From positions 1-64,000 of the forward strand of contig SVOJ01000008.1 of assembly GCA_015066385.1 (NCBI GenBank): a stretch of DNA of 64,000 bases, in the 5' to 3' direction. Shown here piece by piece: positions 1-64,000 of this stretch; the first letter of the stretch is position 1; each line of letters starts with the position of its first letter. The stretch is from Oscillospiraceae bacterium (lineage in GTDB: Bacteria; Bacillota; Clostridia; Oscillospirales; Acutalibacteraceae). Below the pieces are notes generated by a model, which saw only the letters and a program-made list of their open reading frames with translations, was not told where the DNA came from and made no database searches. The position numbers were made by a program, and so were the translations under genes.

Positions 1-78
1 AGTTCAAAAACGAGGATTTTCATGATTTTTACGTCTTTTTATTCAATTTATTCCAAATATTTAACAATACAGACAGAA

Positions 79-114
79 AACCGTGTCTCGCTTGATTGCG
101 AAACACGGTTTTTC
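79..114 (-). terminator. Hairpin terminator-like sequence downstream of the ceramidase-like gene
   Basis: aaccgtgt...aacacggtt inverted repeat next to T/A runs. Confidence 0.5.
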
Positions 115-163
115 GACAGTCTGAGCCGCACAGTTTCCTGTGCGGCTGTTGGCATATTATTGT

Positions 164-2035
164 TTATCGAACAGATTCAACAAGGTCGATGAATTCGCCG
201 ATGATGCTCGAAGCGGTGTGCTGACCCATGGAAACAAGCAGGCACCATGTGTCGCTTTCAAGCGAGCCGGATTCTGCATCGTACTGATAACCTGCTACGG
301 TGTAGTAGGGATCGGGTTCGATGTAACCTGCAGCATCGTTCATGAGGTCGCATACGATGAGATCTTCACCGAAGTAATCACGCAGAGCAAGGTAGGGGAA
401 GTCAGCAAGCGGAGCGCTGTCAAGAAGCAGTTCGCTCATCAGTTCACCGGGGTCCAGGAAGATCTTGACACTGTCGCCGATTTCCATGTAACCGATTTCG
501 GTCAGGCCGTAATAGTCACGGGTCTTCTTGTCGAACACAAGGGTGTTGCTTGCAATGCCGGTCTTCAGAAGAACTTTTGCAACATTATTGTCGATGGGCA
601 GAAGAATCTGTTCCATGCGGATGTTCATAACGGGGTTGACCTGTTCTTCTTCTACGGTTGCAAGGTTTTCATACCATATCGTGTAATGTTCGGTGCCTGC
701 ATATTTGTTGACTTCCAGCAGGTCGCCGGTGGCTTCGTTGAGGGCAATTCTTTCATCCTCGGTCATGGTCATGGAAAGCGCAATGTATCCCAGTTCATAA
801 CCGAAACGAACAGCGCTCAGGTGGCTGGTATGGTCAAGGTTGTCAGAAGACAGTCCTCTTGAGGAGGTGTTGGTGCCGACGTTGCCCTGAATGAAAATGA
901 AGTTGTAACCTGCGTAATTGCAGACCTTTTCCATGTAGTAAACGAAGTCAGCAGACAGCTTGGAGTCGATCTGAATACCCTTGTCGGTGGTCAGATAGTC
1001 GTAGCTTGCGGATTCGGGATGGCAACCGAAGGTAGCAACAAGAGTCGGCTTGACGGTCTCGTCATAGGGCTTGAACACAAGGCGATACATTTCCTGATCG
1101 CAAGCATAGGGAGGTGTGCGGTCACGAACATAGTCAGCAATGTTGGTGCGTGCATAGAACAGATCGCCTTCGGTCATGTTTTCGCAAGCGGTGCGGATGG
1201 ATTTTGCAGAACTGTCGATGATTTTATCAAGCAGGTCTTCGTTGACACCGCTCTTGTAGTTTTCGATGTCACGGAAGGTGAAACGAAGAACGTTGTTTGC
1301 AAGGGTGGAGATGGGAGCCGTCCAAACACCCTGCGTATCGATGCTCGAATGGGTGTGGGTTGCGGTCACATTGATGGCAATGATGCCGTATTTTTCGATT
1401 TCTTCCTGCGAAATAGCGGCACGGATCTTGCGCACGTCCGCATTGGAAATACCGATGCAGTCGATGGAGGCGAAAATCACAACGCCTCTGCCGTCGTTCA
1501 TGGCAACGGTGCGCACTTTGATATCTTCGGGAGTGCCGTCTTCTTCGGTGTAAACTTCGGTGGTGAACCAATAGGGAATGTAGCTGCCGCGGGTGTATTT
1601 GTAGCCTTCTTTGCCGAAGTCATCGGGCAGAATGGATTCGCTGGCATAACCCAAAGACCATACTGCATCTTCTGCGGGGGCACTCGGGTCGGCAAATTCT
1701 TCGCTGCCTTTGAAGAAGTTTTCGGCTTCTTCCAGATTGACTTCCGACATTTCAAGATATTCGGTGGATCTGGGCATGATTGCCGCAATGATACCGAACA
1801 GGAAATCGTTCACAAACACATTGGCAAGCCAACGCAGGAATTTTGCAAGGTTGTTCATCAGTTTGTCGCTTGCGCTGTCATCGGCAACCGTTTCGGAAGA
1901 AGCGATATAGTCTTCCAACGAAGTGAACTGTGCATCTTCAGCGGTTTCAACTGCACCTGCGCCCACAGCCGTTACTGAGAACAGCATGCAAAGGCAGAGA
2001 ACCAGCGCAATCGTTTTCTTAAAGAGTTTTTTCAT
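164..2035 (-). CDS. Secreted neutral/alkaline ceramidase-like protein
   Basis: Signal peptide MKKLFKKTIALVLCLCMLFSVTAVGAGA; region with SIDCIGISNADVRKIRA and ATHTHSS resembles the ceramidase N-terminal domain. Confidence 0.65.
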   Translation of the reverse strand: MKKLFKKTIALVLCLCMLFSVTAVGAGAVETAEDAQFTSLEDYIASSETVADDSASDKLMNNLAKFLRWLANVFVNDFLFGIIAAIMPRSTEYLEMSEVNLEEAENFFKGSEEFADPSAPAEDAVWSLGYASESILPDDFGKEGYKYTRGSYIPYWFTTEVYTEEDGTPEDIKVRTVAMNDGRGVVIFASIDCIGISNADVRKIRAAISQEEIEKYGIIAINVTATHTHSSIDTQGVWTAPISTLANNVLRFTFRDIENYKSGVNEDLLDKIIDSSAKSIRTACENMTEGDLFYARTNIADYVRDRTPPYACDQEMYRLVFKPYDETVKPTLVATFGCHPESASYDYLTTDKGIQIDSKLSADFVYYMEKVCNYAGYNFIFIQGNVGTNTSSRGLSSDNLDHTSHLSAVRFGYELGYIALSMTMTEDERIALNEATGDLLEVNKYAGTEHYTIWYENLATVEEEQVNPVMNIRMEQILLPIDNNVAKVLLKTGIASNTLVFDKKTRDYYGLTEIGYMEIGDSVKIFLDPGELMSELLLDSAPLADFPYLALRDYFGEDLIVCDLMNDAAGYIEPDPYYTVAGYQYDAESGSLESDTWCLLVSMGQHTASSIIGEFIDLVESVR

Positions 2036-2122
2036 GAAAAAATCCTCCTCAATATAATTGGTTTAATTATTATAACACAATAAAAAATATAGTGCAAGAA
2101 AAATTTACAAATATGGAAAATG

Positions 2123-2470
2123 TTAAGAACACAAAACCTTTTTGCAGAAAAGAATCAAATCCGAAATGCCGTCTTCGACCGTTTCCCAAACGGTTTCATC
2201 GTCAATGTTGCCGTATTCATGTGCTACGACATTGCGCATACCGCGAATCTGCCGCCATGGAATCTCTTTGTTGTTTTCTTTGAAGTCATCGGACAGTTTT
2301 GTGCTCAATTCCCCAATCTGCAACAAGCACATGCAAACTGCATTTTTATATACGGAATTGGTTGAAAAAACAGAAAAAGATCTGCCGAATTCGTCATGAG
2401 CCTCGTTGATTTGCGTGCAATATTTCAAAATTTTTTCTATGATATACAAATCACGTTTTTCAGGATTCAT
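2123..2470 (-). CDS. hepT: HepT-like RNase toxin (DUF86)
   Basis: RNVVAHEYG matches the HEPN R-x4-6-H motif; overlaps upstream MntA-like ORF by 11 nt. Confidence 0.85.
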   Translation of the reverse strand: MNPEKRDLYIIEKILKYCTQINEAHDEFGRSFSVFSTNSVYKNAVCMCLLQIGELSTKLSDDFKENNKEIPWRQIRGMRNVVAHEYGNIDDETVWETVEDGISDLILFCKKVLCS

Positions 2471-2762
2471 AAATCAGTATTTCCTCCTGTTCGATTCTTT
2501 TCAAAAATGAACTTTCAAGGCTTCCTGTTGTCAGTAAATCCAAAGGTTTGTCAAAACTTTCCTGCAGATCACAATGCAGACCGCCCAAGGCAAACAAGCC
2601 CCGCAGATTTCCTTTGTCAATGCGAAAATCGAGGTCGCTTTTTTCTGTTGCTTCTCCGCGGGCATAAGAGCCGAACAGAAAAACCCTTTGCACACCGTAA
2701 CGCTCTGCAATCGGCGCAACAATATGCTTGATTTCATCAATTGTATAAATCCGGTCAGACAT
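2460..2762 (-). CDS. mntA: MntA-like minimal nucleotidyltransferase antitoxin
   Basis: GSYARGEATEKSDLD = GS-X10-DXD motif; operonic with HepT. Confidence 0.85.
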   Translation of the reverse strand: MSDRIYTIDEIKHIVAPIAERYGVQRVFLFGSYARGEATEKSDLDFRIDKGNLRGLFALGGLHCDLQESFDKPLDLLTTGSLESSFLKRIEQEEILIYES

Positions 2763-2820
2763 CTGATACCCTCCTTTTACTTTTATTATATCACATTAAA
2801 ATAAGTTTTACAAGAAAAAA

Positions 2821-2850
2821 CATCGGATCATTGCATACAATGACCCGATG
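2821..2850 (-). terminator. Terminator of glycyl-tRNA synthetase gene
   Basis: catcggatcattg-cata-caatgacccgatg hairpin with adjacent A-run (T-run on minus strand). Confidence 0.7.
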
Positions 2851-2858
2851 AAAATGCT

Positions 2859-4241
2859 TTAGAATTCGATTTTGTTTGCGAAATAGGCTTCCAGTTCTGC
2901 GATGGGCAGACGGATCTGTTCCATGGAATCGCGTTCGCGGACGGTGACGCAGCCGTCTTCTTCGCTGTCGAAGTCGTAGGTGACACACCACGGCGTGCCG
3001 ATTTCGTCCTGACGGCGGTAACGCTTACCGATGGAGCCGGTTTCGTCATAATCGCACATCAGTTTCTTGGAAAGCATGTCGCAGACCTTGCCTGCGCCTT
3101 CCGCCAATTTCTTGGAAAGGGGAAGCACAGCGACCTTGATGGGAGCAACGGCGGGGCTCAGGTGCAGAACCACACGAACATCGTTCTTTTCGGGGTCGAC
3201 AACCTCTTCGTCATAGGCTTCGCAAAGCAGAGCGAGCACGGTTCTGTCCAGCCCGTAGGTGGATTCGATGATGTAGGGAACATACTTTTCGTTGGTTTCG
3301 GGATCCAGATATTCCATCTTTGCGCCCGAATATTCGCTGTGACGCTTAAGGTCGAAGTCGGTACGGTTGTGGGTGCCGTTGATTTCGCCCCAGCCGAACG
3401 GGAACAGGAATTCGATGTCGCAGGCAGCCTTTGCATAGTGGGCAAGTTTTTCATGGTCATGGAAACGAAGATGTTCTGCGGGAATGCCCAGATCCATGTA
3501 ATACTGTCTGCCGTATTCCTTGAAATAGTCGTACAGATCGGCATCCGTGCCTTCTTTGCAGAAGGTCTGGAATTCCATCTGTTCAAATTCGATGGTGCGG
3601 AAGGTGAAGTTGCCGGGGGTGATTTCGTTACGGAAAGCCTTACCGATCTGACCGATGCTGAACGGCAGCTTTGCGCGCATGGAGCGCTGCACATTCAGGA
3701 AGTTGACATATTCACCCTGTGCGTTTTCGGGGCGCAGGTAAATGACGGACTTGGAGTCGTTTGTAACACCTCTGAATGTCTGGAACATGAGGTTGAATTC
3801 GCGGATATCCGTGAAATTGCACTTGCCGCAGTTGGGGCAGGGAATGTTGTGCGAAACGATGAAATCATACATTTCGGGCTTGGTCATGCCGTCTGCGTGT
3901 GCTTCGGGGTCGAAAGCTTCAATCAGATTGTCGGCTCTGTGGCGCATTTTGCATTCCTTGCAGTCCAGAAGCGGGTCAGAGAAGCTCTGTACGTGGCCGC
4001 TGGCTTCCCATACTCTGGGATGCATCAGAATATCGGCATCCACTTCAAAGCTGTTTCTGCGTTCCTGAATAAAACGCTTGCGCCATGTGTCTTTGACATT
4101 GTTCTTGAGTCTTGTGCCCAAGGGGCCGTAGTCCCATGTGTTTGCAAGGCCGCCGTAAATGTCGGAGCCGGGGAATATGAAGCCTCTGCCTTTGCAGAGA
4201 TTCACGATTTTTTCCATGGATTTTTCGTTGTTGGGAATCAT
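2859..4241 (-). CDS. glyQS: Glycyl-tRNA synthetase (alpha2 type)
   Basis: Class II aaRS: GRGFIFPGSDIYGGLANTWDYGPLG, FRNEITPGNFTFRTIEFEQMEFQ. Confidence 0.93.
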   Translation of the reverse strand: MIPNNEKSMEKIVNLCKGRGFIFPGSDIYGGLANTWDYGPLGTRLKNNVKDTWRKRFIQERRNSFEVDADILMHPRVWEASGHVQSFSDPLLDCKECKMRHRADNLIEAFDPEAHADGMTKPEMYDFIVSHNIPCPNCGKCNFTDIREFNLMFQTFRGVTNDSKSVIYLRPENAQGEYVNFLNVQRSMRAKLPFSIGQIGKAFRNEITPGNFTFRTIEFEQMEFQTFCKEGTDADLYDYFKEYGRQYYMDLGIPAEHLRFHDHEKLAHYAKAACDIEFLFPFGWGEINGTHNRTDFDLKRHSEYSGAKMEYLDPETNEKYVPYIIESTYGLDRTVLALLCEAYDEEVVDPEKNDVRVVLHLSPAVAPIKVAVLPLSKKLAEGAGKVCDMLSKKLMCDYDETGSIGKRYRRQDEIGTPWCVTYDFDSEEDGCVTVRERDSMEQIRLPIAELEAYFANKIEF

Positions 4242-4433
4242 GGTAACCTCCGTATGTATAACAATGTATTTTTAAACTACATCTTAAGATACCTTATTTT
4301 CCCTTTTCTGTCAAGAGAAAACCGTTTTAATATTAGGTTTATTTTAAGTTAAATCTGTTAAAAAGAATTCAGCATTGACAAGTAAGTCACTTGTGCGTAT
4401 AATTTAAATACTATTCAGAGAGGAATTTTAACC

Positions 4434-5384
4434 ATGAAAAAATTTTTGAGTATTCTTTTGTGTGCGGTTCTGTTTGTCGGCAGTGCCGCTATCGGCACGG
4501 CTGCCGAAGGTGATATTGTTTACGGGAATGTGGATGGCAGTCCCGGTATCACATCCGGCGATGCCCGCATTGTGTTGCGTTATTCGGTAGGACTTGAAGA
4601 TCTGAACGAAGATCAGCTTCTTGCCGCCGATGTGGACGGCAACGGTGTTGTCAATGCAGGCGATGCCCGTATGATTCTGCGCGGTTCGGTCGGTCTTGAA
4701 AAAACTTCCGAATTCGGTGTCAACGGTTCGCAGGTCTTCATGAGCGGTAACTTTGTGATGACGGCTACGGTTGATGAGGAATCGGGTACAAAATTCACCA
4801 TTTCCCAGACCGAAAATTCTTCTTACATGGAAGCTACTATGGATATTGATATGTCCGACGGATCTACCAATACCGGAAAACCTGTCCGTATCGGTTTTAT
4901 GACGGTCGGCGAAAAAGTATATTGGGTTCTTCCCGATGCCGATCCGATGTGCTATCTGCTGATTGATGAAAAAGTAACTGAAAACATGGGTATCGATGCG
5001 GATTTGTTCAAGGAACTGATTCCGCAGATCATGTCCCCGCAGGTTGGTCGCACACCGGATGAGCAGACTGCGATTACTATCAACGGAAAATCATATAACC
5101 GTTGGATATACGAAAATGAAGACGGCACTTCGATTGCTCACGATATGCGCGGTATCACTTTGCAGTATCTTCGCACCTTTGATGCAGACGGCAATGAAAC
5201 TTCCTGCATGCGCGTCAATTCCATTTTGCCCACTGTGCCCGCTTATCAGCAAGGGCTTCCCTCGGGCAGTATCCTTTATGCGGCAAAAGAAGGCGATGCG
5301 GAAGATAATATCGGTTATATCACCGCTTTCTTAATGCGTTTTGCAGCACTTGCAAATATCCCGACGGATGATTTGCTCAATTGA
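4434..5384 (+). CDS. Secreted protein with N-terminal dockerin-like repeat pair and an uncharacterised C-terminal domain
   Basis: Signal peptide; GNVDGSPGITSGDARIVLRYSVGLE...ADVDGNGVVNAGDARMILRGSVGLE (two dockerin/EF-hand-type repeats). Confidence 0.75.
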   Translation: MKKFLSILLCAVLFVGSAAIGTAAEGDIVYGNVDGSPGITSGDARIVLRYSVGLEDLNEDQLLAADVDGNGVVNAGDARMILRGSVGLEKTSEFGVNGSQVFMSGNFVMTATVDEESGTKFTISQTENSSYMEATMDIDMSDGSTNTGKPVRIGFMTVGEKVYWVLPDADPMCYLLIDEKVTENMGIDADLFKELIPQIMSPQVGRTPDEQTAITINGKSYNRWIYENEDGTSIAHDMRGITLQYLRTFDADGNETSCMRVNSILPTVPAYQQGLPSGSILYAAKEGDAEDNIGYITAFLMRFAALANIPTDDLLN

Positions 5385-5610
5385 GATACGAAGTTTTAAA
5401 GCAGAACGCAGTCCGCAAAACAGAATAAAAACATCAAAAGGCTTGCATCGGGTACTCCCCTTGCAAGCTCTTTTTTTTGCATAAGAAAATAAGCACAGTG
5501 TTGTCATAATTCCGTAACAATCTGTGTAAAATTTGAGAAATTTGTTTACAATTAAGGCAATATGAGCTAAAAATCTTTTGTTAAAATGAATAAAGTAAAA
5601 AAATATTGAG

Positions 5611-7260
5611 GTGTTTATTTTGAATCTGTTCCGACTGAAAATGAAAAAAGGGATCAGCATCCTGCTGACTGTATTGCTGTTTGTTTCTTGTCTGCTTCCC
5701 GCTTATGCATGGACAGACCCGAGTGCATCCCGCAGTCAGATTCCCGTCATCCGTATTTCCGGCGACGGCGAACCGCTTTACAATGCGCAAGGGGATCGCA
5801 TTATGCACTTCCGCGGTTTTCTGGAAGACAACGGCGAAAATGATGACAACAGTGCGTTGTATGAATCCATCGGCAATGTTCTGATGCCGTTCTTGCGTGA
5901 AGGGATTTTGTTCAATCAATGGGATAATTATTATGCCGCTTTGCAGACCGAAATCGGCGAACTGTTCGGAGATGCTCTGTTGGACGGCAACGGCGAGCCC
6001 ATCAGCGGAACGGGACTTTCCAAAAGTCGCATTGAAGAGATTGAACAGATGAAAAAAACAGACAAAAAACAGGGGAAAGGCTATTACGGGATTTATGATT
6101 ATTGGTTTAATTATGACTGGCGTCTGGATCCGCTGTATACTGCCGATCTGTTTAACGATTTTATAAAAGCAATCAAAGAAACGACCAAGAGTGAAAAGGT
6201 CTGTATCATTTCAAGTTGTTTGGGCACTTCGGTGGTGACTGCTTATATCGCAAAATACGGTTGTGATGATATTCACGGTATTGCGTTTGACGGCGGTGTA
6301 AGTTACGGATCGGAAGCCATCAGTGAAGCCATCAGCGGCAAGTTTGCCGTCAACGGGGAAGCCATCGAGCGTGTGCTGATTGATTGTGCGAATTACGGTC
6401 TTTTTGATGTCGGCTCATTTGTAATGAAGACCATTGACCTTGCAACCGCAAGCGGTCTTCTGGACGGGGTCGTCGGCATTACAAAGGTAACACTGTATTA
6501 CCGTCTTGCAAAAGGGGTGACCTCCGCACTTGCATTGTCTACATTCTACACATGGCCGAGTTATTGGTCTGCTGTTACAAGTGAAGATTTTGATGCGGCT
6601 CTGAAATATGTGTTCGGTGAAGAAGGCAGTGAAAAGCGTACGCAATATGCAGGGCTGATTGAAAAAATTGTCAACTATGATGAAGTGGTTCGTCAGCACA
6701 TTCCCGAAATCATGGCAAGCATCAAAGAAAGCGGTGCCAATCTTGCGATTATGGCAAAATACGGCAGTCAGATGATTCCCGTCTGCGAATCTGCGGATCT
6801 GGTAGCCGATCAGATTGCATCGGTACACAGAGCCTCTTTCGGTGCAAAAACATCCCGCGTGTGCGAAACATTGTCCGAAGCATATATTGCACAGCAAGAG
6901 GCAAAGGGGTTGGGTAAATATATTTCTCCCGATCGTCAGATTGATGCATCCTGCTGTATGTTCCCCGATTATACATGGTTTATCAAAGGAGCAACGCATT
7001 CCAATTGGACTTCCTATGAAATGCAGATTCTGTATGATGTTGTCACGGCGGATACGCAGCTTACGGTTGATGATTTTGAATATACACAATTTATTGCCTA
7101 TGATACTGAAAAGGATCATGCCGAAGCCATGAATGAAGAGAATTGTAATACCGAAGCATGGAGCACAAAGAAGCCGACTACAATCATTGAAAAGATCGTT
7201 GCATTCTTTAATTCTCTGATCGAATGGTTCAAAGAACTGTTTACTTTGCTGAAAAAATAA
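5611..7260 (+). CDS. Secreted alpha/beta hydrolase (lipase/LCAT-like)
   Basis: Signal peptide; FNYDWRLDPLYTADLFNDFIKAIKE...VCIISSCLGTSVVTAYI (nucleophile elbow-like). Confidence 0.55.
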   Translation: MFILNLFRLKMKKGISILLTVLLFVSCLLPAYAWTDPSASRSQIPVIRISGDGEPLYNAQGDRIMHFRGFLEDNGENDDNSALYESIGNVLMPFLREGILFNQWDNYYAALQTEIGELFGDALLDGNGEPISGTGLSKSRIEEIEQMKKTDKKQGKGYYGIYDYWFNYDWRLDPLYTADLFNDFIKAIKETTKSEKVCIISSCLGTSVVTAYIAKYGCDDIHGIAFDGGVSYGSEAISEAISGKFAVNGEAIERVLIDCANYGLFDVGSFVMKTIDLATASGLLDGVVGITKVTLYYRLAKGVTSALALSTFYTWPSYWSAVTSEDFDAALKYVFGEEGSEKRTQYAGLIEKIVNYDEVVRQHIPEIMASIKESGANLAIMAKYGSQMIPVCESADLVADQIASVHRASFGAKTSRVCETLSEAYIAQQEAKGLGKYISPDRQIDASCCMFPDYTWFIKGATHSNWTSYEMQILYDVVTADTQLTVDDFEYTQFIAYDTEKDHAEAMNEENCNTEAWSTKKPTTIIEKIVAFFNSLIEWFKELFTLLKK

Positions 7261-7269
7261 AGACGAAAA

Positions 7270-7300
7270 AATGCGCCCGTCCGAACAGGACGGGCGCATT
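7270..7300. terminator. Bidirectional terminator between convergent genes
   Basis: aatgcgcccgtcc-gaaca-ggacgggcgcatt perfect 13-bp stem. Confidence 0.85.
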
Positions 7301-7311
7301 GTCTGCGTTTT

Positions 7312-7626
7312 TTATGCAATTTTGTGACCGTCTGTAACCTTGATTTTGCCCATGAACGGCACTTTGAGAACACCGGAGAGAACATCATTTTCGATGGTGA
7401 AAGAAACATCAACCACTTTGCCGGGAAGAAGCGAAACTTCTGCTTTTGCGGTGACGGTGTTGCCTTCGGTGGTCACATCATAAATCTTGTAATCGGGCAT
7501 ATCGAAATCTGCATCAATTTCAAGCGTGATGTCATATTCGCCGTTGTTGTCTGCGATGTTGAGGGTTACTTCGCCTCTGTAGAACATGGAATTGACTTTG
7601 CAAAGCCATTTGCCGATACCGATCAT
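7312..7626 (-). CDS. Small hypothetical protein (104 aa)
   Basis: ORF with upstream RBS (aggagtg). Confidence 0.55.
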   Translation of the reverse strand: MIGIGKWLCKVNSMFYRGEVTLNIADNNGEYDITLEIDADFDMPDYKIYDVTTEGNTVTAKAEVSLLPGKVVDVSFTIENDVLSGVLKVPFMGKIKVTDGHKIA

Positions 7627-7713
7627 AATAAAACACTCCTTAATTTCTTTTCTTTCAATATATCATATTCCGCTTTTGCGGTCAATATAAGTGATGTAAA
7701 TAATTTGTGACGA

Positions 7714-9366
7714 TTATTTTAAAATATCCATGAACACAACGGTATTCAACAGGATGCTTTCTTCCAGCACAAGCGTTCCGCCTGTTACCGTCACGGTTTG
7801 TTCAACGGGAATAAGTTCTGCTTTTTCCGCATAGCCTGCTTTGAGTTCGTTGAAATAGATATCCCTTGCCCATTGTGCGGAAAGGGTCGTGGGATTGTCA
7901 AGCAGCGGATCTTCCGGCGACCATGCAAAACAATCGTCCGTGATGTTGTATTTTTCGCGGTCAACGAGCCATTCGTCAAAGTAATTGCAGTTGTCGTCAA
8001 TATAGTATCTGACAACGGAATACTCACCGTCAGGCAGATTGATTCGGAACTTCATGTCGGCTGTGCCCGTGACAGTTGTATCATTTCTGAAACTGTATGC
8101 CATAATGCGGATATTGCCGCTTTCGGCATCCACAGCCGCCAGTGCTTTGGCTTCACTGCCGATGGGAAGTTTCATTTCTTTGCCGCCGTCCACATCGATT
8201 CTTTGCATACCCTCAAAGCCTGCAAATAATTTTGCTACATGGTAACTGACCGTCGGATTGCCGTTCAGAAGACCGTCGGAAAGATAATACCAGGACGAGA
8301 AATAGGAAAGACCGCTGTCAACGGCTTGCAACCACAGCCTTGCATCGTAAGCTGCCTGCCATGTGTAGCCGGTGGTTCTGCTGAGCAGTTGGTCTGTGTC
8401 TCTTCCCGCTTTATCGCCGACAAGAATTCTGCCTTCGTCAATGCCGTAGAACAGGTTGGTAAGTCCTTTGCTTTCGGCATAATTTTTAAGGTGTGCAACC
8501 GTTTCGGGCAGGGAAAAGCCTTCGGTGAATTGTCCGGGTTTGCTGTCATAGAACGATGCGGTCAGGAAATTGACCTTACTGCCCGTTTTGCCGTTTGCAT
8601 AGTTTGTGCCGTCAACCAGATGGTCGATGAAAATGCGTTCGTCCCACAGTCCTTCCGTAACGGTCATGGAGTGTGCACCCACGCACACATCTTCGCCGAT
8701 AACATCAATCAGAGCCTGCACCGTGTAGTCATACAGCTTGCAGAATTCAATTGCCGTTTCGTCCGGATTTTCGTTTGCGGTTTTGAACCAGTCTGCATTT
8801 TCATATTCGGTCATCACACCGAATCGCCATGTGCGCAGTTCTTCTTTGCCGAATCGGTCAACCAATGCTTGTGCCAGTGCCGCAATGTAGTTGTAATATA
8901 CATTATAGTCATCCGGCGGATATACATTCACTTCAAAATTGCCGATAGCGTAATCTTTTGAATATTTCATCGGCACATTGCCGAGTTTCAGGTGCGGTTT
9001 TGCACCGAGTTGCAGAATCCCCGCACAGTTGTCAATAAGACGGGAAAAATCATAGTCATCCAAAACGGATGTGTCATAAGGATCTTTGAACAGATCGCGC
9101 TGTGCATTGCCGCCCGAGCACTGCATCAGTTGCACATATCTGACAAAGTCAAAGATGTCATTTGTTTCATTGTTTTCGGCACCGATGAAAGAAGTGCCCA
9201 TTTCCCACACATTCACACTCTGCATGAGATTTTCCATTTCTTCCCTCTCAACAGCAGTATCAATATTGAACTCGACTTCAATATCATTGATAAGCGATTG
9301 CAGGCAGGGGAAGACCATCAGAAAAAACGAAACGATGGCAGAAACGGCTTTGATGATGAATTTCAT
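7714..9366 (-). CDS. Putative glycoside hydrolase, GH39-like TIM barrel
   Basis: Signal peptide/TM; ALAQALVDRFGKEELRTWRFGVMTEYENADWF...FYGIDEGRI. Confidence 0.55.
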   Translation of the reverse strand: MKFIIKAVSAIVSFFLMVFPCLQSLINDIEVEFNIDTAVEREEMENLMQSVNVWEMGTSFIGAENNETNDIFDFVRYVQLMQCSGGNAQRDLFKDPYDTSVLDDYDFSRLIDNCAGILQLGAKPHLKLGNVPMKYSKDYAIGNFEVNVYPPDDYNVYYNYIAALAQALVDRFGKEELRTWRFGVMTEYENADWFKTANENPDETAIEFCKLYDYTVQALIDVIGEDVCVGAHSMTVTEGLWDERIFIDHLVDGTNYANGKTGSKVNFLTASFYDSKPGQFTEGFSLPETVAHLKNYAESKGLTNLFYGIDEGRILVGDKAGRDTDQLLSRTTGYTWQAAYDARLWLQAVDSGLSYFSSWYYLSDGLLNGNPTVSYHVAKLFAGFEGMQRIDVDGGKEMKLPIGSEAKALAAVDAESGNIRIMAYSFRNDTTVTGTADMKFRINLPDGEYSVVRYYIDDNCNYFDEWLVDREKYNITDDCFAWSPEDPLLDNPTTLSAQWARDIYFNELKAGYAEKAELIPVEQTVTVTGGTLVLEESILLNTVVFMDILK

Positions 9367-9447
9367 TTTTTATTTCCTCCTGTAAATAATTTGTAAAACA
9401 AAAATGAAAAAAGAGGCCGTTTTTTCAACAGCCCCTTTTATTAAGAT

Positions 9448-10182
9448 TTAACCGGACAGTTTGCCTGTGTTTTCATTCTTGATGCTCATGTTGAAAACGA
9501 TTGCAAGCAGAATGACAGCACCGAAAGCAAGCAACACACCCGTGGTTGCAAAGCTGATTTCAAGGGACTTGAAAGAAACAAGAGAATTTGCAAGACCCGA
9601 AAGATTCAGCCCCAGGGATTCACTGAGTGCATCCGAAAGAGTGGACAAGGCACCCGACAGGTCAACCGTTGTGCCGTCTGCCGTGGTGGTTGTGCCCGGA
9701 GTAACTTTGGAGAGCAAGGTCGAAACATTGATTGTACCGTTGATAAAGGGCAGAGCAAACTTGTCAAAGAATTTGCTCATCAGCACCGTAGACAGCATAC
9801 CGCCTGCGGCAAAGCCTGCAGTAAGCAGACGTTTTTCCGTAAAAATGCCGAAAATGACGATCAACAGCATAAACACAAGAATCAGCGCGAGCATGGCAAT
9901 GGACACATACAGCCAGTTGATGGAGGGAATCAAATCTTTCAGCGAGCCGCCCTCGTTGTTTGCGGAATACTGTTTGAACAGTTCAATATAACTTGCAAGC
10001 TGACTGTTTTCATCATTTGCAGCCTGTGCAAGGCGTACAACGGAGTTGTACTCATCAATCCCCAACGACTGGTTGGAAATCAGTGTGCCGCCGAGCGAAA
10101 TGCGAAGAATCGGCAGGAACAATAAAGCAAGAATGACACAAAGAGAAGCAAGCGGAATCAGGATCTTGGAAAGAGTTTTCAT
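9448..10182 (-). CDS. Multi-spanning membrane protein of unknown function
   Basis: Several hydrophobic segments in a 244 aa ORF. Confidence 0.6.
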   Translation of the reverse strand: MKTLSKILIPLASLCVILALLFLPILRISLGGTLISNQSLGIDEYNSVVRLAQAANDENSQLASYIELFKQYSANNEGGSLKDLIPSINWLYVSIAMLALILVFMLLIVIFGIFTEKRLLTAGFAAGGMLSTVLMSKFFDKFALPFINGTINVSTLLSKVTPGTTTTADGTTVDLSGALSTLSDALSESLGLNLSGLANSLVSFKSLEISFATTGVLLAFGAVILLAIVFNMSIKNENTGKLSG

Positions 10183-10201
10183 GTCGGTTTACTCCTTATT
10201 T

Positions 10202-11863
10202 TTATTTACCCCAGGAGGAGTTGAGTTGTACGGTACGGTTGAGCACGATATGGTCGGGGGTGCTGTCTTTGTCAACACAGAAATAGCCCTGACGCATGAA
10301 CTGGAACACATCGCCTTCTTTGATGTTTTTCAGGCCGCCTTCGAGTTTGCAACCCGTACGCACAATAAGGGAATCGGGATTGAGGTTGGTTGTGAAATCG
10401 CCGTTTGATTCGTCGGACGGATTTTCCGCATTGAACAGACGGTCATACAGGCGGATTTCTGCATCCACGCAATCATCGGCACTGACCCAGTGCAGTGTGC
10501 CCTTGACCTTGCGTCCGTCGGGGGATTCGCCGCCCTTGGAGGCCGGGTCATAGGTGCAGTGCACAACGGTCACGTTGCCGTTTTCGTCGGTTTCGTAGGA
10601 TTCACATTTTGCAAAATAAGCACCTTTCAGACGGACTTCGTTGCCGGGATACAGACGGAAATATTTCTTGGGCGGGTCAATCATGAAGTCGCCCTGTTCG
10701 ATGTAGATTTCACGGGAGAATGTGACTTCTCTGGTGCCCATTTCGGGGTGGTCGGGATGTATTTCCACCGTGATGGTTTCGGTTTTGCCTTCGGGGTAGT
10801 TGTCAATAACCACTTTCAGCGGTTCAATGACTGCCATGGCTCTGGGTGCGTTTGCGTTGAGAACATCACGCACGCAGGATTCGAGCAGACCGTAATCAAC
10901 CACGCTGTTTGCCTTGGAAACACCGATCTTGTCAACAAAGTTGCGGACTGCTTCTGCGGGGTATCCGCGTCTTCTCATGCCGCAAAGGGTTGCCATGCGG
11001 GGATCATCCCAACCGGTTACGATGTTGTCCTGCACAAGGCGCAGGCACTTTCTCTTGCTGGTCAGGCAGTAGTTGAGGTTGAGTCTTGCAAACTCGATCT
11101 GTCTGGGCGGTTCTTCAAAACCGATCTCGTTGATGAACCAGTCATACAGCGGACGATTGTTTTCAAATTCGAGTGTGCAAAGAGAATAGGTAACTCTTTC
11201 TCTTGCATCGGACAGCGGATGCACGAAGTCATACATCGGATATACACACCACTTGTCGCCTGTCTGGTGGTGGCTTACATGCATAATGCGGTAAATAACG
11301 GGGTCACGCATGACGATGTTGGGCGAAGCCATGTCAATTTTCGCACGCAGCACACGGCTACCGTCGGGGAATTCGCCTGCGGTCATGCGGCGGAACAGGT
11401 CGAGGTTTTCTTCCACGGAACGGTCACGGTAGGGGCTGTTCTTGCCGGGTTCTTTGAGGGTTCCTCTGTATTCACGCATTTCTTCGGGTGTCAGGTCGCA
11501 CACGAACGCCTTGCCTTTTTCAATCAGCTTGATGGCACATTCGTAAACGAAATCGAAGTAGTCCGATGCATAATACACATTGTTCCACTTGTAGCCGAGC
11601 CATTCAATGTCGGCTTTGATGGCTTCCACATATTCCACATCTTCCTTGGACGGGTTGGAGTCATCTAAACGCAGGTTGCATTCGCCGCCGTATTTTTCGG
11701 CTGTGGAAAAGTCAATGCAGATGGCTTTGGCATGGCCGATATGCAGGTAACCGTTGGGTTCGGGTGGAAAACGGGTCTGCACACGGGTATTCTTGCCCGA
11801 AGCTAATTCTTCGTCAATAATGTCGTGTATAAAATTGGAATTGGATTTTACGATTTCTTCCAT
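10202..11863 (-). CDS. glnS: Glutaminyl-tRNA synthetase
   Basis: [22 protein letters not shown] class I HIGH motif; GlnRS anticodon-binding regions. Confidence 0.94.
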
Positions 11864-11878
11864 TGCTTTTTTCCTCTC

Positions 11879-13537
11879 TTAAATGTTATTCAGAAATTCG
11901 AGCATACGGGCAAGCACTTTTTCTTTGCCGAGCAACTGCATGATGGTACAAAGGTCGGGGGTGTTCATTCTGCCTGTTACGGCAAGACGGATCACGCCCG
12001 ATACATCGCCGACATGACCCTTGAAGGCATCGGGATTTTTCTTGTATTCTTTGACGTTCGGGGTGAAACCGAGCGGTTCGCAGAGGTCTTTGATCTTGTT
12101 GAACCAGACATCCTTTTCGTCTGCCGCATCATACACTGCCATGTAGGCGTTGAGAATCGCTTTTGCATCTTCTGCGGTGATATTTGCAGGCAGGTCATAG
12201 CAGGGAACAAACAGGCTGTCGAAGAAGTAGGAGAAGAAATCCTTGACTTCGTCCCACTTTGCAATGTCCTTACGGGGTTTCGGATTTTCACGGTCGATGT
12301 TGATGATGGCTTTTGCAAAATCGGCATCGGCGGTGAACAGGTCATAAAGTTCGGTGTCAAATTCCTTTGCCCATTCGGTCACACGGTCGTAAACAGTGTC
12401 CGCGGTCATGACGGAAATAACGCCTTTGCTGATGTCGGTGAGTTTGACAAGGTCAAACAGACAACCCGAAACGCTCATCTTTTTCAGATTGAACGGATAA
12501 TTGTTTACATCCTCTTTCGGGTTGGCTCTGCGCCAGTCTTCAAAACCGGAGTTGAGCAATGTGAGCAGATATTCCACAACGCTTTCCTTGGGAAAACCGT
12601 TTTCAACAAAGTAACTGACGGCGGCTTCGGGATCTTTACGCTTTGAAAGCTTTCTCTTGGTTCCGTCTTCTTCGTCAATTTTCATCACCTGTGCGGTGTG
12701 GCAGTATTTGGGCATCTTGTAGCCGCAGGCACGGAACAGTGCAATGTGGGTGGGAACGGAGGAAATCCATTCTTCACCGCGCACAACGTGGGTGGTGCGC
12801 ATGAAGTGGTCATCACAAGCATGTGCAAAGTGGTAGGTCGGCACACCGTCGGTTTTCAGCAGCACTTCGTCACGCAGGTTTTCGGGCAGTTCAATTTTGC
12901 CTTTTATCATATCGTCAAAACTGACTCTGCCGTCTTCTTTGCCGAGGGAACGAAGACGAAGCATCCAACTTTTGCCGTCTTTGATATTCTGTTCAATTTC
13001 TTCGTAAGTCAATTCACGGCACTTTGCCCATTTGCCGAAATAACCCGTGATCTGTGCACCTTCGGCTTCCTGCCGTTCTTTCATGTCTGCGATGTCTTCG
13101 GGAGAACAGAAACAGGGATAGGCAAAACCCTTTTGTACAAGGCTTTTTGCCACGGTGTGGTAAATTTCAACACGTTGACTCTGTGTGTAGGGGCCGTATG
13201 CACCCTGTTCGGTGCCTTCGCCCGTTGCACCTTCGTCAAAGTTGACACCGAATGCCGTGCATCCGTCCACAATGGCTTTCACACCGTTGACAACTTCACG
13301 TTTCTTGTCCGTGTCTTCAATACGAAGCATGGCGACACCGCCGGTCTGATGTGCAACAAAACAGTCTGTGATTGCCTGGAACAGACCGCCGATGTGCATA
13401 TAGCCTGTCGGTGAAGGGGCAAAACGGGTCACTCTTGCACCCTCAGGCAGATTTCTCGGCGGATAAATCGCTTCAAAATCGTCGGGTGTCTTTGTGACAT
13501 CGGGAAACAGCAGGGCTGCTAATTTTTCGTAATCCAT
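11879..13537 (-). CDS. gltX: Glutamyl-tRNA synthetase
   Basis: RFAPSPTGYMHIGGLFQA; KRKLSKRKDPEAAVSYF. Confidence 0.93.
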   Translation of the reverse strand: MDYEKLAALLFPDVTKTPDDFEAIYPPRNLPEGARVTRFAPSPTGYMHIGGLFQAITDCFVAHQTGGVAMLRIEDTDKKREVVNGVKAIVDGCTAFGVNFDEGATGEGTEQGAYGPYTQSQRVEIYHTVAKSLVQKGFAYPCFCSPEDIADMKERQEAEGAQITGYFGKWAKCRELTYEEIEQNIKDGKSWMLRLRSLGKEDGRVSFDDMIKGKIELPENLRDEVLLKTDGVPTYHFAHACDDHFMRTTHVVRGEEWISSVPTHIALFRACGYKMPKYCHTAQVMKIDEEDGTKRKLSKRKDPEAAVSYFVENGFPKESVVEYLLTLLNSGFEDWRRANPKEDVNNYPFNLKKMSVSGCLFDLVKLTDISKGVISVMTADTVYDRVTEWAKEFDTELYDLFTADADFAKAIINIDRENPKPRKDIAKWDEVKDFFSYFFDSLFVPCYDLPANITAEDAKAILNAYMAVYDAADEKDVWFNKIKDLCEPLGFTPNVKEYKKNPDAFKGHVGDVSGVIRLAVTGRMNTPDLCTIMQLLGKEKVLARMLEFLNNI

Positions 13538-13696
13538 AACAATTAACCTCTCAATTTAAGAGAATATTACTCCATAATATAACTAATATAATACAAACAA
13601 AAGAAAAAGTAAAGCAGATTTTTCAAATTTTCCTTGCAACAAAATCGGTTTTGGTGTACTCTTATACATGAAAAATCTGTTTCGGGAGGAAATCCT

Positions 13697-14422
13697 ATGA
13701 AAAAAGTTCTGATCTTTGGTTTTATTTTTTGCTTGCTGATTGCCGCAACAGCCTGTGGAGATGCACAGCAGGATCCGACACAAGTTGTACCGGCGACGGA
13801 TGAGGTTTCAGCCTTGCTTCCGGGGGCTGATATTTTCTATGGTCTGATTGTTGCCGATATGGGGGATACTCTGCTTGTCACTGAAAATAAAACCAACGGT
13901 AAAACGGCAGGTCTTTATACCTTACCGGAAAAATATATGGATGAAACGCAGGATAAAAGCAAACTTGTTCCGGGAACATACATCACTTTGCACTACAACG
14001 GAACCGTCATTGAAACGTATCCCGCACGGTTTGAGTTGACCGAATCCTTCACTTGTGATGAAACCAAGGAAGATCTTGTCACGCCGATTCTGCGTTTTGT
14101 GCTTGCAAACGTACCTGATTCCGCACAGTGGCTTGCGCTCGATCTGACGGGAATTGCGGATTTGTCCGACGGTGAACGGGAAGCCGTTTGCTATCTTGCG
14201 GAAAACAAACTTGCGGACAAATGCGGCATTGTACGCTATGACCCGCAGCAGTTTACGGCAGAAGAACTGTTGACAGCCGAAAACAGCCCTGAAAACGGTG
14301 CGGTGCTTGCTGTAGACGGACAGTTAGAGAACGGAAAACTGACAGGTACCTGGCGTTTGACCGATACACAGCAGGTGACCGAAGGTGAATGGGAAACGGC
14401 AATTGTTTATTATTTGAATTAA
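13697..14422 (+). CDS. Lipoprotein of unknown function
   Basis: Start at MKKVLIFGFIFCLLIAATAC (lipobox), RBS gggagga. Confidence 0.7.
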   Translation: MKKVLIFGFIFCLLIAATACGDAQQDPTQVVPATDEVSALLPGADIFYGLIVADMGDTLLVTENKTNGKTAGLYTLPEKYMDETQDKSKLVPGTYITLHYNGTVIETYPARFELTESFTCDETKEDLVTPILRFVLANVPDSAQWLALDLTGIADLSDGEREAVCYLAENKLADKCGIVRYDPQQFTAEELLTAENSPENGAVLAVDGQLENGKLTGTWRLTDTQQVTEGEWETAIVYYLN

Positions 14423-14487
14423 GCATTGCAAAAAGATAAAAATATTGTTATACTCTTTTCAGAATTTGTAATATGAGGGGTATAGCC

Positions 14488-15336
14488 ATGCGTGAACTGC
14501 AACAAAAAGCCGCCGAAAATTTTTCCATTGAAGTCATCACACCGCCCACGGGCAGAACATTCAAAGCTGCTTTGTTTGATTTTGACGGTACATTGAGCCT
14601 GATTCGTGAGGGATGGCGTGAGGATATGATTCCCTATTTTTGCGAGGAACTTGCCAAAACACCCGGCGGGCAGAACGAAACGGCAGAAGAAATTTATGCC
14701 TGTGCTGCTGAATTTGTGGATGCACTGACGGGCAAGCAGACTATTTTTCAGTGCATGCAACTGGCGGAAGAAGTCAAAAAACGCGGCGGCACGCCCGAAG
14801 ACCCCATGGTATACAAAACCGAGTATCTGCGCCGTCTGATGGCTCGCATCGACAGCAAGCGCATTGCCCTCGGCAAGGGAGAAATCGACCCCGAAGAACA
14901 GCTTGTAATAGGCTCTTATGCCTTTTTGCAGGGCCTTCTTGACCGCAACATCGGCATTTACTGCGCAAGCGGAACCGACCAGCCGCAGGTGCGCGAAGAA
15001 GCAGGATTGTTAAAATTGCAGTCCTACTTCGGTGAACATATTTACGGTGCACTCGACGAACACGCCGAGCAGTGCTCCAAAGAAGTGGTGCTCAAAACCT
15101 TACTCGAAAAGAACGGCATCAAAGGGGAAGAACTTTTGTCTTTCGGTGACGGCCCCGTGGAAATCGAACTGGTTGCAAACTTGGGCGGTTATGCTGTTGC
15201 TGTCGCAACCGACGAGCAGAAAAAATACGGCGTCAACCCCGTCAAGCGCGAAAAGCTGCTTGCCGCGGGTGCAAGCGCGGTCGTCCCCGATTTTTCAAAA
15301 ACGGAAGAATTGCTCAACTTTTTATTCGGAGAATAA
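14488..15336 (+). CDS. HAD-superfamily hydrolase
   Basis: FDFDGTLSLIREGW (motif I) and SFGDGPVEIELV (motif IV). Confidence 0.8.
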   Translation: MRELQQKAAENFSIEVITPPTGRTFKAALFDFDGTLSLIREGWREDMIPYFCEELAKTPGGQNETAEEIYACAAEFVDALTGKQTIFQCMQLAEEVKKRGGTPEDPMVYKTEYLRRLMARIDSKRIALGKGEIDPEEQLVIGSYAFLQGLLDRNIGIYCASGTDQPQVREEAGLLKLQSYFGEHIYGALDEHAEQCSKEVVLKTLLEKNGIKGEELLSFGDGPVEIELVANLGGYAVAVATDEQKKYGVNPVKREKLLAAGASAVVPDFSKTEELLNFLFGE

Positions 15337-15434
15337 GCTGACAAAACGGTGCTTCTGCGCCGTTTTTTTCTTTTTTGAAAATGTTGTAAGATTTTTCGAT
15401 TTCGACAGTCTTATAGGTGTAAGGAGGTGATGGA

Positions 15435-15938
15435 GTGACCGATTTTGAAAAACTGTATGAGGACTATTTCAATGATGTTTTTCTTTACATCCGACGACTT
15501 TCGGGCAATGAGCACATCGCGGAAGAAATTACAAGCGACACCTTTTTCAAGGCCATGCATTCCGTGGATCACTTCCGCGGTGAATGTGATATCCGTGTCT
15601 GGCTGTGTCAGATCGCCAAAAACTGTTATTTTTCTTATCTGAAAAAACAGAAGAAGGTGCAGAGCCTGCAGGACAGTGAGCTTCTGATCCTGCCCGATCT
15701 TTCGGACACGGCAGAGGAACAGCTTCTGCGTGCGGATGAAGCTGAGCGCATACGCAAAATTCTGCATGAAATTGACGAGCCTTACAAGGAAGTGTTCATG
15801 TGGCGTGTGTTTGCGGATATGAGCTTCAAGCAGATCGGCCAGATTTTTGCCAAAAGCGAAAACTGGGCTTGTGTCACCTATCACCGTGCAAGAAAACAAA
15901 TCAGAGAACGATTGGAGGGAACGGAAAATGAAAACTGA
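15435..15938 (+). CDS. ECF RNA polymerase sigma factor (copy 1)
   Basis: Region 2 DVFLYIRRLSGNEHIAEEITSDTFFKA; region 4 EVFMWRVFADMSFKQIGQIFAKSENW. Confidence 0.88.
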   Translation: MTDFEKLYEDYFNDVFLYIRRLSGNEHIAEEITSDTFFKAMHSVDHFRGECDIRVWLCQIAKNCYFSYLKKQKKVQSLQDSELLILPDLSDTAEEQLLRADEAERIRKILHEIDEPYKEVFMWRVFADMSFKQIGQIFAKSENWACVTYHRARKQIRERLEGTENEN

Positions 15939-16476
15939 TTGCTGTGTTATACGTGATCTTCTGCCGCTGTTTGCCGAAGACCTTGTAAGCGACGAAACGG
16001 CAGATGTCATTCGTCTGCATTTGCATGAATGTCCCGATTGCAATGCGGAATACGAGCAGATGCAAAAAGAGGAGTCCGATCGCACAAGGGCAGTCAACAA
16101 GCCTGCCGACAGCGAAATAAAACCGTTTAAAAAAATAATGAAAAAAGCCAACCGCACCCTTTCCGCCATGTGCTTTGCCTTAACGGTGATGCTGTTGTTT
16201 CTGGGGGTTGTCAAGAGTGACGGTGCAAATGCAATGCTGATGTACAATGCAGTCATCATGCCTGTTTGCGGTGTCTGCGGTTATGTTGCGTTCCGCATGA
16301 AGGCGGTCATTGTGTTGCCGCTTCTCCTGTTGCTGACGGACGGTCTTGCTTATGCTTTTGATGTTCTGCCTGAGACGGTGAACATGATTCTGTGGTTAAG
16401 CGGCATTTATTGCATATTTATTCTTGCAGGCATTCTGATCGCGGCACTCTTTCATTATGCGCTGAGAAAGGAGTAA
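15928..16476 (+). CDS. zf-HC2-type membrane anti-sigma factor
   Basis: CCVIRDLLPLF...HLHECPDCNAEYEQM followed by TM segments; overlaps sigma gene end. Confidence 0.8.
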   Translation: MKTDCCVIRDLLPLFAEDLVSDETADVIRLHLHECPDCNAEYEQMQKEESDRTRAVNKPADSEIKPFKKIMKKANRTLSAMCFALTVMLLFLGVVKSDGANAMLMYNAVIMPVCGVCGYVAFRMKAVIVLPLLLLLTDGLAYAFDVLPETVNMILWLSGIYCIFILAGILIAALFHYALRKE

Positions 16477-16480
16477 GAAA
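16334..16480 (+). repeat. Duplicated segment, original copy (3' end of anti-sigma gene plus RBS of next gene)
   Basis: ctgacggacggtcttgcttatgcttttgatgttctgcctgagacggtgaacatgattctgtgg... recurs at 17267-17687. Confidence 0.9.
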
Positions 16481-17269
16481 ATGAAAAAGAAAATACTGAA
16501 AATACTTGCGTTTGTTCTTGCCCTGTGTTTGCTTGGCGGAGTCTGTTTTATTGCAAACGGTCTTGTCGGCAATCCTGTTTCAAAAGCACTTGCCAAAAAA
16601 AGTGCGCAGACGTATCTTGCGCAGCATCATGAGGGTGAGAATTATGAAATTGTGAGCAATAATTATGATTTCAAAATCGGTGCTTATTATATCAAAGCCG
16701 CCGTCGCGGACAGCCTTGACAAGAACTTTGTGCTGTATGCCGATTTCTTCGGCAACATTTCTCACACAACATACGAAAATGATATCCTGCTGCACGGTAA
16801 CACGGTAGAGCGTCTGAGCAGGGAGTATATGCTGTCCTTTGAGCCGCTGTTTCAGAATGCAGAGTTTCTTCCTTTTTATACGCATTTGGGATTTGCAGAG
16901 CTGGAGTTTGCCAATGCTTACAATACACAAAATGCTCATTCTGCATTCCGTCAGGAAGACCTGCAGGCAGATGAAAATTATGATCTGCGTGAAATGGGGG
17001 CAACAACAGGACATCTTTATCTGAACGTGCATGACGAGACGGTATCGGTTGAACGCCTGAGCGAGATTCTGTTGGCAGTGAAGAAGGCAGCCGACGATAG
17101 GGGACTCACGTTTTATGATGTTGACTGTTCTCTGAATCTTCCGTTTGATGAACAGGGTTATGCTCCGGATTCAGACGGCGTGGCTGTGTATGCATTTTTG
17201 TACAGCGATATATATGAGGAAGGCATGATTGAGCGGGTTCGCATTGCAAGTGAACATGCGTATGACTGA
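16481..17269 (+). CDS. Membrane-anchored protein of unknown function, paralogue A
   Basis: N-terminus MKKKILKILAFVLALCLLGGVC; N-terminal paralogy with 17688..18458. Confidence 0.7.
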   Translation: MKKKILKILAFVLALCLLGGVCFIANGLVGNPVSKALAKKSAQTYLAQHHEGENYEIVSNNYDFKIGAYYIKAAVADSLDKNFVLYADFFGNISHTTYENDILLHGNTVERLSREYMLSFEPLFQNAEFLPFYTHLGFAELEFANAYNTQNAHSAFRQEDLQADENYDLREMGATTGHLYLNVHDETVSVERLSEILLAVKKAADDRGLTFYDVDCSLNLPFDEQGYAPDSDGVAVYAFLYSDIYEEGMIERVRIASEHAYD

Positions 17270-17687
17270 CGGACGGTCTTGCTTATGCTTTTGATGTTCT
17301 GCCTGAGACGGTGAACATGATTCTGTGGCTAGGGTGACGGATATAATCCGAACCCGCCCGAAAACGGCTATTTTTAAGTCTTTTCGGCGTTTCACCCTTG
17401 AAAGGCGACAGCCTTCCTGCGGTTTCAACCCCAAAAATCCAATAAAAATACCTCGTCTTCGGGTCGAAGATTTTTTACAGAGATGATTTTTGACGAGACG
17501 AGGCACAAAACGCAGAAAATCCTTTGTGGATTTTCGAGGATTTTAACGAAGTATCGGCGGAAATCTGCCTGTAAAAAACGGGTTCGGATTATACCCGTCA
17601 CCCTAAGCGGCATTTATTGCATATTTATTCTTGCAGGCATTCTGATCGCGGCACTCTTTCATTATGCACTGAGAAAGGAGTAAGAAA
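17267..17687 (+). repeat. Duplicated segment, second copy, interrupted by the 17332-17603 insertion
   Basis: Near-identical to 16334-16480 on both sides of the insertion. Confidence 0.9.
17332..17603. mobile_element. MITE-like element (272 bp), ~25-bp TIRs, TA target-site duplication
   Basis: TIR GGGTGACGG[A/G]TATAATCCGAACCCG at both ends, flanked by TA; empty site present at 16394-16402 (ctgtggttaagcggc). Confidence 0.9.
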
Positions 17688-18458
17688 ATGAAAAAGAAAA
17701 TACTGAAAATTCTTGCGTTTGTTCTTGCCTTGTGTTTGCTTGGCGGAGTTTGTCTCTTTGCAAATGTAATGGTCGGAAATCCCGTTTCAAAAGCACTTGC
17801 CAAAAGAAGTGCGCAGGACTATTTAATTGAGAACCATGCAGGGGAAGGCTATGAAATCAAGAAGGTTGCATATGACTGGTATAATACCGAGTATCTTGTT
17901 GAATGTGCCGTTCCGGGTAGTCTTGATCGTCATTTTCGGGTGGATACGGATTTTTTCGGCAGAGTGGCATATTCAAGCTATGAAGATGATGTTCTGCGAC
18001 ACGGCAATACGGTTGAGCGGCTGAACGACAGCTATAATGAATTGTGTGATGCTGTGATGGACAGTGCTTTTTTTCCTTCTGAAATTGCGTATGCTTTCTG
18101 CAGATTAAACTTTGAAGCCGGTCCGGAAGAAACGGATTCCGAACACCCGTCCAGCGTATTGCGAATGGAAGATCTGCAGACGGATGCAGACTATGATATA
18201 TGCGAATTGGCTGCAAAAGCAGGTGTTCTGAGTGTTGGCTTCCGTGATGAAAATGCCACAGTTGAACGCATGTGTGAGATTTTGCTTGCATTGAAAAAGA
18301 CAGCCGATCAGGCAGGATTTTCTTTCCATGCGGTCAGCTGCGGAATAGACCCCCCGGCGCATCCTGCCGATGATGCTGTGTATGTATGGGGGTTTTTATA
18401 CAGTGATATTTACGAGGAAGGTCTTATCGACCGTGTACGGCTTGCGATCGAAAATTGA
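17688..18458 (+). CDS. Membrane-anchored protein of unknown function, paralogue B
   Basis: Nearly identical N-terminus to paralogue A, diverged downstream; HGNTVERL conserved. Confidence 0.7.
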   Translation: MKKKILKILAFVLALCLLGGVCLFANVMVGNPVSKALAKRSAQDYLIENHAGEGYEIKKVAYDWYNTEYLVECAVPGSLDRHFRVDTDFFGRVAYSSYEDDVLRHGNTVERLNDSYNELCDAVMDSAFFPSEIAYAFCRLNFEAGPEETDSEHPSSVLRMEDLQTDADYDICELAAKAGVLSVGFRDENATVERMCEILLALKKTADQAGFSFHAVSCGIDPPAHPADDAVYVWGFLYSDIYEEGLIDRVRLAIEN

Positions 18459-18561
18459 TAATCATTTATTTTTGAATCGTTTTGGTGTGAGGTTTTTTGG
18501 CTTTCAGATGTTTAATGGGTGAAAGGTGCTTGAAACCGATTCTCGAAAAGGGGTGCATTGC

Positions 18562-19119
18562 ATGGATAACGGTGCAGGTAGCTACCGCCGTTTTTTAGCA
18601 GGAGACAACAAGGCGATTGCAGAGATCATTGAAGAATACCGGGCAGGTCTCGAACTGTTTTTGCAACAGATCACAGGCGATGACGAACTTGCAGAAGAAC
18701 TGACACAGCAGACCTTTGTCAGGATCTTTACCAAAAAACCGCACTACAAGCCGACGGCATCCTTCAAAACATGGCTGTATACGGTTGCAAAAAACAATGC
18801 TCTGCAATATCTCAAAAGGCAAAAAAGAACGGTACCGCTGGCTTTTGAGGATTGCTTGCTGATCCCCGACGATGCATTATCGGTCGAAGAACAGTATTTT
18901 GCAGATGAGACCGCACAAAATGTGCACGCAGTAATGGGAAAACTCAAACCCGAATACCGTCAAATTCTGTGGCTTACCTATTTCGAAGGTCTTTCCAACA
19001 AGGAAAGTGCCGCCGTTATGGAAAAGAGTGTGCACAATATTGAAGTTCTGGTCTCAAGAGCAAGGCAGGCACTGAAAAAACAATTGATCAAGGAGGGTTT
19101 TGCAGATGAAATCCAATAA
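18562..19119 (+). CDS. ECF RNA polymerase sigma factor (copy 2)
   Basis: DDELAEELTQQTFVRIFTKKPHY; EYRQILWLTYFEGLSNKESAAVMEKSVHNIEVLVSRAR. Confidence 0.88.
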   Translation: MDNGAGSYRRFLAGDNKAIAEIIEEYRAGLELFLQQITGDDELAEELTQQTFVRIFTKKPHYKPTASFKTWLYTVAKNNALQYLKRQKRTVPLAFEDCLLIPDDALSVEEQYFADETAQNVHAVMGKLKPEYRQILWLTYFEGLSNKESAAVMEKSVHNIEVLVSRARQALKKQLIKEGFADEIQ

Positions 19120-19996
19120 GGAAATGATTTCGATTGTCACCCAAGAGGTGGAAAACTATCGCAGACGGCAAAAAAGCCGCCGCAAAAAGATCGCAACCGT
19201 GTGTACGGTGCTGACGGTGTTTGTCTGTCTTGCCGTTGCAGTCGGTGCGGCAGCGAAATATGCCGTACTCAGCCCCGAATGGCGAGAACAACTTTTTGAC
19301 AGTGCACAAAACGCAACCGAGGCGATCGGTGTTGACGAATTCAAAGAAAAACTCGCCGCAAGTGATGATAAATTCTCAAAAGACGAAGTATATCCGGTTC
19401 TTATGGACTACGAAAATGCAGTTGAAATCGGTGTTTCACAGCAAGGCGGTGACTATGTGTTCACCCTTGACAGCATTGTTCCCGGGCAGTGGCTTCGCAA
19501 CAAAATCATCAGCGGGTCAATTGCAAATGTGTCGGAACTTCAATTTGAATGGCAGGTCACGGATGCGTATTTTGCAATTTTTGAAATCAGCCGTGCAGAC
19601 GGACAGTCTATGAACGAAGAAACAGACCCGTGGTTCCATTGGCACCGCTATGTGGCAGGCTACAATCCGTGGGGAATGAATATGTGTCTGGAAGGTGCAG
19701 GAGAATTCAGTGCGTATGAGGACGGCAAACGGTGGACGGCCGTGGTCATTACGGACATGATGATGTTCTCTGACCACGATTTTGTGTTCGCACCTGTCGA
19801 TCTCGATGCACAGTTTGATCCCACAAACGATCTGTATGCCGATGCCGAGGGCACCATTGAACGCAAGGATACCGCCCCCGAAACTGTGGTTCTGCTTCGC
19901 TGCAAAATCCCCGACACCTTTGCCGACAAAGCCGCACAGCAGGAATTTATGAAAGACCGTGAATATCTTACCAGGTTTGACGAATACGAGAAATAA
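19106..19996 (+). CDS. Single-TM protein, probable anti-sigma/effector of ECF copy 2
   Basis: aggagg RBS then ATG at 19106; N-terminal cytoplasmic segment and one TM; overlaps sigma gene. Confidence 0.6.
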   Translation: MKSNKEMISIVTQEVENYRRRQKSRRKKIATVCTVLTVFVCLAVAVGAAAKYAVLSPEWREQLFDSAQNATEAIGVDEFKEKLAASDDKFSKDEVYPVLMDYENAVEIGVSQQGGDYVFTLDSIVPGQWLRNKIISGSIANVSELQFEWQVTDAYFAIFEISRADGQSMNEETDPWFHWHRYVAGYNPWGMNMCLEGAGEFSAYEDGKRWTAVVITDMMMFSDHDFVFAPVDLDAQFDPTNDLYADAEGTIERKDTAPETVVLLRCKIPDTFADKAAQQEFMKDREYLTRFDEYEK

Positions 19997-20010
19997 AATA
20001 TAAGCAACAG

Positions 20011-20075
20011 CCGATGGGTTCTGACCCCTATCGGCTGTTTTTTTGCTGTTTTACTGAAAATTTTTCGGGCGTACC
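20011..20075. repeat. Left copy of ~65-70 bp direct repeat flanking the AAA_14 gene
   Basis: ccgatg...gacccct.atcgg.tgtttttt..tg.t.ttttactgaaaatttttcggg..tacc shared with 21441-21511. Confidence 0.75.
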
Positions 20076-20093
20076 TTGAAAATTTTCAGTAAA
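20050..20093. repeat. Perfect 15-bp inverted repeat TTTACTGAAAATTTT/AAAATTTTCAGTAAA
   Basis: Read directly; 14-nt loop tcgggcgtaccttg. Confidence 0.85.
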
Positions 20094-20178
20094 CTATTGA
20101 TTTTTTACGGTTTAACGGATATAATCTTATTGAAAATAAATCGGGTTTACCTGAAAAATTTCTGATGGTGATGTAAAT

Positions 20179-21432
20179 ATGGAAATCAAGAGAGATTTAT
20201 ATCTGAATAAACTCATCCGCCACAAGCACAACGGAATGATAAAAGTCATTACGGGTATGCGCAGATGCGGAAAGTCCTATCTTTTGTTTGAGCTGTTTTA
20301 CAAGCATCTGCAGTCTGGCGGTGTGCGCGAGGATCATATTCTGAAAATTGCACTGGATGACAGACGAAATAAAAAGTTCCGCGATCCCGATTATCTGTGC
20401 GACTATGTGCATGATTTTGTAAAAGATGAAGATATGTATTATATTCTTCTGGATGAGGTGCAGATGGTGCCTGAATTTGAGGATGTGCTGAACAGTTTTC
20501 TGCACATCAAAAATGCAGATACTTTCGTTACGGGCAGCAATGCCAAATTCCTGTCGAAGGATATCATTACGCAATTCCGCGGCAGAGGTGATCAGATTCA
20601 TATTGCGCCGCTTTCGTTCAGCGAGTTCATGACCGCTTTTGACGATTCGGTTGAGCAGGGATGGAATCAATATATCAATTTCGGCGGTCTGCCCAAACTG
20701 TTTGCATTTTCAACAGAAGAAGACAAATCGAATTATCTGAAGGATATTTTTACCGAAACATATATAAAAGACATCTGCGAACGCAATAACATCCGCAGCG
20801 ATGCCGAGCTTGCGGAATTGCTTGATATTCTTTCCTCTGCCATCGGGTCGCTCACAAATCCGAAAAAATTGTCAGATACATTCAAATCCGTCAAACAGGT
20901 GCAAATACACCCTGAAACAATAAAAAATTATCTTGACCATTTTGTTGATTCATTTTTGATTGAGCAGGCAAAACGGTATGATATCAAAGGCAAACGGTAT
21001 ATCAACACACCGTCAAAGTATTATTTTACCGATATAGGCCTGCGCAATGCGCGTCTGAATTTCAGGCAGACCGAGGAAACCCACGCAATGGAAAATGTTA
21101 TATACAACGAATTGCGCATCCGCGGCTTCAATGTGGATGTCGGCATTGTGGAGTATTATTCGTCTGAAAACAGCAAAAAGAGTGTTCTGAAACAGGCGGA
21201 GGTCGATTTTGTCTGTAATTTGTCCGATAAACGGTATTATATTCAATCGGCACTTTCCGTTCCGACAAAAGAAAAACTGGAACAAGAGCAGAATTCGCTT
21301 GTCAGAATCGATGATTCTTTTAAAAAAATCATCATTGTCAAAGACCTCTCCCGTTCTCATTATACGGAAAACGGAATTTACCTGATGCGTCTGTTTGATT
21401 TTCTGCTCGATCCGAATAGTCTGCATTTCTGA
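20179..21432 (+). CDS. AAA_14 / DUF4143 family ATPase
   Basis: VITGMRRCGKSYLLFELF Walker A, YILLDEVQMV Walker B, C-terminal AEVDFVC nuclease-like motif. Confidence 0.85.
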   Translation: MEIKRDLYLNKLIRHKHNGMIKVITGMRRCGKSYLLFELFYKHLQSGGVREDHILKIALDDRRNKKFRDPDYLCDYVHDFVKDEDMYYILLDEVQMVPEFEDVLNSFLHIKNADTFVTGSNAKFLSKDIITQFRGRGDQIHIAPLSFSEFMTAFDDSVEQGWNQYINFGGLPKLFAFSTEEDKSNYLKDIFTETYIKDICERNNIRSDAELAELLDILSSAIGSLTNPKKLSDTFKSVKQVQIHPETIKNYLDHFVDSFLIEQAKRYDIKGKRYINTPSKYYFTDIGLRNARLNFRQTEETHAMENVIYNELRIRGFNVDVGIVEYYSSENSKKSVLKQAEVDFVCNLSDKRYYIQSALSVPTKEKLEQEQNSLVRIDDSFKKIIIVKDLSRSHYTENGIYLMRLFDFLLDPNSLHF

Positions 21433-21440
21433 AAAAATAA

Positions 21441-21511
21441 CCGATGAGGAATCGAATCCGACCCCTCATCGGTGTTTTTTGTTATTTTACTGAAAATTTT
21501 TCGGGTATACC
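21441..21511. repeat. Right copy of direct repeat flanking the AAA_14 gene
   Basis: See 20011-20075. Confidence 0.75.
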
Positions 21512-21525
21512 CAAATTTTTTTCAG

Positions 21526-22020
21526 TTACATCGGTTTGTCGTACCTTCCGTGGTTGCGGAAATGCTCGGTGCGGAATTCCTCTTTGCTGACCTTACAGCC
21601 GAGCACATTTGCCCAGCCTTCGCAATAAAGCCAGTAGTATGAATGCTTTTTTTTCAGAAAATACTTCCACACAAGGTTTGCCCAGGTGAACGAGGGAAGT
21701 CCGATCAACAGTTGCCAGAACGGCCCTAAAATCAGGCTTTGCACGGTGTGTCCGAATTCGTGAATGGTCAGGTCGTGCACATAATCGGGGCGTTTTTCGT
21801 ATGTTTCGTCCGACAAAAACAGAAATACGAACATGCCCATTGTGATGCCGCCGAGGCTTTTCTTTTTCAGATGAATATCCGTTACAAGGCAGTTGTGGAA
21901 CAATCTGACCTTGCCGAAGGGGGACAGCACAAGAAAGAAAAGCAGTCCCACAACATTCTGCGGCAGTCCCCATGTAAACTGCCAGAACGCATACAGCCAG
22001 CTTTTAAAATTCTGTTTCAT
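21526..22020 (-). CDS. Membrane protein with HEFGH metalloprotease-like motif
   Basis: TIHEFGHTVQSLILGP; start at MKQNFKSW. Confidence 0.6.
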   Translation of the reverse strand: MKQNFKSWLYAFWQFTWGLPQNVVGLLFFLVLSPFGKVRLFHNCLVTDIHLKKKSLGGITMGMFVFLFLSDETYEKRPDYVHDLTIHEFGHTVQSLILGPFWQLLIGLPSFTWANLVWKYFLKKKHSYYWLYCEGWANVLGCKVSKEEFRTEHFRNHGRYDKPM

Positions 22021-22033
22021 GCAAAAAACTCCT

Positions 22034-24082
22034 TTATTCTTCTTCACAAACAATGCAAAGCACACCGCCGTTCATCATGTCCGTAACACTGAATCGAAGG
22101 TCGGGCAGGTCTTCGCCGTTGAGGGTAGCGGATTTTGTGTAAATGCCCTTGCCCTGTTTTTCAATCGTCAAAATGTTGCCGTTGTGTAGTTTCAGAACGG
22201 TTTTTTCGTATTTCGGAAATCCGATGAGCATTAAATTCTGCCCCGTAACGGGGAAAATACCGAGGCAATTCCAGATATGGCAGGACGATGTACCGCCCGA
22301 GTCGTTGTTGCCGGGTAGTCCGCCTCTGCCTGTAGTGAACATGCTGTCTTCACCGGCCGCCAACACTTCGCACAGACGGTCATATCGTTTTGCGTAGTGG
22401 TAGGCATAGGGTGTTTCCATGTCGGATTCATTATTGAATCCCTCAAAACAGCCGGAGTGCTCGTCTTCTTCTGTGAATCCGAAGAAATTGTCAAGTTGCT
22501 TTACAAAGGCTTCGACACCGCCTGCAAGTTCTATTCGTTTGTCCATGTCACGCAGGAGTCTGAAGGAATAATTGCGGTAATTGCCCTCATAATAATCATG
22601 GTTTGCGTAAATATAACCCGTTGCGGGGTCGTATGCATCTGTCCATGTGTCGGCAAAAGCGCGCAGTTCCCCTGCAAGGGCGGTTTCGTTCTGACTTTCG
22701 GCAATGTCTGCAACCGCCGCACAGGCTTCACAGACATCTAAGAAATGGGTCAGGCGGTTGGGGATGACTCCCGCTATAATGTCGGCGTAATGTTCACGTT
22801 TCAAGTCCTTGACAATTGCCCGTAAGGCGGCTTTCCAGTCAGCGGGAATGCCTCTGAAACAGGCATCGGCAAGGCTGTGTTCGGCGAGCATACAAGCCTG
22901 ATCGGACGGCACATGACATCCCTTTGTCAGTAAAAACGTGTGCGGCAGTTGCCCCGTGTGCAGACCGCACAGGATGATGGTGTCAACGATCTCTTTTGCA
23001 ATTCCGGGATACAGCGAAAACACCAGCGGAAGCTGTGTTTTGTAAATATCCCACATCGTCGCAAAGTCCACGCAGAACGCCTTGTCTTCCCACAGCGGGC
23101 TTTCCCCCGAACGCGAGCAGGGTTTGATGAGGGTGTGATACAGATTGGAATAGAAAATATTTTTCTGCCGTTCGTCATCGGTTTCAATGGCAATACGGGA
23201 CAGCGCTTCGTTCCATTTTTCATAAGCGGCATTGCGCACGTCATCAAATCCGCCGTCGTCCACGGCAAGATCTGCCTGTGCAAAGGTCGCATTTTTAATG
23301 GAAACGGACAGCCTTGTTTCCACCGTTTCACCATCGGCTTCGATAAGAACACCGAACGTGTCTTCGGTTTTACCGAACAGAATTTCTTTGCCCGCAATGT
23401 AACGATTGTTCTGCAACAGGGAAACCGCTCTTGCATTTTTCAGTTGCAGGCAGAAATAGGTGGGCAGACCGCTGAGCACGATTTCAGCATATACTTCGGT
23501 CGGCGAAACAATGCGTATAAGGCCCGATTCGGGTCTCGCATAATCGCGTTCGCTCTTTTTAAGCAGTCCGTCATTGGTGAAATCCACCGCGAGAACCCCG
23601 TTTTCACTCGGAAAACGAAAACGGTGGTAGGCACTTGTCGTGGAAACCGTGGTTTCACTGTAAATGCCGTCGGCGGTCTTTACGGCATAATAGCCGGGCT
23701 GCGCGTATTCATCTTCAATGTCCGTTCCGTTGAAAGCGGCGGGATCGCCGAAAAACGGAGAAATGATGCAGTAATTGTAATAATAATCAATCGCACCCGT
23801 ACCGCTTTGCTGAAAATGCGAAAGCCCCAAAAACTTTCTGCATTCGGCACTGCGTCTGAAATCCTGCGGACAAGAGTTCGGAAGATGGTCACCGTAGCCC
23901 GTCGGATAACCCGCCGTATAGGTACAGCAGGAATATTTGCCGAACGGCAAAGCCGCACCGGGGTTTGTGTTGCCGGTGATACCTTTTATGAATTTCCATG
24001 TGGCGGCAACACCTTGCGGCGCAGGCAGGTCGATCTCGTCACAACCGTGAAACACATCTACATACTTGCAGAAATCAATCAT
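22034..24082 (-). CDS. GH92 family alpha-mannosidase
   Basis: GGLPGNNDSGGTSSCHIWNCLGIFPVTGQNLMLIG and N-terminal GH92 features. Confidence 0.85.
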   Translation of the reverse strand: MIDFCKYVDVFHGCDEIDLPAPQGVAATWKFIKGITGNTNPGAALPFGKYSCCTYTAGYPTGYGDHLPNSCPQDFRRSAECRKFLGLSHFQQSGTGAIDYYYNYCIISPFFGDPAAFNGTDIEDEYAQPGYYAVKTADGIYSETTVSTTSAYHRFRFPSENGVLAVDFTNDGLLKKSERDYARPESGLIRIVSPTEVYAEIVLSGLPTYFCLQLKNARAVSLLQNNRYIAGKEILFGKTEDTFGVLIEADGETVETRLSVSIKNATFAQADLAVDDGGFDDVRNAAYEKWNEALSRIAIETDDERQKNIFYSNLYHTLIKPCSRSGESPLWEDKAFCVDFATMWDIYKTQLPLVFSLYPGIAKEIVDTIILCGLHTGQLPHTFLLTKGCHVPSDQACMLAEHSLADACFRGIPADWKAALRAIVKDLKREHYADIIAGVIPNRLTHFLDVCEACAAVADIAESQNETALAGELRAFADTWTDAYDPATGYIYANHDYYEGNYRNYSFRLLRDMDKRIELAGGVEAFVKQLDNFFGFTEEDEHSGCFEGFNNESDMETPYAYHYAKRYDRLCEVLAAGEDSMFTTGRGGLPGNNDSGGTSSCHIWNCLGIFPVTGQNLMLIGFPKYEKTVLKLHNGNILTIEKQGKGIYTKSATLNGEDLPDLRFSVTDMMNGGVLCIVCEEE

Positions 24083-24277
24083 AAGTCAAATCTACCTTTC
24101 ATTGATGCACTTACAGTATACGCGAAAAGACTGCAAATGTCAAATCATTGTTATAATTGACAAAAAATAAACGATTGAATTGGAATATTTTTACAAAACA
24201 GCCAATAAGTGCTTGCTTTTTACGGTGTAAGGTGGTAATATAATAAAATAGTACTTATATTGTTTTCGGAGGCGTTT

Positions 24278-25714
24278 ATGAAAAGAAAAAGCGGTGTTTT
24301 GCTTCCCGTTTCCACCCTCAACGGTGAATTTTCCTGCGGCAGTTTCGGAAAAGAAGCATTGAATTTTGTTGATTTTCTGGCAGACTGCGGATTTTCTTAT
24401 TGGCAGGTGTTGCCGTTCTGTATGGTGGACGAATGCAATTCGCCTTACAAATCCTATTCCGCATTCGGCGGGAATCCTTATTTTATTGATCTGAATGAAC
24501 TGTTTCAGCAGGGGCTTATCACCCTTGAAGAACGCGAAAATGCAAAGCAGAACACCCCTTACAGCTGTGAGTATGTAAGGTTGTTCCATACCCGTTTCGA
24601 TTTGCTGCGCAATGCATCCAAGCGTTGCAATGACCGCCAAAAGGTGGAAGCATTCATTGCGGAAAATCCTTATCTTGCACAGTTCTGTGAATTTATGGCA
24701 TTCAAAGCCGCCAATGCGCAGAAACCGTGGACACAGTGGGAAAACACGCAGATCGACCCCGACGAGTTGTTCATGTGGCAGTTTACGCAGTATGAATTTT
24801 TCCGTCAGTGGAAAAAGGTCAAGGATTATGCCAATAATAAGGGTATTCAGATCATCGGGGATATTCCGATTTATGTCGATTTTGATTCCTGCGATGTCTG
24901 GGGCAATCGCACATTGTTCCAATTGGACGAAGAAGGCAATCTTGCCGCCGTGGCAGGTTGTCCGCCCGATTATTTCGCCGTGGACGGTCAGTTGTGGGGC
25001 AATCCGCTGTATGACTGGGAGAAGATGGAAAAAGACGGCTTCTCTTGGTGGAGAGCACGCATGAAGCACATGTTCAATCTTTTTGACGGTGTTCGCATCG
25101 ACCATTTCCGCGGACTTGAATCCTATTGGCGCATTCCTGCCGATGCCGAAACCGCAAGGGAAGGCAAGTGGGTCAAGGGTCCCGGTAAGGCATTTGTGGA
25201 TATGTTGCATGAAATCACCGATGACAAGCATTTTGTCATTGCCGAAGACCTCGGCGAGATCACGCAGGAAGTCATTGACCTTGTGGAATACAGTAAATTC
25301 CCCGGCATGCGTGTGTTCCAGTTCGGCTTCCTCGGGGATGATGACAATCCCCATAAGCCGCACAATTATCCCAATAATTGCATTGCTTACACGGGAACAC
25401 ATGACAACAACACACTGCTCGGTTATGTCTGGGAATTGGATGCAGAACGCAGAAAAAATATGCTCGAATACTGCGGCTACACTTCGCCCGATTGGGACAG
25501 AGGCTACGATGCGGTTCTGCGCACCATGTTCGCAAGCCATGCGGGCACTTTGATTCTGCCGATTCAGGATCTGTTGGGTTACGGTTCGGACACAAGACTG
25601 AACATCCCCGGCAAAGCTGACGGCAACTGGCAGTACCGTGTGACTGCCGATCAGCTCAACGGTATCGACCGAATGAAATTTAGACGGTTCAATACACTTT
25701 ATAAGCGATCATAA
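24278..25714 (+). CDS. malQ: 4-alpha-glucanotransferase (GH77)
   Basis: FDGVRIDHFRGLESYWRIPA, IAYTGTHDNNTLLGY; ggagg RBS before ATG 24278. Confidence 0.92.
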   Translation: MKRKSGVLLPVSTLNGEFSCGSFGKEALNFVDFLADCGFSYWQVLPFCMVDECNSPYKSYSAFGGNPYFIDLNELFQQGLITLEERENAKQNTPYSCEYVRLFHTRFDLLRNASKRCNDRQKVEAFIAENPYLAQFCEFMAFKAANAQKPWTQWENTQIDPDELFMWQFTQYEFFRQWKKVKDYANNKGIQIIGDIPIYVDFDSCDVWGNRTLFQLDEEGNLAAVAGCPPDYFAVDGQLWGNPLYDWEKMEKDGFSWWRARMKHMFNLFDGVRIDHFRGLESYWRIPADAETAREGKWVKGPGKAFVDMLHEITDDKHFVIAEDLGEITQEVIDLVEYSKFPGMRVFQFGFLGDDDNPHKPHNYPNNCIAYTGTHDNNTLLGYVWELDAERRKNMLEYCGYTSPDWDRGYDAVLRTMFASHAGTLILPIQDLLGYGSDTRLNIPGKADGNWQYRVTADQLNGIDRMKFRRFNTLYKRS

Positions 25715-25750
25715 AAACTGCCTCACGGGAGGTTTTGCGGAGAAACTCTG

Positions 25751-25927
25751 AATGCAAAATGCACAATGCAGAATGCAAAATTATCGGGTCGTTGTGGCTC
25801 CGATTATAATGAATAATGCGATATTGAATACAATGAATCAGATCAAACTGAAAATTGCAACGGCAAAACTGCAAATTACATCATTCTATAATGGCAACGC
25901 CATTCCTTTAATTTTGCATTTTGCATT
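25751..25927. mobile_element. MITE-like element, AATGCAAAATGCA family, copy A
   Basis: Ends aatgcaaaatgcacaatgcagaatgcaaaatta / aattttgcattttgcatt; interior cores shared with 61495-61719. Confidence 0.8.
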
Positions 25928-25976
25928 TTTTATGAAACAACTTTCTGTGAGGAACCAAAAAAAAGGAGGTCATCTT

Positions 25977-27497
25977 ATGGGTAAACTGCCCGATCCGAAC
26001 AAACTCAATACCTATACCAAAAAAGAAAGCATCATGTACCTCATCGGTCTTGCAGGTCAGAACATGATCTACAATATCATCGGTACGGGATTGTATTTCT
26101 ATTTCCAGAGCGTTATTTTTCTGCCTGCCATCGCCATCAGCACATTTATGACGATCGCTCGTGTATGGGATGCTTTCAATGACCCGATGATGGGTTCTAT
26201 TGTTGACCGCACCCGTACCAAGTGGGGCAAATGCCGTCCGTATCTGATTTTCTGTCCGGCGGCAATCTGCATCATTACCATTCTTACGTTCATCAATGGC
26301 CGCTATGTTGAAGGCGGCGATGCCGCACGCAATGCCTTTATTATCGGCTGGGCTGCTATTTCCTACATTCTGTGGGGTATGTGCTATACCGTCGGTGACA
26401 TTCCGTTGTGGGGCATTACGGCACTGATGACGGAAGATGCAAAAGACCGTTCTAAAATTCTGGCGCTCGCAAGAGTTGCAGCCGGCATCGGCGGCGGTCT
26501 TGTGCTTGCGGCAATTGTTCCCATTTCGCAGGCTGTCGGCAGTATGCTGACTCCCGAAAATGCAACCCCGGAACAACTTGCCGACGGTCAGCAAAAGGGC
26601 TTTATTCTGGTTGCCGTTGTCATGTCGATCATCGGCTCGGGTCTGTTCCAGTTGGCAGGTCTGTTCACAAAAGAACGTGTTGCGTCTTCCGAAAGACACT
26701 ATACACTCAAAGAAAATTTCCAACTGATGTGGAGCAACAAGCCGTTCCGTCAGCAGCTCATTTCCGGCGTGCTCAGAAGCCCCATTCAGCTTCTTATGAA
26801 TGTTGCCATGACACTGCTTGCTTACTACTTCGGCGACTACCACGGCGATTACGTTCTTTATATGGTCATTCTCGGCGGCGGTATGATGGTCGGTCAGTTT
26901 GCGATCATGCTCTTCATTCCCGGCCTTGCGCAGAAGTATGAGAAGAAGACACTTATGATCTTGTCCACCGTCATTTCCGCAATCGGTTTTGCACTGGTGT
27001 TTGTGGTTTATCTGATCGCTCCCACCGACCTCGACAAGCCCGTCTGGCTGGTTGTCAATGCCGTTCTCTTTGCCGTTGCAGGTGCAGGACAGGGGGCTTT
27101 GAACGTGTTGCAGTCTGTTATGATCGCCGATACGGTCGACTACGAAGAATACCTGCACGGTGTTCGTCCCGACGGTGTTTTCTTCTCGGGGCAGAGCTTC
27201 ATCACAAAACTTTCCACCGGTATTGCTTCCATTATTTCCGGTGTTGTTTATGCCGTCGTCGGTTTCTCGGGCAGTGCGGTCGAAGAACTCAACAATGCGC
27301 TTTACAACGGTGCGTCGTTCAAATATGACTATCCCGAATACGCAGCCGCCATGTTCTTCCTGTGCTCCATTCCGCCCGCAATCGGTCTGTTCCTGTCGGT
27401 CATCCCCATTCGCAATTATGCCTTGACCAACAAAGAGCATTCCCGCATTCTTGCCGAATTGCAATCCCGCCGCCACGGCAGCGAAAACGCAGAATAA
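25977..27497 (+). CDS. GPH-family (MFS) sugar:cation symporter
   Basis: 12-TM protein; ARVWDAFNDPMMGSIVDRTRTKWGKCRPY motif; aaaggaggt RBS before ATG 25977. Confidence 0.9.
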   Translation: MGKLPDPNKLNTYTKKESIMYLIGLAGQNMIYNIIGTGLYFYFQSVIFLPAIAISTFMTIARVWDAFNDPMMGSIVDRTRTKWGKCRPYLIFCPAAICIITILTFINGRYVEGGDAARNAFIIGWAAISYILWGMCYTVGDIPLWGITALMTEDAKDRSKILALARVAAGIGGGLVLAAIVPISQAVGSMLTPENATPEQLADGQQKGFILVAVVMSIIGSGLFQLAGLFTKERVASSERHYTLKENFQLMWSNKPFRQQLISGVLRSPIQLLMNVAMTLLAYYFGDYHGDYVLYMVILGGGMMVGQFAIMLFIPGLAQKYEKKTLMILSTVISAIGFALVFVVYLIAPTDLDKPVWLVVNAVLFAVAGAGQGALNVLQSVMIADTVDYEEYLHGVRPDGVFFSGQSFITKLSTGIASIISGVVYAVVGFSGSAVEELNNALYNGASFKYDYPEYAAAMFFLCSIPPAIGLFLSVIPIRNYALTNKEHSRILAELQSRRHGSENAE

Positions 27498-27516
27498 AAA
27501 ATAAAACCGATTTGCA

Positions 27517-27545
27517 TTGACAAACCGGGTGAAAATGATTATAAT
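27517..27545 (+). promoter_or_regulatory. Unit 1 antisense promoter
   Basis: TTGACA-17-TATAAT, then cgtagagg at 27551. Confidence 0.8.
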
Positions 27546-27551
27546 ATAACC

Positions 27552-27647
27552 GTAGAGGCTACCGTTTAAAGCGGTTGGTGCCTTATGTTAATGGTATTTT
27601 TGCATTAACAACCGTCACTTGGCAGAGTGGCGGTTGTTACCTTTTTG
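27552..27647 (+). ncRNA. Predicted antisense RNA, unit 1 (~96 nt)
   Basis: Promoter 27517-27545; terminator hairpin 27607-27638 plus CTTTTTG. Confidence 0.65.
27607..27646 (+). terminator. Unit 1 antisense RNA terminator
   Basis: aacaaccgtcact-tggcag-agtggcggttgtt then U-tract ctttttg. Confidence 0.85.
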
Positions 27648-27710
27648 CTTAAACTTGATATGTATAGTAAAAGTGAAATTACCAACATGAAAAGTCAAAG
27701 TGATGGGCAT
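27615..27710 (-). CDS. 31-aa peptide MPITLTFHVGNFTFTIHIKFKQKGNNRHSAK (putative type I toxin-like)
   Basis: Conserved in three local copies; SD aaaggaggtgag 5' of ATG. Confidence 0.7.
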   Translation of the reverse strand: MPITLTFHVGNFTFTIHIKFKQKGNNRHSAK

Positions 27711-27718
27711 TTGTCTCA

Positions 27719-27732
27719 CCTCCTTTCGGAGG
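27719..27732 (-). promoter_or_regulatory. SD-sequestering hairpin CCTCC-GAAA-GGAGG, unit 1
   Basis: Perfect 5-bp stem with GNRA loop directly on the SD. Confidence 0.75.
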
Positions 27733-27775
27733 ATTGACACCAACCGCCTTTTAAGCCGCCTCTACGATCGGCATA

Positions 27776-27804
27776 AGTATACCGCTTGTGACGGCTTTTG
27801 TCAA
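27776..27804 (-). promoter_or_regulatory. Unit 1 sense promoter
   Basis: Minus strand TTGACA-17-TATACT. Confidence 0.75.
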
Positions 27805-28686
27805 TTATTCATTTTGTAACATTCTGAAAATTTCTTCTTCATTGTCGCATTTATCATAATCACCAATCAACTTTCCTTGATAGTGATATTTGATACCCTT
27901 TTGTTTATTTTTTAATACACATTCAGCAAGTGAATGAACATCATACTGTTTTGCAAAAGCAGCAAATGCCCTGATACGCATTTTGTCAAGCATAGAACCG
28001 TTGCACGGAAAGTCAACACATTCCCAACAACCGTTCAGATTTTGTTGTCTGCAGCAGTTGTAGTTTTTGCACCATCCGTGCATTTCACAGCCGCCTTCCT
28101 GACAGCCGACACAGGTTGCATCGTGCTCACATACGCAGCAGGCAAGGCCGCAATATGCGATCGGGGAGCGTCTTTTTCTTGCATAATAATAACCACCGGG
28201 ACGGAAATCATTGGTCAGAACAAAACTGAACTTTTTTACCGTGTCGGTGCGCATGGCAAATGCAGGCAGCACCTTGATGCACATGGTCCGCACATCAAAA
28301 TCCGTATAAAAATGATGCACGGCGCAGGTCAACAACTCACTGAAATATGTCGGTGTTTCATACGCAGAACATAAGTCAATCCGCAATACACCAAATTCGC
28401 CACCGAAAATTTCAACCGTACCGATTGCCTTGTCGATACTTTTGTCCACTACGGCAAAACGCACATATCGCTGTTGTTCATATTCCGACAGCCAGAATAA
28501 AATTGCCGCTTCCATTTCTGCAACGCTTTCAAAATAAAAACCGCTTGTGCATGCATCAGCATTCATCCGTGCGACCGACTCTTTGTCTGCATAACATTTC
28601 AAAAGGTCTTCGGCATCGTGCAGAGAAACAAGGCGCAGCATAAAACTTTCTGTTTCATAAGACGGACAATGAATATACGGGTTCAT
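27805..28686 (-). CDS. GNAT acetyltransferase-like domain fused to DUF3795-like Cys-rich domain
   Basis: N-terminal GNAT-like fold sequence; CGLACCVCEHDATCVGCQEGGCEMHGWCKNYNCCRQQNLNGCWEC. Confidence 0.7.
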   Translation of the reverse strand: MNPYIHCPSYETESFMLRLVSLHDAEDLLKCYADKESVARMNADACTSGFYFESVAEMEAAILFWLSEYEQQRYVRFAVVDKSIDKAIGTVEIFGGEFGVLRIDLCSAYETPTYFSELLTCAVHHFYTDFDVRTMCIKVLPAFAMRTDTVKKFSFVLTNDFRPGGYYYARKRRSPIAYCGLACCVCEHDATCVGCQEGGCEMHGWCKNYNCCRQQNLNGCWECVDFPCNGSMLDKMRIRAFAAFAKQYDVHSLAECVLKNKQKGIKYHYQGKLIGDYDKCDNEEEIFRMLQNE

Positions 28687-28788
28687 GCAAATCTCCTTAT
28701 TAAAAAAGAACATTTGTTCTATTTTACTTTGAATATACTACATTCTGTTTTACTTGTCAATACAAATTAACAAACTTTTTCCGAAATA

Positions 28789-28817
28789 TTGACAAAATCC
28801 GCTTGTCGGAATATAAT
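28789..28817 (+). promoter_or_regulatory. Unit 2 sense promoter
   Basis: TTGACA-17-TATAAT. Confidence 0.85.
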
Positions 28818-28861
28818 AATTCCGATCGTAGAGGCGGCTTAAAAGGCGGTTGGTGTCAGAT

Positions 28862-28875
28862 CCTCCGAAAGGAGG
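28862..28875 (+). promoter_or_regulatory. SD-sequestering hairpin, unit 2
   Basis: cctccgaaaggagg, 8 nt before ATG 28884. Confidence 0.75.
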
Positions 28876-28883
28876 TGAGACAT

Positions 28884-28973
28884 ATGCCCATTACTTTAAC
28901 ATTCCATATTTGTAACATAACGATTACAATAAGAATTAAGGTAAAAAGCAACAACCGCCACTCTGCCAAGTGA
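28884..28973 (+). CDS. 29-aa peptide MPITLTFHICNITITIRIKVKSNNRHSAK (putative type I toxin-like)
   Basis: ATG with strong SD, conserved in three copies. Confidence 0.75.
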   Translation: MPITLTFHICNITITIRIKVKSNNRHSAK

Positions 28974-29035
28974 CGGTTGTTTAACAAAAAATATTTAACA
29001 ATCAGACACTAACCGCTTTAAACGGTAGCCTCTAC
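28943..29035 (-). ncRNA. Predicted antisense RNA, unit 2 (~93 nt)
   Basis: Promoter minus 29042-29070 (TTGACA-17-TATAAT); hairpin 28950-28981 and minus-strand U-tract. Confidence 0.65.
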
Positions 29036-29041
29036 GGTTAC

Positions 29042-29070
29042 ATTATAGCCAATTGCTTCCGATTTGTCAA
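29042..29070 (-). promoter_or_regulatory. Unit 2 antisense promoter
   Basis: Minus strand TTGACA-17-TATAAT. Confidence 0.85.
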
Positions 29071-29099
29071 TGCAGATCGGAAGTTTATTTTTATCTTTT
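29056..29099 (+). terminator. Unit 2 sense-strand terminator overlapping antisense -35
   Basis: cttccgat-12 nt-atcggaag followed by tttatttttatctttt. Confidence 0.75.
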
Positions 29100-29107
29100 C
29101 CGAAATA

Positions 29108-29136
29108 TTGACAAATATCGATACAAGCGGTATATT
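29108..29136 (+). promoter_or_regulatory. Unit 3 sense promoter
   Basis: TTGACA-17-TATATT. Confidence 0.75.
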
Positions 29137-29200
29137 TGACCTGATCGTAGAGGCGGCTTAGGGCGGTTGGTGTCAATTCCTCCGAAAGGAGGTGAGACAT

Positions 29201-29296
29201 GTGCCTGTAACTTTGACTTTTCATGTTGGTAATTTTACTTTTACTATACATATCAAGTTTAAGCAAAAAGGTAACAACCGCCACCCTGGCCGGTGA
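29201..29296 (+). CDS. 31-aa peptide (V/M)PVTLTFHVGNFTFTIHIKFKQKGNNRHPGR, GTG start
   Basis: Same frame and SD position as copies 1 and 2; ATG replaced by GTG. Confidence 0.6.
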   Translation: MPVTLTFHVGNFTFTIHIKFKQKGNNRHPGR

Positions 29297-29358
29297 CGGT
29301 TGTTCAATAAAAAAATTTAACAACTAAGACACTAACCGCTTTAAACGGTAGCCTCTAC
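29265..29358 (-). ncRNA. Predicted antisense RNA, unit 3 (~94 nt)
   Basis: Minus-strand promoter 29365-29393 (TTGACA-17-TATAAT) and central terminator hairpin. Confidence 0.65.
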
Positions 29359-29364
29359 GGTTAT

Positions 29365-29393
29365 ATTATAGTCAATTGCTTCCGATTTGTCAA
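29365..29393 (-). promoter_or_regulatory. Unit 3 antisense promoter
   Basis: Minus strand TTGACA-17-TATAAT. Confidence 0.85.
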
Positions 29394-29413
29394 TGCAGAT
29401 CGGAAGTTTTTTG
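29379..29413 (+). terminator. Unit 3 sense-strand terminator
   Basis: cttccgat...atcggaag then tttttt. Confidence 0.75.
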
Positions 29414-31216
29414 TTATGTAAACTGTGAATTGTAGAGTGTGCTGTAGAATCCGCCGAGTTGCAGCAGTTCTTCGTGGTTGCCGTGCTCGGTGATTTCACC
29501 GTTCTGCACCACAAGAATGGTGTCGGCATTCTGAATGGTGGAAAGTCTGTGGGCGATCACAAAGCAGGTTCGGCCCTGCATCAGCTCGTTCATGGCATCC
29601 CTGATCTGTATTTCGGTTCTTGAGTCAACATTGGAAGTCGCTTCGTCGAGAATCAGCATGGGGGCATCCGACAAAAAGGCACGGGCAATGGTGATGAGCT
29701 GTTTTTGCCCCTTTGAAATGTTCACCCCGTCATCGGATAAAACCGTGTCATATCCGTCGGGCAGACTCTCTATATAACGGTCGATTCTGGCGGCTTTTGC
29801 GGCGGAACGGACCTCTTCTTCTGTTGCATCTTCTCTGCCGTAGGCAATGTTTTCAAACACCGTGCCGTGGAACAGCCATGTATCCTGCAATACCATGGTA
29901 AAACTCTTACGTAGGTCTGCACGTTTAATTTGCATGGACGGAATGCCGTCAATGCGGATTTCGCCCGATTGCGGATCGTAAAAGCGCATCAAGAGGTTGA
30001 TGATCGTTGTTTTTCCTGCCCCTGTCGGACCTACGATGGCAACGGTTGTGCCGGGTTGTGCCGTTACGGAAATGTGTTTGAGGATTGGTTTTTCGGGCAC
30101 ATAAGCGAAGGACACATCGTCAAGCACCGCTTCACCCCGCACATTTTCAAGAGGTTGTGCATCTTCTGCATCGGTAGGTTCGCTCGGTTCATCGAGAATA
30201 CGGAACACCCGCTCCGCCGCCGAGAATGCCGACTGAAATTCATGCAGAATATTTGAAAATTCGTTGATCGGCCCTGCAAACTTGCGGGAGTATTGCACAA
30301 ACTGTGCCACGCCGCCTAATGTGATGAACATGGCAGACCCCGCCGCCACGGCACCGCTTTGTGAGTTCATATACAAAATACCGCCGAAAATGGCAACCAG
30401 CGCAATGGAAATGTTGTTGATGAGGTTGATGCTCGGGAACAGCAATGCCGCACTGTATTCGGCATTGTAGTAGGCATCCATGGCTTCTTCGTTGCGTTTG
30501 TTGAAGCGGTCGGAAATCACATCCTGCCTGCCGTAGGCTTCGATGCTTCTTGCACCCGACAGCATTTCTTCCGCATAGCCGTTGAGCTCGCCGTATTTTT
30601 TGCTTCGTTTGCTGAACAGCGGCCGCACCTTTTTGGAACGGTAGCGGGTGAACAGCACCGAAACGGGCACGGTGAACACAAAAATGAGGATCATCGGCTT
30701 TGAAATATTCCACATGAAAATCAACGAGCCGATGACGGTGTAAATGCTTGTCATAACCTGCACAAGGTCATGCGAAAGGGTGCTGTTGACGGTGTCTATG
30801 TCGTAGGACAGGTGGCTGATGATGTCCCCCGTGTGATTGGTGTCAAAATAATTGACAGGCAGGGTGTTGAGCTTTTCAAACAACTCTTTTCGCATTTTGT
30901 AAGTGATTTTCTGGCTTAAGTGAATCATAATCACCGCAAGGATGTAGGACAGCCCTGCCGACAGCGCATAGCAGACGATCATTTTGATGACATTCACCCA
31001 CACCGCATCAAAATCGACACCGCTTGCAAGTTCAATCGCATCAATTGCCGCACCCGAATAGCGAGGGCCCAGCAGGGAAAGCTGATTGGAAAGAAGCGTG
31101 AACACAATGGCAGGTATAAATAAGTGCCATTGTTGCAACACGTATTTTCCCAATCGTATGAAAATGCCTTTGTTATCGCGTTTGCGCACGGGTGTCTTTT
31201 CTTTTTTCTCAGTCAA
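29414..31216 (-). CDS. ABC transporter, fused permease/ATPase (multidrug-type), second half of heterodimer; start uncertain (TTG)
   Basis: GPTGAGKTTIINLLMRFYDP, ISKGQKQLITIARAFLSDAPMLILDEATS. Confidence 0.9.
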   Translation of the reverse strand: MTEKKEKTPVRKRDNKGIFIRLGKYVLQQWHLFIPAIVFTLLSNQLSLLGPRYSGAAIDAIELASGVDFDAVWVNVIKMIVCYALSAGLSYILAVIMIHLSQKITYKMRKELFEKLNTLPVNYFDTNHTGDIISHLSYDIDTVNSTLSHDLVQVMTSIYTVIGSLIFMWNISKPMILIFVFTVPVSVLFTRYRSKKVRPLFSKRSKKYGELNGYAEEMLSGARSIEAYGRQDVISDRFNKRNEEAMDAYYNAEYSAALLFPSINLINNISIALVAIFGGILYMNSQSGAVAAGSAMFITLGGVAQFVQYSRKFAGPINEFSNILHEFQSAFSAAERVFRILDEPSEPTDAEDAQPLENVRGEAVLDDVSFAYVPEKPILKHISVTAQPGTTVAIVGPTGAGKTTIINLLMRFYDPQSGEIRIDGIPSMQIKRADLRKSFTMVLQDTWLFHGTVFENIAYGREDATEEEVRSAAKAARIDRYIESLPDGYDTVLSDDGVNISKGQKQLITIARAFLSDAPMLILDEATSNVDSRTEIQIRDAMNELMQGRTCFVIAHRLSTIQNADTILVVQNGEITEHGNHEELLQLGGFYSTLYNSQFT

Positions 31217-32924
31217 CAAAAGCACCTCCCATCTGTGAATCGCTGATCTCACGGTAGGCAAGGCAGGTTTCAAGCAGATCGTTATGCGTACCTTTGCCGA
31301 TGATTCTGCCGTCTTCAAGAACAAGAATCAGATCGCAGTTTTTGACGGAACTGACACGCTGTGCCACGGTAATGACGGTTGTATCTGTTAAGTTTGCATC
31401 GAGTGCCTGCCGCAGCAGTGCATCCGTTTTATAGTCCAAAGCGGACGAGGAATCGTCTAAAATCAGAATATCGGGATTGCCTGCCAGTGCACGGGCAAGC
31501 AGAACTCTTTGCCGTTGCCCGCCTGACAGGTTTGTGCCGTTGGCGGAAAGCAGATGGCCATAGCCGTCGGGAATGTCGCTGATAAAACCGTGTGCCTGTG
31601 CAATTTCGGCGGCACGGCGGATGTCTTCGTCGGATATTTCTCTGCCGAAACGGATGTTTTCAGCAATTGTATCGGCATAAATAAAGCCGTTCTGCAGGGA
31701 TGCACCGATCCTGTTCGTCAGGTCTTCACGGCTGTAAGAGGTAATATTTTTTCCGTTTATGCGGATTTCACCCTCGTTGGGCTCGTAAAAACGAAGAAGC
31801 AATCGAATAAGGGTGGATTTGCCGCTGCCCGTAGCACCGATGATGCCGAGCCGTTGTCCTTTTTGCAACGAAAATGAGATATTTTCAAGATTTTTACTTT
31901 TACCGAAGTAGGAAAAGCCGACATCGGAAAAGGTGACGTGAGCGTTGTCGGTCGGGTTTGTGTCGGGGGTGACCGTGTAGCGGTCGGGGGTGTCAAGAAC
32001 CTGCGAAATGCGGTTTGCTGATGCGGCACATTTTGTGTACATCACAAACATGCGCGACAGTGACATCATTGCCATGGAAATAAGGGTAAAATACTGCATG
32101 AATGCAATCACGGTGGCAGGGCTTGTCAGGTCGCTTTTTACCCTGTAGGCGGCAACGGCAACAACGCCCGCAATGCCTAAATTCATAAGCAGGGTCATCA
32201 CGGGGTTAACAATACCCATAATGGTGCCTGCCTTGCGTTCACGGGCAGAAAGTTCGCGGTTGACACGGTCGTAACGGCGGTTTTCGTGGTCATTTTTGGA
32301 GAGAGCCTTGATTACGCGGATGCCCTGAATATCTTCACGTGCAACACGCACCATGCCGTCCACGCTTTTTTGCACATCGCTGTACAGCGGAACACCTTTT
32401 CGGGAAATGCCGTACACGGTTGCAAAAATAACAGGCAATGTTGCAAGCATAACAAGCGATAACGCGGAGTCCATCAGCATCGTCAGCACCGTTCCGCCGA
32501 TGAGCAGAATCGGGGCACGTACTCCCATGCGTTGCATCATGCCGATAAAATTTTGCACATTGTAGGTGTCGGTGGTGATGCGTGATTCAAGCGAGGGGAT
32601 GGTGAACTTGTCCGTGTCTGTTGCGGATAGATACAAAGTTTTGCTGAACAGTTCTTTGCGCATGGCTTTGGAAAAACGGGTGGTCACTTTGGCCGCCATG
32701 CGGTTTGCGATGATGTTGCCCAAACACGCAATGATGCTGAAAATTACCATGACAACGCCGTAAAATACAATTTTGCCGATGTTTTGCTCAATGATTACAT
32801 TTTCGAGAATGTGCGTCAGAATATAAGGCAGAAACAGTTCTGCCACCGTCCCTGTGACTTTGACAAGAAAGCCCGCCGCCATCCGCAGACGATAGGGTTT
32901 TAAATACAGTAAAATCCGTTTCAT
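31209..32924 (-). CDS. ABC transporter, fused permease/ATPase (multidrug-type), first half of heterodimer
   Basis: GATGSGKSTLIRLLLRFYEP, LSGGQRQRVLLARALAGNPDILILDDSSSALD. Confidence 0.9.
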   Translation of the reverse strand: MKRILLYLKPYRLRMAAGFLVKVTGTVAELFLPYILTHILENVIIEQNIGKIVFYGVVMVIFSIIACLGNIIANRMAAKVTTRFSKAMRKELFSKTLYLSATDTDKFTIPSLESRITTDTYNVQNFIGMMQRMGVRAPILLIGGTVLTMLMDSALSLVMLATLPVIFATVYGISRKGVPLYSDVQKSVDGMVRVAREDIQGIRVIKALSKNDHENRRYDRVNRELSARERKAGTIMGIVNPVMTLLMNLGIAGVVAVAAYRVKSDLTSPATVIAFMQYFTLISMAMMSLSRMFVMYTKCAASANRISQVLDTPDRYTVTPDTNPTDNAHVTFSDVGFSYFGKSKNLENISFSLQKGQRLGIIGATGSGKSTLIRLLLRFYEPNEGEIRINGKNITSYSREDLTNRIGASLQNGFIYADTIAENIRFGREISDEDIRRAAEIAQAHGFISDIPDGYGHLLSANGTNLSGGQRQRVLLARALAGNPDILILDDSSSALDYKTDALLRQALDANLTDTTVITVAQRVSSVKNCDLILVLEDGRIIGKGTHNDLLETCLAYREISDSQMGGAFVD

Positions 32925-32926
32925 TT

Positions 32927-33562
32927 TTAACCCCATACATCTTCCTGCGTTCCGAACTGACCGTCTTCCACGGGGGCATCCGCAAAGCCGGTGGTGGTTT
33001 CGGGCGGGGGAGGAATAAACAGCGTTGTGTCTTCCGTCGGAATGTCTTCGATCGGTACGTCTGTCGGCAGAATGAATTCGTCCGTTGCGTTTTCGCCGAA
33101 ATCGTCCTGCGGCAGGGTGGTCACTTCACCGAATTGATTGTCCACGGAAATGTTTTCTTCTTCAATCGACGGCACTTCCGGTGGCGGTGCATCGGAAATT
33201 TCAAGCGCTGTGTCGGTCAGCACAAAGCCGACGGCAAAAAGAATCGGCAGGGCAATTGTCAGCAACACAAGACCGCGGTGCGAAAGCGGTTTGTCATCGT
33301 TTTGTTCGTTGATACGATACCCTTCGGCATCCACACGGTCGGGAAACTCACGGCTGAAACGGTAATAGCCCTTTGTCTTTTCGGCAAAGGGTGCTTTTTT
33401 GTCAGCGGCTTTTTCAATAAGCGTGCGGTATTGCGGATCGGCCGTGGGGCTTACCTGCTTTTTTTTCATGTAGTTGCGCTGACCGGGCTTGCGGTTTTCT
33501 TTGCGCTGACGCAAATTTTCACGCAGAAAATAGACGGTGTTGCGCAGTGTTTCAAATGCCAT
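32927..33562 (-). CDS. Single-TM protein with acidic Pro/Thr-rich C-terminal tail
   Basis: LTIALPILFAVGFVLT TM; low-complexity tail. Confidence 0.55.
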   Translation of the reverse strand: MAFETLRNTVYFLRENLRQRKENRKPGQRNYMKKKQVSPTADPQYRTLIEKAADKKAPFAEKTKGYYRFSREFPDRVDAEGYRINEQNDDKPLSHRGLVLLTIALPILFAVGFVLTDTALEISDAPPPEVPSIEEENISVDNQFGEVTTLPQDDFGENATDEFILPTDVPIEDIPTEDTTLFIPPPPETTTGFADAPVEDGQFGTQEDVWG

Positions 33563-33659
33563 GCAAGAATCCTTTCATAGTTTCCATTTTTTTTGCATTG
33601 CGCCTGACAAGGCATAAGAATAAAATGAAAACAGATAGTTTTAAGGAGTGGTAAAAACC

Positions 33660-34250
33660 GTGCAATGCAGAATGCTGAGTGAAAACGGAATAGAGGTTCA
33701 ACTGAGCCGCGATGAAATGCAGGCTCTTGATATTACATACGAAAATCTGGATTATGCCAATACCGAAACCCGCCGTGTGCTGTGGACGGTGCTTGATGAA
33801 GCAGGCAGCACCCTGGGATGCAATATTGATCTTTCGGGTCGGATGCTCATTGAAGCCCGACCCGACGGGGACGGCGGATGTATTCTTGATTTTACATTAT
33901 ACCCGCACACAAAAAACAAAGTAAAACGATCGAAATCCGTAAAAACGGACGGCACATTGTTGTTTGAAACCGACAGTGCCGATGCGTTGTTGCGGGCGGT
34001 CTGTGCAAGCGGGACGGACTGCCGTGCCGATCTGTATCTGCAGGGCGGGGTGTTCCGTTTGCTGTTATATCCTGCAACAGAGCAACGTCTGCGCCTGACA
34101 GCCGTGCTGGCGGAATTCGGTGCGTTGTATGAGCCGAATGCAAATGAAGTTGCCGCAATCAGTGAATACTGGCCGTGTGTGTGCAAAAATGCCGTGCAGC
34201 TGTTGCGGTCTTATGCCTTGCTCAGAGAGAGTAAAGATGTTCAAAACTGA
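33660..34250 (+). CDS. mecA: MecA-like adaptor protein
   Basis: MLSENGIEVQLSRDEMQALDITYENLDYANTETRRVLWTVLDEAG...; aaggag RBS, GTG start. Confidence 0.7.
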   Translation: MQCRMLSENGIEVQLSRDEMQALDITYENLDYANTETRRVLWTVLDEAGSTLGCNIDLSGRMLIEARPDGDGGCILDFTLYPHTKNKVKRSKSVKTDGTLLFETDSADALLRAVCASGTDCRADLYLQGGVFRLLLYPATEQRLRLTAVLAEFGALYEPNANEVAAISEYWPCVCKNAVQLLRSYALLRESKDVQN

Positions 34251-35343
34251 CACCCGAGTCGGCGATGACGATCTTTGTACCGCCGTTGAAACCGAACTGA
34301 AATCCCGATGCCACGCCGACCTTGAGTGTATAGGTCATGCGCACATCTTCATAAAGAATGGAGAAATTGTTCATATGTTCATGACCGCAGAATATGTTTT
34401 TGGTGGTACCGACTTGCTTGACCGCTTCAAAGAAGCCGTTGGGGACGGGATTGCCGTCTGCATCGCGCGGACAGCAGATTTTTTCGTTGCATTCGCCCGA
34501 GGCTGCAAAACCGTCACGCCATGTTTCGTTTTCAGTGTCCCAAGCGGCATCGTAAGCAAACTGATATTCCGCATTGGGAATGTGATAGAAAACGGTGGTT
34601 TCGGTCGGCTTTCCCGTGACGGACTGAATACCTTTTGCCGCCCATTTGTACCATTCGATCTGCGTTTCGTTCAGGTGTGATTTGTGTGTATCCATCATAA
34701 GAATGGAGTTGACCACCTTTTCACCCTCGCAGATGTTGATGATATAATTGCCGCAACCCATGGACGGATCCCCTTTTTTGAACAGGCAATACGGGCTTTG
34801 CATCATGATGTCGGCAAGGTAATTTGCATCGCAGTTGCCTTCTGCATCATGGTTGCCGAACACGGGTGCCCACGGTGTTTCAAAGGAATTCATCAGGTCG
34901 GTGATGCGTTTGACTGCAAAAACGGTGGAGTCGGTGCACACGATGTCACCGGTGACGGTGATGAGATCGGGCTGCACCTTTTTTACAAGTCTTTTCATGG
35001 TTGCCGAAGACAAAAATGCCGTGAATGCGCGGTAATCGTAGTCTGCAAAGTGCGTGTCCGTGAAGTTGAGAATCACAAAATCCTTGCCTTCTTCCTTTTG
35101 CAGAACAAAGGTGTCTTCCAATTTGTATTCATCGTCAGCCGACCACTCATCCGTGCTCGGTTCCCCGATGTACTCGGTGTTCTTGATTTCTTTCATGTGA
35201 AACAGTGCATAAATCATGTCTTTGAATGTTGCCATACGCACATATCCTTGCGTTGTGTCACTTGCCGCAACACAAAAGCCTGCCGTCGAAAAAACAAGAA
35301 CACTGCAAAGCAGAATGCTGATTATTTTTTTCATAAAAAACAA
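34222..35343 (-). CDS. Secreted calcineurin-like metallophosphoesterase
   Basis: NFTDTHFADYDY, VTGDIVCTDS, GNHDAEG, FCGHEH motifs. Confidence 0.85.
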   Translation of the reverse strand: MFFMKKIISILLCSVLVFSTAGFCVAASDTTQGYVRMATFKDMIYALFHMKEIKNTEYIGEPSTDEWSADDEYKLEDTFVLQKEEGKDFVILNFTDTHFADYDYRAFTAFLSSATMKRLVKKVQPDLITVTGDIVCTDSTVFAVKRITDLMNSFETPWAPVFGNHDAEGNCDANYLADIMMQSPYCLFKKGDPSMGCGNYIINICEGEKVVNSILMMDTHKSHLNETQIEWYKWAAKGIQSVTGKPTETTVFYHIPNAEYQFAYDAAWDTENETWRDGFAASGECNEKICCPRDADGNPVPNGFFEAVKQVGTTKNIFCGHEHMNNFSILYEDVRMTYTLKVGVASGFQFGFNGGTKIVIADSGVSFEHLYSL

Positions 35344-35358
35344 CTCCTGTTCATATAT

Positions 35359-35400
35359 TTATTCCAGGCCGTGCAGCATAACAAAGACGGCTTTGTTGTC
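35359..35400 (-). pseudogene. Remnant tandem duplication of rpe 3' end
   Basis: Minus strand encodes DNKAVFVMLHGLE* versus DRKAVIDLLHGLQ* in rpe. Confidence 0.7.
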
Positions 35401-35420
35401 TGCTATTCTTTCGTATATTC

Positions 35421-36071
35421 TTACTGCAGGCCGTGCAGCAGATCAATGACGGCCTTGCGGTCTGTCTGTTTGAATACATAACTGCCTGCAACAAGCACAT
35501 CCGCACCCGCTTTTACGCACAGCGGTGCGGTTTTGTCGTCCACGCCGCCGTCCACCTGAATGTGGGTGGCAAGACCTCTGCGGGTGATTTCTGCACGGAT
35601 TTTTTCAATTTTCGGCAACATATCTGCCATAAATTTCTGTCCGCCGAAACCGGGTTCCACAGTCATCACAAGCACCATATAAAGACGGTCAAGATAAGGG
35701 AATACCGCTTCAGCGGGAGTGCCGGGTTTGAGTGAAAGGGCGGCTTTAATGCCTTTTTCGTCAAGATAATCAAGCACTTCGCCGATGTCTGCATCCGCTT
35801 CAATGTGGAATGTGATGAGATCTGCCCCTGCTTCGACAAACAGGGGAGCCGCAAACTTCGGGTCTGTGACCATCAGATGCACGTCCAGCACCGTGTCGAA
35901 CTGCTTGCGCAGGGTGCTGACAAGGCCGGGGCCGAAACTTAAATTCGGCACAAAATGACCGTCCATAATGTCTATATGCAACATATCCGTGCCGCCGTTC
36001 ACCACGTCGGCGGCTTCAAGGGAAAGTTTACCGTAATCGCATCCCAACAGGGACGGGGAAACAAGGATCAT
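35421..36071 (-). CDS. rpe: Ribulose-phosphate 3-epimerase
   Basis: VSPSLLGCDYGKL, HIDIMDGHFVPNLSFGPG, VEPGFGGQKFM. Confidence 0.95.
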   Translation of the reverse strand: MILVSPSLLGCDYGKLSLEAADVVNGGTDMLHIDIMDGHFVPNLSFGPGLVSTLRKQFDTVLDVHLMVTDPKFAAPLFVEAGADLITFHIEADADIGEVLDYLDEKGIKAALSLKPGTPAEAVFPYLDRLYMVLVMTVEPGFGGQKFMADMLPKIEKIRAEITRRGLATHIQVDGGVDDKTAPLCVKAGADVLVAGSYVFKQTDRKAVIDLLHGLQ

Positions 36072-36249
36072 AATAAAACACTCCTTTCATCCCTTTATTA
36101 TACACCATTATAATTTATTTTTCAATACTTTTGGTGCGGTGCATATTTTTCTGTTTTTATTATTGATTTTTTAAGGAAAATAGTGTATTGTAGAATCAAA
36201 TACTATGGGTAATTGCGGTGTGCATTCCCGTTTTTAAGGAGTTTTAGCA

Positions 36250-36987
36250 ATGAAAAAAAAGATGATCTCAATTTTTTGTGTACTTCTGGCTATGAGTCTG
36301 TTGCTGTGCGGTTGTTCCTCGGATGACGATGCCGTTTCAGACGGCGATGTTTCCTTTGAACTGAGCAAAGACCTGATCGATGATGATCTTGCACAATTGA
36401 AACTGTTTGAAAGCGGTTGTTTTTATCTTAACGGTTTCATGACGGATGCAACGGGCGAAACGCTCCCGATGGAAATGGCAATCAAAAACAACAATACCTA
36501 TATGGGCTCGCAGATGGAAGGTGTGACCATTGCTTTCATGTGCGTGGACGGTAAATATTATATGAATTATCCCGACGGCGAATGCGTGCTCGAACTGGAT
36601 GAATCAGTTTGCAGTGAAATGGGACTCGATCCGACGGAACTGGCATTTGATGCTTCTTCCATTGCCATCGGTGATGTGGATAACAGTGTTCTTATCAGCG
36701 AAGAAGATGCCCTCGTGGATGACGTAAAGGCTGTTTGCCGTACATATCAGCAGCCCTCCGGCAACTATGTCAAGACCTACATGAAAGACGGCAAGATGAT
36801 CCGTTTGCAGCGTGAAGATGCACAGGGCAATATGACCAGTGTATTTGACATTGATGTGCTTGTCGATATTTTCCCCGATTCTGTTGTCAGTCTTCCGTCC
36901 GGCAGCAAACTGTACAGCGGAACAACAGGCATGATGGCGTTCATGATGAAATTCGCCGCCGCTGTCGGTATGGATGCTTTTGAATAA
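36250..36987 (+). CDS. Lipoprotein of unknown function
   Basis: LLCGC lipobox; C-terminal similarity to the 4434..5384 protein. Confidence 0.7.
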   Translation: MKKKMISIFCVLLAMSLLLCGCSSDDDAVSDGDVSFELSKDLIDDDLAQLKLFESGCFYLNGFMTDATGETLPMEMAIKNNNTYMGSQMEGVTIAFMCVDGKYYMNYPDGECVLELDESVCSEMGLDPTELAFDASSIAIGDVDNSVLISEEDALVDDVKAVCRTYQQPSGNYVKTYMKDGKMIRLQREDAQGNMTSVFDIDVLVDIFPDSVVSLPSGSKLYSGTTGMMAFMMKFAAAVGMDAFE

Positions 36988-36988
36988 A

Positions 36989-37699
36989 ATGAAAACAGCA
37001 CTTGTGTTCGGCGCAACGGGCGGAATCGGTGAAGCCGTTGTGCGCCGTTTGCACCGTGACGGATATAAAACCGCGCTCGGCTATTGCCGTTCCGAAGAAA
37101 AGGCAAAGGCTCTGGCAGAAGAATTGTCTGCTTTTTGCGTGTATTGCAATCAAAGCGACCCTGCCGGTGTCAATCAGGCCGTACAGACCGTGTATGCACA
37201 GTTCGGATCCTTGGATCTGCTTGTAAACTGCGCGGGCGTTTCCGAATGGGGGCTGTTTGACATGCTTTCCGATGAAGCGTGGCAACATCTTCGCGGTGTC
37301 AATCTGGACGGTACACTGTATGCCTGTCGTGCCGTCGTACCGCTTATGGTGCGTCAAAAAAGCGGTTGCATTGTGAATATGGGTTCCGTCTGGGGCGAAA
37401 CGGGAGCATCCTGTGAAGTGGCTTATTCAGCTTGCAAGGCAGGCGTTTCCGGGCTTACCAAGGCACTCGCAAAGGAACTTGCACCGTCGGGCATTACGGT
37501 CAACTGCGTTGCTCCGGGGGCTGTTGAAACCGCTATGATGCGCCGTTTTTCCGAAGCGGAAATCGATGCGCTCTGTGAAGAAATTCCCCTCGGCAGAATG
37601 GCAAAGCCCGAAGAAGTAGCCGATGCCGTTGCATTCCTTGCAAACGCGCCTTACATAACAGGTCAGATCCTCGGTGTCAACGGAGGACTTTATATCTGA
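36989..37699 (+). CDS. Short-chain dehydrogenase/reductase (FabG-like)
   Basis: GATGGIGEAVVRRL, VNCAG, YSACKAGV. Confidence 0.88.
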   Translation: MKTALVFGATGGIGEAVVRRLHRDGYKTALGYCRSEEKAKALAEELSAFCVYCNQSDPAGVNQAVQTVYAQFGSLDLLVNCAGVSEWGLFDMLSDEAWQHLRGVNLDGTLYACRAVVPLMVRQKSGCIVNMGSVWGETGASCEVAYSACKAGVSGLTKALAKELAPSGITVNCVAPGAVETAMMRRFSEAEIDALCEEIPLGRMAKPEEVADAVAFLANAPYITGQILGVNGGLYI

Positions 37700-37716
37700 A
37701 AAAAAGAGGAATTCAA

Positions 37717-39003
37717 ATGAAAGTATTGCAAAAATTAACCCGCATGACAGCCCTGTTGCTGGCGGTTATGCTGATTGTTCCCGCTTTTTCCGTTCCTTCC
37801 GAAGCGGCATCGGTCGTAACTGTCAGGGATGAACAACTCAAAGAGTTTTATCTGAATGAATTCAACAAGGTCGTCAATGCCGTCAAAAGGAATCGCCCCG
37901 GTGTCACGGTATTGGCAACAGGTGAGGTTTCGCAGAGTGAGGATCTCGAAGAAGACCGCATGGCCGATTTTGCAAAAACGGTTGTTGCAAATGTGTTTGC
38001 AAATGAAAAATCACTTGCTTCTGATCTTCTTGATGCGCTGAATGAGGATGATTTTTTTGGTCAGCAACAGGCAGATGTTTCTTATGACCGCGGTGCATTG
38101 AATATGGATAAAGTGCCCGTTTCAGGCAAGGACTATGTAAGCTCCCTGACAACAAAATATGATTTTACCATGAAAATGCTTCGCAATGATGAAAAGCAGA
38201 GAACGGAGCTGCTTATTCAGTTCCCCGAAACCTTGCTTTTGGATGCGCTCAATCCGCAGAAAAGTGATCTTTCCAAGGTTTTTGACCTGCCGACCAATAC
38301 TGACGTTGTTCTCACACAGGATGAAGATGAAATCATTATTCTGGAAGGCGGCTTCTTCCAGTTGAATGATATTGTCTGCACCGATGCGTACATTGATATT
38401 ATCTACAATGATAATATGGAGCTGATCACCTACACCTCCAACATCAACTACCGTGTCAAGGTCAGCACCTACACCATGCTCGAACAGCTCTGGCCTGTTT
38501 TCTTCAAGACCCTGCAAAGCATGGGACTTGATGTCGGTGATATTGCAAACTTTAACATTGTGTCCATCATTATGAGGCTGATCGGTGCTTTTACGGGATT
38601 CGACCCCGAAGAGTCCATGAGCAGTGTGTATACGGATTACACGGTCAAGTATCAGATGTATGAACTGGATTGGACACCGCGCTATTTCGGCGATGTGGAC
38701 GAAGACAACCGTGTGGATTCCAATGATGCACGCACACTTCTGCGTTCGGCTGTCGGTCTGCAAGTCATTCGCGATGCAAGTGACCTCTATTTCTCCGATA
38801 TGGATTTTGACGGTGAGATCACTTCGGGTGATGCACGTCTTGCACTGCGTGTTGCCGTCGGGCTTGAAAAAAAATATACATCCAAAGCAATGCGAGAGGC
38901 ACAGCTCGAAGATAATTGGGAAGATCCCGATGAGCCGCTGATTCCCGATGATCCCATTGAAATACCCGACGAGCCGGAAGTGCCCGAAATCCCGATCGGC
39001 TGA
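37717..39003 (+). CDS. Secreted protein with C-terminal dockerin-like repeats and acidic Pro-rich tail
   Basis: GDVDEDNRVDSNDARTLLRSAVGLQ...SDMDFDGEITSGDARLALRVAVGLE. Confidence 0.75.
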   Translation: MKVLQKLTRMTALLLAVMLIVPAFSVPSEAASVVTVRDEQLKEFYLNEFNKVVNAVKRNRPGVTVLATGEVSQSEDLEEDRMADFAKTVVANVFANEKSLASDLLDALNEDDFFGQQQADVSYDRGALNMDKVPVSGKDYVSSLTTKYDFTMKMLRNDEKQRTELLIQFPETLLLDALNPQKSDLSKVFDLPTNTDVVLTQDEDEIIILEGGFFQLNDIVCTDAYIDIIYNDNMELITYTSNINYRVKVSTYTMLEQLWPVFFKTLQSMGLDVGDIANFNIVSIIMRLIGAFTGFDPEESMSSVYTDYTVKYQMYELDWTPRYFGDVDEDNRVDSNDARTLLRSAVGLQVIRDASDLYFSDMDFDGEITSGDARLALRVAVGLEKKYTSKAMREAQLEDNWEDPDEPLIPDDPIEIPDEPEVPEIPIG

Positions 39004-39112
39004 TCGGAATCTTGTTGTTTTTTGGTAATGTGATATTATTTGCTTGACAAATTTAAAAAATTATTGTATATTGTTGCTTAATACTCTCCCCCCGGAAAGG
39101 ATATGAACTGAC

Positions 39113-39586
39113 ATGGCTGATGTTTACAAACTGACAGCGGAAGAATTTGCCCGTTACAAAAATGAACTTGACACTTTGCGCGACTCCGGCAGAAAAGAAA
39201 TTGCCGTAAGACTCGACGAAGCAAGAAGCCTGGGCGATCTTTCCGAAAATGCGGAATATGATGCCGCCAAGGATGACCAGGGCAGAATGGAAGCCCGCAT
39301 CGCAGAACTCAAGACCATTATTGAGAATTCTGAAATTATTGATGCAAGTGCTCTTTCTACTGCAACGGTCGCTGTAGGTTTGTCTGTTAAAGTGTTTGAT
39401 AAAACATTCAATGAAGAAGTGGTTTATTCCATTGTAAATCCTCCGCAGGCAGATCCGTTTGATAATAAGATTTCCGATGCTTCTCCCGTAGGTTCCGCAT
39501 TGCTCGGACATTCTGTCGGAGATGTTGTCAATGTTGAAACGCCTGCAGGTATGCTTGAGTTTAAAATTCTCGACATCTTCAAGTAA
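39113..39586 (+). CDS. greA: Transcription elongation factor GreA
   Basis: ARSLGDLSENAEYDAAKDDQGRMEARIAELK. Confidence 0.93.
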   Translation: MADVYKLTAEEFARYKNELDTLRDSGRKEIAVRLDEARSLGDLSENAEYDAAKDDQGRMEARIAELKTIIENSEIIDASALSTATVAVGLSVKVFDKTFNEEVVYSIVNPPQADPFDNKISDASPVGSALLGHSVGDVVNVETPAGMLEFKILDIFK

Positions 39587-39659
39587 AAATCCTTCGCCGC
39601 CCGGATCTTCTCCGGACGGTGCTTGTTTATTTATTGACCGCAAAGGTACAGGAGTTTGT

Positions 39660-40361
39660 ATGGTTGCAGCGGCAATTCTTGCAGGCGGCATAGGCACCCG
39701 CATGGGTTCTCATACCCCCAAACAATATCTTGAACTTAACAAAGAACCGATTCTGATTCACTCCGTGCGCGCTTTTCTGACGCATGATCGGGTGGATCGG
39801 ATTTGTGTTGTTGTGCCGCAGATTTTCTGCGATGAAACAAGAAAGTTGTTGCAGGATGCATTCGGTGCAGACTGCGGCATTGATGTGATTGCCGGCGGTG
39901 AAAACCGCAGTTTGTCGCTTCTCAATGCGGCAGGATTTTTTTCACGAACCTGCCCGCCCGATACTGTTTTTATCACGCATGATGCGGTGCGGCCGTTTAT
40001 TACAAAGCGCATTATAGACGAAAATATTGATTTTTGCATCCTTCACGGTGCGGTCGGCACGGTCATTCCCGCAGTGGACACCATTTTAATGAGTGAAGAC
40101 GGGCAGTTTATAAGCCATGTGCCGCCGCGCAAAAATGCATTTCATGCACAAACCCCGCAAACATTCCTGCTGGGGAAAATGACACAGTTGCTCGAAAGCG
40201 CAACTGCCGCACAGCATGCCGCATTCACCGACGGTTGCTCTGTGTTTTTGCAGGCGGGACTGCCTGTTTATATGGTACAAGGTGAAAGTTATAACATAAA
40301 AATTACCTATCCCGATGATTTGAGTCGCGGAGAAGAAATACTCAAAAAGTTTTTTAACTGA
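39660..40361 (+). CDS. ispD: 2-C-methyl-D-erythritol 4-phosphate cytidylyltransferase
   Basis: AAAILAGGIGTRMGSHTPKQYLELN; THDAVRPFI; AQTPQTF. Confidence 0.92.
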   Translation: MVAAAILAGGIGTRMGSHTPKQYLELNKEPILIHSVRAFLTHDRVDRICVVVPQIFCDETRKLLQDAFGADCGIDVIAGGENRSLSLLNAAGFFSRTCPPDTVFITHDAVRPFITKRIIDENIDFCILHGAVGTVIPAVDTILMSEDGQFISHVPPRKNAFHAQTPQTFLLGKMTQLLESATAAQHAAFTDGCSVFLQAGLPVYMVQGESYNIKITYPDDLSRGEEILKKFFN

Positions 40362-40375
40362 AAGAAGGTACACGG

Positions 40376-41725
40376 ATGGCATCCATTACTGTTGTTGTTA
40401 CTTCCCATAAAACGGATGAAGAAGGTCTTCGCTGGTCACTGGAAGCATTGGTTGAACAAACCGTTGAGAATTTTGATGTTGTGCTTGTGGATGACGGTAC
40501 AACTGCGTGTGCGGCAAAGGTTTTTGAAGAATATTGCAATGAATATGACGGCTTTGTGACTGTTGTCAGTGAAAAACAGGGAACAGCCGCTTCCCGCAAT
40601 GCGGGTGTGCTGAAAGCAAAAGGTGATTTTGTGACCTTTCTGGACGGCGGCGATTATATTTCCCCCGAAACGATCGAGCGTTTCCGCAAAACACAGGAAG
40701 ACACCAAAGCCGACCTTGTCTGCAACCGTTATTATTATTCGGGCGAAGGCGAACCCGGTTATGACAGTTGGTCGGAACAAATCTGCGTTGTTCCCTCGGT
40801 GGACCGTCTGGACAGAGCTTTGCTCAATACCTGTGATCTGGACGGTAAGCTCTACAGCCGTAAATTTTTTGACCTGTATTCTCTGCGGTTTCCCGAACAG
40901 AGCGTGGCTTACAATGCATGGTTGACCATGAAATGTGCACTCAGCGGTGCAAAAATTGCCGGCTGTGCAGGTGCAATTTATGAAAAGAAGACCAATCCGC
41001 TGTTCGGCGAAGCAAAGCCGACGGCAGGTTCTTTCAAGGCATTCGTTGCTGTTTATGACGAAATTCTTGATTGGATCCGTGCTGTCATCGAAGAAGAAAC
41101 GGGCAATCTTGACGGCGATGAATATGTTTATCAGGAAATCCTGACCGTATATTTCCAGTTGCTCACCGACCGTTTTTACCGTGCATTCTGGCACATAGAC
41201 GATGATATTCTTGAACTGCTTCGTGCCAAACTCGAAGAACTCAGCGAACCGCTCGGCGAAGACAGAAAAAAGAAGATCAACGAAAAGAACATTGACATCC
41301 GTTTTCCTGCCATGTATATCCACGTGGAGGATGCCGTGCAGATGCCGTTGTTCAGCATGCTGATTGATATTACGAAAACGGAAGAACTCGGCGATCTCAT
41401 CCGTTCTTTCTACGGGCAGAAATTTCCGTTCTTTGACCTGTGGGTCAAGCAGAGCGACTTTAATTCAGGCTTCTATCCCGCAGAATGGAAGTCTGCTCCC
41501 AACCTGCATCTGTTGCCCGATAACGGCTTCTTTGCCAAGGCAAGGCAGGATTGCGCGGGTATCCCGATCAATGTCAAGGATGCAACACCTGTAGACAGCA
41601 GTGTTTTGAGCGAACTTGCAACCGCCAAAATGCCGAGAGCCATGATTCAGTATAAATTTGCAGCATTGCGCAAATCCAAAGGTGCCAAAACTTATCTCAA
41701 AGGCAAAGGCTTCAACCTCCGATAA
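40376..41725 (+). CDS. Family 2 glycosyltransferase
   Basis: SITVVVTSHKTDEEGLRWSLEALVEQTVENFDVVLVDDGTT; FLDGGDYI. Confidence 0.8.
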   Translation: MASITVVVTSHKTDEEGLRWSLEALVEQTVENFDVVLVDDGTTACAAKVFEEYCNEYDGFVTVVSEKQGTAASRNAGVLKAKGDFVTFLDGGDYISPETIERFRKTQEDTKADLVCNRYYYSGEGEPGYDSWSEQICVVPSVDRLDRALLNTCDLDGKLYSRKFFDLYSLRFPEQSVAYNAWLTMKCALSGAKIAGCAGAIYEKKTNPLFGEAKPTAGSFKAFVAVYDEILDWIRAVIEEETGNLDGDEYVYQEILTVYFQLLTDRFYRAFWHIDDDILELLRAKLEELSEPLGEDRKKKINEKNIDIRFPAMYIHVEDAVQMPLFSMLIDITKTEELGDLIRSFYGQKFPFFDLWVKQSDFNSGFYPAEWKSAPNLHLLPDNGFFAKARQDCAGIPINVKDATPVDSSVLSELATAKMPRAMIQYKFAALRKSKGAKTYLKGKGFNLR

Positions 41726-41734
41726 AATCAAACG

Positions 41735-41763
41735 AAAAGACCTGCAAAAGCGGGTCTTTTTTA
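41735..41763 (+). terminator. Terminator downstream of glycosyltransferase
   Basis: aaagacctgcaaaagcgggtcttttttaa. Confidence 0.75.
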
Positions 41764-42051
41764 ATCGCTTTGTGTTTTGCAATGCCTTTATTATAATAAA
41801 AAATAGAGAATTATTCCACCCTGCATTTTCATCCCCGACAAGCCAAAAAGACCGTAGAATCGGGCTTTCCGGGGGATAAAAATTTTGATTTTTTGTAAAA
41901 TAAATTACGGTTTGCCGGCTATTTCGGATTGAACTTTGATGAAAATAATCTTTTTATTTTTTTTCTTTATTTTGCGCGCGGTTATATATAACATTCTTTC
42001 AATACTTTCTTTATCTTTCTTACTTATATAATTGTATATACGGTCTTACAA

Positions 42052-42205
42052 TCGGTCTGACAAAAAAATGGGGTCGGTCTGACGCTTGGTCTGACGAATT
42101 GGAGACCGCACACCCCGAAAAGCCTTTGCTGACGGGCGTTGCGGGACAGGTCGGTCTACAATTTGTCAGACGAATTGTAGACCGTTGGTCTGACGAAAAT
42201 TCTGA
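42052..42205. repeat. Cluster of GGTCTGAC/GTCAGACC motifs with perfect 12-bp hairpin
   Basis: CGGTCTACAATT (42152-42163) / AATTGTAGACCG (42173-42184); at least five ggtctgac/gtcagac motifs. Confidence 0.75.
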
Positions 42206-42285
42206 CAAAACTCGATTCAGCATGCAATGAATGCGTTTTTGTTATGATTTCGCATTTTACATTCCCGCTTTTCCGTAAAGCACAA

Positions 42286-42315
42286 AAAAGGAGCTGTTTT
42301 TCACAGCTCCTCTCA
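42286..42315 (-). terminator. Terminator of alcohol dehydrogenase gene
   Basis: aaaaaaggagctgtttttcacagctcct. Confidence 0.7.
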
Positions 42316-42324
42316 TATAGTTTC

Positions 42325-43536
42325 TTATTCCACAATGTTTGCAAAGCGGCGGATCACGCTTTCGCAATCCTTTTTGTCCATGATTTTCGGCACGGGATAG
42401 GTCGGGTTGCCTTCCTGCAAAGCACGTGCAACAAGGGTGGGAATGTCCTTTTCCTTGACGTCGAGCTTTTCGGGAATATCCATGCTTGCATTGAGTGCAC
42501 GGATGGCCTTGATGAAAGCGGCGGCTTTCTGATTGTCGGTCAAGCCCTTGGTGTCAAGGCCTGCGAAATCGGCAAGTTTTGCAAGACCTTCTGCAGCGGT
42601 TTCGCCGTAGTATTCGAGCACATAGGGAAGAATAACTGCATTTGCAAGGCCGTGCGGCACACCGTACAGACCGCCCATGTTGTGCGCGATTGCGTGTACA
42701 TAACCGACATAAGCTCTCGTGAATGCAATCCCCGCAAGGTGGGATGCCATAAGCATATTGGTGCGTGCGGCGGTGTTTTTGCCGTCGTCGTAAGCGGTTT
42801 TCAGGTTTTCAAAAATCAGTTTGACGGCACGTTCTGCGCAGTCGAGTGTTTCTTTGGTGTTTGCATGGTTTATATACGCTTCAACCGCATGGGTCAGTGC
42901 ATCGATACCCGTGGTGGAAGTGATGTGCTTGGGCAGACCGTAGGTAAGCTCGGGGTCAAGCACCGCATACTTCGGGCGAAGCGACGGGTCGTTGATGGCA
43001 TATTTTTCGTGCGTCTGCGGGTTGGTAACAACAGCGGCAACCGTGGTTTCCGAACCCGTTCCTGCTGTTGTGGGAACGGCAAACAGGGTGGGGATGGGTT
43101 TGATGACTTTCAGAAGACCTCTGAGCTGGGGCAATGTTGCCTTGGGACGGGCGATGAGTGCACCGCAGGCTTTGGCACAGTCCATGGGAGAACCGCCGCC
43201 GAATGCAACGATGGCTTCGCAGTTGTTCTTTTTATAAAGATCTCTTGCGGCATGAATGTTGTCAAAGGTGGGGTTGGGCTGTGTACCGTCATACACAACA
43301 TATTCGATACCCTGTTCGTCCATGGCATCATACAGCGGTTGTGCAAGACCGATTTTGGTGATGCCGCCGTCGGTTACAACGAGCACTTTTTTGAATCCCT
43401 TTGCTTTGATGAAAGCGGGCAACTGTTTGACTGCACCTGCACCCTGCAACAGTTCGGGACTCTTCCACGGCAGCACATAAGATGCACCGCGCATGACGAC
43501 CTGATATGTACGGTAAAAAGCATTGATAGGTTTCAT
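42325..43536 (-). CDS. Iron-containing alcohol dehydrogenase
   Basis: GGGSPMDCAKA, TTAGTGSE, GVPHGLANAVILPYVL. Confidence 0.92.
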   Translation of the reverse strand: MKPINAFYRTYQVVMRGASYVLPWKSPELLQGAGAVKQLPAFIKAKGFKKVLVVTDGGITKIGLAQPLYDAMDEQGIEYVVYDGTQPNPTFDNIHAARDLYKKNNCEAIVAFGGGSPMDCAKACGALIARPKATLPQLRGLLKVIKPIPTLFAVPTTAGTGSETTVAAVVTNPQTHEKYAINDPSLRPKYAVLDPELTYGLPKHITSTTGIDALTHAVEAYINHANTKETLDCAERAVKLIFENLKTAYDDGKNTAARTNMLMASHLAGIAFTRAYVGYVHAIAHNMGGLYGVPHGLANAVILPYVLEYYGETAAEGLAKLADFAGLDTKGLTDNQKAAAFIKAIRALNASMDIPEKLDVKEKDIPTLVARALQEGNPTYPVPKIMDKKDCESVIRRFANIVE

Positions 43537-43706
43537 TTCTCTGCCTCCTTTTTTTATAAACATAATTTTACCACTTTGCACTTGTTTTTGCAAGTATTAA
43601 ATCATTATTTTCCTTTTTTCCTGCGGCAAATGCAAAAATGGGATTGCTTTTTTTGCATAAAAGTGTTAATATTTTAACAGTTTAAAACCGAAAGGGGATT
43701 TTAATT

Positions 43707-44723
43707 ATGAGAACAGCAATTTACGGAGCAGGATCGCTGGGTACGGTTCTTGGTGCTTACATCGCAAAAGCCGGCGTGCAGGTGGATCTTATCAACCGCA
43801 ACAAAGCCCACATTGCCGCCCTTAAGGAAAAAGGTGCACACATTGTCGGTACGGTCGATTTCGTGCAACCTGTCAATGCACTTCTTCCCGAAGAAATGGA
43901 GGGCAAATATGACCTCATCATTCTGATGACCAAACAGCTTTATAACAAAGAAGTGCTGGAATTCTTGCTTCCCTTTCTTGCAGATGACGGCGTTGTCTGC
44001 ACCATGCAGAACGGTCTGCCGGAACTGTCCGTCAGTGAAGTGGTCGGCGAAGAACGCACCATGGGCTGTTCCGTCGCATGGGGTGCAACCCTCAAAGAAC
44101 CCGGTGTGGCTGAGCTGACCAGCGAAGCAGATTCTCTGTCCTTCGGTCTGGGCAGAATGGACGGCAGACACGACAAGAAACTCGACGAAGTTAAGGAAGT
44201 TCTTGAATGCATGTGCACGGTCATCATTGAAGACAACTTCATGGGTGCCCGTTGGTCGAAACTGCTCATCAACTCCGCTTTCTCGGGTATGTCCGCTGTT
44301 ATGGGCGGTACTTTCGGCGATGCCGCAGAACGCAAGGATTCCCGCGTTTGTTGCCAGAATATCATCAAGGAATGCATCGATGTTTCCCGTGCCGCAGGTG
44401 TCACCATCGAACCCGTACAGGGCAAGGATATCGTAAAACTGCTTGATTACAAGGGTGCTTTTAAAAAGAAACTCGCATTCCTCATTCTTCCTCTTGCCAT
44501 CAAAAAGCACCGCCTGCTCAAAGCAAGTATGTTGCAGGATCTTGAAAAGGGCAAAAAGTGCGAAATTGATGCCATCAACGGTGTTGTGTGTGCTTACGGC
44601 AAAAAACTCGGTATCCCCACACCCTACAATGATAAGGTTGTGGAAATCGTGCACGGCATCGAAGACGGAACTTATACTTATTCTTTCAGCAACGTAAAGT
44701 TGTTCTCCAAACTGCCCAAATAA
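43707..44723 (+). CDS. panE: Ketopantoate reductase family protein
   Basis: IYGAGSLGTVLGAYIAKAGVQVDLINRN; WSKLLINSAFSGMSA. Confidence 0.85.
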   Translation: MRTAIYGAGSLGTVLGAYIAKAGVQVDLINRNKAHIAALKEKGAHIVGTVDFVQPVNALLPEEMEGKYDLIILMTKQLYNKEVLEFLLPFLADDGVVCTMQNGLPELSVSEVVGEERTMGCSVAWGATLKEPGVAELTSEADSLSFGLGRMDGRHDKKLDEVKEVLECMCTVIIEDNFMGARWSKLLINSAFSGMSAVMGGTFGDAAERKDSRVCCQNIIKECIDVSRAAGVTIEPVQGKDIVKLLDYKGAFKKKLAFLILPLAIKKHRLLKASMLQDLEKGKKCEIDAINGVVCAYGKKLGIPTPYNDKVVEIVHGIEDGTYTYSFSNVKLFSKLPK

Positions 44724-44783
44724 AGGTAATAAAACTTATAAAACCAAAACCCAAGGAGTTGCGAAAAACTCTCCTTGGGTTTT

Positions 44784-45050
44784 AAATTGCGGTTTAGCGG
44801 GGAGTTGGAGGAGTCAATCATGGGGACGGCTACTGTGATTGCCACTACCATTTTTCAAAAAAGGCAATCGCAGTACTGTCCCCTGATTTACGACCACGCA
44901 TAAATTTAAACAAAATAATGCAAATAAATATCCAAAAATATCGCCGCCAATCAGGGGGACGGAACCATGATTGACTGCTTTTGTTGTATCATAGAGTCAA
45001 TCACGGACACCGTCCCCGTGATTGGCTACTCCCCGCTAAACCGTAATTTG
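44784..45050. mobile_element. MITE/REP-like element (267 bp) with 22-bp TIRs
   Basis: AAATT[G/A]CGGTTTAGCGGGGAGT at both ends; internal CAATCAnGGGGACGG-type motifs in both orientations. Confidence 0.8.
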
Positions 45051-45134
45051 TCTGCTTGTCGTAATTCCTCAACTTTCCGTAAAAAGCAAAAAAGACATCG
45101 GCTGTTGCGAGTCGATGTCTTTTTTTCTGGAATG

Positions 45135-45380
45135 TTACCCGATATCTTCGGGTTCGTCGGAAGCAAATTCGGCGGTATCAAAAAATTGTGTCAGACTGAT
45201 GCCGAAGCCGTCACATAACATTTTAAGTGTTACAATGCCCGGATTTTTACTTTTTCCGTACAAGATGTTTTTGATTGTGGATGGTGCCACACCTGAACGC
45301 AGAGCCAATGCATGAATGGACAAGTTGTTTTTTTCCAACAAATGCAACAGGCGATCTTTTACAGTGCTGTAAGTGTCCAT
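45135..45380 (-). CDS. XRE-family small HTH regulator
   Basis: LLEKNNLSIHALALRSGVAPSTIKNILYGKSKNPGIVTL. Confidence 0.85.
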   Translation of the reverse strand: MDTYSTVKDRLLHLLEKNNLSIHALALRSGVAPSTIKNILYGKSKNPGIVTLKMLCDGFGISLTQFFDTAEFASDEPEDIG

Positions 45381-45500
45381 AAAAATCCCCCTTTTTATAC
45401 AATAAAATTATAGCTTTTATTGTTGATAAAGGAGGGCTATATATGATACTATAGACTATATAAAGACCAAATGTCTTGTTTGTAAAAGGAGATATAATAT

Positions 45501-45911
45501 ATGAAAAAAGTACTGATTGCGGCACTTATAATTTTCGCAATTCTGCTGTTTTCTTTCTGTGGGGAAACTGACAATACTGCTACGCAGAACGAGGTCGCAA
45601 CACAGAAAATTGTAACAACAGAGGAGCAAGAACCGACCGACACAGCAGTAGAAACAACATCGGAAGTTGCAACGAAAGAACCGACGGACATCTCCACCGA
45701 ACCGCCGACGCAGACACCGACAGAGGAACCAACGGAACCTCCCACCGAAGCGGTTGAAGAAACAACCAAAAGGGAAGTCATGGTATGGATTCCGAACAGC
45801 GGCAGTAAATATCACAGCCGTGCAGGGTGCAGTAATATGAAAAATCCGTCGCAGGTCACATTGGAAAAAGCTCAGAGCTGGGGTTATACGCCTTGTAAAA
45901 AATGTAATTGA
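45501..45911 (+). CDS. Small lipoprotein: Thr/Glu/Pro-rich linker plus C-terminal Ada-like Cys motif
   Basis: LLFSFCGE lipobox; YHSRAGCSNMKNPSQVTLEKAQSWGYTPCKKC. Confidence 0.7.
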   Translation: MKKVLIAALIIFAILLFSFCGETDNTATQNEVATQKIVTTEEQEPTDTAVETTSEVATKEPTDISTEPPTQTPTEEPTEPPTEAVEETTKREVMVWIPNSGSKYHSRAGCSNMKNPSQVTLEKAQSWGYTPCKKCN

Positions 45912-45917
45912 TATATG

Positions 45918-45954
45918 CAAAGACGAGGTCTGCTTCTGCAAACCTCGTCTTTTT
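45918..45954. terminator. Bidirectional terminator
   Basis: aaagacgaggtctgcttctgcaaacctcgtctttt. Confidence 0.75.
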
Positions 45955-45964
45955 ATATGGTTAT

Positions 45965-46816
45965 TTATGCAAGTCCGTTCTGCTTTTTGGCGGCGAGCAC
46001 GGTGTTCTGCATGAGCATGGCGATGGTCATGGGACCCACACCGCCGGGAACAGGGGTGATGGCAGAGGCCTTCACGCTGACGGCTTCAAAGTCCACATCA
46101 CCGCAGAGCTTGCCGTTTTCAAGGCGGTTGATTCCCACGTCAATCACAACCGCACCGTCTTGCACCATGTCTGCTGTCACAAAATTCGGTCTTCCGACAG
46201 CGGCAATGATGATGTCTGCGGCCTTTACTGCCTCTTTGAGGTTGGCGGTGCGGGAATGGCAGACTGTGACCGTGGCATCGGCGGCGAGCATCAGCAGAGC
46301 CGCAGGTTTGCCGACAATGTTGCTTCTTCCGATGACAACGCAGTTTTTACCCTTGCAGTCGATGTTTTCATACTTGAGCATTTCCATAATGCCGGCGGGT
46401 GTGCAGGGCAAAAAGCCCTCTTTGCCCGACAGCAGAAGTCCCGCATTGACGGGGTGGAAGCCGTCTACGTCCTTTTCGGGCAGGATGGCACTCGTGATTG
46501 TGTCTTCATCAATGTGCTTGGGCAGGGGCAACTGACAAAGAATGCCGTTGACCGTTTTGTCTGCATTTAAGTTTGCAATCAGTTTCAGAAGGTCTTCCTG
46601 TTTTGTGTCGGCGGGCAGTCTGTATTCAAGCGAACGCATGCCGCAGGCTTCGCAGGCCTTTTTTTTGTTGCCGACATACACCTGCGATGCGGGATCGTCA
46701 CCCACCAAAATGACCGCAAGACACACTTCAATGCCTTGTTCCTTTAATGTTGCAACCTCTGCGGCGGCTCTTTCCTTGACTGCCGCGGAGATTTCTTTAC
46801 CGTTTATGAGTTTCAT
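45965..46816 (-). CDS. folD: Methylenetetrahydrofolate dehydrogenase/cyclohydrolase
   Basis: GFHPVNAGLL, VVIGRSNIVGKPAALLML, PGGVGPMTIAMLMQNT. Confidence 0.95.
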   Translation of the reverse strand: MKLINGKEISAAVKERAAAEVATLKEQGIEVCLAVILVGDDPASQVYVGNKKKACEACGMRSLEYRLPADTKQEDLLKLIANLNADKTVNGILCQLPLPKHIDEDTITSAILPEKDVDGFHPVNAGLLLSGKEGFLPCTPAGIMEMLKYENIDCKGKNCVVIGRSNIVGKPAALLMLAADATVTVCHSRTANLKEAVKAADIIIAAVGRPNFVTADMVQDGAVVIDVGINRLENGKLCGDVDFEAVSVKASAITPVPGGVGPMTIAMLMQNTVLAAKKQNGLA

Positions 46817-46821
46817 GTTGT

Positions 46822-47787
46822 TTATACCCACCACATCGCAGCGGCATCTTCGGTGATCAGAACATTTTTCAGCGTTCCGACAGCCTTGGACAGACCTTCG
46901 TTCTGGCTCATGAGGGAATCTTCGTGTTCAATGGACAGAACATGGTCATACCCCACAAGACGCAGGTTGCTGACGATGTCTTTCCAATACAGTTCGTCGT
47001 TGCCGTAGCCGACCGAACGGAAGCTCCATGCACGGTTGACAACATCGGCATAAGGTGTCATGTCAAGCACACCCGTACGCGCGGTGTTGTATTTGTCCAC
47101 TCTGGTGTCCTTTGCGTGGACGTGGAAAATAGCATCCTTGAGCGTGCGGATAACCACAACGGGATCCATGCCCTGCCAGATAAGGTGCGACGGGTCGAAG
47201 TTTGCGCCGATCTCGGGACCGACGGCTTCGCGAAGACGAAGCAGGGACTGCGTGTTGTAAACGCAGAAACCGGGATGCAGTTCGAGTGCGATCTTGTCTA
47301 CACCGTGTGCTTTTGCAAACGCAACCGTGTCTTTCCAATAGGGAATGAGCACTTCGTTCCACTGCCATTCGAGCACTTCCGAGAAGTCATTCGGCCACGG
47401 GCAGGTGACCCAGTTGGGATATTTTGCGGTTTCGCAGTCGCCGGGGCAACCCGAGAAGGTGTTGATCTGATGAATATCCAGCTTTTCTGCAAGCAGAATG
47501 GTGTCCTTGATGACCTTGTCAAACTTTGCGGCAATTTCCTTGTTGGGATGCACGGGGTTTGCATGGCAGGACAGGGCACTGATTTCAACATTATACTTTT
47601 TAATGAGTGCCTTGAATTCTTCAAGAGCCTTGTTGTCATTGAGCAGAATGTCGGGGTTTGCGTGTGCATTGCCGGGGTATCCGCCGCAACCGATTTCGAC
47701 CATTTCAATGCCGAGCGAGGTGAAATATTTGAGTGCATCTTCCAGCGGAAGATTGCTCAGAAGTGTGGTAAATACGCCTAATTTCAT
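46822..47787 (-). CDS. Sugar phosphate isomerase/epimerase (AP endonuclease 2-like TIM barrel)
   Basis: IALELHPGFCVYN, GANFDPSHLIWQGMDP, HVHAKDTR. Confidence 0.85.
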   Translation of the reverse strand: MKLGVFTTLLSNLPLEDALKYFTSLGIEMVEIGCGGYPGNAHANPDILLNDNKALEEFKALIKKYNVEISALSCHANPVHPNKEIAAKFDKVIKDTILLAEKLDIHQINTFSGCPGDCETAKYPNWVTCPWPNDFSEVLEWQWNEVLIPYWKDTVAFAKAHGVDKIALELHPGFCVYNTQSLLRLREAVGPEIGANFDPSHLIWQGMDPVVVIRTLKDAIFHVHAKDTRVDKYNTARTGVLDMTPYADVVNRAWSFRSVGYGNDELYWKDIVSNLRLVGYDHVLSIEHEDSLMSQNEGLSKAVGTLKNVLITEDAAAMWWV

Positions 47788-47799
47788 GTTTATTACTCC

Positions 47800-48513
47800 T
47801 TATACATTGGCTTTGAGCCACTTCATGCTTCTGCCGATATCGGAAAGACCGTCCGGCACGGGATCGTCATTTTCAAGAACGATCCATTCAATGCCTGCAT
47901 CTTTTGCGGCTTTGATGACGGCGGCAAGATCGTTGTTGCCTTCACCGAGTGCGGTGGGCTTGCGGTCGATGCCGTCCTTGATGTGCAGAAGAACGATATC
48001 CTCTTTGTTTTTGGTGATGTAATCATAGTTGTCCACACCGGCACAGAAACTCCAGTATGTATCGAGTTCAAGTTTGCAGTATTCCGCCATGACCTGCATT
48101 GCGGTTTTACCGTTGCGGAAAACCTTGAATTCTTCGGTGTGGTTATGGTAATAGGTCGGAATGCCGAGTTTTTCGGCGGCTTTCCCGAGAATTTTTGCGG
48201 TTTTTGTGGATTCTGCACAAGTGCCGTGCGGTGCCCCGCCGACACCGGCATACATAAGACCGAGTGTTTTGACATATTCGGCGGTTTTATTGATGTTGAC
48301 GGGAAGATAGTCCTGCAGACCCATGTGTGTGCCCACGGCGACAAGTCCGCATTCATCGAGTTTTGCTTTGAGCACATCTGCTTCTACGCCGAAATAACCT
48401 GCAAATTCAACACCCTCAAAGCCGAGTTCCTTGATTTTGGGCAGAATGTTCAGCAGATCGTCACCGCATTTGATATGGTCACGTACGGAATAAAGCTGTA
48501 TGGCAAGTTTCAT
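47800..48513 (-). CDS. Sugar phosphate isomerase/epimerase
   Basis: LAIQLYSVRDHI...LGFEGVEFAGYFG...YYHNHTEEF. Confidence 0.85.
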   Translation of the reverse strand: MKLAIQLYSVRDHIKCGDDLLNILPKIKELGFEGVEFAGYFGVEADVLKAKLDECGLVAVGTHMGLQDYLPVNINKTAEYVKTLGLMYAGVGGAPHGTCAESTKTAKILGKAAEKLGIPTYYHNHTEEFKVFRNGKTAMQVMAEYCKLELDTYWSFCAGVDNYDYITKNKEDIVLLHIKDGIDRKPTALGEGNNDLAAVIKAAKDAGIEWIVLENDDPVPDGLSDIGRSMKWLKANV

Positions 48514-48533
48514 GGTAAAGTCCTCCGTGTTGA

Positions 48534-49634
48534 TCAGTCAAAATAGACGGGCTCGCCTGTTTTTGCGGATGTGTAAATGGCTTCCAGAATACGGGTGACG
48601 GTGGCTGCCTGTTCGGGAAGAACGCAGGGATCGGTGTCGGTTTCAATGGCTTTCAGCCAGCGGCCCATGTCAACCACGGATGCATCGCTGCTTGTGTTGC
48701 CTTCATAGAATGCAACGCCGCCTGCATCGAGGTTGGGCTTTTCAATGGTCTGACGGCCGTGGCGGACATAGTTGAGCTTGACTTCGTCAACCGTGTCGAT
48801 ACCGCCGTTGACACCGCAAAGCATATAGGAAGCTTCGATGGGCTTGGAAATGTTGAGTGCCCAGCTCGATTCAAGCATGACAACAGCACCGTTTTTCATG
48901 ACGATGTAACCGAATGCGGAATCTTCAACCGTGAACTTTGCGGGATCCCAATCGCCCCATGCGTTGCCGGTGTTGGTCTGGTCACGCAGTTTTGCGAATG
49001 TGTTACCCACAACCATCTTGGGTTCGTAGTTGTTCATCATCCACAAAGTAAGGTCCAGTGCGTGGGTACCGATGTCGATCAGCGGACCGCCGCCCTGTTC
49101 ATATTCATTCAGGAAAACGCCCCATGTGGGAACGGCTCTGCGACGGATGGCGAGTGCCTTGCCGTAGTAGATTTCGCCAAGAACGCCGCTTTCGATAACG
49201 CTTCTTGCGTAAATGTTTTCGGGTGTCTGACGGTTCTGATAGCCGATGGCAAGTTTTTTGCCGTTGCGCTTGGCGGCTTCGCACATGGCAACTGCTTCCG
49301 CATAGGTTTTTGCCATGGGCTTTTCGCACATGACGTGTTTGCCGGAATCAAGTGCATCTATTGTAATGAAGGAGTGAGAACGGTTGGGGGTGCAGACATG
49401 AACGATGTCGATGGTCTTGTCTTCGAGCAGTTCTTTGTAAGCGGTTTCACTGCCGAAGTAGACTTTTGCGCCTTCAATGCCGTATTTTTCGGCGGCTGCT
49501 TTTGCTTTTTCTTCATCAATGTCGCAGAATGCGACCATTTCGCATTTTTCGCTGAATTTGGAAAGTGCAGGCATGTGTTTGCCGTTGGCAATACCGCCGC
49601 AGCCGATGATACCGATACGAAGTTTTTCACTCAT
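48534..49634 (-). CDS. Gfo/Idh/MocA family oxidoreductase
   Basis: RIGIIGCGGIANGKHMPAL; HVMCEKPMAKT. Confidence 0.92.
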   Translation of the reverse strand: MSEKLRIGIIGCGGIANGKHMPALSKFSEKCEMVAFCDIDEEKAKAAAEKYGIEGAKVYFGSETAYKELLEDKTIDIVHVCTPNRSHSFITIDALDSGKHVMCEKPMAKTYAEAVAMCEAAKRNGKKLAIGYQNRQTPENIYARSVIESGVLGEIYYGKALAIRRRAVPTWGVFLNEYEQGGGPLIDIGTHALDLTLWMMNNYEPKMVVGNTFAKLRDQTNTGNAWGDWDPAKFTVEDSAFGYIVMKNGAVVMLESSWALNISKPIEASYMLCGVNGGIDTVDEVKLNYVRHGRQTIEKPNLDAGGVAFYEGNTSSDASVVDMGRWLKAIETDTDPCVLPEQAATVTRILEAIYTSAKTGEPVYFD

Positions 49635-49757
49635 TTTTAATTTCCTCCCTTGAATCGAGAATAAATTTGACAGAAACCCAAAGTTTCATATCTTGATTAT
49701 ATAATACATTTTTCTATTTTTAAAGTAAGTTTTTCACACGGGAAGTAGAATATTTTG

Positions 49758-49793
49758 CCGTTCGTTTGTATAGTTTGCACAAACGAACGGCGT
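49758..49793. terminator. Long perfect palindrome downstream of spoIIE
   Basis: gccgttcgtttgt-atagtttgc-acaaacgaacggc. Confidence 0.6.
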
Positions 49794-49802
49794 TTTTATG
49801 TT

Positions 49803-52175
49803 TTATTGCCTTGCCATCGCCGGCGTACGGTTTGCTTTTTGCTGCGCAGGCGATGCCTTTGCGGTGCTCGTCAGTCGCAGTGCAAGGCAGGTGATGTCAT
49901 CGGCTTTTCCTTGCGTACTGCATCGCAGGGCTTCTTCCATGATTTTTTCAACCGCTTCGGATAAATCCTGCGTACTGTTGCGCAGAGTTCTGAAAAAATC
50001 GGGATGGATCGTGCAGGCACCGTCCGACATTAAAAACAGCGTGTCACCGTCGTGCATTTCAAATTCACAGTAAGCAGGGTCTGCTTCATCCAGAATTCCC
50101 AACGGCAGAGATTGTTGTTCAATAACGGCGGTTTCACTCCGTTTTTGCAGTACGGAAAAGGACGCGCCTGCTTTATAAATTTTCACTTTTCCTGTATAAA
50201 GATCAATCACGGCAACATCCAGCGTGGCTACTGTTTCCTGACGGGATCGCAACAGGAGTGCGGCATTGACAAGGCGGGCGGTGCATTCTACGCTTAAATT
50301 CGCTTTGAGCAGTGTTTGTGAAAGTCCCGTTGTCATCAGGCTGTCAAGTGCGGCACGTTCGCCCGTGCCCATGCCGTCCGACAAAACGGCAAAAAACCGT
50401 CCTTTTGCATCGCGGAAGCAGGCAAGGGAGTCGCCGCAGATCTGCTCTCTGCCGCCGATACATTGTATGTTTTCACATTGAACGGAAAAGGCAGGCTGTT
50501 CATAAAAACAGTAAACCAGGCCTTTTTCGTCACAGCGGACGGCTTTTGCAAAGGGTTGATGCAACTTGTCCGACAGCAAATTTTCAATCAGTTGCAGGCA
50601 ACTGCGGGAGGGAAGGGCGTTGAAATGAATATGTATAAATATACGTTTTTCTGTATCAAACTCTGCATGAATGTCGGCAACGGAAATATCCGCTTTTTTA
50701 AGCAACTGCCGAACGGAGTCACGAATGATACCGGCAGGTTTCGTGTCGGGTGTATGGCGCAGATCTTCCAGAACATCTGCTGCGGTGCGCAATTGTGTAC
50801 TTGCTAATTTTTTAACGGCAAGAATTTCTTTATTCTGCGCACTGCGTTGCAGAAATCTTGCATAGGCATCGTTGAACGTATGCAGAAGAATGTCGGGCTT
50901 GCGACAGGCGGCGGTCAGGCGGTCGGGCAATGTTGCGGGGGTGAGTTGTCCGTCTTTGATGAGGCGTTGTCTGGCCTGCAGAAAAACGGGTCGAAGTCCT
51001 GCAAGGGAGTGTTCCCAACAAAGGTTTTGCCGCGGACAATCCGCACAACAGACACTGCGCACATAGTGGCAGATTTCTTCTTCTTTCGGGGCTTTCACGC
51101 AGGCAATCCGTTCGTTTACTTCTGCGGCAATCTGTGCAAAACTGTTGATTGCGGCTTCGGCTTGTATCAGTTTTTTGTCAAACCCCGCACGCATCTCGTC
51201 TGCAAGCAACGTATGGTCTGAAAAACCGAATCGGGTGCGTATTTTTTGCAAAAAACGATCGGGAATCAGTAAAAACAGAATGCCTGCCGTCACTGCGGCA
51301 AGTGCGTATAACACGGGATTGCCCGTCACACCGTTGGCGATCATGGTCAGCAAGCACGACACAATGTAGGCGAGAACGGCGGCAAATTTTCCTGCCGGCA
51401 TGCAAAGCCCCGACAGCAATCCGCCCATGCAACAGGAAATGACGGTATAAGCTCCGTCATCGGAAAGTCCCGCAATGCAACCGCAACAGACACCCGCCAG
51501 GCAGCCGCCCGTTTCTTTGTTGCAGAATGCGGCAATAAGCACCGTCAAACCCGCCAATACGGAAGCGACGGGAAAACCGAACGGACGGATCTGCATAACG
51601 GACAGAATGCCTGTTCCGCAGGAGAGCAGAATGAGAATTTTCGTTCGGCGTGTGAGCAGGGCATGGCCGCCGTCTTGTACCGCTTGCAAAAGATTTCGCA
51701 GTAAAAACGTACCCGCACCGCTGAAAATGCCCTCGCAAACGCTGAGAATAAGCCCTGCGGCGGTGATTCCTTTTGCAAATTCGATCGCCGCCGCGCAGAC
51801 ACACAGACTTCCCGCCGCGGCGAGGGACGGAAAAATGCCTGCATCCTCTTTTTCAAAATGCGCATGGACGGTAATGCGCAACAATGTGATCAGCACAACG
51901 GCGGATATATATTTGAGTGCGCCGAGCACATCGCAGAACAGCAAGGCACCAAAAGAAGCACCGAATGCTGCCCAGATCTCGCAATCGGTCGGCAGTGCCG
52001 CCGCGGCGGAAATGCCCAACGGACGGATGTTTCCGATCAGGCAGGCATTGCTCAGAAGAAATCCCGTGCCCGCACAGGCAAGATACCGCAGAGCCGATTT
52101 TGCCGTGCGGGGAAGGCGGAATGTTGTTTTTTGCAAAGTGTGCGCATGCAGATACCGTTTTTTCAGTTTTTCCAT
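49803..52175 (-). CDS. spoIIE: Stage II sporulation protein E
   Basis: Multi-TM N-terminus and PP2C domain FFAVLSDGMGTGERAALDS...LFLMSDGAC. Confidence 0.88.
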   Translation of the reverse strand: MEKLKKRYLHAHTLQKTTFRLPRTAKSALRYLACAGTGFLLSNACLIGNIRPLGISAAAALPTDCEIWAAFGASFGALLFCDVLGALKYISAVVLITLLRITVHAHFEKEDAGIFPSLAAAGSLCVCAAAIEFAKGITAAGLILSVCEGIFSGAGTFLLRNLLQAVQDGGHALLTRRTKILILLSCGTGILSVMQIRPFGFPVASVLAGLTVLIAAFCNKETGGCLAGVCCGCIAGLSDDGAYTVISCCMGGLLSGLCMPAGKFAAVLAYIVSCLLTMIANGVTGNPVLYALAAVTAGILFLLIPDRFLQKIRTRFGFSDHTLLADEMRAGFDKKLIQAEAAINSFAQIAAEVNERIACVKAPKEEEICHYVRSVCCADCPRQNLCWEHSLAGLRPVFLQARQRLIKDGQLTPATLPDRLTAACRKPDILLHTFNDAYARFLQRSAQNKEILAVKKLASTQLRTAADVLEDLRHTPDTKPAGIIRDSVRQLLKKADISVADIHAEFDTEKRIFIHIHFNALPSRSCLQLIENLLSDKLHQPFAKAVRCDEKGLVYCFYEQPAFSVQCENIQCIGGREQICGDSLACFRDAKGRFFAVLSDGMGTGERAALDSLMTTGLSQTLLKANLSVECTARLVNAALLLRSRQETVATLDVAVIDLYTGKVKIYKAGASFSVLQKRSETAVIEQQSLPLGILDEADPAYCEFEMHDGDTLFLMSDGACTIHPDFFRTLRNSTQDLSEAVEKIMEEALRCSTQGKADDITCLALRLTSTAKASPAQQKANRTPAMARQ

Positions 52176-52361
52176 GATTGCTGTACATCCTTGTCAATTT
52201 TACTTTTTATTTATTGTACTGCAATCCTGACGGTGTTTTTTGTCATTCGCGCTTGCTGTTTTTGCATTCTTGCAGTCGAAAGAAACAGAAAAATTTGTCT
52301 TGCATTTAAAGAATTATTGTGTTATTATATACGATGAGTAATTTTCGGGAGGTGTACAGGC

Positions 52362-53540
52362 GTGAAAAGTCCTGTTCTGATCGTACCGGGTATCGGTTTT
52401 TGTAAAGTTTATAACGGCAGCGAAGAAACAACCGCCTGGCCGCCCGCGCTGAAAGAGGATTCTTTCATGAAGAGTCTGGGAATGCGTATCGGCAAGATGG
52501 CACTGTTTCGTAAGGACAGCGGATTTTCGGATATGCTTGCGCAGACAACACAAGACGTTTTGTCCGTATTTGCGGCAGATGAAACGGGCGCACACTGCAA
52601 CGGTAATCTGTTTGTCAAATCTGCCTTTTCCTTTGATTCGCTTACGGATGAAGAAAAACAGGCGCAATACCGCCTGTTGCCCGTGCAGGAGATCTGCGCG
52701 AAAAACGGGGAAGAGAATGTGTTTGTTTTTCCCTACGACTTTTCGGGCGATCCGCTTGAAAACGGCAAAAAACTTGCCGCTTGTGTGAATGAAATCTGCA
52801 TTGCACGCGGCTGTGATAAAATTTCTCTGCTTGCCGTCGGTTGCGGCAGTACGGTCGTGAATGCATATCTTGCCGATTCCGATGCCGCAAACAGACTGGA
52901 TAAACTGGTTTTCTGCTTCTCTCCGCTCAACGGCAGTTTGCTGTTGTCTGATTTGTTACTTGACAGTCTGGATTACCGCAAAAGCGGTTCTTTCCTTTGC
53001 ACGGTGATGAAACAGCAGGATGCGGATATGTTCATTGAACTCAACAACATGATTCCGGGGCTGCTCGAAAATATTTTCGATAAAGTTTTTACCGTTGTGC
53101 GTGATTTGTTCCTGAATCTGCCTGCGGCATGGGCGCTGTGTCCGTCAGACGATTACGAAGATCTCGCCGAAGAACTTCTGGCAGACAAACCGCAGCTCAG
53201 AGCACGCACGGATGCCTTTGATGCCCTGCGGCGCTCCTTGCCCGCACTTTTGCGGAACTTGCAGAGCAACGGTGTCAACGTACATATTCTTGCCGGCAGT
53301 GCCTTGCCCTTTGTTCCGCTTTCAAAATCGACGGACGTGGTCAGCGATCAACTTGTGAACACATCCTCGGCGGCACTCAATGAATCCATCGAAGAAACGG
53401 CGGAAGTGGCGGGCTATGTCATCGACACGACACAGGCTTGTCTGCCCGAACAGACCGTTTACTTCCCCGGTGTGTCTCACATGCAGGCACTCAAAAATGA
53501 ACAGGTGCAAGCATTGCTTACCCAAATTCTGACCAACTGA
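52362..53540 (+). CDS. Alpha/beta hydrolase-like protein, paralogue of 5611..7260
   Basis: VFPYDFSGDPLENGKKLAACVNEI; ISLLAVGCGSTVVNAYLAD; FPGVSHMQAL. Confidence 0.6.
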   Translation: MKSPVLIVPGIGFCKVYNGSEETTAWPPALKEDSFMKSLGMRIGKMALFRKDSGFSDMLAQTTQDVLSVFAADETGAHCNGNLFVKSAFSFDSLTDEEKQAQYRLLPVQEICAKNGEENVFVFPYDFSGDPLENGKKLAACVNEICIARGCDKISLLAVGCGSTVVNAYLADSDAANRLDKLVFCFSPLNGSLLLSDLLLDSLDYRKSGSFLCTVMKQQDADMFIELNNMIPGLLENIFDKVFTVVRDLFLNLPAAWALCPSDDYEDLAEELLADKPQLRARTDAFDALRRSLPALLRNLQSNGVNVHILAGSALPFVPLSKSTDVVSDQLVNTSSAALNESIEETAEVAGYVIDTTQACLPEQTVYFPGVSHMQALKNEQVQALLTQILTN

Positions 53541-53582
53541 TATTTTTATATATAACTTCAATCTCACAAAGGAGACGATACA

Positions 53583-54377
53583 ATGGACTACATCCCTTCG
53601 GACATCAATCCCGCAACGGGACAGCCGTATTTCCCGCAGCAGGACGATGTTGTCATCTACACCCGCAACACCTTTGCGTTCAAGGTGCGCAACCTGTCCA
53701 AATCCTACGGCGACAATCTGGTGCTGGATAACATTTCGTTTGATATCCCCGCAGGCAGAATCGTGGGTCTGCTCGGCCCCAACGGCTGCGGTAAGACAAC
53801 GCTGATCAAAATTCTGGCAGGGCTTATCAATGATTATTCGGGACTTGTCAAGGTCGACGGCAAACGCATCGGCATTGCTTCCAAATCCCACACGGCTTAT
53901 CTGCCTGACAAGACTTTCTTCCCCGGCCGTTTCCGCACGATTGACTGTATTGATTATTTCCAGGACTTCTTCACGGACTTCAACCGTGAAAAGGCAATCG
54001 ATTTCATGGATCGTTTCGGCATTGAGCGCAATCAGCGTGTGCAGACCATGTCCAAGGGTATGCAGGAAAAATTGCAGTTGCTGACCGTTATGGCACGTGA
54101 AGCAGACATTTATCTGCTTGACGAACCGCTCGGCGGCGTTGACCCCGCGGCAAGAAGCGTTATTCTTGACATTATTATGAATAACTACAAAGAGGATGCA
54201 ACCGTTCTGCTGTCCACGCACCTCGTTAACGACCTTGAAACGAGTTTCGACCATGTGCTGATGCTCGGCAAGGGCAGTGTGCTTGTCAATACCGGTATCG
54301 ACAATCTTCGTCAGACCGGTAAATCCGTTGAAGAAATCTTTAAGGAGGTCATCGGCGATGCTTGGGAAGTTGATTAA
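53583..54377 (+). CDS. ABC transporter ATP-binding protein
   Basis: GLLGPNGCGKTTLIKILAGL; LLDEPLGGVDPAAR. Confidence 0.92.
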   Translation: MDYIPSDINPATGQPYFPQQDDVVIYTRNTFAFKVRNLSKSYGDNLVLDNISFDIPAGRIVGLLGPNGCGKTTLIKILAGLINDYSGLVKVDGKRIGIASKSHTAYLPDKTFFPGRFRTIDCIDYFQDFFTDFNREKAIDFMDRFGIERNQRVQTMSKGMQEKLQLLTVMAREADIYLLDEPLGGVDPAARSVILDIIMNNYKEDATVLLSTHLVNDLETSFDHVLMLGKGSVLVNTGIDNLRQTGKSVEEIFKEVIGDAWEVD

Positions 54378-55266
54378 AAACGGTTTTAAGTCCAATCTCT
54401 CCGCAACCTTTACCATTTATATCACCATGCTCATCATGAGCGTTGTGCTCGGGGCACTCATTCTGTTTGATTTCACCTCGTTCGGTACAAACGGTGCTGT
54501 GGCGGCTCTGGTTTCCAAACTGGTTGTATCGCTCGCACTTTGTGTGACCGCCATCGTTTCGGTCATTCTGACCCTCGTAGCCGTGTTCGGTGACTTCACC
54601 AGAAACATGTACGGCACCGAAGGTCACCTGACCATGGCTCTGCCTGTCAGAGGCTCGGCTCTGCTTCTTGCAAAGTGGATTGCAGGTGCACTGTGTGTCA
54701 TTATCAGTTATTTTGTTTTCTATTTAAGCCTTGTTTTTTGTGCATTTTCGGTGCTGACAGACTTAAGCGGGTATATCAACGCGGGTGATGCGGCATCCTA
54801 TAATGTCTACGCAATCGCCTGGCAGTTCATCACCTATGCCATTCAGGCTTCGGGCAAGGTCATTCCCGATGAAAGCATCATTTTCACTATGGTCAACCTG
54901 TATGCCATGGAAGGTGCCATCCGTGTGTGCATCTTTGTGCTGCTTGTTTTCTTCGCTGTCACGCTGTCGCATGTGCGTCCGTTCAACAAGAGCAAAAAGT
55001 TAGGGCCCATCCTTTATTTCTTTGCAAGTTTTGCTGTTACCGAAGGTCTTTCGAGATTGATTGCAAAAGTTGTTAATATCTATATGCTTGTGGATGCAAA
55101 TTACGCATTTACATTCTCTATGCAGGAAAGCGAAGCCAACCTTGCATGGTCTTACGGACTGGGGGCTTATCCCATCACGAGCGTTTACTGCTCGCTGATT
55201 ATGTCCATCGCCGTATTCCTTGTAACGGCATATCTGATAGACCGCAAGGTCAACGTGGATGCATAA
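54358..55266 (+). CDS. ABC transporter permease
   Basis: Multi-TM protein, start overlaps end of ATPase gene. Confidence 0.8.
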   Translation: MLGKLIKNGFKSNLSATFTIYITMLIMSVVLGALILFDFTSFGTNGAVAALVSKLVVSLALCVTAIVSVILTLVAVFGDFTRNMYGTEGHLTMALPVRGSALLLAKWIAGALCVIISYFVFYLSLVFCAFSVLTDLSGYINAGDAASYNVYAIAWQFITYAIQASGKVIPDESIIFTMVNLYAMEGAIRVCIFVLLVFFAVTLSHVRPFNKSKKLGPILYFFASFAVTEGLSRLIAKVVNIYMLVDANYAFTFSMQESEANLAWSYGLGAYPITSVYCSLIMSIAVFLVTAYLIDRKVNVDA

Positions 55267-55292
55267 TTTGTGCCAAAAGGGAGGGGAACGGT

Positions 55293-55916
55293 TTGGAACT
55301 TCGTATCATTGATATATCAAAGGATATTCTGGACTGTCCCGTCTATCCGGGGGATCCCGAACCGCAATTGCAATTGGTGTCGGGCATCCGCAAAGGCGAT
55401 GCCTGCAATGTTGCGCAACTGACCATGTGCCTGCACACGGGAACACATGCGGATGCACCTTTGCATTTCATTGACGGTGCAGCGCCCATCAACCATACAG
55501 ATCTGTCCGCGTTCATCGGTGAATGTGTGGTGGTGGAATGTTCCGAAGGGCTGATCACGGGGGAAACGGTCAATGCCGCTTTCCCGAAAGCCGATCGTAT
55601 TCTCGTCAAAGGCAACGGTAAAGCCTTTTTCGATGTCACTGCGGCGGAGGAACTCACCTTTGCAGGGGTGAAACTCATCGGTACGGATGCCGCATCCATC
55701 GGTGTGTTCGGCAATGAAGCCCCTGCGCACAAAGCCTTTCTGCGTGAAAAAACCGCCATCCTCGAAAACCTCGACCTTTCAAAGGTGCAGGCGGGAAAAT
55801 ATTTCCTTATGGCACAACCGCTGAAGATCAAAGGTGTCGAAGCCGCACCCTGCCGTGCGGTGCTGATCGAAGACTATCTGTTCTGGGGAGGCAAACGCGG
55901 ATTTGGTGTATTCTGA
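55293..55916 (+). CDS. Cyclase/arylformamidase-like family protein
   Basis: DISKDILDCPVYPGDPEP...LHTGTHADAPLHF; TTG start with gagggg RBS. Confidence 0.85.
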   Translation: MELRIIDISKDILDCPVYPGDPEPQLQLVSGIRKGDACNVAQLTMCLHTGTHADAPLHFIDGAAPINHTDLSAFIGECVVVECSEGLITGETVNAAFPKADRILVKGNGKAFFDVTAAEELTFAGVKLIGTDAASIGVFGNEAPAHKAFLREKTAILENLDLSKVQAGKYFLMAQPLKIKGVEAAPCRAVLIEDYLFWGGKRGFGVF

Positions 55917-55992
55917 TTTTTGTTAATAACCTCTCACGGGGATATTTATTCAGTCTTAATAATTTTAATCATAAAAAAGGAGTCAAAAAACT

Positions 55993-57183
55993 ATGGGCAA
56001 TCTCAACAAAAGAACCGTAGAGAACCTTGACGTAAAAGGCAAGAAAGTTCTCGTACGCTGCGACTTCAACGTCAAAATGGAAAACGGTGTTATCACCAGC
56101 GACAAGCGTATCGTTGCCGCTCTTCCCACCATCAAGTACCTTATTGAAAACGGTGCAAAAGTTATTCTTTGCTCCCACCTCGGCAGACCCAAGGGTGAAG
56201 TCAACCCCGAATTCTCCATGAAGCCCGTCGCAGAATGCCTTGCAGGCTATCTCGGTCAGGAAGTCAAACTGGCAGAAGACGTTGTCGGCGAAAGCGCACA
56301 GGCACTTGCTGCCGAACTCAAAGACGGCGAAGTCATGCTTCTTGAAAACGTACGTTTCGAAGCAGGCGAAACCAAGAACTGCCCCGAACTGAGCAAAAAG
56401 TTTGCTGATCTTGCAGAACTGTTTGTCAGCGATGCTTTCGGCACTGTTCACAGAGCACATGCTTCCACCGCAGGCGTTGCCGCATATCTTCCCTCTGCTG
56501 TCGGTTTCCTGATTCAGAAGGAACTCGAAGTTATGGGCGGCGCTCTTGAAAATCCCGTTCGTCCGCTTGTTGCCGTTCTCGGCGGCGCAAAGGTTTCCGA
56601 CAAGATCGGTGTTATCGAAAACCTCATCGAAAAGTGCGACACCATCATCATCGGCGGCGGTATGGCTTACACCTTCTTCAAGGCTCTCGGCAACGAAGTC
56701 GGTACTTCCATCTGCGAAAACGACAAGCTTGACCTTGCCCGCGAACTCATGGCAAAGGCACGCGCAAAGGGCGTCAACTTCCTTCTTCCCGTTGACAACA
56801 TCATCGGTAAGGAATATAAGTGCGACACTCCCTGCATGCGCATTTACTCTGACTCCATTCCCGACGGCTGGATGGGTCTTGACATCGGTACCACCACACA
56901 GGAACTCTTCGCAAAGTCCATTCAGGGTGCAGGCACCGTCATCTGGAACGGCCCGATGGGTGTTTCCGAATGGGAAAACTTTGCAGGCGGCACCACCGCC
57001 GTTGCACAGGCTATTGCTGATTCCGGTTCCATCTCCATCATCGGCGGCGGCGACTCCGCAGCTGCGATCAAGAAGCTCGGCTTTGCTGACAAGATGACCC
57101 ACATCTCCACCGGCGGCGGTGCATCTCTTGAATTCCTGGAAGGCAAAGAACTTCCCGGCATCGCTTGCATCAGCGAGAAATAA
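55993..57183 (+). CDS. pgk: Phosphoglycerate kinase
   Basis: [34 protein letters not shown]. Confidence 0.97.
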
Positions 57184-57200
57184 AATAAAAAATTAAACAG

Positions 57201-57235
57201 GGGGACGGGTTTTTGATTACACCCGTCGCCCTGAT
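57201..57235. repeat. Imperfect palindrome between pgk and tpiA
   Basis: aGGGGGACGGGTttttgattACACCCGTCGCCCTg. Confidence 0.7.
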
Positions 57236-57253
57236 TTTACGGAGGAAAAACAA

Positions 57254-58021
57254 ATGAACAAAGCTCTTCGCAAGGCAGTTATTGCCGGCAACTGGAAAAT
57301 GAACAACACCCCCGACACCACCAAGGCTACCATCGAAGCTATGAAACCCCTCGTAGCAGATGCAGACTGTGATGTCGTTCTCTGCGTACCTTACATTGAC
57401 ATTCCCGCCGCTCTGGAAGCCACCGCAGGCTCCAACATCAAAATCGGTGCCGAAAACTGCCACTGGGCTGTTTCCGGTGCATTCACCGGCGAAGTTTCCG
57501 CTGAAATGCTCAAGGCAATCGGCGTTCCCTATGTTATCATCGGCCATTCCGAAAGAAGACAGTATTTCGGCGAAACCGACGAAACCGTCAACAAGCGTGT
57601 CCGTGCCGCTTTGGATGCAGGTCTCATCGTTATTCTTTGCGTAGGCGAAGTCAAAGAAGAACGTCTGCAGGGTGTTACTTCCGAAGTCGTCCGCAAGCAG
57701 ACCAAGGTTGCTCTCGGCGGTGTTTCCGAAGCTGAACTCGACAACATCATCCTTGCCTACGAACCCGTATGGGCAATCGGCACAGGCCTTACCGCTACGC
57801 CCGAACAGGCACAGGAAGTCTGTGCAGACATCCGTGCTCTTGTCGGTGAACTCTACAACAAGGCAGCTGCTGACAAGTTCGTCATCCAGTACGGCGGATC
57901 CATGAACGCTGCAAACGCTGCTGAACTTCTTGACAAAGAAGATGTTGACGGCGGTCTCATCGGCGGTGCTTCCCTGAAAGCACAGGACTTCTCCGTCATC
58001 GTCAAGGCTGCTTCCAGATAA
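57254..58021 (+). CDS. tpiA: Triosephosphate isomerase
   Basis: AGNWKMNNT, IIGHSERRQYFGETDE, AYEPVWAIGTG. Confidence 0.97.
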   Translation: MNKALRKAVIAGNWKMNNTPDTTKATIEAMKPLVADADCDVVLCVPYIDIPAALEATAGSNIKIGAENCHWAVSGAFTGEVSAEMLKAIGVPYVIIGHSERRQYFGETDETVNKRVRAALDAGLIVILCVGEVKEERLQGVTSEVVRKQTKVALGGVSEAELDNIILAYEPVWAIGTGLTATPEQAQEVCADIRALVGELYNKAAADKFVIQYGGSMNAANAAELLDKEDVDGGLIGGASLKAQDFSVIVKAASR

Positions 58022-58033
58022 GTGAGGTTTGAC

Positions 58034-59602
<1,569 letters not shown>

Positions 59603-59641
59603 AATTAAGAACAGTATTTTTTTGAAAGGATGGAAAATTTT

Positions 59642-61438
59642 ATGACAGAAAACAGACTGATCGGCTCCTATCCCGTCATCGGTATCCGTCCCGTCATCGA
59701 CGGACGCAGAGGCCCGCTGAAGGTCCGCGAATCCCTTGAAGATCAGACAATGGGTATGGCACAGGCCGCCAAGAAACTGTTTGAAGAAAATCTTTGCTAT
59801 TCCAACGGCGAACCCGTCCGTGTTGTTATTGCAGACACCACCATCGGCCGCGTTGCCGAAGCCGCCGCTTGTGCAGATAAATTCAAAAGAGAAGGCGTGG
59901 ACATCACCTTGTCCGTCACTCCCTGCTGGTGCTACGGCTCGGAAACCATGGATATGGATCCCAACACCATCAAAGGTGTATGGGGCCTGAACGCAACCGA
60001 AAGACCGGGTGCCGTTTACCTTGCATCCGTTCTTGCCGCCCACGCACAGAAGGGTCTGCCCGCATTCGGCATTTACGGCAAGGATGTTGTGGATGCCGAT
60101 GATATGCGCATTCCCGCTGACGTAGAAGAAAAACTGCTTCGCTTTGCAAAGGCCGCTGTTGCCGCCGCTACCATGAGAGGCAAGAGCTATCTGCAGATCG
60201 GTTCCATCTGCATGGGTATTGCAGGTTCTTCCATCGACCCGAACTTCCTCGAAGAATACCTCGGCATGCGTGTTGAATCCGTTGACGAAGTGGAAATTAT
60301 CCGCCGCATGACCGAAGGCATCTATGACGAAGAAGAATTCCAAAGAGCCCTCAAGTGGACAAAAGAAAAATGTCCCGAAGGCTTCGACAAGAACCCCGAA
60401 TTCGTCCGCAAGTCCGACGAACAGAAGGAACAGGATTGGGAATTTGTTGTCAAAATGATGTGCATCATCAAGGACCTCATGAACGGCAACAAGAACCTTC
60501 CCGCAGGCCGTGAAGAAGAAATGGTCGGCCACAATGCCATCGCCGCCGGTTTCCAGGGTCAGCGTCAGTGGACAGACTTCTATCCCAACGCAGACTTTGC
60601 AGAAGCACTGCTCAACACCTCTTTCGACTGGAACGGCATCCGCGAACCCTACATTCTTGCCACCGAAAACGACGTTCTCAACGGTATTTCCATGCTGTTC
60701 ATGAAGTTGCTCACCAACCGTCCGCAGATGTTTGCAGACGTGCGTACCTGCTGGAACGGCGAATCCATCAAGCGTGTCACCGGTTACGACATCGAAGGCC
60801 ATGCAAAGGATGCAAACGGCCTGATTCATCTTATCAACTCCGGTGCCTGCTGTCTTGACGCCTGCGGCGAAGCCAAGAACGCAGACGGCAACGGCGAAAT
60901 CAAAGAATGGTACAATGTGACTGAGGAGGATATGGAAACAATCCTCAAGGCTACCACATGGAATGCCGCAGACAACGGCTATTTCAGAGGCGGCGGATAT
61001 TCTTCCCGTTTCCTCACCAGAGCCGAAATGCCCGCTACCATGATCCGTCTGAATCTCGTCAAGGGCCTCGGTCCCTGCATCCAGATCTGCGAAGGCTGGA
61101 CGGTCAACCTGCCCGACGAAGTTTCCGACATCATCTGGAAACGTACCGACTACACATGGCCCTGCACATGGTTTGCTCCGCGTTGCGACGATTCTGCCGC
61201 ATTCGCAAGTGCTTATGACCTGATGAACCACTGGGGTGCCAACCACGGTGCAATCTCCTACGGCCACATCGGTGCAGACATCATCACACTGTGCTCCATG
61301 CTCAGAATCCCCGTCAGCATGCACAACGTGCCCGATGAAAAAATCTTCCGTCCCGCTTGCTGGAACGCATTCGGCACCAAGGATCTCGAAAGTGCAGACT
61401 TCCGTGCCTGTGAAGCCTACGGCCCGCTTTACAAATAA
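59642..61438 (+). CDS. fucI: L-fucose isomerase
   Basis: [28 protein letters not shown]; overall FucI-type sequence. Confidence 0.9.
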
Positions 61439-61445
61439 GCGATCG

Positions 61446-61472
61446 AACCCCCGTTCATCGAACGGGGGTTTT
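61446..61472 (+). terminator. Terminator of the glycolysis/fucI cluster
   Basis: aacccccgttcatcgaacgggggtttt. Confidence 0.85.
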
Positions 61473-61494
61473 AAAATGGAGGATAAACCGTAAT

Positions 61495-61719
61495 AATGCA
61501 AAATGCAAGAATGCAAAATGCAAAATTAAAGGGTCGCTTACGCTCCGATTATAGAGCATAAATAACTTTGATTTTAATACAAAGCCTCATTTTTTAATTT
61601 ATTTTTGTAAAGGATGCCACAAAATTACCGTTGCTCGCACAAGATTAAAATTTATATCTTCTATAAATGCCAACGCAGTTCCGATAATTTTGCATTTTGC
61701 ATTTTTCATTTTGCATTCA
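61495..61719. mobile_element. MITE-like element, AATGCAAAATGCA family, copy B
   Basis: aatgcaaaatgca...aaaatta.ggGTCG..GCTCCGATTATA and ttctata.atg.caacgc...aattttgcattttgcatt shared with copy A. Confidence 0.8.
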
Positions 61720-61818
61720 GGGCAACAGCCCGATAAACTCCAATTTCCACTCTCCGTAGGTTGTCTTCTGTTACGGTATGTATTATACTATTACCATATC
61801 GCCAAAAGGAGAGAACCT

Positions 61819-62403
61819 ATGAATACCTATGTAACCGGACAGACCATCAAAAAACTGCGTGAAGCCAAAGGCTTAACCCAGTCTGACCTTGCAGACCGCA
61901 TCGGTGTCAGCAGTAAAGCCGTTTCCAAATGGGAAACCGCCAAAGGTCTGCCCGATATTTCTTTGTTGGAACCCTTAAGCCTTGCCCTCGGCGTTTCGGT
62001 GTCGGAACTGCTGTCCGGCAATACGGTCGTCAATAAAAACATTTCATCCAATATTCTCTTTTCAAAATTCTATGTCTGCCCCGTCTGCGGCAACATTATC
62101 CATGCAACAGGGGAAAGTGTGATTTCCTGCTGCGGCATCACCTTGCCGCCGCTGGAAGCGGAAGACACGGACGAAGACCACACCGTCACCATCGAACCCG
62201 TTGAGGATGAAAAATTCATCACCGTCAAGCACCCCATGACCAAAAGCCATTTTATTTCGTTTTTGGCCTATGTCACCTCCGACAAGGTGCACTTTGTCAA
62301 ACTCTACCCCGAAGGCAACGCAGAAACAAGAATGCAGTTCCGCGGCAGGGGATATCTGTATCTGTATTGCAACAAACACGGCTTGATGAAAGTCAGGGTA
62401 TAA
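61819..62403 (+). CDS. XRE-family regulator with C-terminal Cys-containing domain
   Basis: TIKKLREAKGLTQSDLADRIGVSSKAVSKWETAKGLPDISLLEPLS; CPVCGNIIHATGESVISCCG. Confidence 0.88.
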   Translation: MNTYVTGQTIKKLREAKGLTQSDLADRIGVSSKAVSKWETAKGLPDISLLEPLSLALGVSVSELLSGNTVVNKNISSNILFSKFYVCPVCGNIIHATGESVISCCGITLPPLEAEDTDEDHTVTIEPVEDEKFITVKHPMTKSHFISFLAYVTSDKVHFVKLYPEGNAETRMQFRGRGYLYLYCNKHGLMKVRV

Positions 62404-62497
62404 AAAATTTATATTTCCTGTTATTTCTATTGCTGTTTTCCGTAAAATGTGGTAAGATAATAAGCAAGATAATAAGCAAGTTAAAGGAGAAAAAGTG

Positions 62498-63490
62498 ATG
62501 TCGGATTATGTCCCTCCTTATCAGATCACCGATAAAATACTGACCCTTGTTGCTTTGATTTCCGAAAAAATCGGAAGGATCACCCAACGAAGCAATCTTG
62601 ATGCAAAACCACATCTGCGAAAAAACAATAAAATAAAATCCATTCATTCTTCCCTTGCCATAGAAGCCAATTCACTGACCCTCGGTGAGGTGAAGGATGT
62701 TATCAACGGCAAAACCGTCCTCGGTGCGGAAAAAGAAATTCAGGAAGTCAAAAATGCATATGCCGCTTATGACGAAATTGCAAGTCTTGATGTTTACAGT
62801 CTGCAGGAACTGCAAAGATTGCACGGCATTATGACAAAATATTTGACGGATGTCAGCGGTTCTTTCCGACTTGGCGAAGAGGGTGTTTTCAGCGACGGAA
62901 AGTGCATTTTTATGGCACCGCCGGCAAAACTTGTCCCGTCTCTTATGGAAGATTTATTCGCATGGATGAAACGCAGTCAGGGCATTGTGCATCCGCTGAT
63001 TCTTTCTGCTGTTTTTCATTATGAGTTTGTTTTCATTCACCCGTTTACCGACGGCAACGGCAGAATGGCAAGGCTCTGGCACACGGCAATTCTTGCAAAA
63101 TGGCAGCCGATTTTTGAGTTTATCCCGATTGAAAGTCAGATTGAAAAATTTCAAAACGGCTATTATGATGCGATTTCAAAATGCCACACTAACGGCAGCA
63201 GCACCGTGTTTATAGAATTCATGCTTGAGCAGATCAATACGGTTCTGGATGAAATCAGCATTGCTGTAACGGCACCGGGCAGCCATGTTTCGGAATATGT
63301 CAGCCGCTTGCTGTCGGCTATGGAATACGATACCCCGTATTCATCGAATGAACTGCTTGCATTATTGGGGCTTAAATCCAAAGAAACTTTACGCAAGAAT
63401 TACCTCATCCCCGCAATCCGGGACAATTTGATCTGCATGACCGAGCCCGATAAACCCAACAGCAGAAATCAGAGATATATAAAGAAATAA
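62498..63490 (+). CDS. Fic-family protein (putative AMP transferase)
   Basis: HPFTDGNGRMARLWH Fic motif; HSSLAIEANSLTLGEV inhibitory-helix-like motif. Confidence 0.92.
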   Translation: MSDYVPPYQITDKILTLVALISEKIGRITQRSNLDAKPHLRKNNKIKSIHSSLAIEANSLTLGEVKDVINGKTVLGAEKEIQEVKNAYAAYDEIASLDVYSLQELQRLHGIMTKYLTDVSGSFRLGEEGVFSDGKCIFMAPPAKLVPSLMEDLFAWMKRSQGIVHPLILSAVFHYEFVFIHPFTDGNGRMARLWHTAILAKWQPIFEFIPIESQIEKFQNGYYDAISKCHTNGSSTVFIEFMLEQINTVLDEISIAVTAPGSHVSEYVSRLLSAMEYDTPYSSNELLALLGLKSKETLRKNYLIPAIRDNLICMTEPDKPNSRNQRYIKK

Positions 63491-63601
63491 GCAAAAAAGC
63501 AAAACCTCCTTGTTCCGGAAAGCGGAGCAGGGAGGGCTTAGTATTTATAAATCAGGTTTTGATAAAAGACAGATTTTCCAATTTCTATTTATTTTCCTTT
63601 G

Positions 63602-64000
63602 TCAATAATTATTATCATAGTTATTGTTTTCCTCGGCTGAAATACTGTCTTTAATAGAATCAATTCGGTCATTTATGTCATCAATATAATCGTCTAAATC
63701 AGACATATCTGACCTGATATCAGAAATTTCTCCCTGCAAATCATCTAATGAAGATTCAAGACTTTCGATTTTTCCATACAATCCTTTCATTGCCAGTATA
63801 AATTCTACTTTCAGCCCTTTATCATCTAATGAAAACAAGCGGTTTCTTTCAATCGCAATTTCGTCTTTTTCGCGTTGAAGCTGTTCTTGTTTCTTTTTAG
63901 CATCTCTTTCTTGAGAAGCTAATTGCTTTTTTCTATATTCACTGTCAACTTTTTGCTGTTCTGCAATGCGTTGTTCCTTTTTTAACGAGCGTATTTCATC
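63602..64000 (-). CDS. Coiled-coil protein, truncated by window edge
   Basis: Frame of the 63602-63838 ORF stays open to 64000: DEIRSLKKEQRIAEQQKVDSEYRKKQLASQERDAKKKQEQLQREKDEIAIERNRLFSLDDKG... Confidence 0.75.
   Translation of the reverse strand, partial: DEIRSLKKEQRIAEQQKVDSEYRKKQLASQERDAKKKQEQLQREKDEIAIERNRLFSLDDKGLKVEFILAMKGLYGKIESLESSLDDLQGEISDIRSDMSDLDDYIDDINDRIDSIKDSISAEENNNYDNNY

Follow-up and report, generated by a model that had tools for sequence, protein, structure and literature searches.

The hairpin CCTCC-GAAA-GGAGG, found upstream of three small ORFs in the 64,000-nucleotide stretch of DNA analysed here (the window), belongs to a larger cassette with predicted antisense regulation. 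Judged from its sequence and by analogy with characterised loci, this cassette is probably a chromosomal type I toxin–antitoxin-like system, with expression and toxicity inferred. Its best reading is an undescribed type I family, regulated like par/Fst and bsrG/SR4, in which the usual toxin is a cationic beta-hairpin. In the cassette, a repeated unit of about 270 bases, a sigma-70 promoter and a leader come first; next are the SD hairpin and an ORF of 29–31 codons, with a terminator hairpin over the end of the ORF, and then a near-perfect opposing promoter. In the copy W2, the 60-nt leader holds the segments GATCGTAGAGGC and GGCGGTTGGTGTC as well as the SD hairpin, and inverted copies of both segments form the 3' partners listed in Table 1. 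Copies W1, on the minus strand, and W3 have the same build.

Table 1. Predicted features of the three cassette copies in the window.
Copy	Feature	Position	Strand	Basis or remark
W2	Sense promoter, TTGACA-17-TATAAT	28789-28817	+	12/12 consensus
W2	Full-length peptide mRNA	28824-29094	+	promoter and terminator scans; ends inferred
W2	Sense intrinsic terminator stem	29055-29084	+	terminator scan
W2	P1 5' arm, GATCGTAGAGGC	28824-28835	+	pairs with 29028-29040
W2	P2 5' arm, GGCGGTTGGTGTC	28845-28857	+	pairs with 29005-29016
W2	SD-sequestering hairpin, CCTCC-GAAA-GGAGG	28862-28875	+	outer pairs GUGUC 28853-28857 / GACAU 28879-28883
W2	Peptide ORF, MPITLTFHICNITITIRIKVKSNNRHSAK	28884-28973	+	29 codons
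W2	Antisense-RNA terminator hairpin	28950-28981	-	overlaps ORF 3' end; U tract corresponds to Lys codons
W2	Antisense RNA, ~95 nt	28942-29038	-	inferred from 12/12 promoter; no transcription data
W2	Antisense promoter, TTGACA-17-TATAAT	29042-29070	-	12/12
W1	Sense promoter, TTGACA-17-TATACT	27776-27804	-	
W1	Peptide mRNA, to terminator stem 27528-27507	27499-27769	-	ends inferred
W1	SD hairpin	27719-27732	-	
W1	Peptide ORF, MPITLTFHVGNFTFTIHIKFKQKGNNRHSAK	27615-27710	-	31 codons; AF2 beta-hairpin
W1	Antisense promoter	27517-27545	+	12/12
W1	Antisense RNA, terminator stem 27606-27639	27552-27649	+	inferred
W3	Sense promoter, TTGACA-17-TATATT	29108-29136	+	
W3	Peptide mRNA, to terminator stem 29378-29407	29143-29417	+	inferred; sub-threshold Rfam BsrG match 29144-29370
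W3	SD hairpin	29179-29192	+	
W3	Peptide ORF, MPVTLTFHVGNFTFTIHIKFKQKGNNRHPGR, GTG start	29201-29296	+	31 codons
W3	Antisense RNA, terminator stem 29304-29273	29263-29358	-	inferred
W3	Antisense promoter	29365-29393	-	12/12

The initial annotation had described three invariant copies of the motif (CCTCCGAAAGGAGG), each preceding a small ORF, with differing bases just outside them, and all of this is borne out: the three copies are exact, and ORFs of 31, 29, and 31 codons follow them. Shuffled controls allowing up to two mismatches gave a mean of 0.30 matches, with three reached in 1 of 100 shuffles. The whole genome (3.17 Mb) contains eight exact copies, all within the same type of cassette, and no copy of a reversed control motif. 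A ninth own-genome copy (L044), bearing a GAGA loop, also lies in such a cassette.

Pattern searches yielded about 30 loci, from gut Clostridia as well as from more distantly related Bacillota. These include members in a sister species (L010/L019 and L012/L028), in other Clostridia MAGs (L021, L024, L030, and L031), in Vescimonas fastidiosa (L047 and L048), in other families of the order (L052, L054, L055, L056, L057, L061, L063, and L068), and, as a distant member elsewhere in the phylum, L037. A stricter pattern was present in 7 of 396 genomes of the order, which is a lower bound. Two human-faecal records filed as unverified phage (MT839148.1 and MT835905.1; L049 and L050) are also members; these records contain a T-box leader or an rRNA methyltransferase-like gene, and they are probably pieces of bacterial chromosome rather than phage. 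Phage or plasmid addiction was considered and dropped: the ‘phage’ records look bacterial, and the 861-kb Vescimonas ‘plasmid’ has nadE, rnhA, and a gene for a polyribonucleotide nucleotidyltransferase. At L053 (genome G660), the same leader and SD hairpin precede a beta-like ORF that starts with TTG and has a uvrD/pcrA-like gene immediately downstream, and the antisense half of the cassette is missing. A tRNA scan was empty. Within the window, W2 adjoins a 302-codon gene (27805-28713) with an N-terminus that is GNAT-like by eye.

The annotation had also placed the whole GGAGG within a stem, a structural claim that is supported by calculations for 29 of the collected loci. The unpaired probability of the SD core was at most 0.043 in all 29, compared with means of 0.10–0.50 when only the upstream arm was shuffled. 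A GNRA loop (GAAA, GAGA, or GGAA) closes the hairpin in 28 of 29 loci, with GCAU in L037, while the stems differ (CCTCC/GGAGG, CTTCC/GGAGG, CCACCC/GGGGGTG, CCCCC/GGGGG, and CACCCC/GGaGGTG) and the outer pairs co-vary, being GUGUC/GACAU in the window copies, GAU/AUC in L001, and UCUCACUUCC/GGAGGUGAGA in L049. Arms swapped between loci pair less well than a locus's own arms (11 of 20,000 permutations as good). In the sister-species orthologue of W1, with flanks 92% identical, the arm CCTCC is replaced by CACCCC and the loop is GGAA, and the SD is still hidden, in 12 bp. The right arm together with the loop forms a 12–14-nt complement of the 16S tail, with the 16S sequence taken from established knowledge; the SD site is both very strong and hidden. 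That the stem silences translation, as the annotation predicted, is inferred without translation data from two precedents: the fst mRNA, in which the SD is sequestered by a 5'-SL (PMC7472228), and the txpA, bsrE, and bsrG RBSs of B. subtilis, which are held in 4–5 GC pairs (PMC6562991). A review of B. subtilis describes both devices, such a GC-paired RBS and SD pairing of >11 bp, for type I toxin mRNAs (PMC6562991).

In the mRNA as a whole, two long-range pairings are predicted: P1 joins its 5' end to its 3' region, and P2 joins GGCGGTTGG to CCAACCGC. Own arms score −27.6 kcal/mol versus −20.7 kcal/mol for swapped arms in P1, and −19.1 versus −17.2 kcal/mol in P2. In both cases, 0 of 20,000 permutations were as good, figures that are no strict probability because related loci share partners. 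The sequence of P1 varies widely while pairing holds (GUCGUAGAGG/CCUCUACGGC, GUAGUCAAGAGG/CCUCUUGAUUAC, CAAUAUAAAC/GUUUAUAUUG, and AAUCAAGGG/CCCUUGAUU); L021 retains it despite a quite different sequence, and compensatory changes occur in the 5'/3' pairing. The W2 mRNA as a whole folds at −99.7 kcal/mol (z −9.7). Along the sense strand, a terminator comes after the antisense promoter in 13/13 close copies (0/40 shuffles each), which implies read-through to the 3' arm; between groups of close copies these terminators are mostly of unrelated sequence, their position being conserved more than their sequence. In the Vescimonas-type loci, a terminator scan found no convincing sense terminator beyond the antisense promoter, so read-through and the P1/P2 lock carry less certainty at these loci, where the shared hairpin is the sole convincing one in the sense direction, like that of par.

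The antisense promoter matches the consensus at 11–12 of 12 positions in 28 of 29 loci and is often stronger than the sense promoter, which scores 11–12/12 in all close relatives and is weak or unrecognised in L050, L052, L054, and L055. Antisense terminators were present in 23 of the 25 loci tested. The predicted antisense RNA of about 95 nt (−35.3 kcal/mol, z −4.4 for W2) is complementary to the 3' half of the mRNA and does not overlap the SD. An antisense gene with its own promoter and terminator that overlaps the peptide mRNA, as expected of a type I locus, is thus present as far as sequence signals go, without expression data. The loop of the antisense terminator differs among paralogues (TGCCAA, TGGCCG, CGGCCA, CGGCAA, and TGGCCA), a plausible, inferred basis for cognate pairing. 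In V. fastidiosa, a solitary antisense unit without a peptide ORF, consisting of promoter, 5' segment, and strong terminator (L047:1230-1375), sits upstream of two tandem cassettes, possibly as an orphan antitoxin. A small U-rich promoter–terminator unit without an evident ORF occurs between two cassettes at L028:5370-5500.

The ORF is under purifying selection, with pN/pS of 0.21–0.25 in the close types, 0.04 in the L055 type, and 0.22 pooled. The other two frames gave 0.83 and 5.09, and selection is confined to the named frame; differences by codon position, summed over three groups, were 114/24/277. The short selected ORF of a type I locus is accordingly identified by selection only, with no translation data. 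In the peptides, hydrophobic and polar residues alternate along two strands on either side of a two-residue turn, with cross-strand partners on one face. AF2 places the strands at residues 3–9 and 12–18, with pLDDT of about 85 over residues 1–20. For W1–W3 the beta-moment is 2.5–2.6 versus a helix-moment of 0.5–0.7, an excess of about 3.7- to 5-fold that 0–1 of 1000 shuffles equalled. The peptide is thus predicted to be a cationic amphipathic beta-hairpin; the W1–W3 peptides lack the hydrophobic alpha-helical transmembrane character of membrane type I toxins. With the peptides as queries, Pfam, NCBIfam, PADLOC, and PHROGs returned nothing above cut-off and no known toxin family, and neither a PDB sequence search nor Foldseek gave anything significant; the designed amphipathic hairpin MAX1 (2n1e) matched at 1.3 A with an E of 4.3 and was rejected. 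We found no description of these peptides in open-licence literature, and an earlier one may exist elsewhere; nor did the literature searched yield beta-type type I toxins.

Three loci from one bacterial family (L056, L057, and L068) have the same layout of leader, hairpin, and opposing promoter, the promoters of L068 being read by eye, and carry hydrophobic TM-helix ORFs of 24–29 codons (e.g., MIEGAFTVLVFVLVLYIIREVKEK). These peptides resemble classical type I toxins in appearance only; a Holin_BhlA match to the L056 peptide was sub-threshold (15.1 versus 22.6 bits) and was not accepted. Of the sequence arguments for a type I toxin–antitoxin role, the strongest is that different peptides are exchanged on a single regulatory chassis. 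We lean, with no more than modest confidence, towards a modular RNA chassis in gut Clostridia and beyond, made up of SD hairpin, 5'-3' lock, and antisense gene, that carries toxins of two unrelated folds: TM helices in one lineage and cationic amphipathic beta-hairpins in most others.

From the predicted promoters and terminators, the pairing with compensatory change, and the coding selection, all read from the DNA, we propose the following mechanism. The sense promoter would yield an mRNA of about 270 nt with its 5' end locked to its 3' region through P1 and P2 and its SD held in a GC-rich stem of 5 bp capped by a GNRA loop, so that the message would be born translationally silent. The opposing consensus promoter would produce the antisense RNA of about 95 nt, ending at the hairpin over the last codons of the ORF; being fully complementary to the mRNA 3' half, this RNA may direct decay of an RNase III type and keep the mRNA silent. 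Because it does not overlap the SD, the SD hairpin must do the translational blocking, as in bsrG/SR4. On a shortfall of antisense RNA, processing or unfolding could free the SD and allow synthesis of the short cationic amphipathic beta-hairpin peptide, which most likely acts on the cell's own membrane, a suggestion drawn from its fold and charge. Silence of the nascent mRNA, antisense-driven decay, and release on antisense shortage are here inferred from par/Fst and bsrG/SR4, and transcription, the decay route, toxicity, and the target are likewise inferences.

Other readings of the cassette must be considered. A detail that the annotation missed is that GAAAGGAGGTGA also matches, over 12 nt, the complement of the 16S 3' end, taking the established bacterial sequence (16S is absent from the MAG). 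The GAAA identity by itself could thus mean an extended SD, with the upstream CCTCC incidental and the loop dictated by the match of GAAAGGAGGTGATC to 16S. The 12–14-nt complementarity noted above favours this, again by comparison with established knowledge. However, the GAGA and GGAA loops and variant stems of relatives break the 16S match or alter the opposite arm while stem and GNRA loop stay, which argues that the loop is kept for its own sake, and shuffling the upstream arm frees the SD; the idea is scarcely tenable. A riboswitch or attenuator was also dropped, as most copies have no downstream gene. Alternatively, the inverted repeats could be the ends of a non-autonomous, MITE-like mobile or repeat element with the ORF and hairpins as passengers. 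Nine dispersed copies in one genome, two of them in tandem, and the long inverted repeats would fit, as would the absence of segment 27805-28973 (W2 with its adjacent 302-codon gene) from the syntenic region of a sister species (L028), which apart from this is 92% identical. Yet both promoters lie outside the repeats, and their hexamers are kept while the spacers diverge; instead of identical ends, the repeats show compensatory changes and internal loops that are unequal; and the purifying selection on the ORF and the positional conservation of the sense terminator also speak against such an element, which we regard as quite improbable.

A regulated small peptide without toxic function, serving in signalling, antimicrobial activity, or stress, with the hairpin (possibly a thermosensor) and antisense RNA as ordinary control, is unlikely. 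The peptide is conserved and cationic, its copies are chromosomal, and its fold is unlike that of the membrane-acting type I toxins, all treated as alpha-helical in a review (PMC8309996). Against this, no export or immunity genes were apparent next to the own-genome copies examined, a consensus antisense promoter set opposite a silent message is how genes for harmful products are arranged, and the same chassis also carries the TM-helix peptides. The type I toxin–antitoxin reading, which we prefer, has evidence against it as well: there are no RNA or toxicity data, the peptide, which is no transmembrane helix, matches no known toxin family, four loci have a sense promoter that is weak or unrecognised, the missing sense terminator leaves read-through and the lock less certain in the Vescimonas-type loci, and the matches to BsrG fall below cut-off. 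Also counting against it, the own-genome copies lie between housekeeping-type genes (translations judged by eye), with no plasmid or prophage to stabilise seen at them.

If the preferred reading is true, a family of beta-hairpins of 20–31 residues, of which a single genome of uncultured gut Clostridia can hold as many as nine copies, would widen the range of type I toxins. Nothing in Pfam, NCBIfam, PHROGs, PADLOC, or (above cut-off) Rfam matches it, and it would go unnoticed in searches that make a TM helix a requirement. The locus separates translational silence, assigned to the SD hairpin, from antisense action on the 3' half, so the role of each is directly testable by mutation.

Among known systems, the enterobacterial hok/Sok has a silent full-length hok mRNA closed 5'-to-3', and the Ldr/Rdl short-peptide loci of enterobacteria occur in tandem chromosomal copies. 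The cassette shares closure with the former and tandem chromosomal copies with the latter; it differs from both in that no overlapping mok-like leader ORF was seen, the antisense RNA lies at the 3' side, and the peptides are unrelated. In bsrG/SR4 of Bacillus subtilis, and in txpA/RatA and bsrE/SR5, the toxin mRNA is likewise overlapped by the antisense RNA in its 3' half, and the bsrG-type RBS is held in 4–5 GC pairs, as in the cassette, which also shares long SD–16S complementarity with txpA/yonT (PMC6562991). The bsrG group consists of prophage loci (PMC6562991), whereas the cassette copies are dispersed in the chromosome and encode a peptide of beta- rather than alpha-type without similarity to that group. 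Rfam gave no match in the window at the gathering threshold; full-length, sub-threshold BsrG (RF01412) matches were obtained for L021 and W3 (31.0 and 19.8 bits, cut-off 55 bits; E-values 4.6e-4 and 0.055), and an evident chance match, mir-Ro6-3 at L037, scored a similar E.

The par(pAD1)/Fst locus of Enterococcus resembles the cassette in its convergent promoters and its toxin mRNA of about 230 nt for a short peptide (PMC7472228). Further shared features are a terminator hairpin present in the transcripts of both strands, an intramolecular 5' stem-loop that sequesters the SD, and a helix that also holds the 5' end of the mRNA (PMC7472228). The cassette thus has the par/Fst hallmark of convergent promoters with an SD-sequestering 5' stem-loop. 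It departs from par in lacking the direct repeats DRa/DRb, which are crossed by both RNAs and make them complementary at the SD (PMC7472228); it has inverted 5'/3' repeats instead, and its antisense RNA stops short of the SD. Fst is an alpha-helical membrane peptide (PMC7472228), whereas the cassette peptide is a predicted beta-hairpin without sequence match to it, and no Pfam or NCBIfam match to the Fst/Ldr family was found. The locus is predicted from its sequence to work like a type I toxin–antitoxin and is a member of neither Fst/Ldr nor Rfam BsrG.
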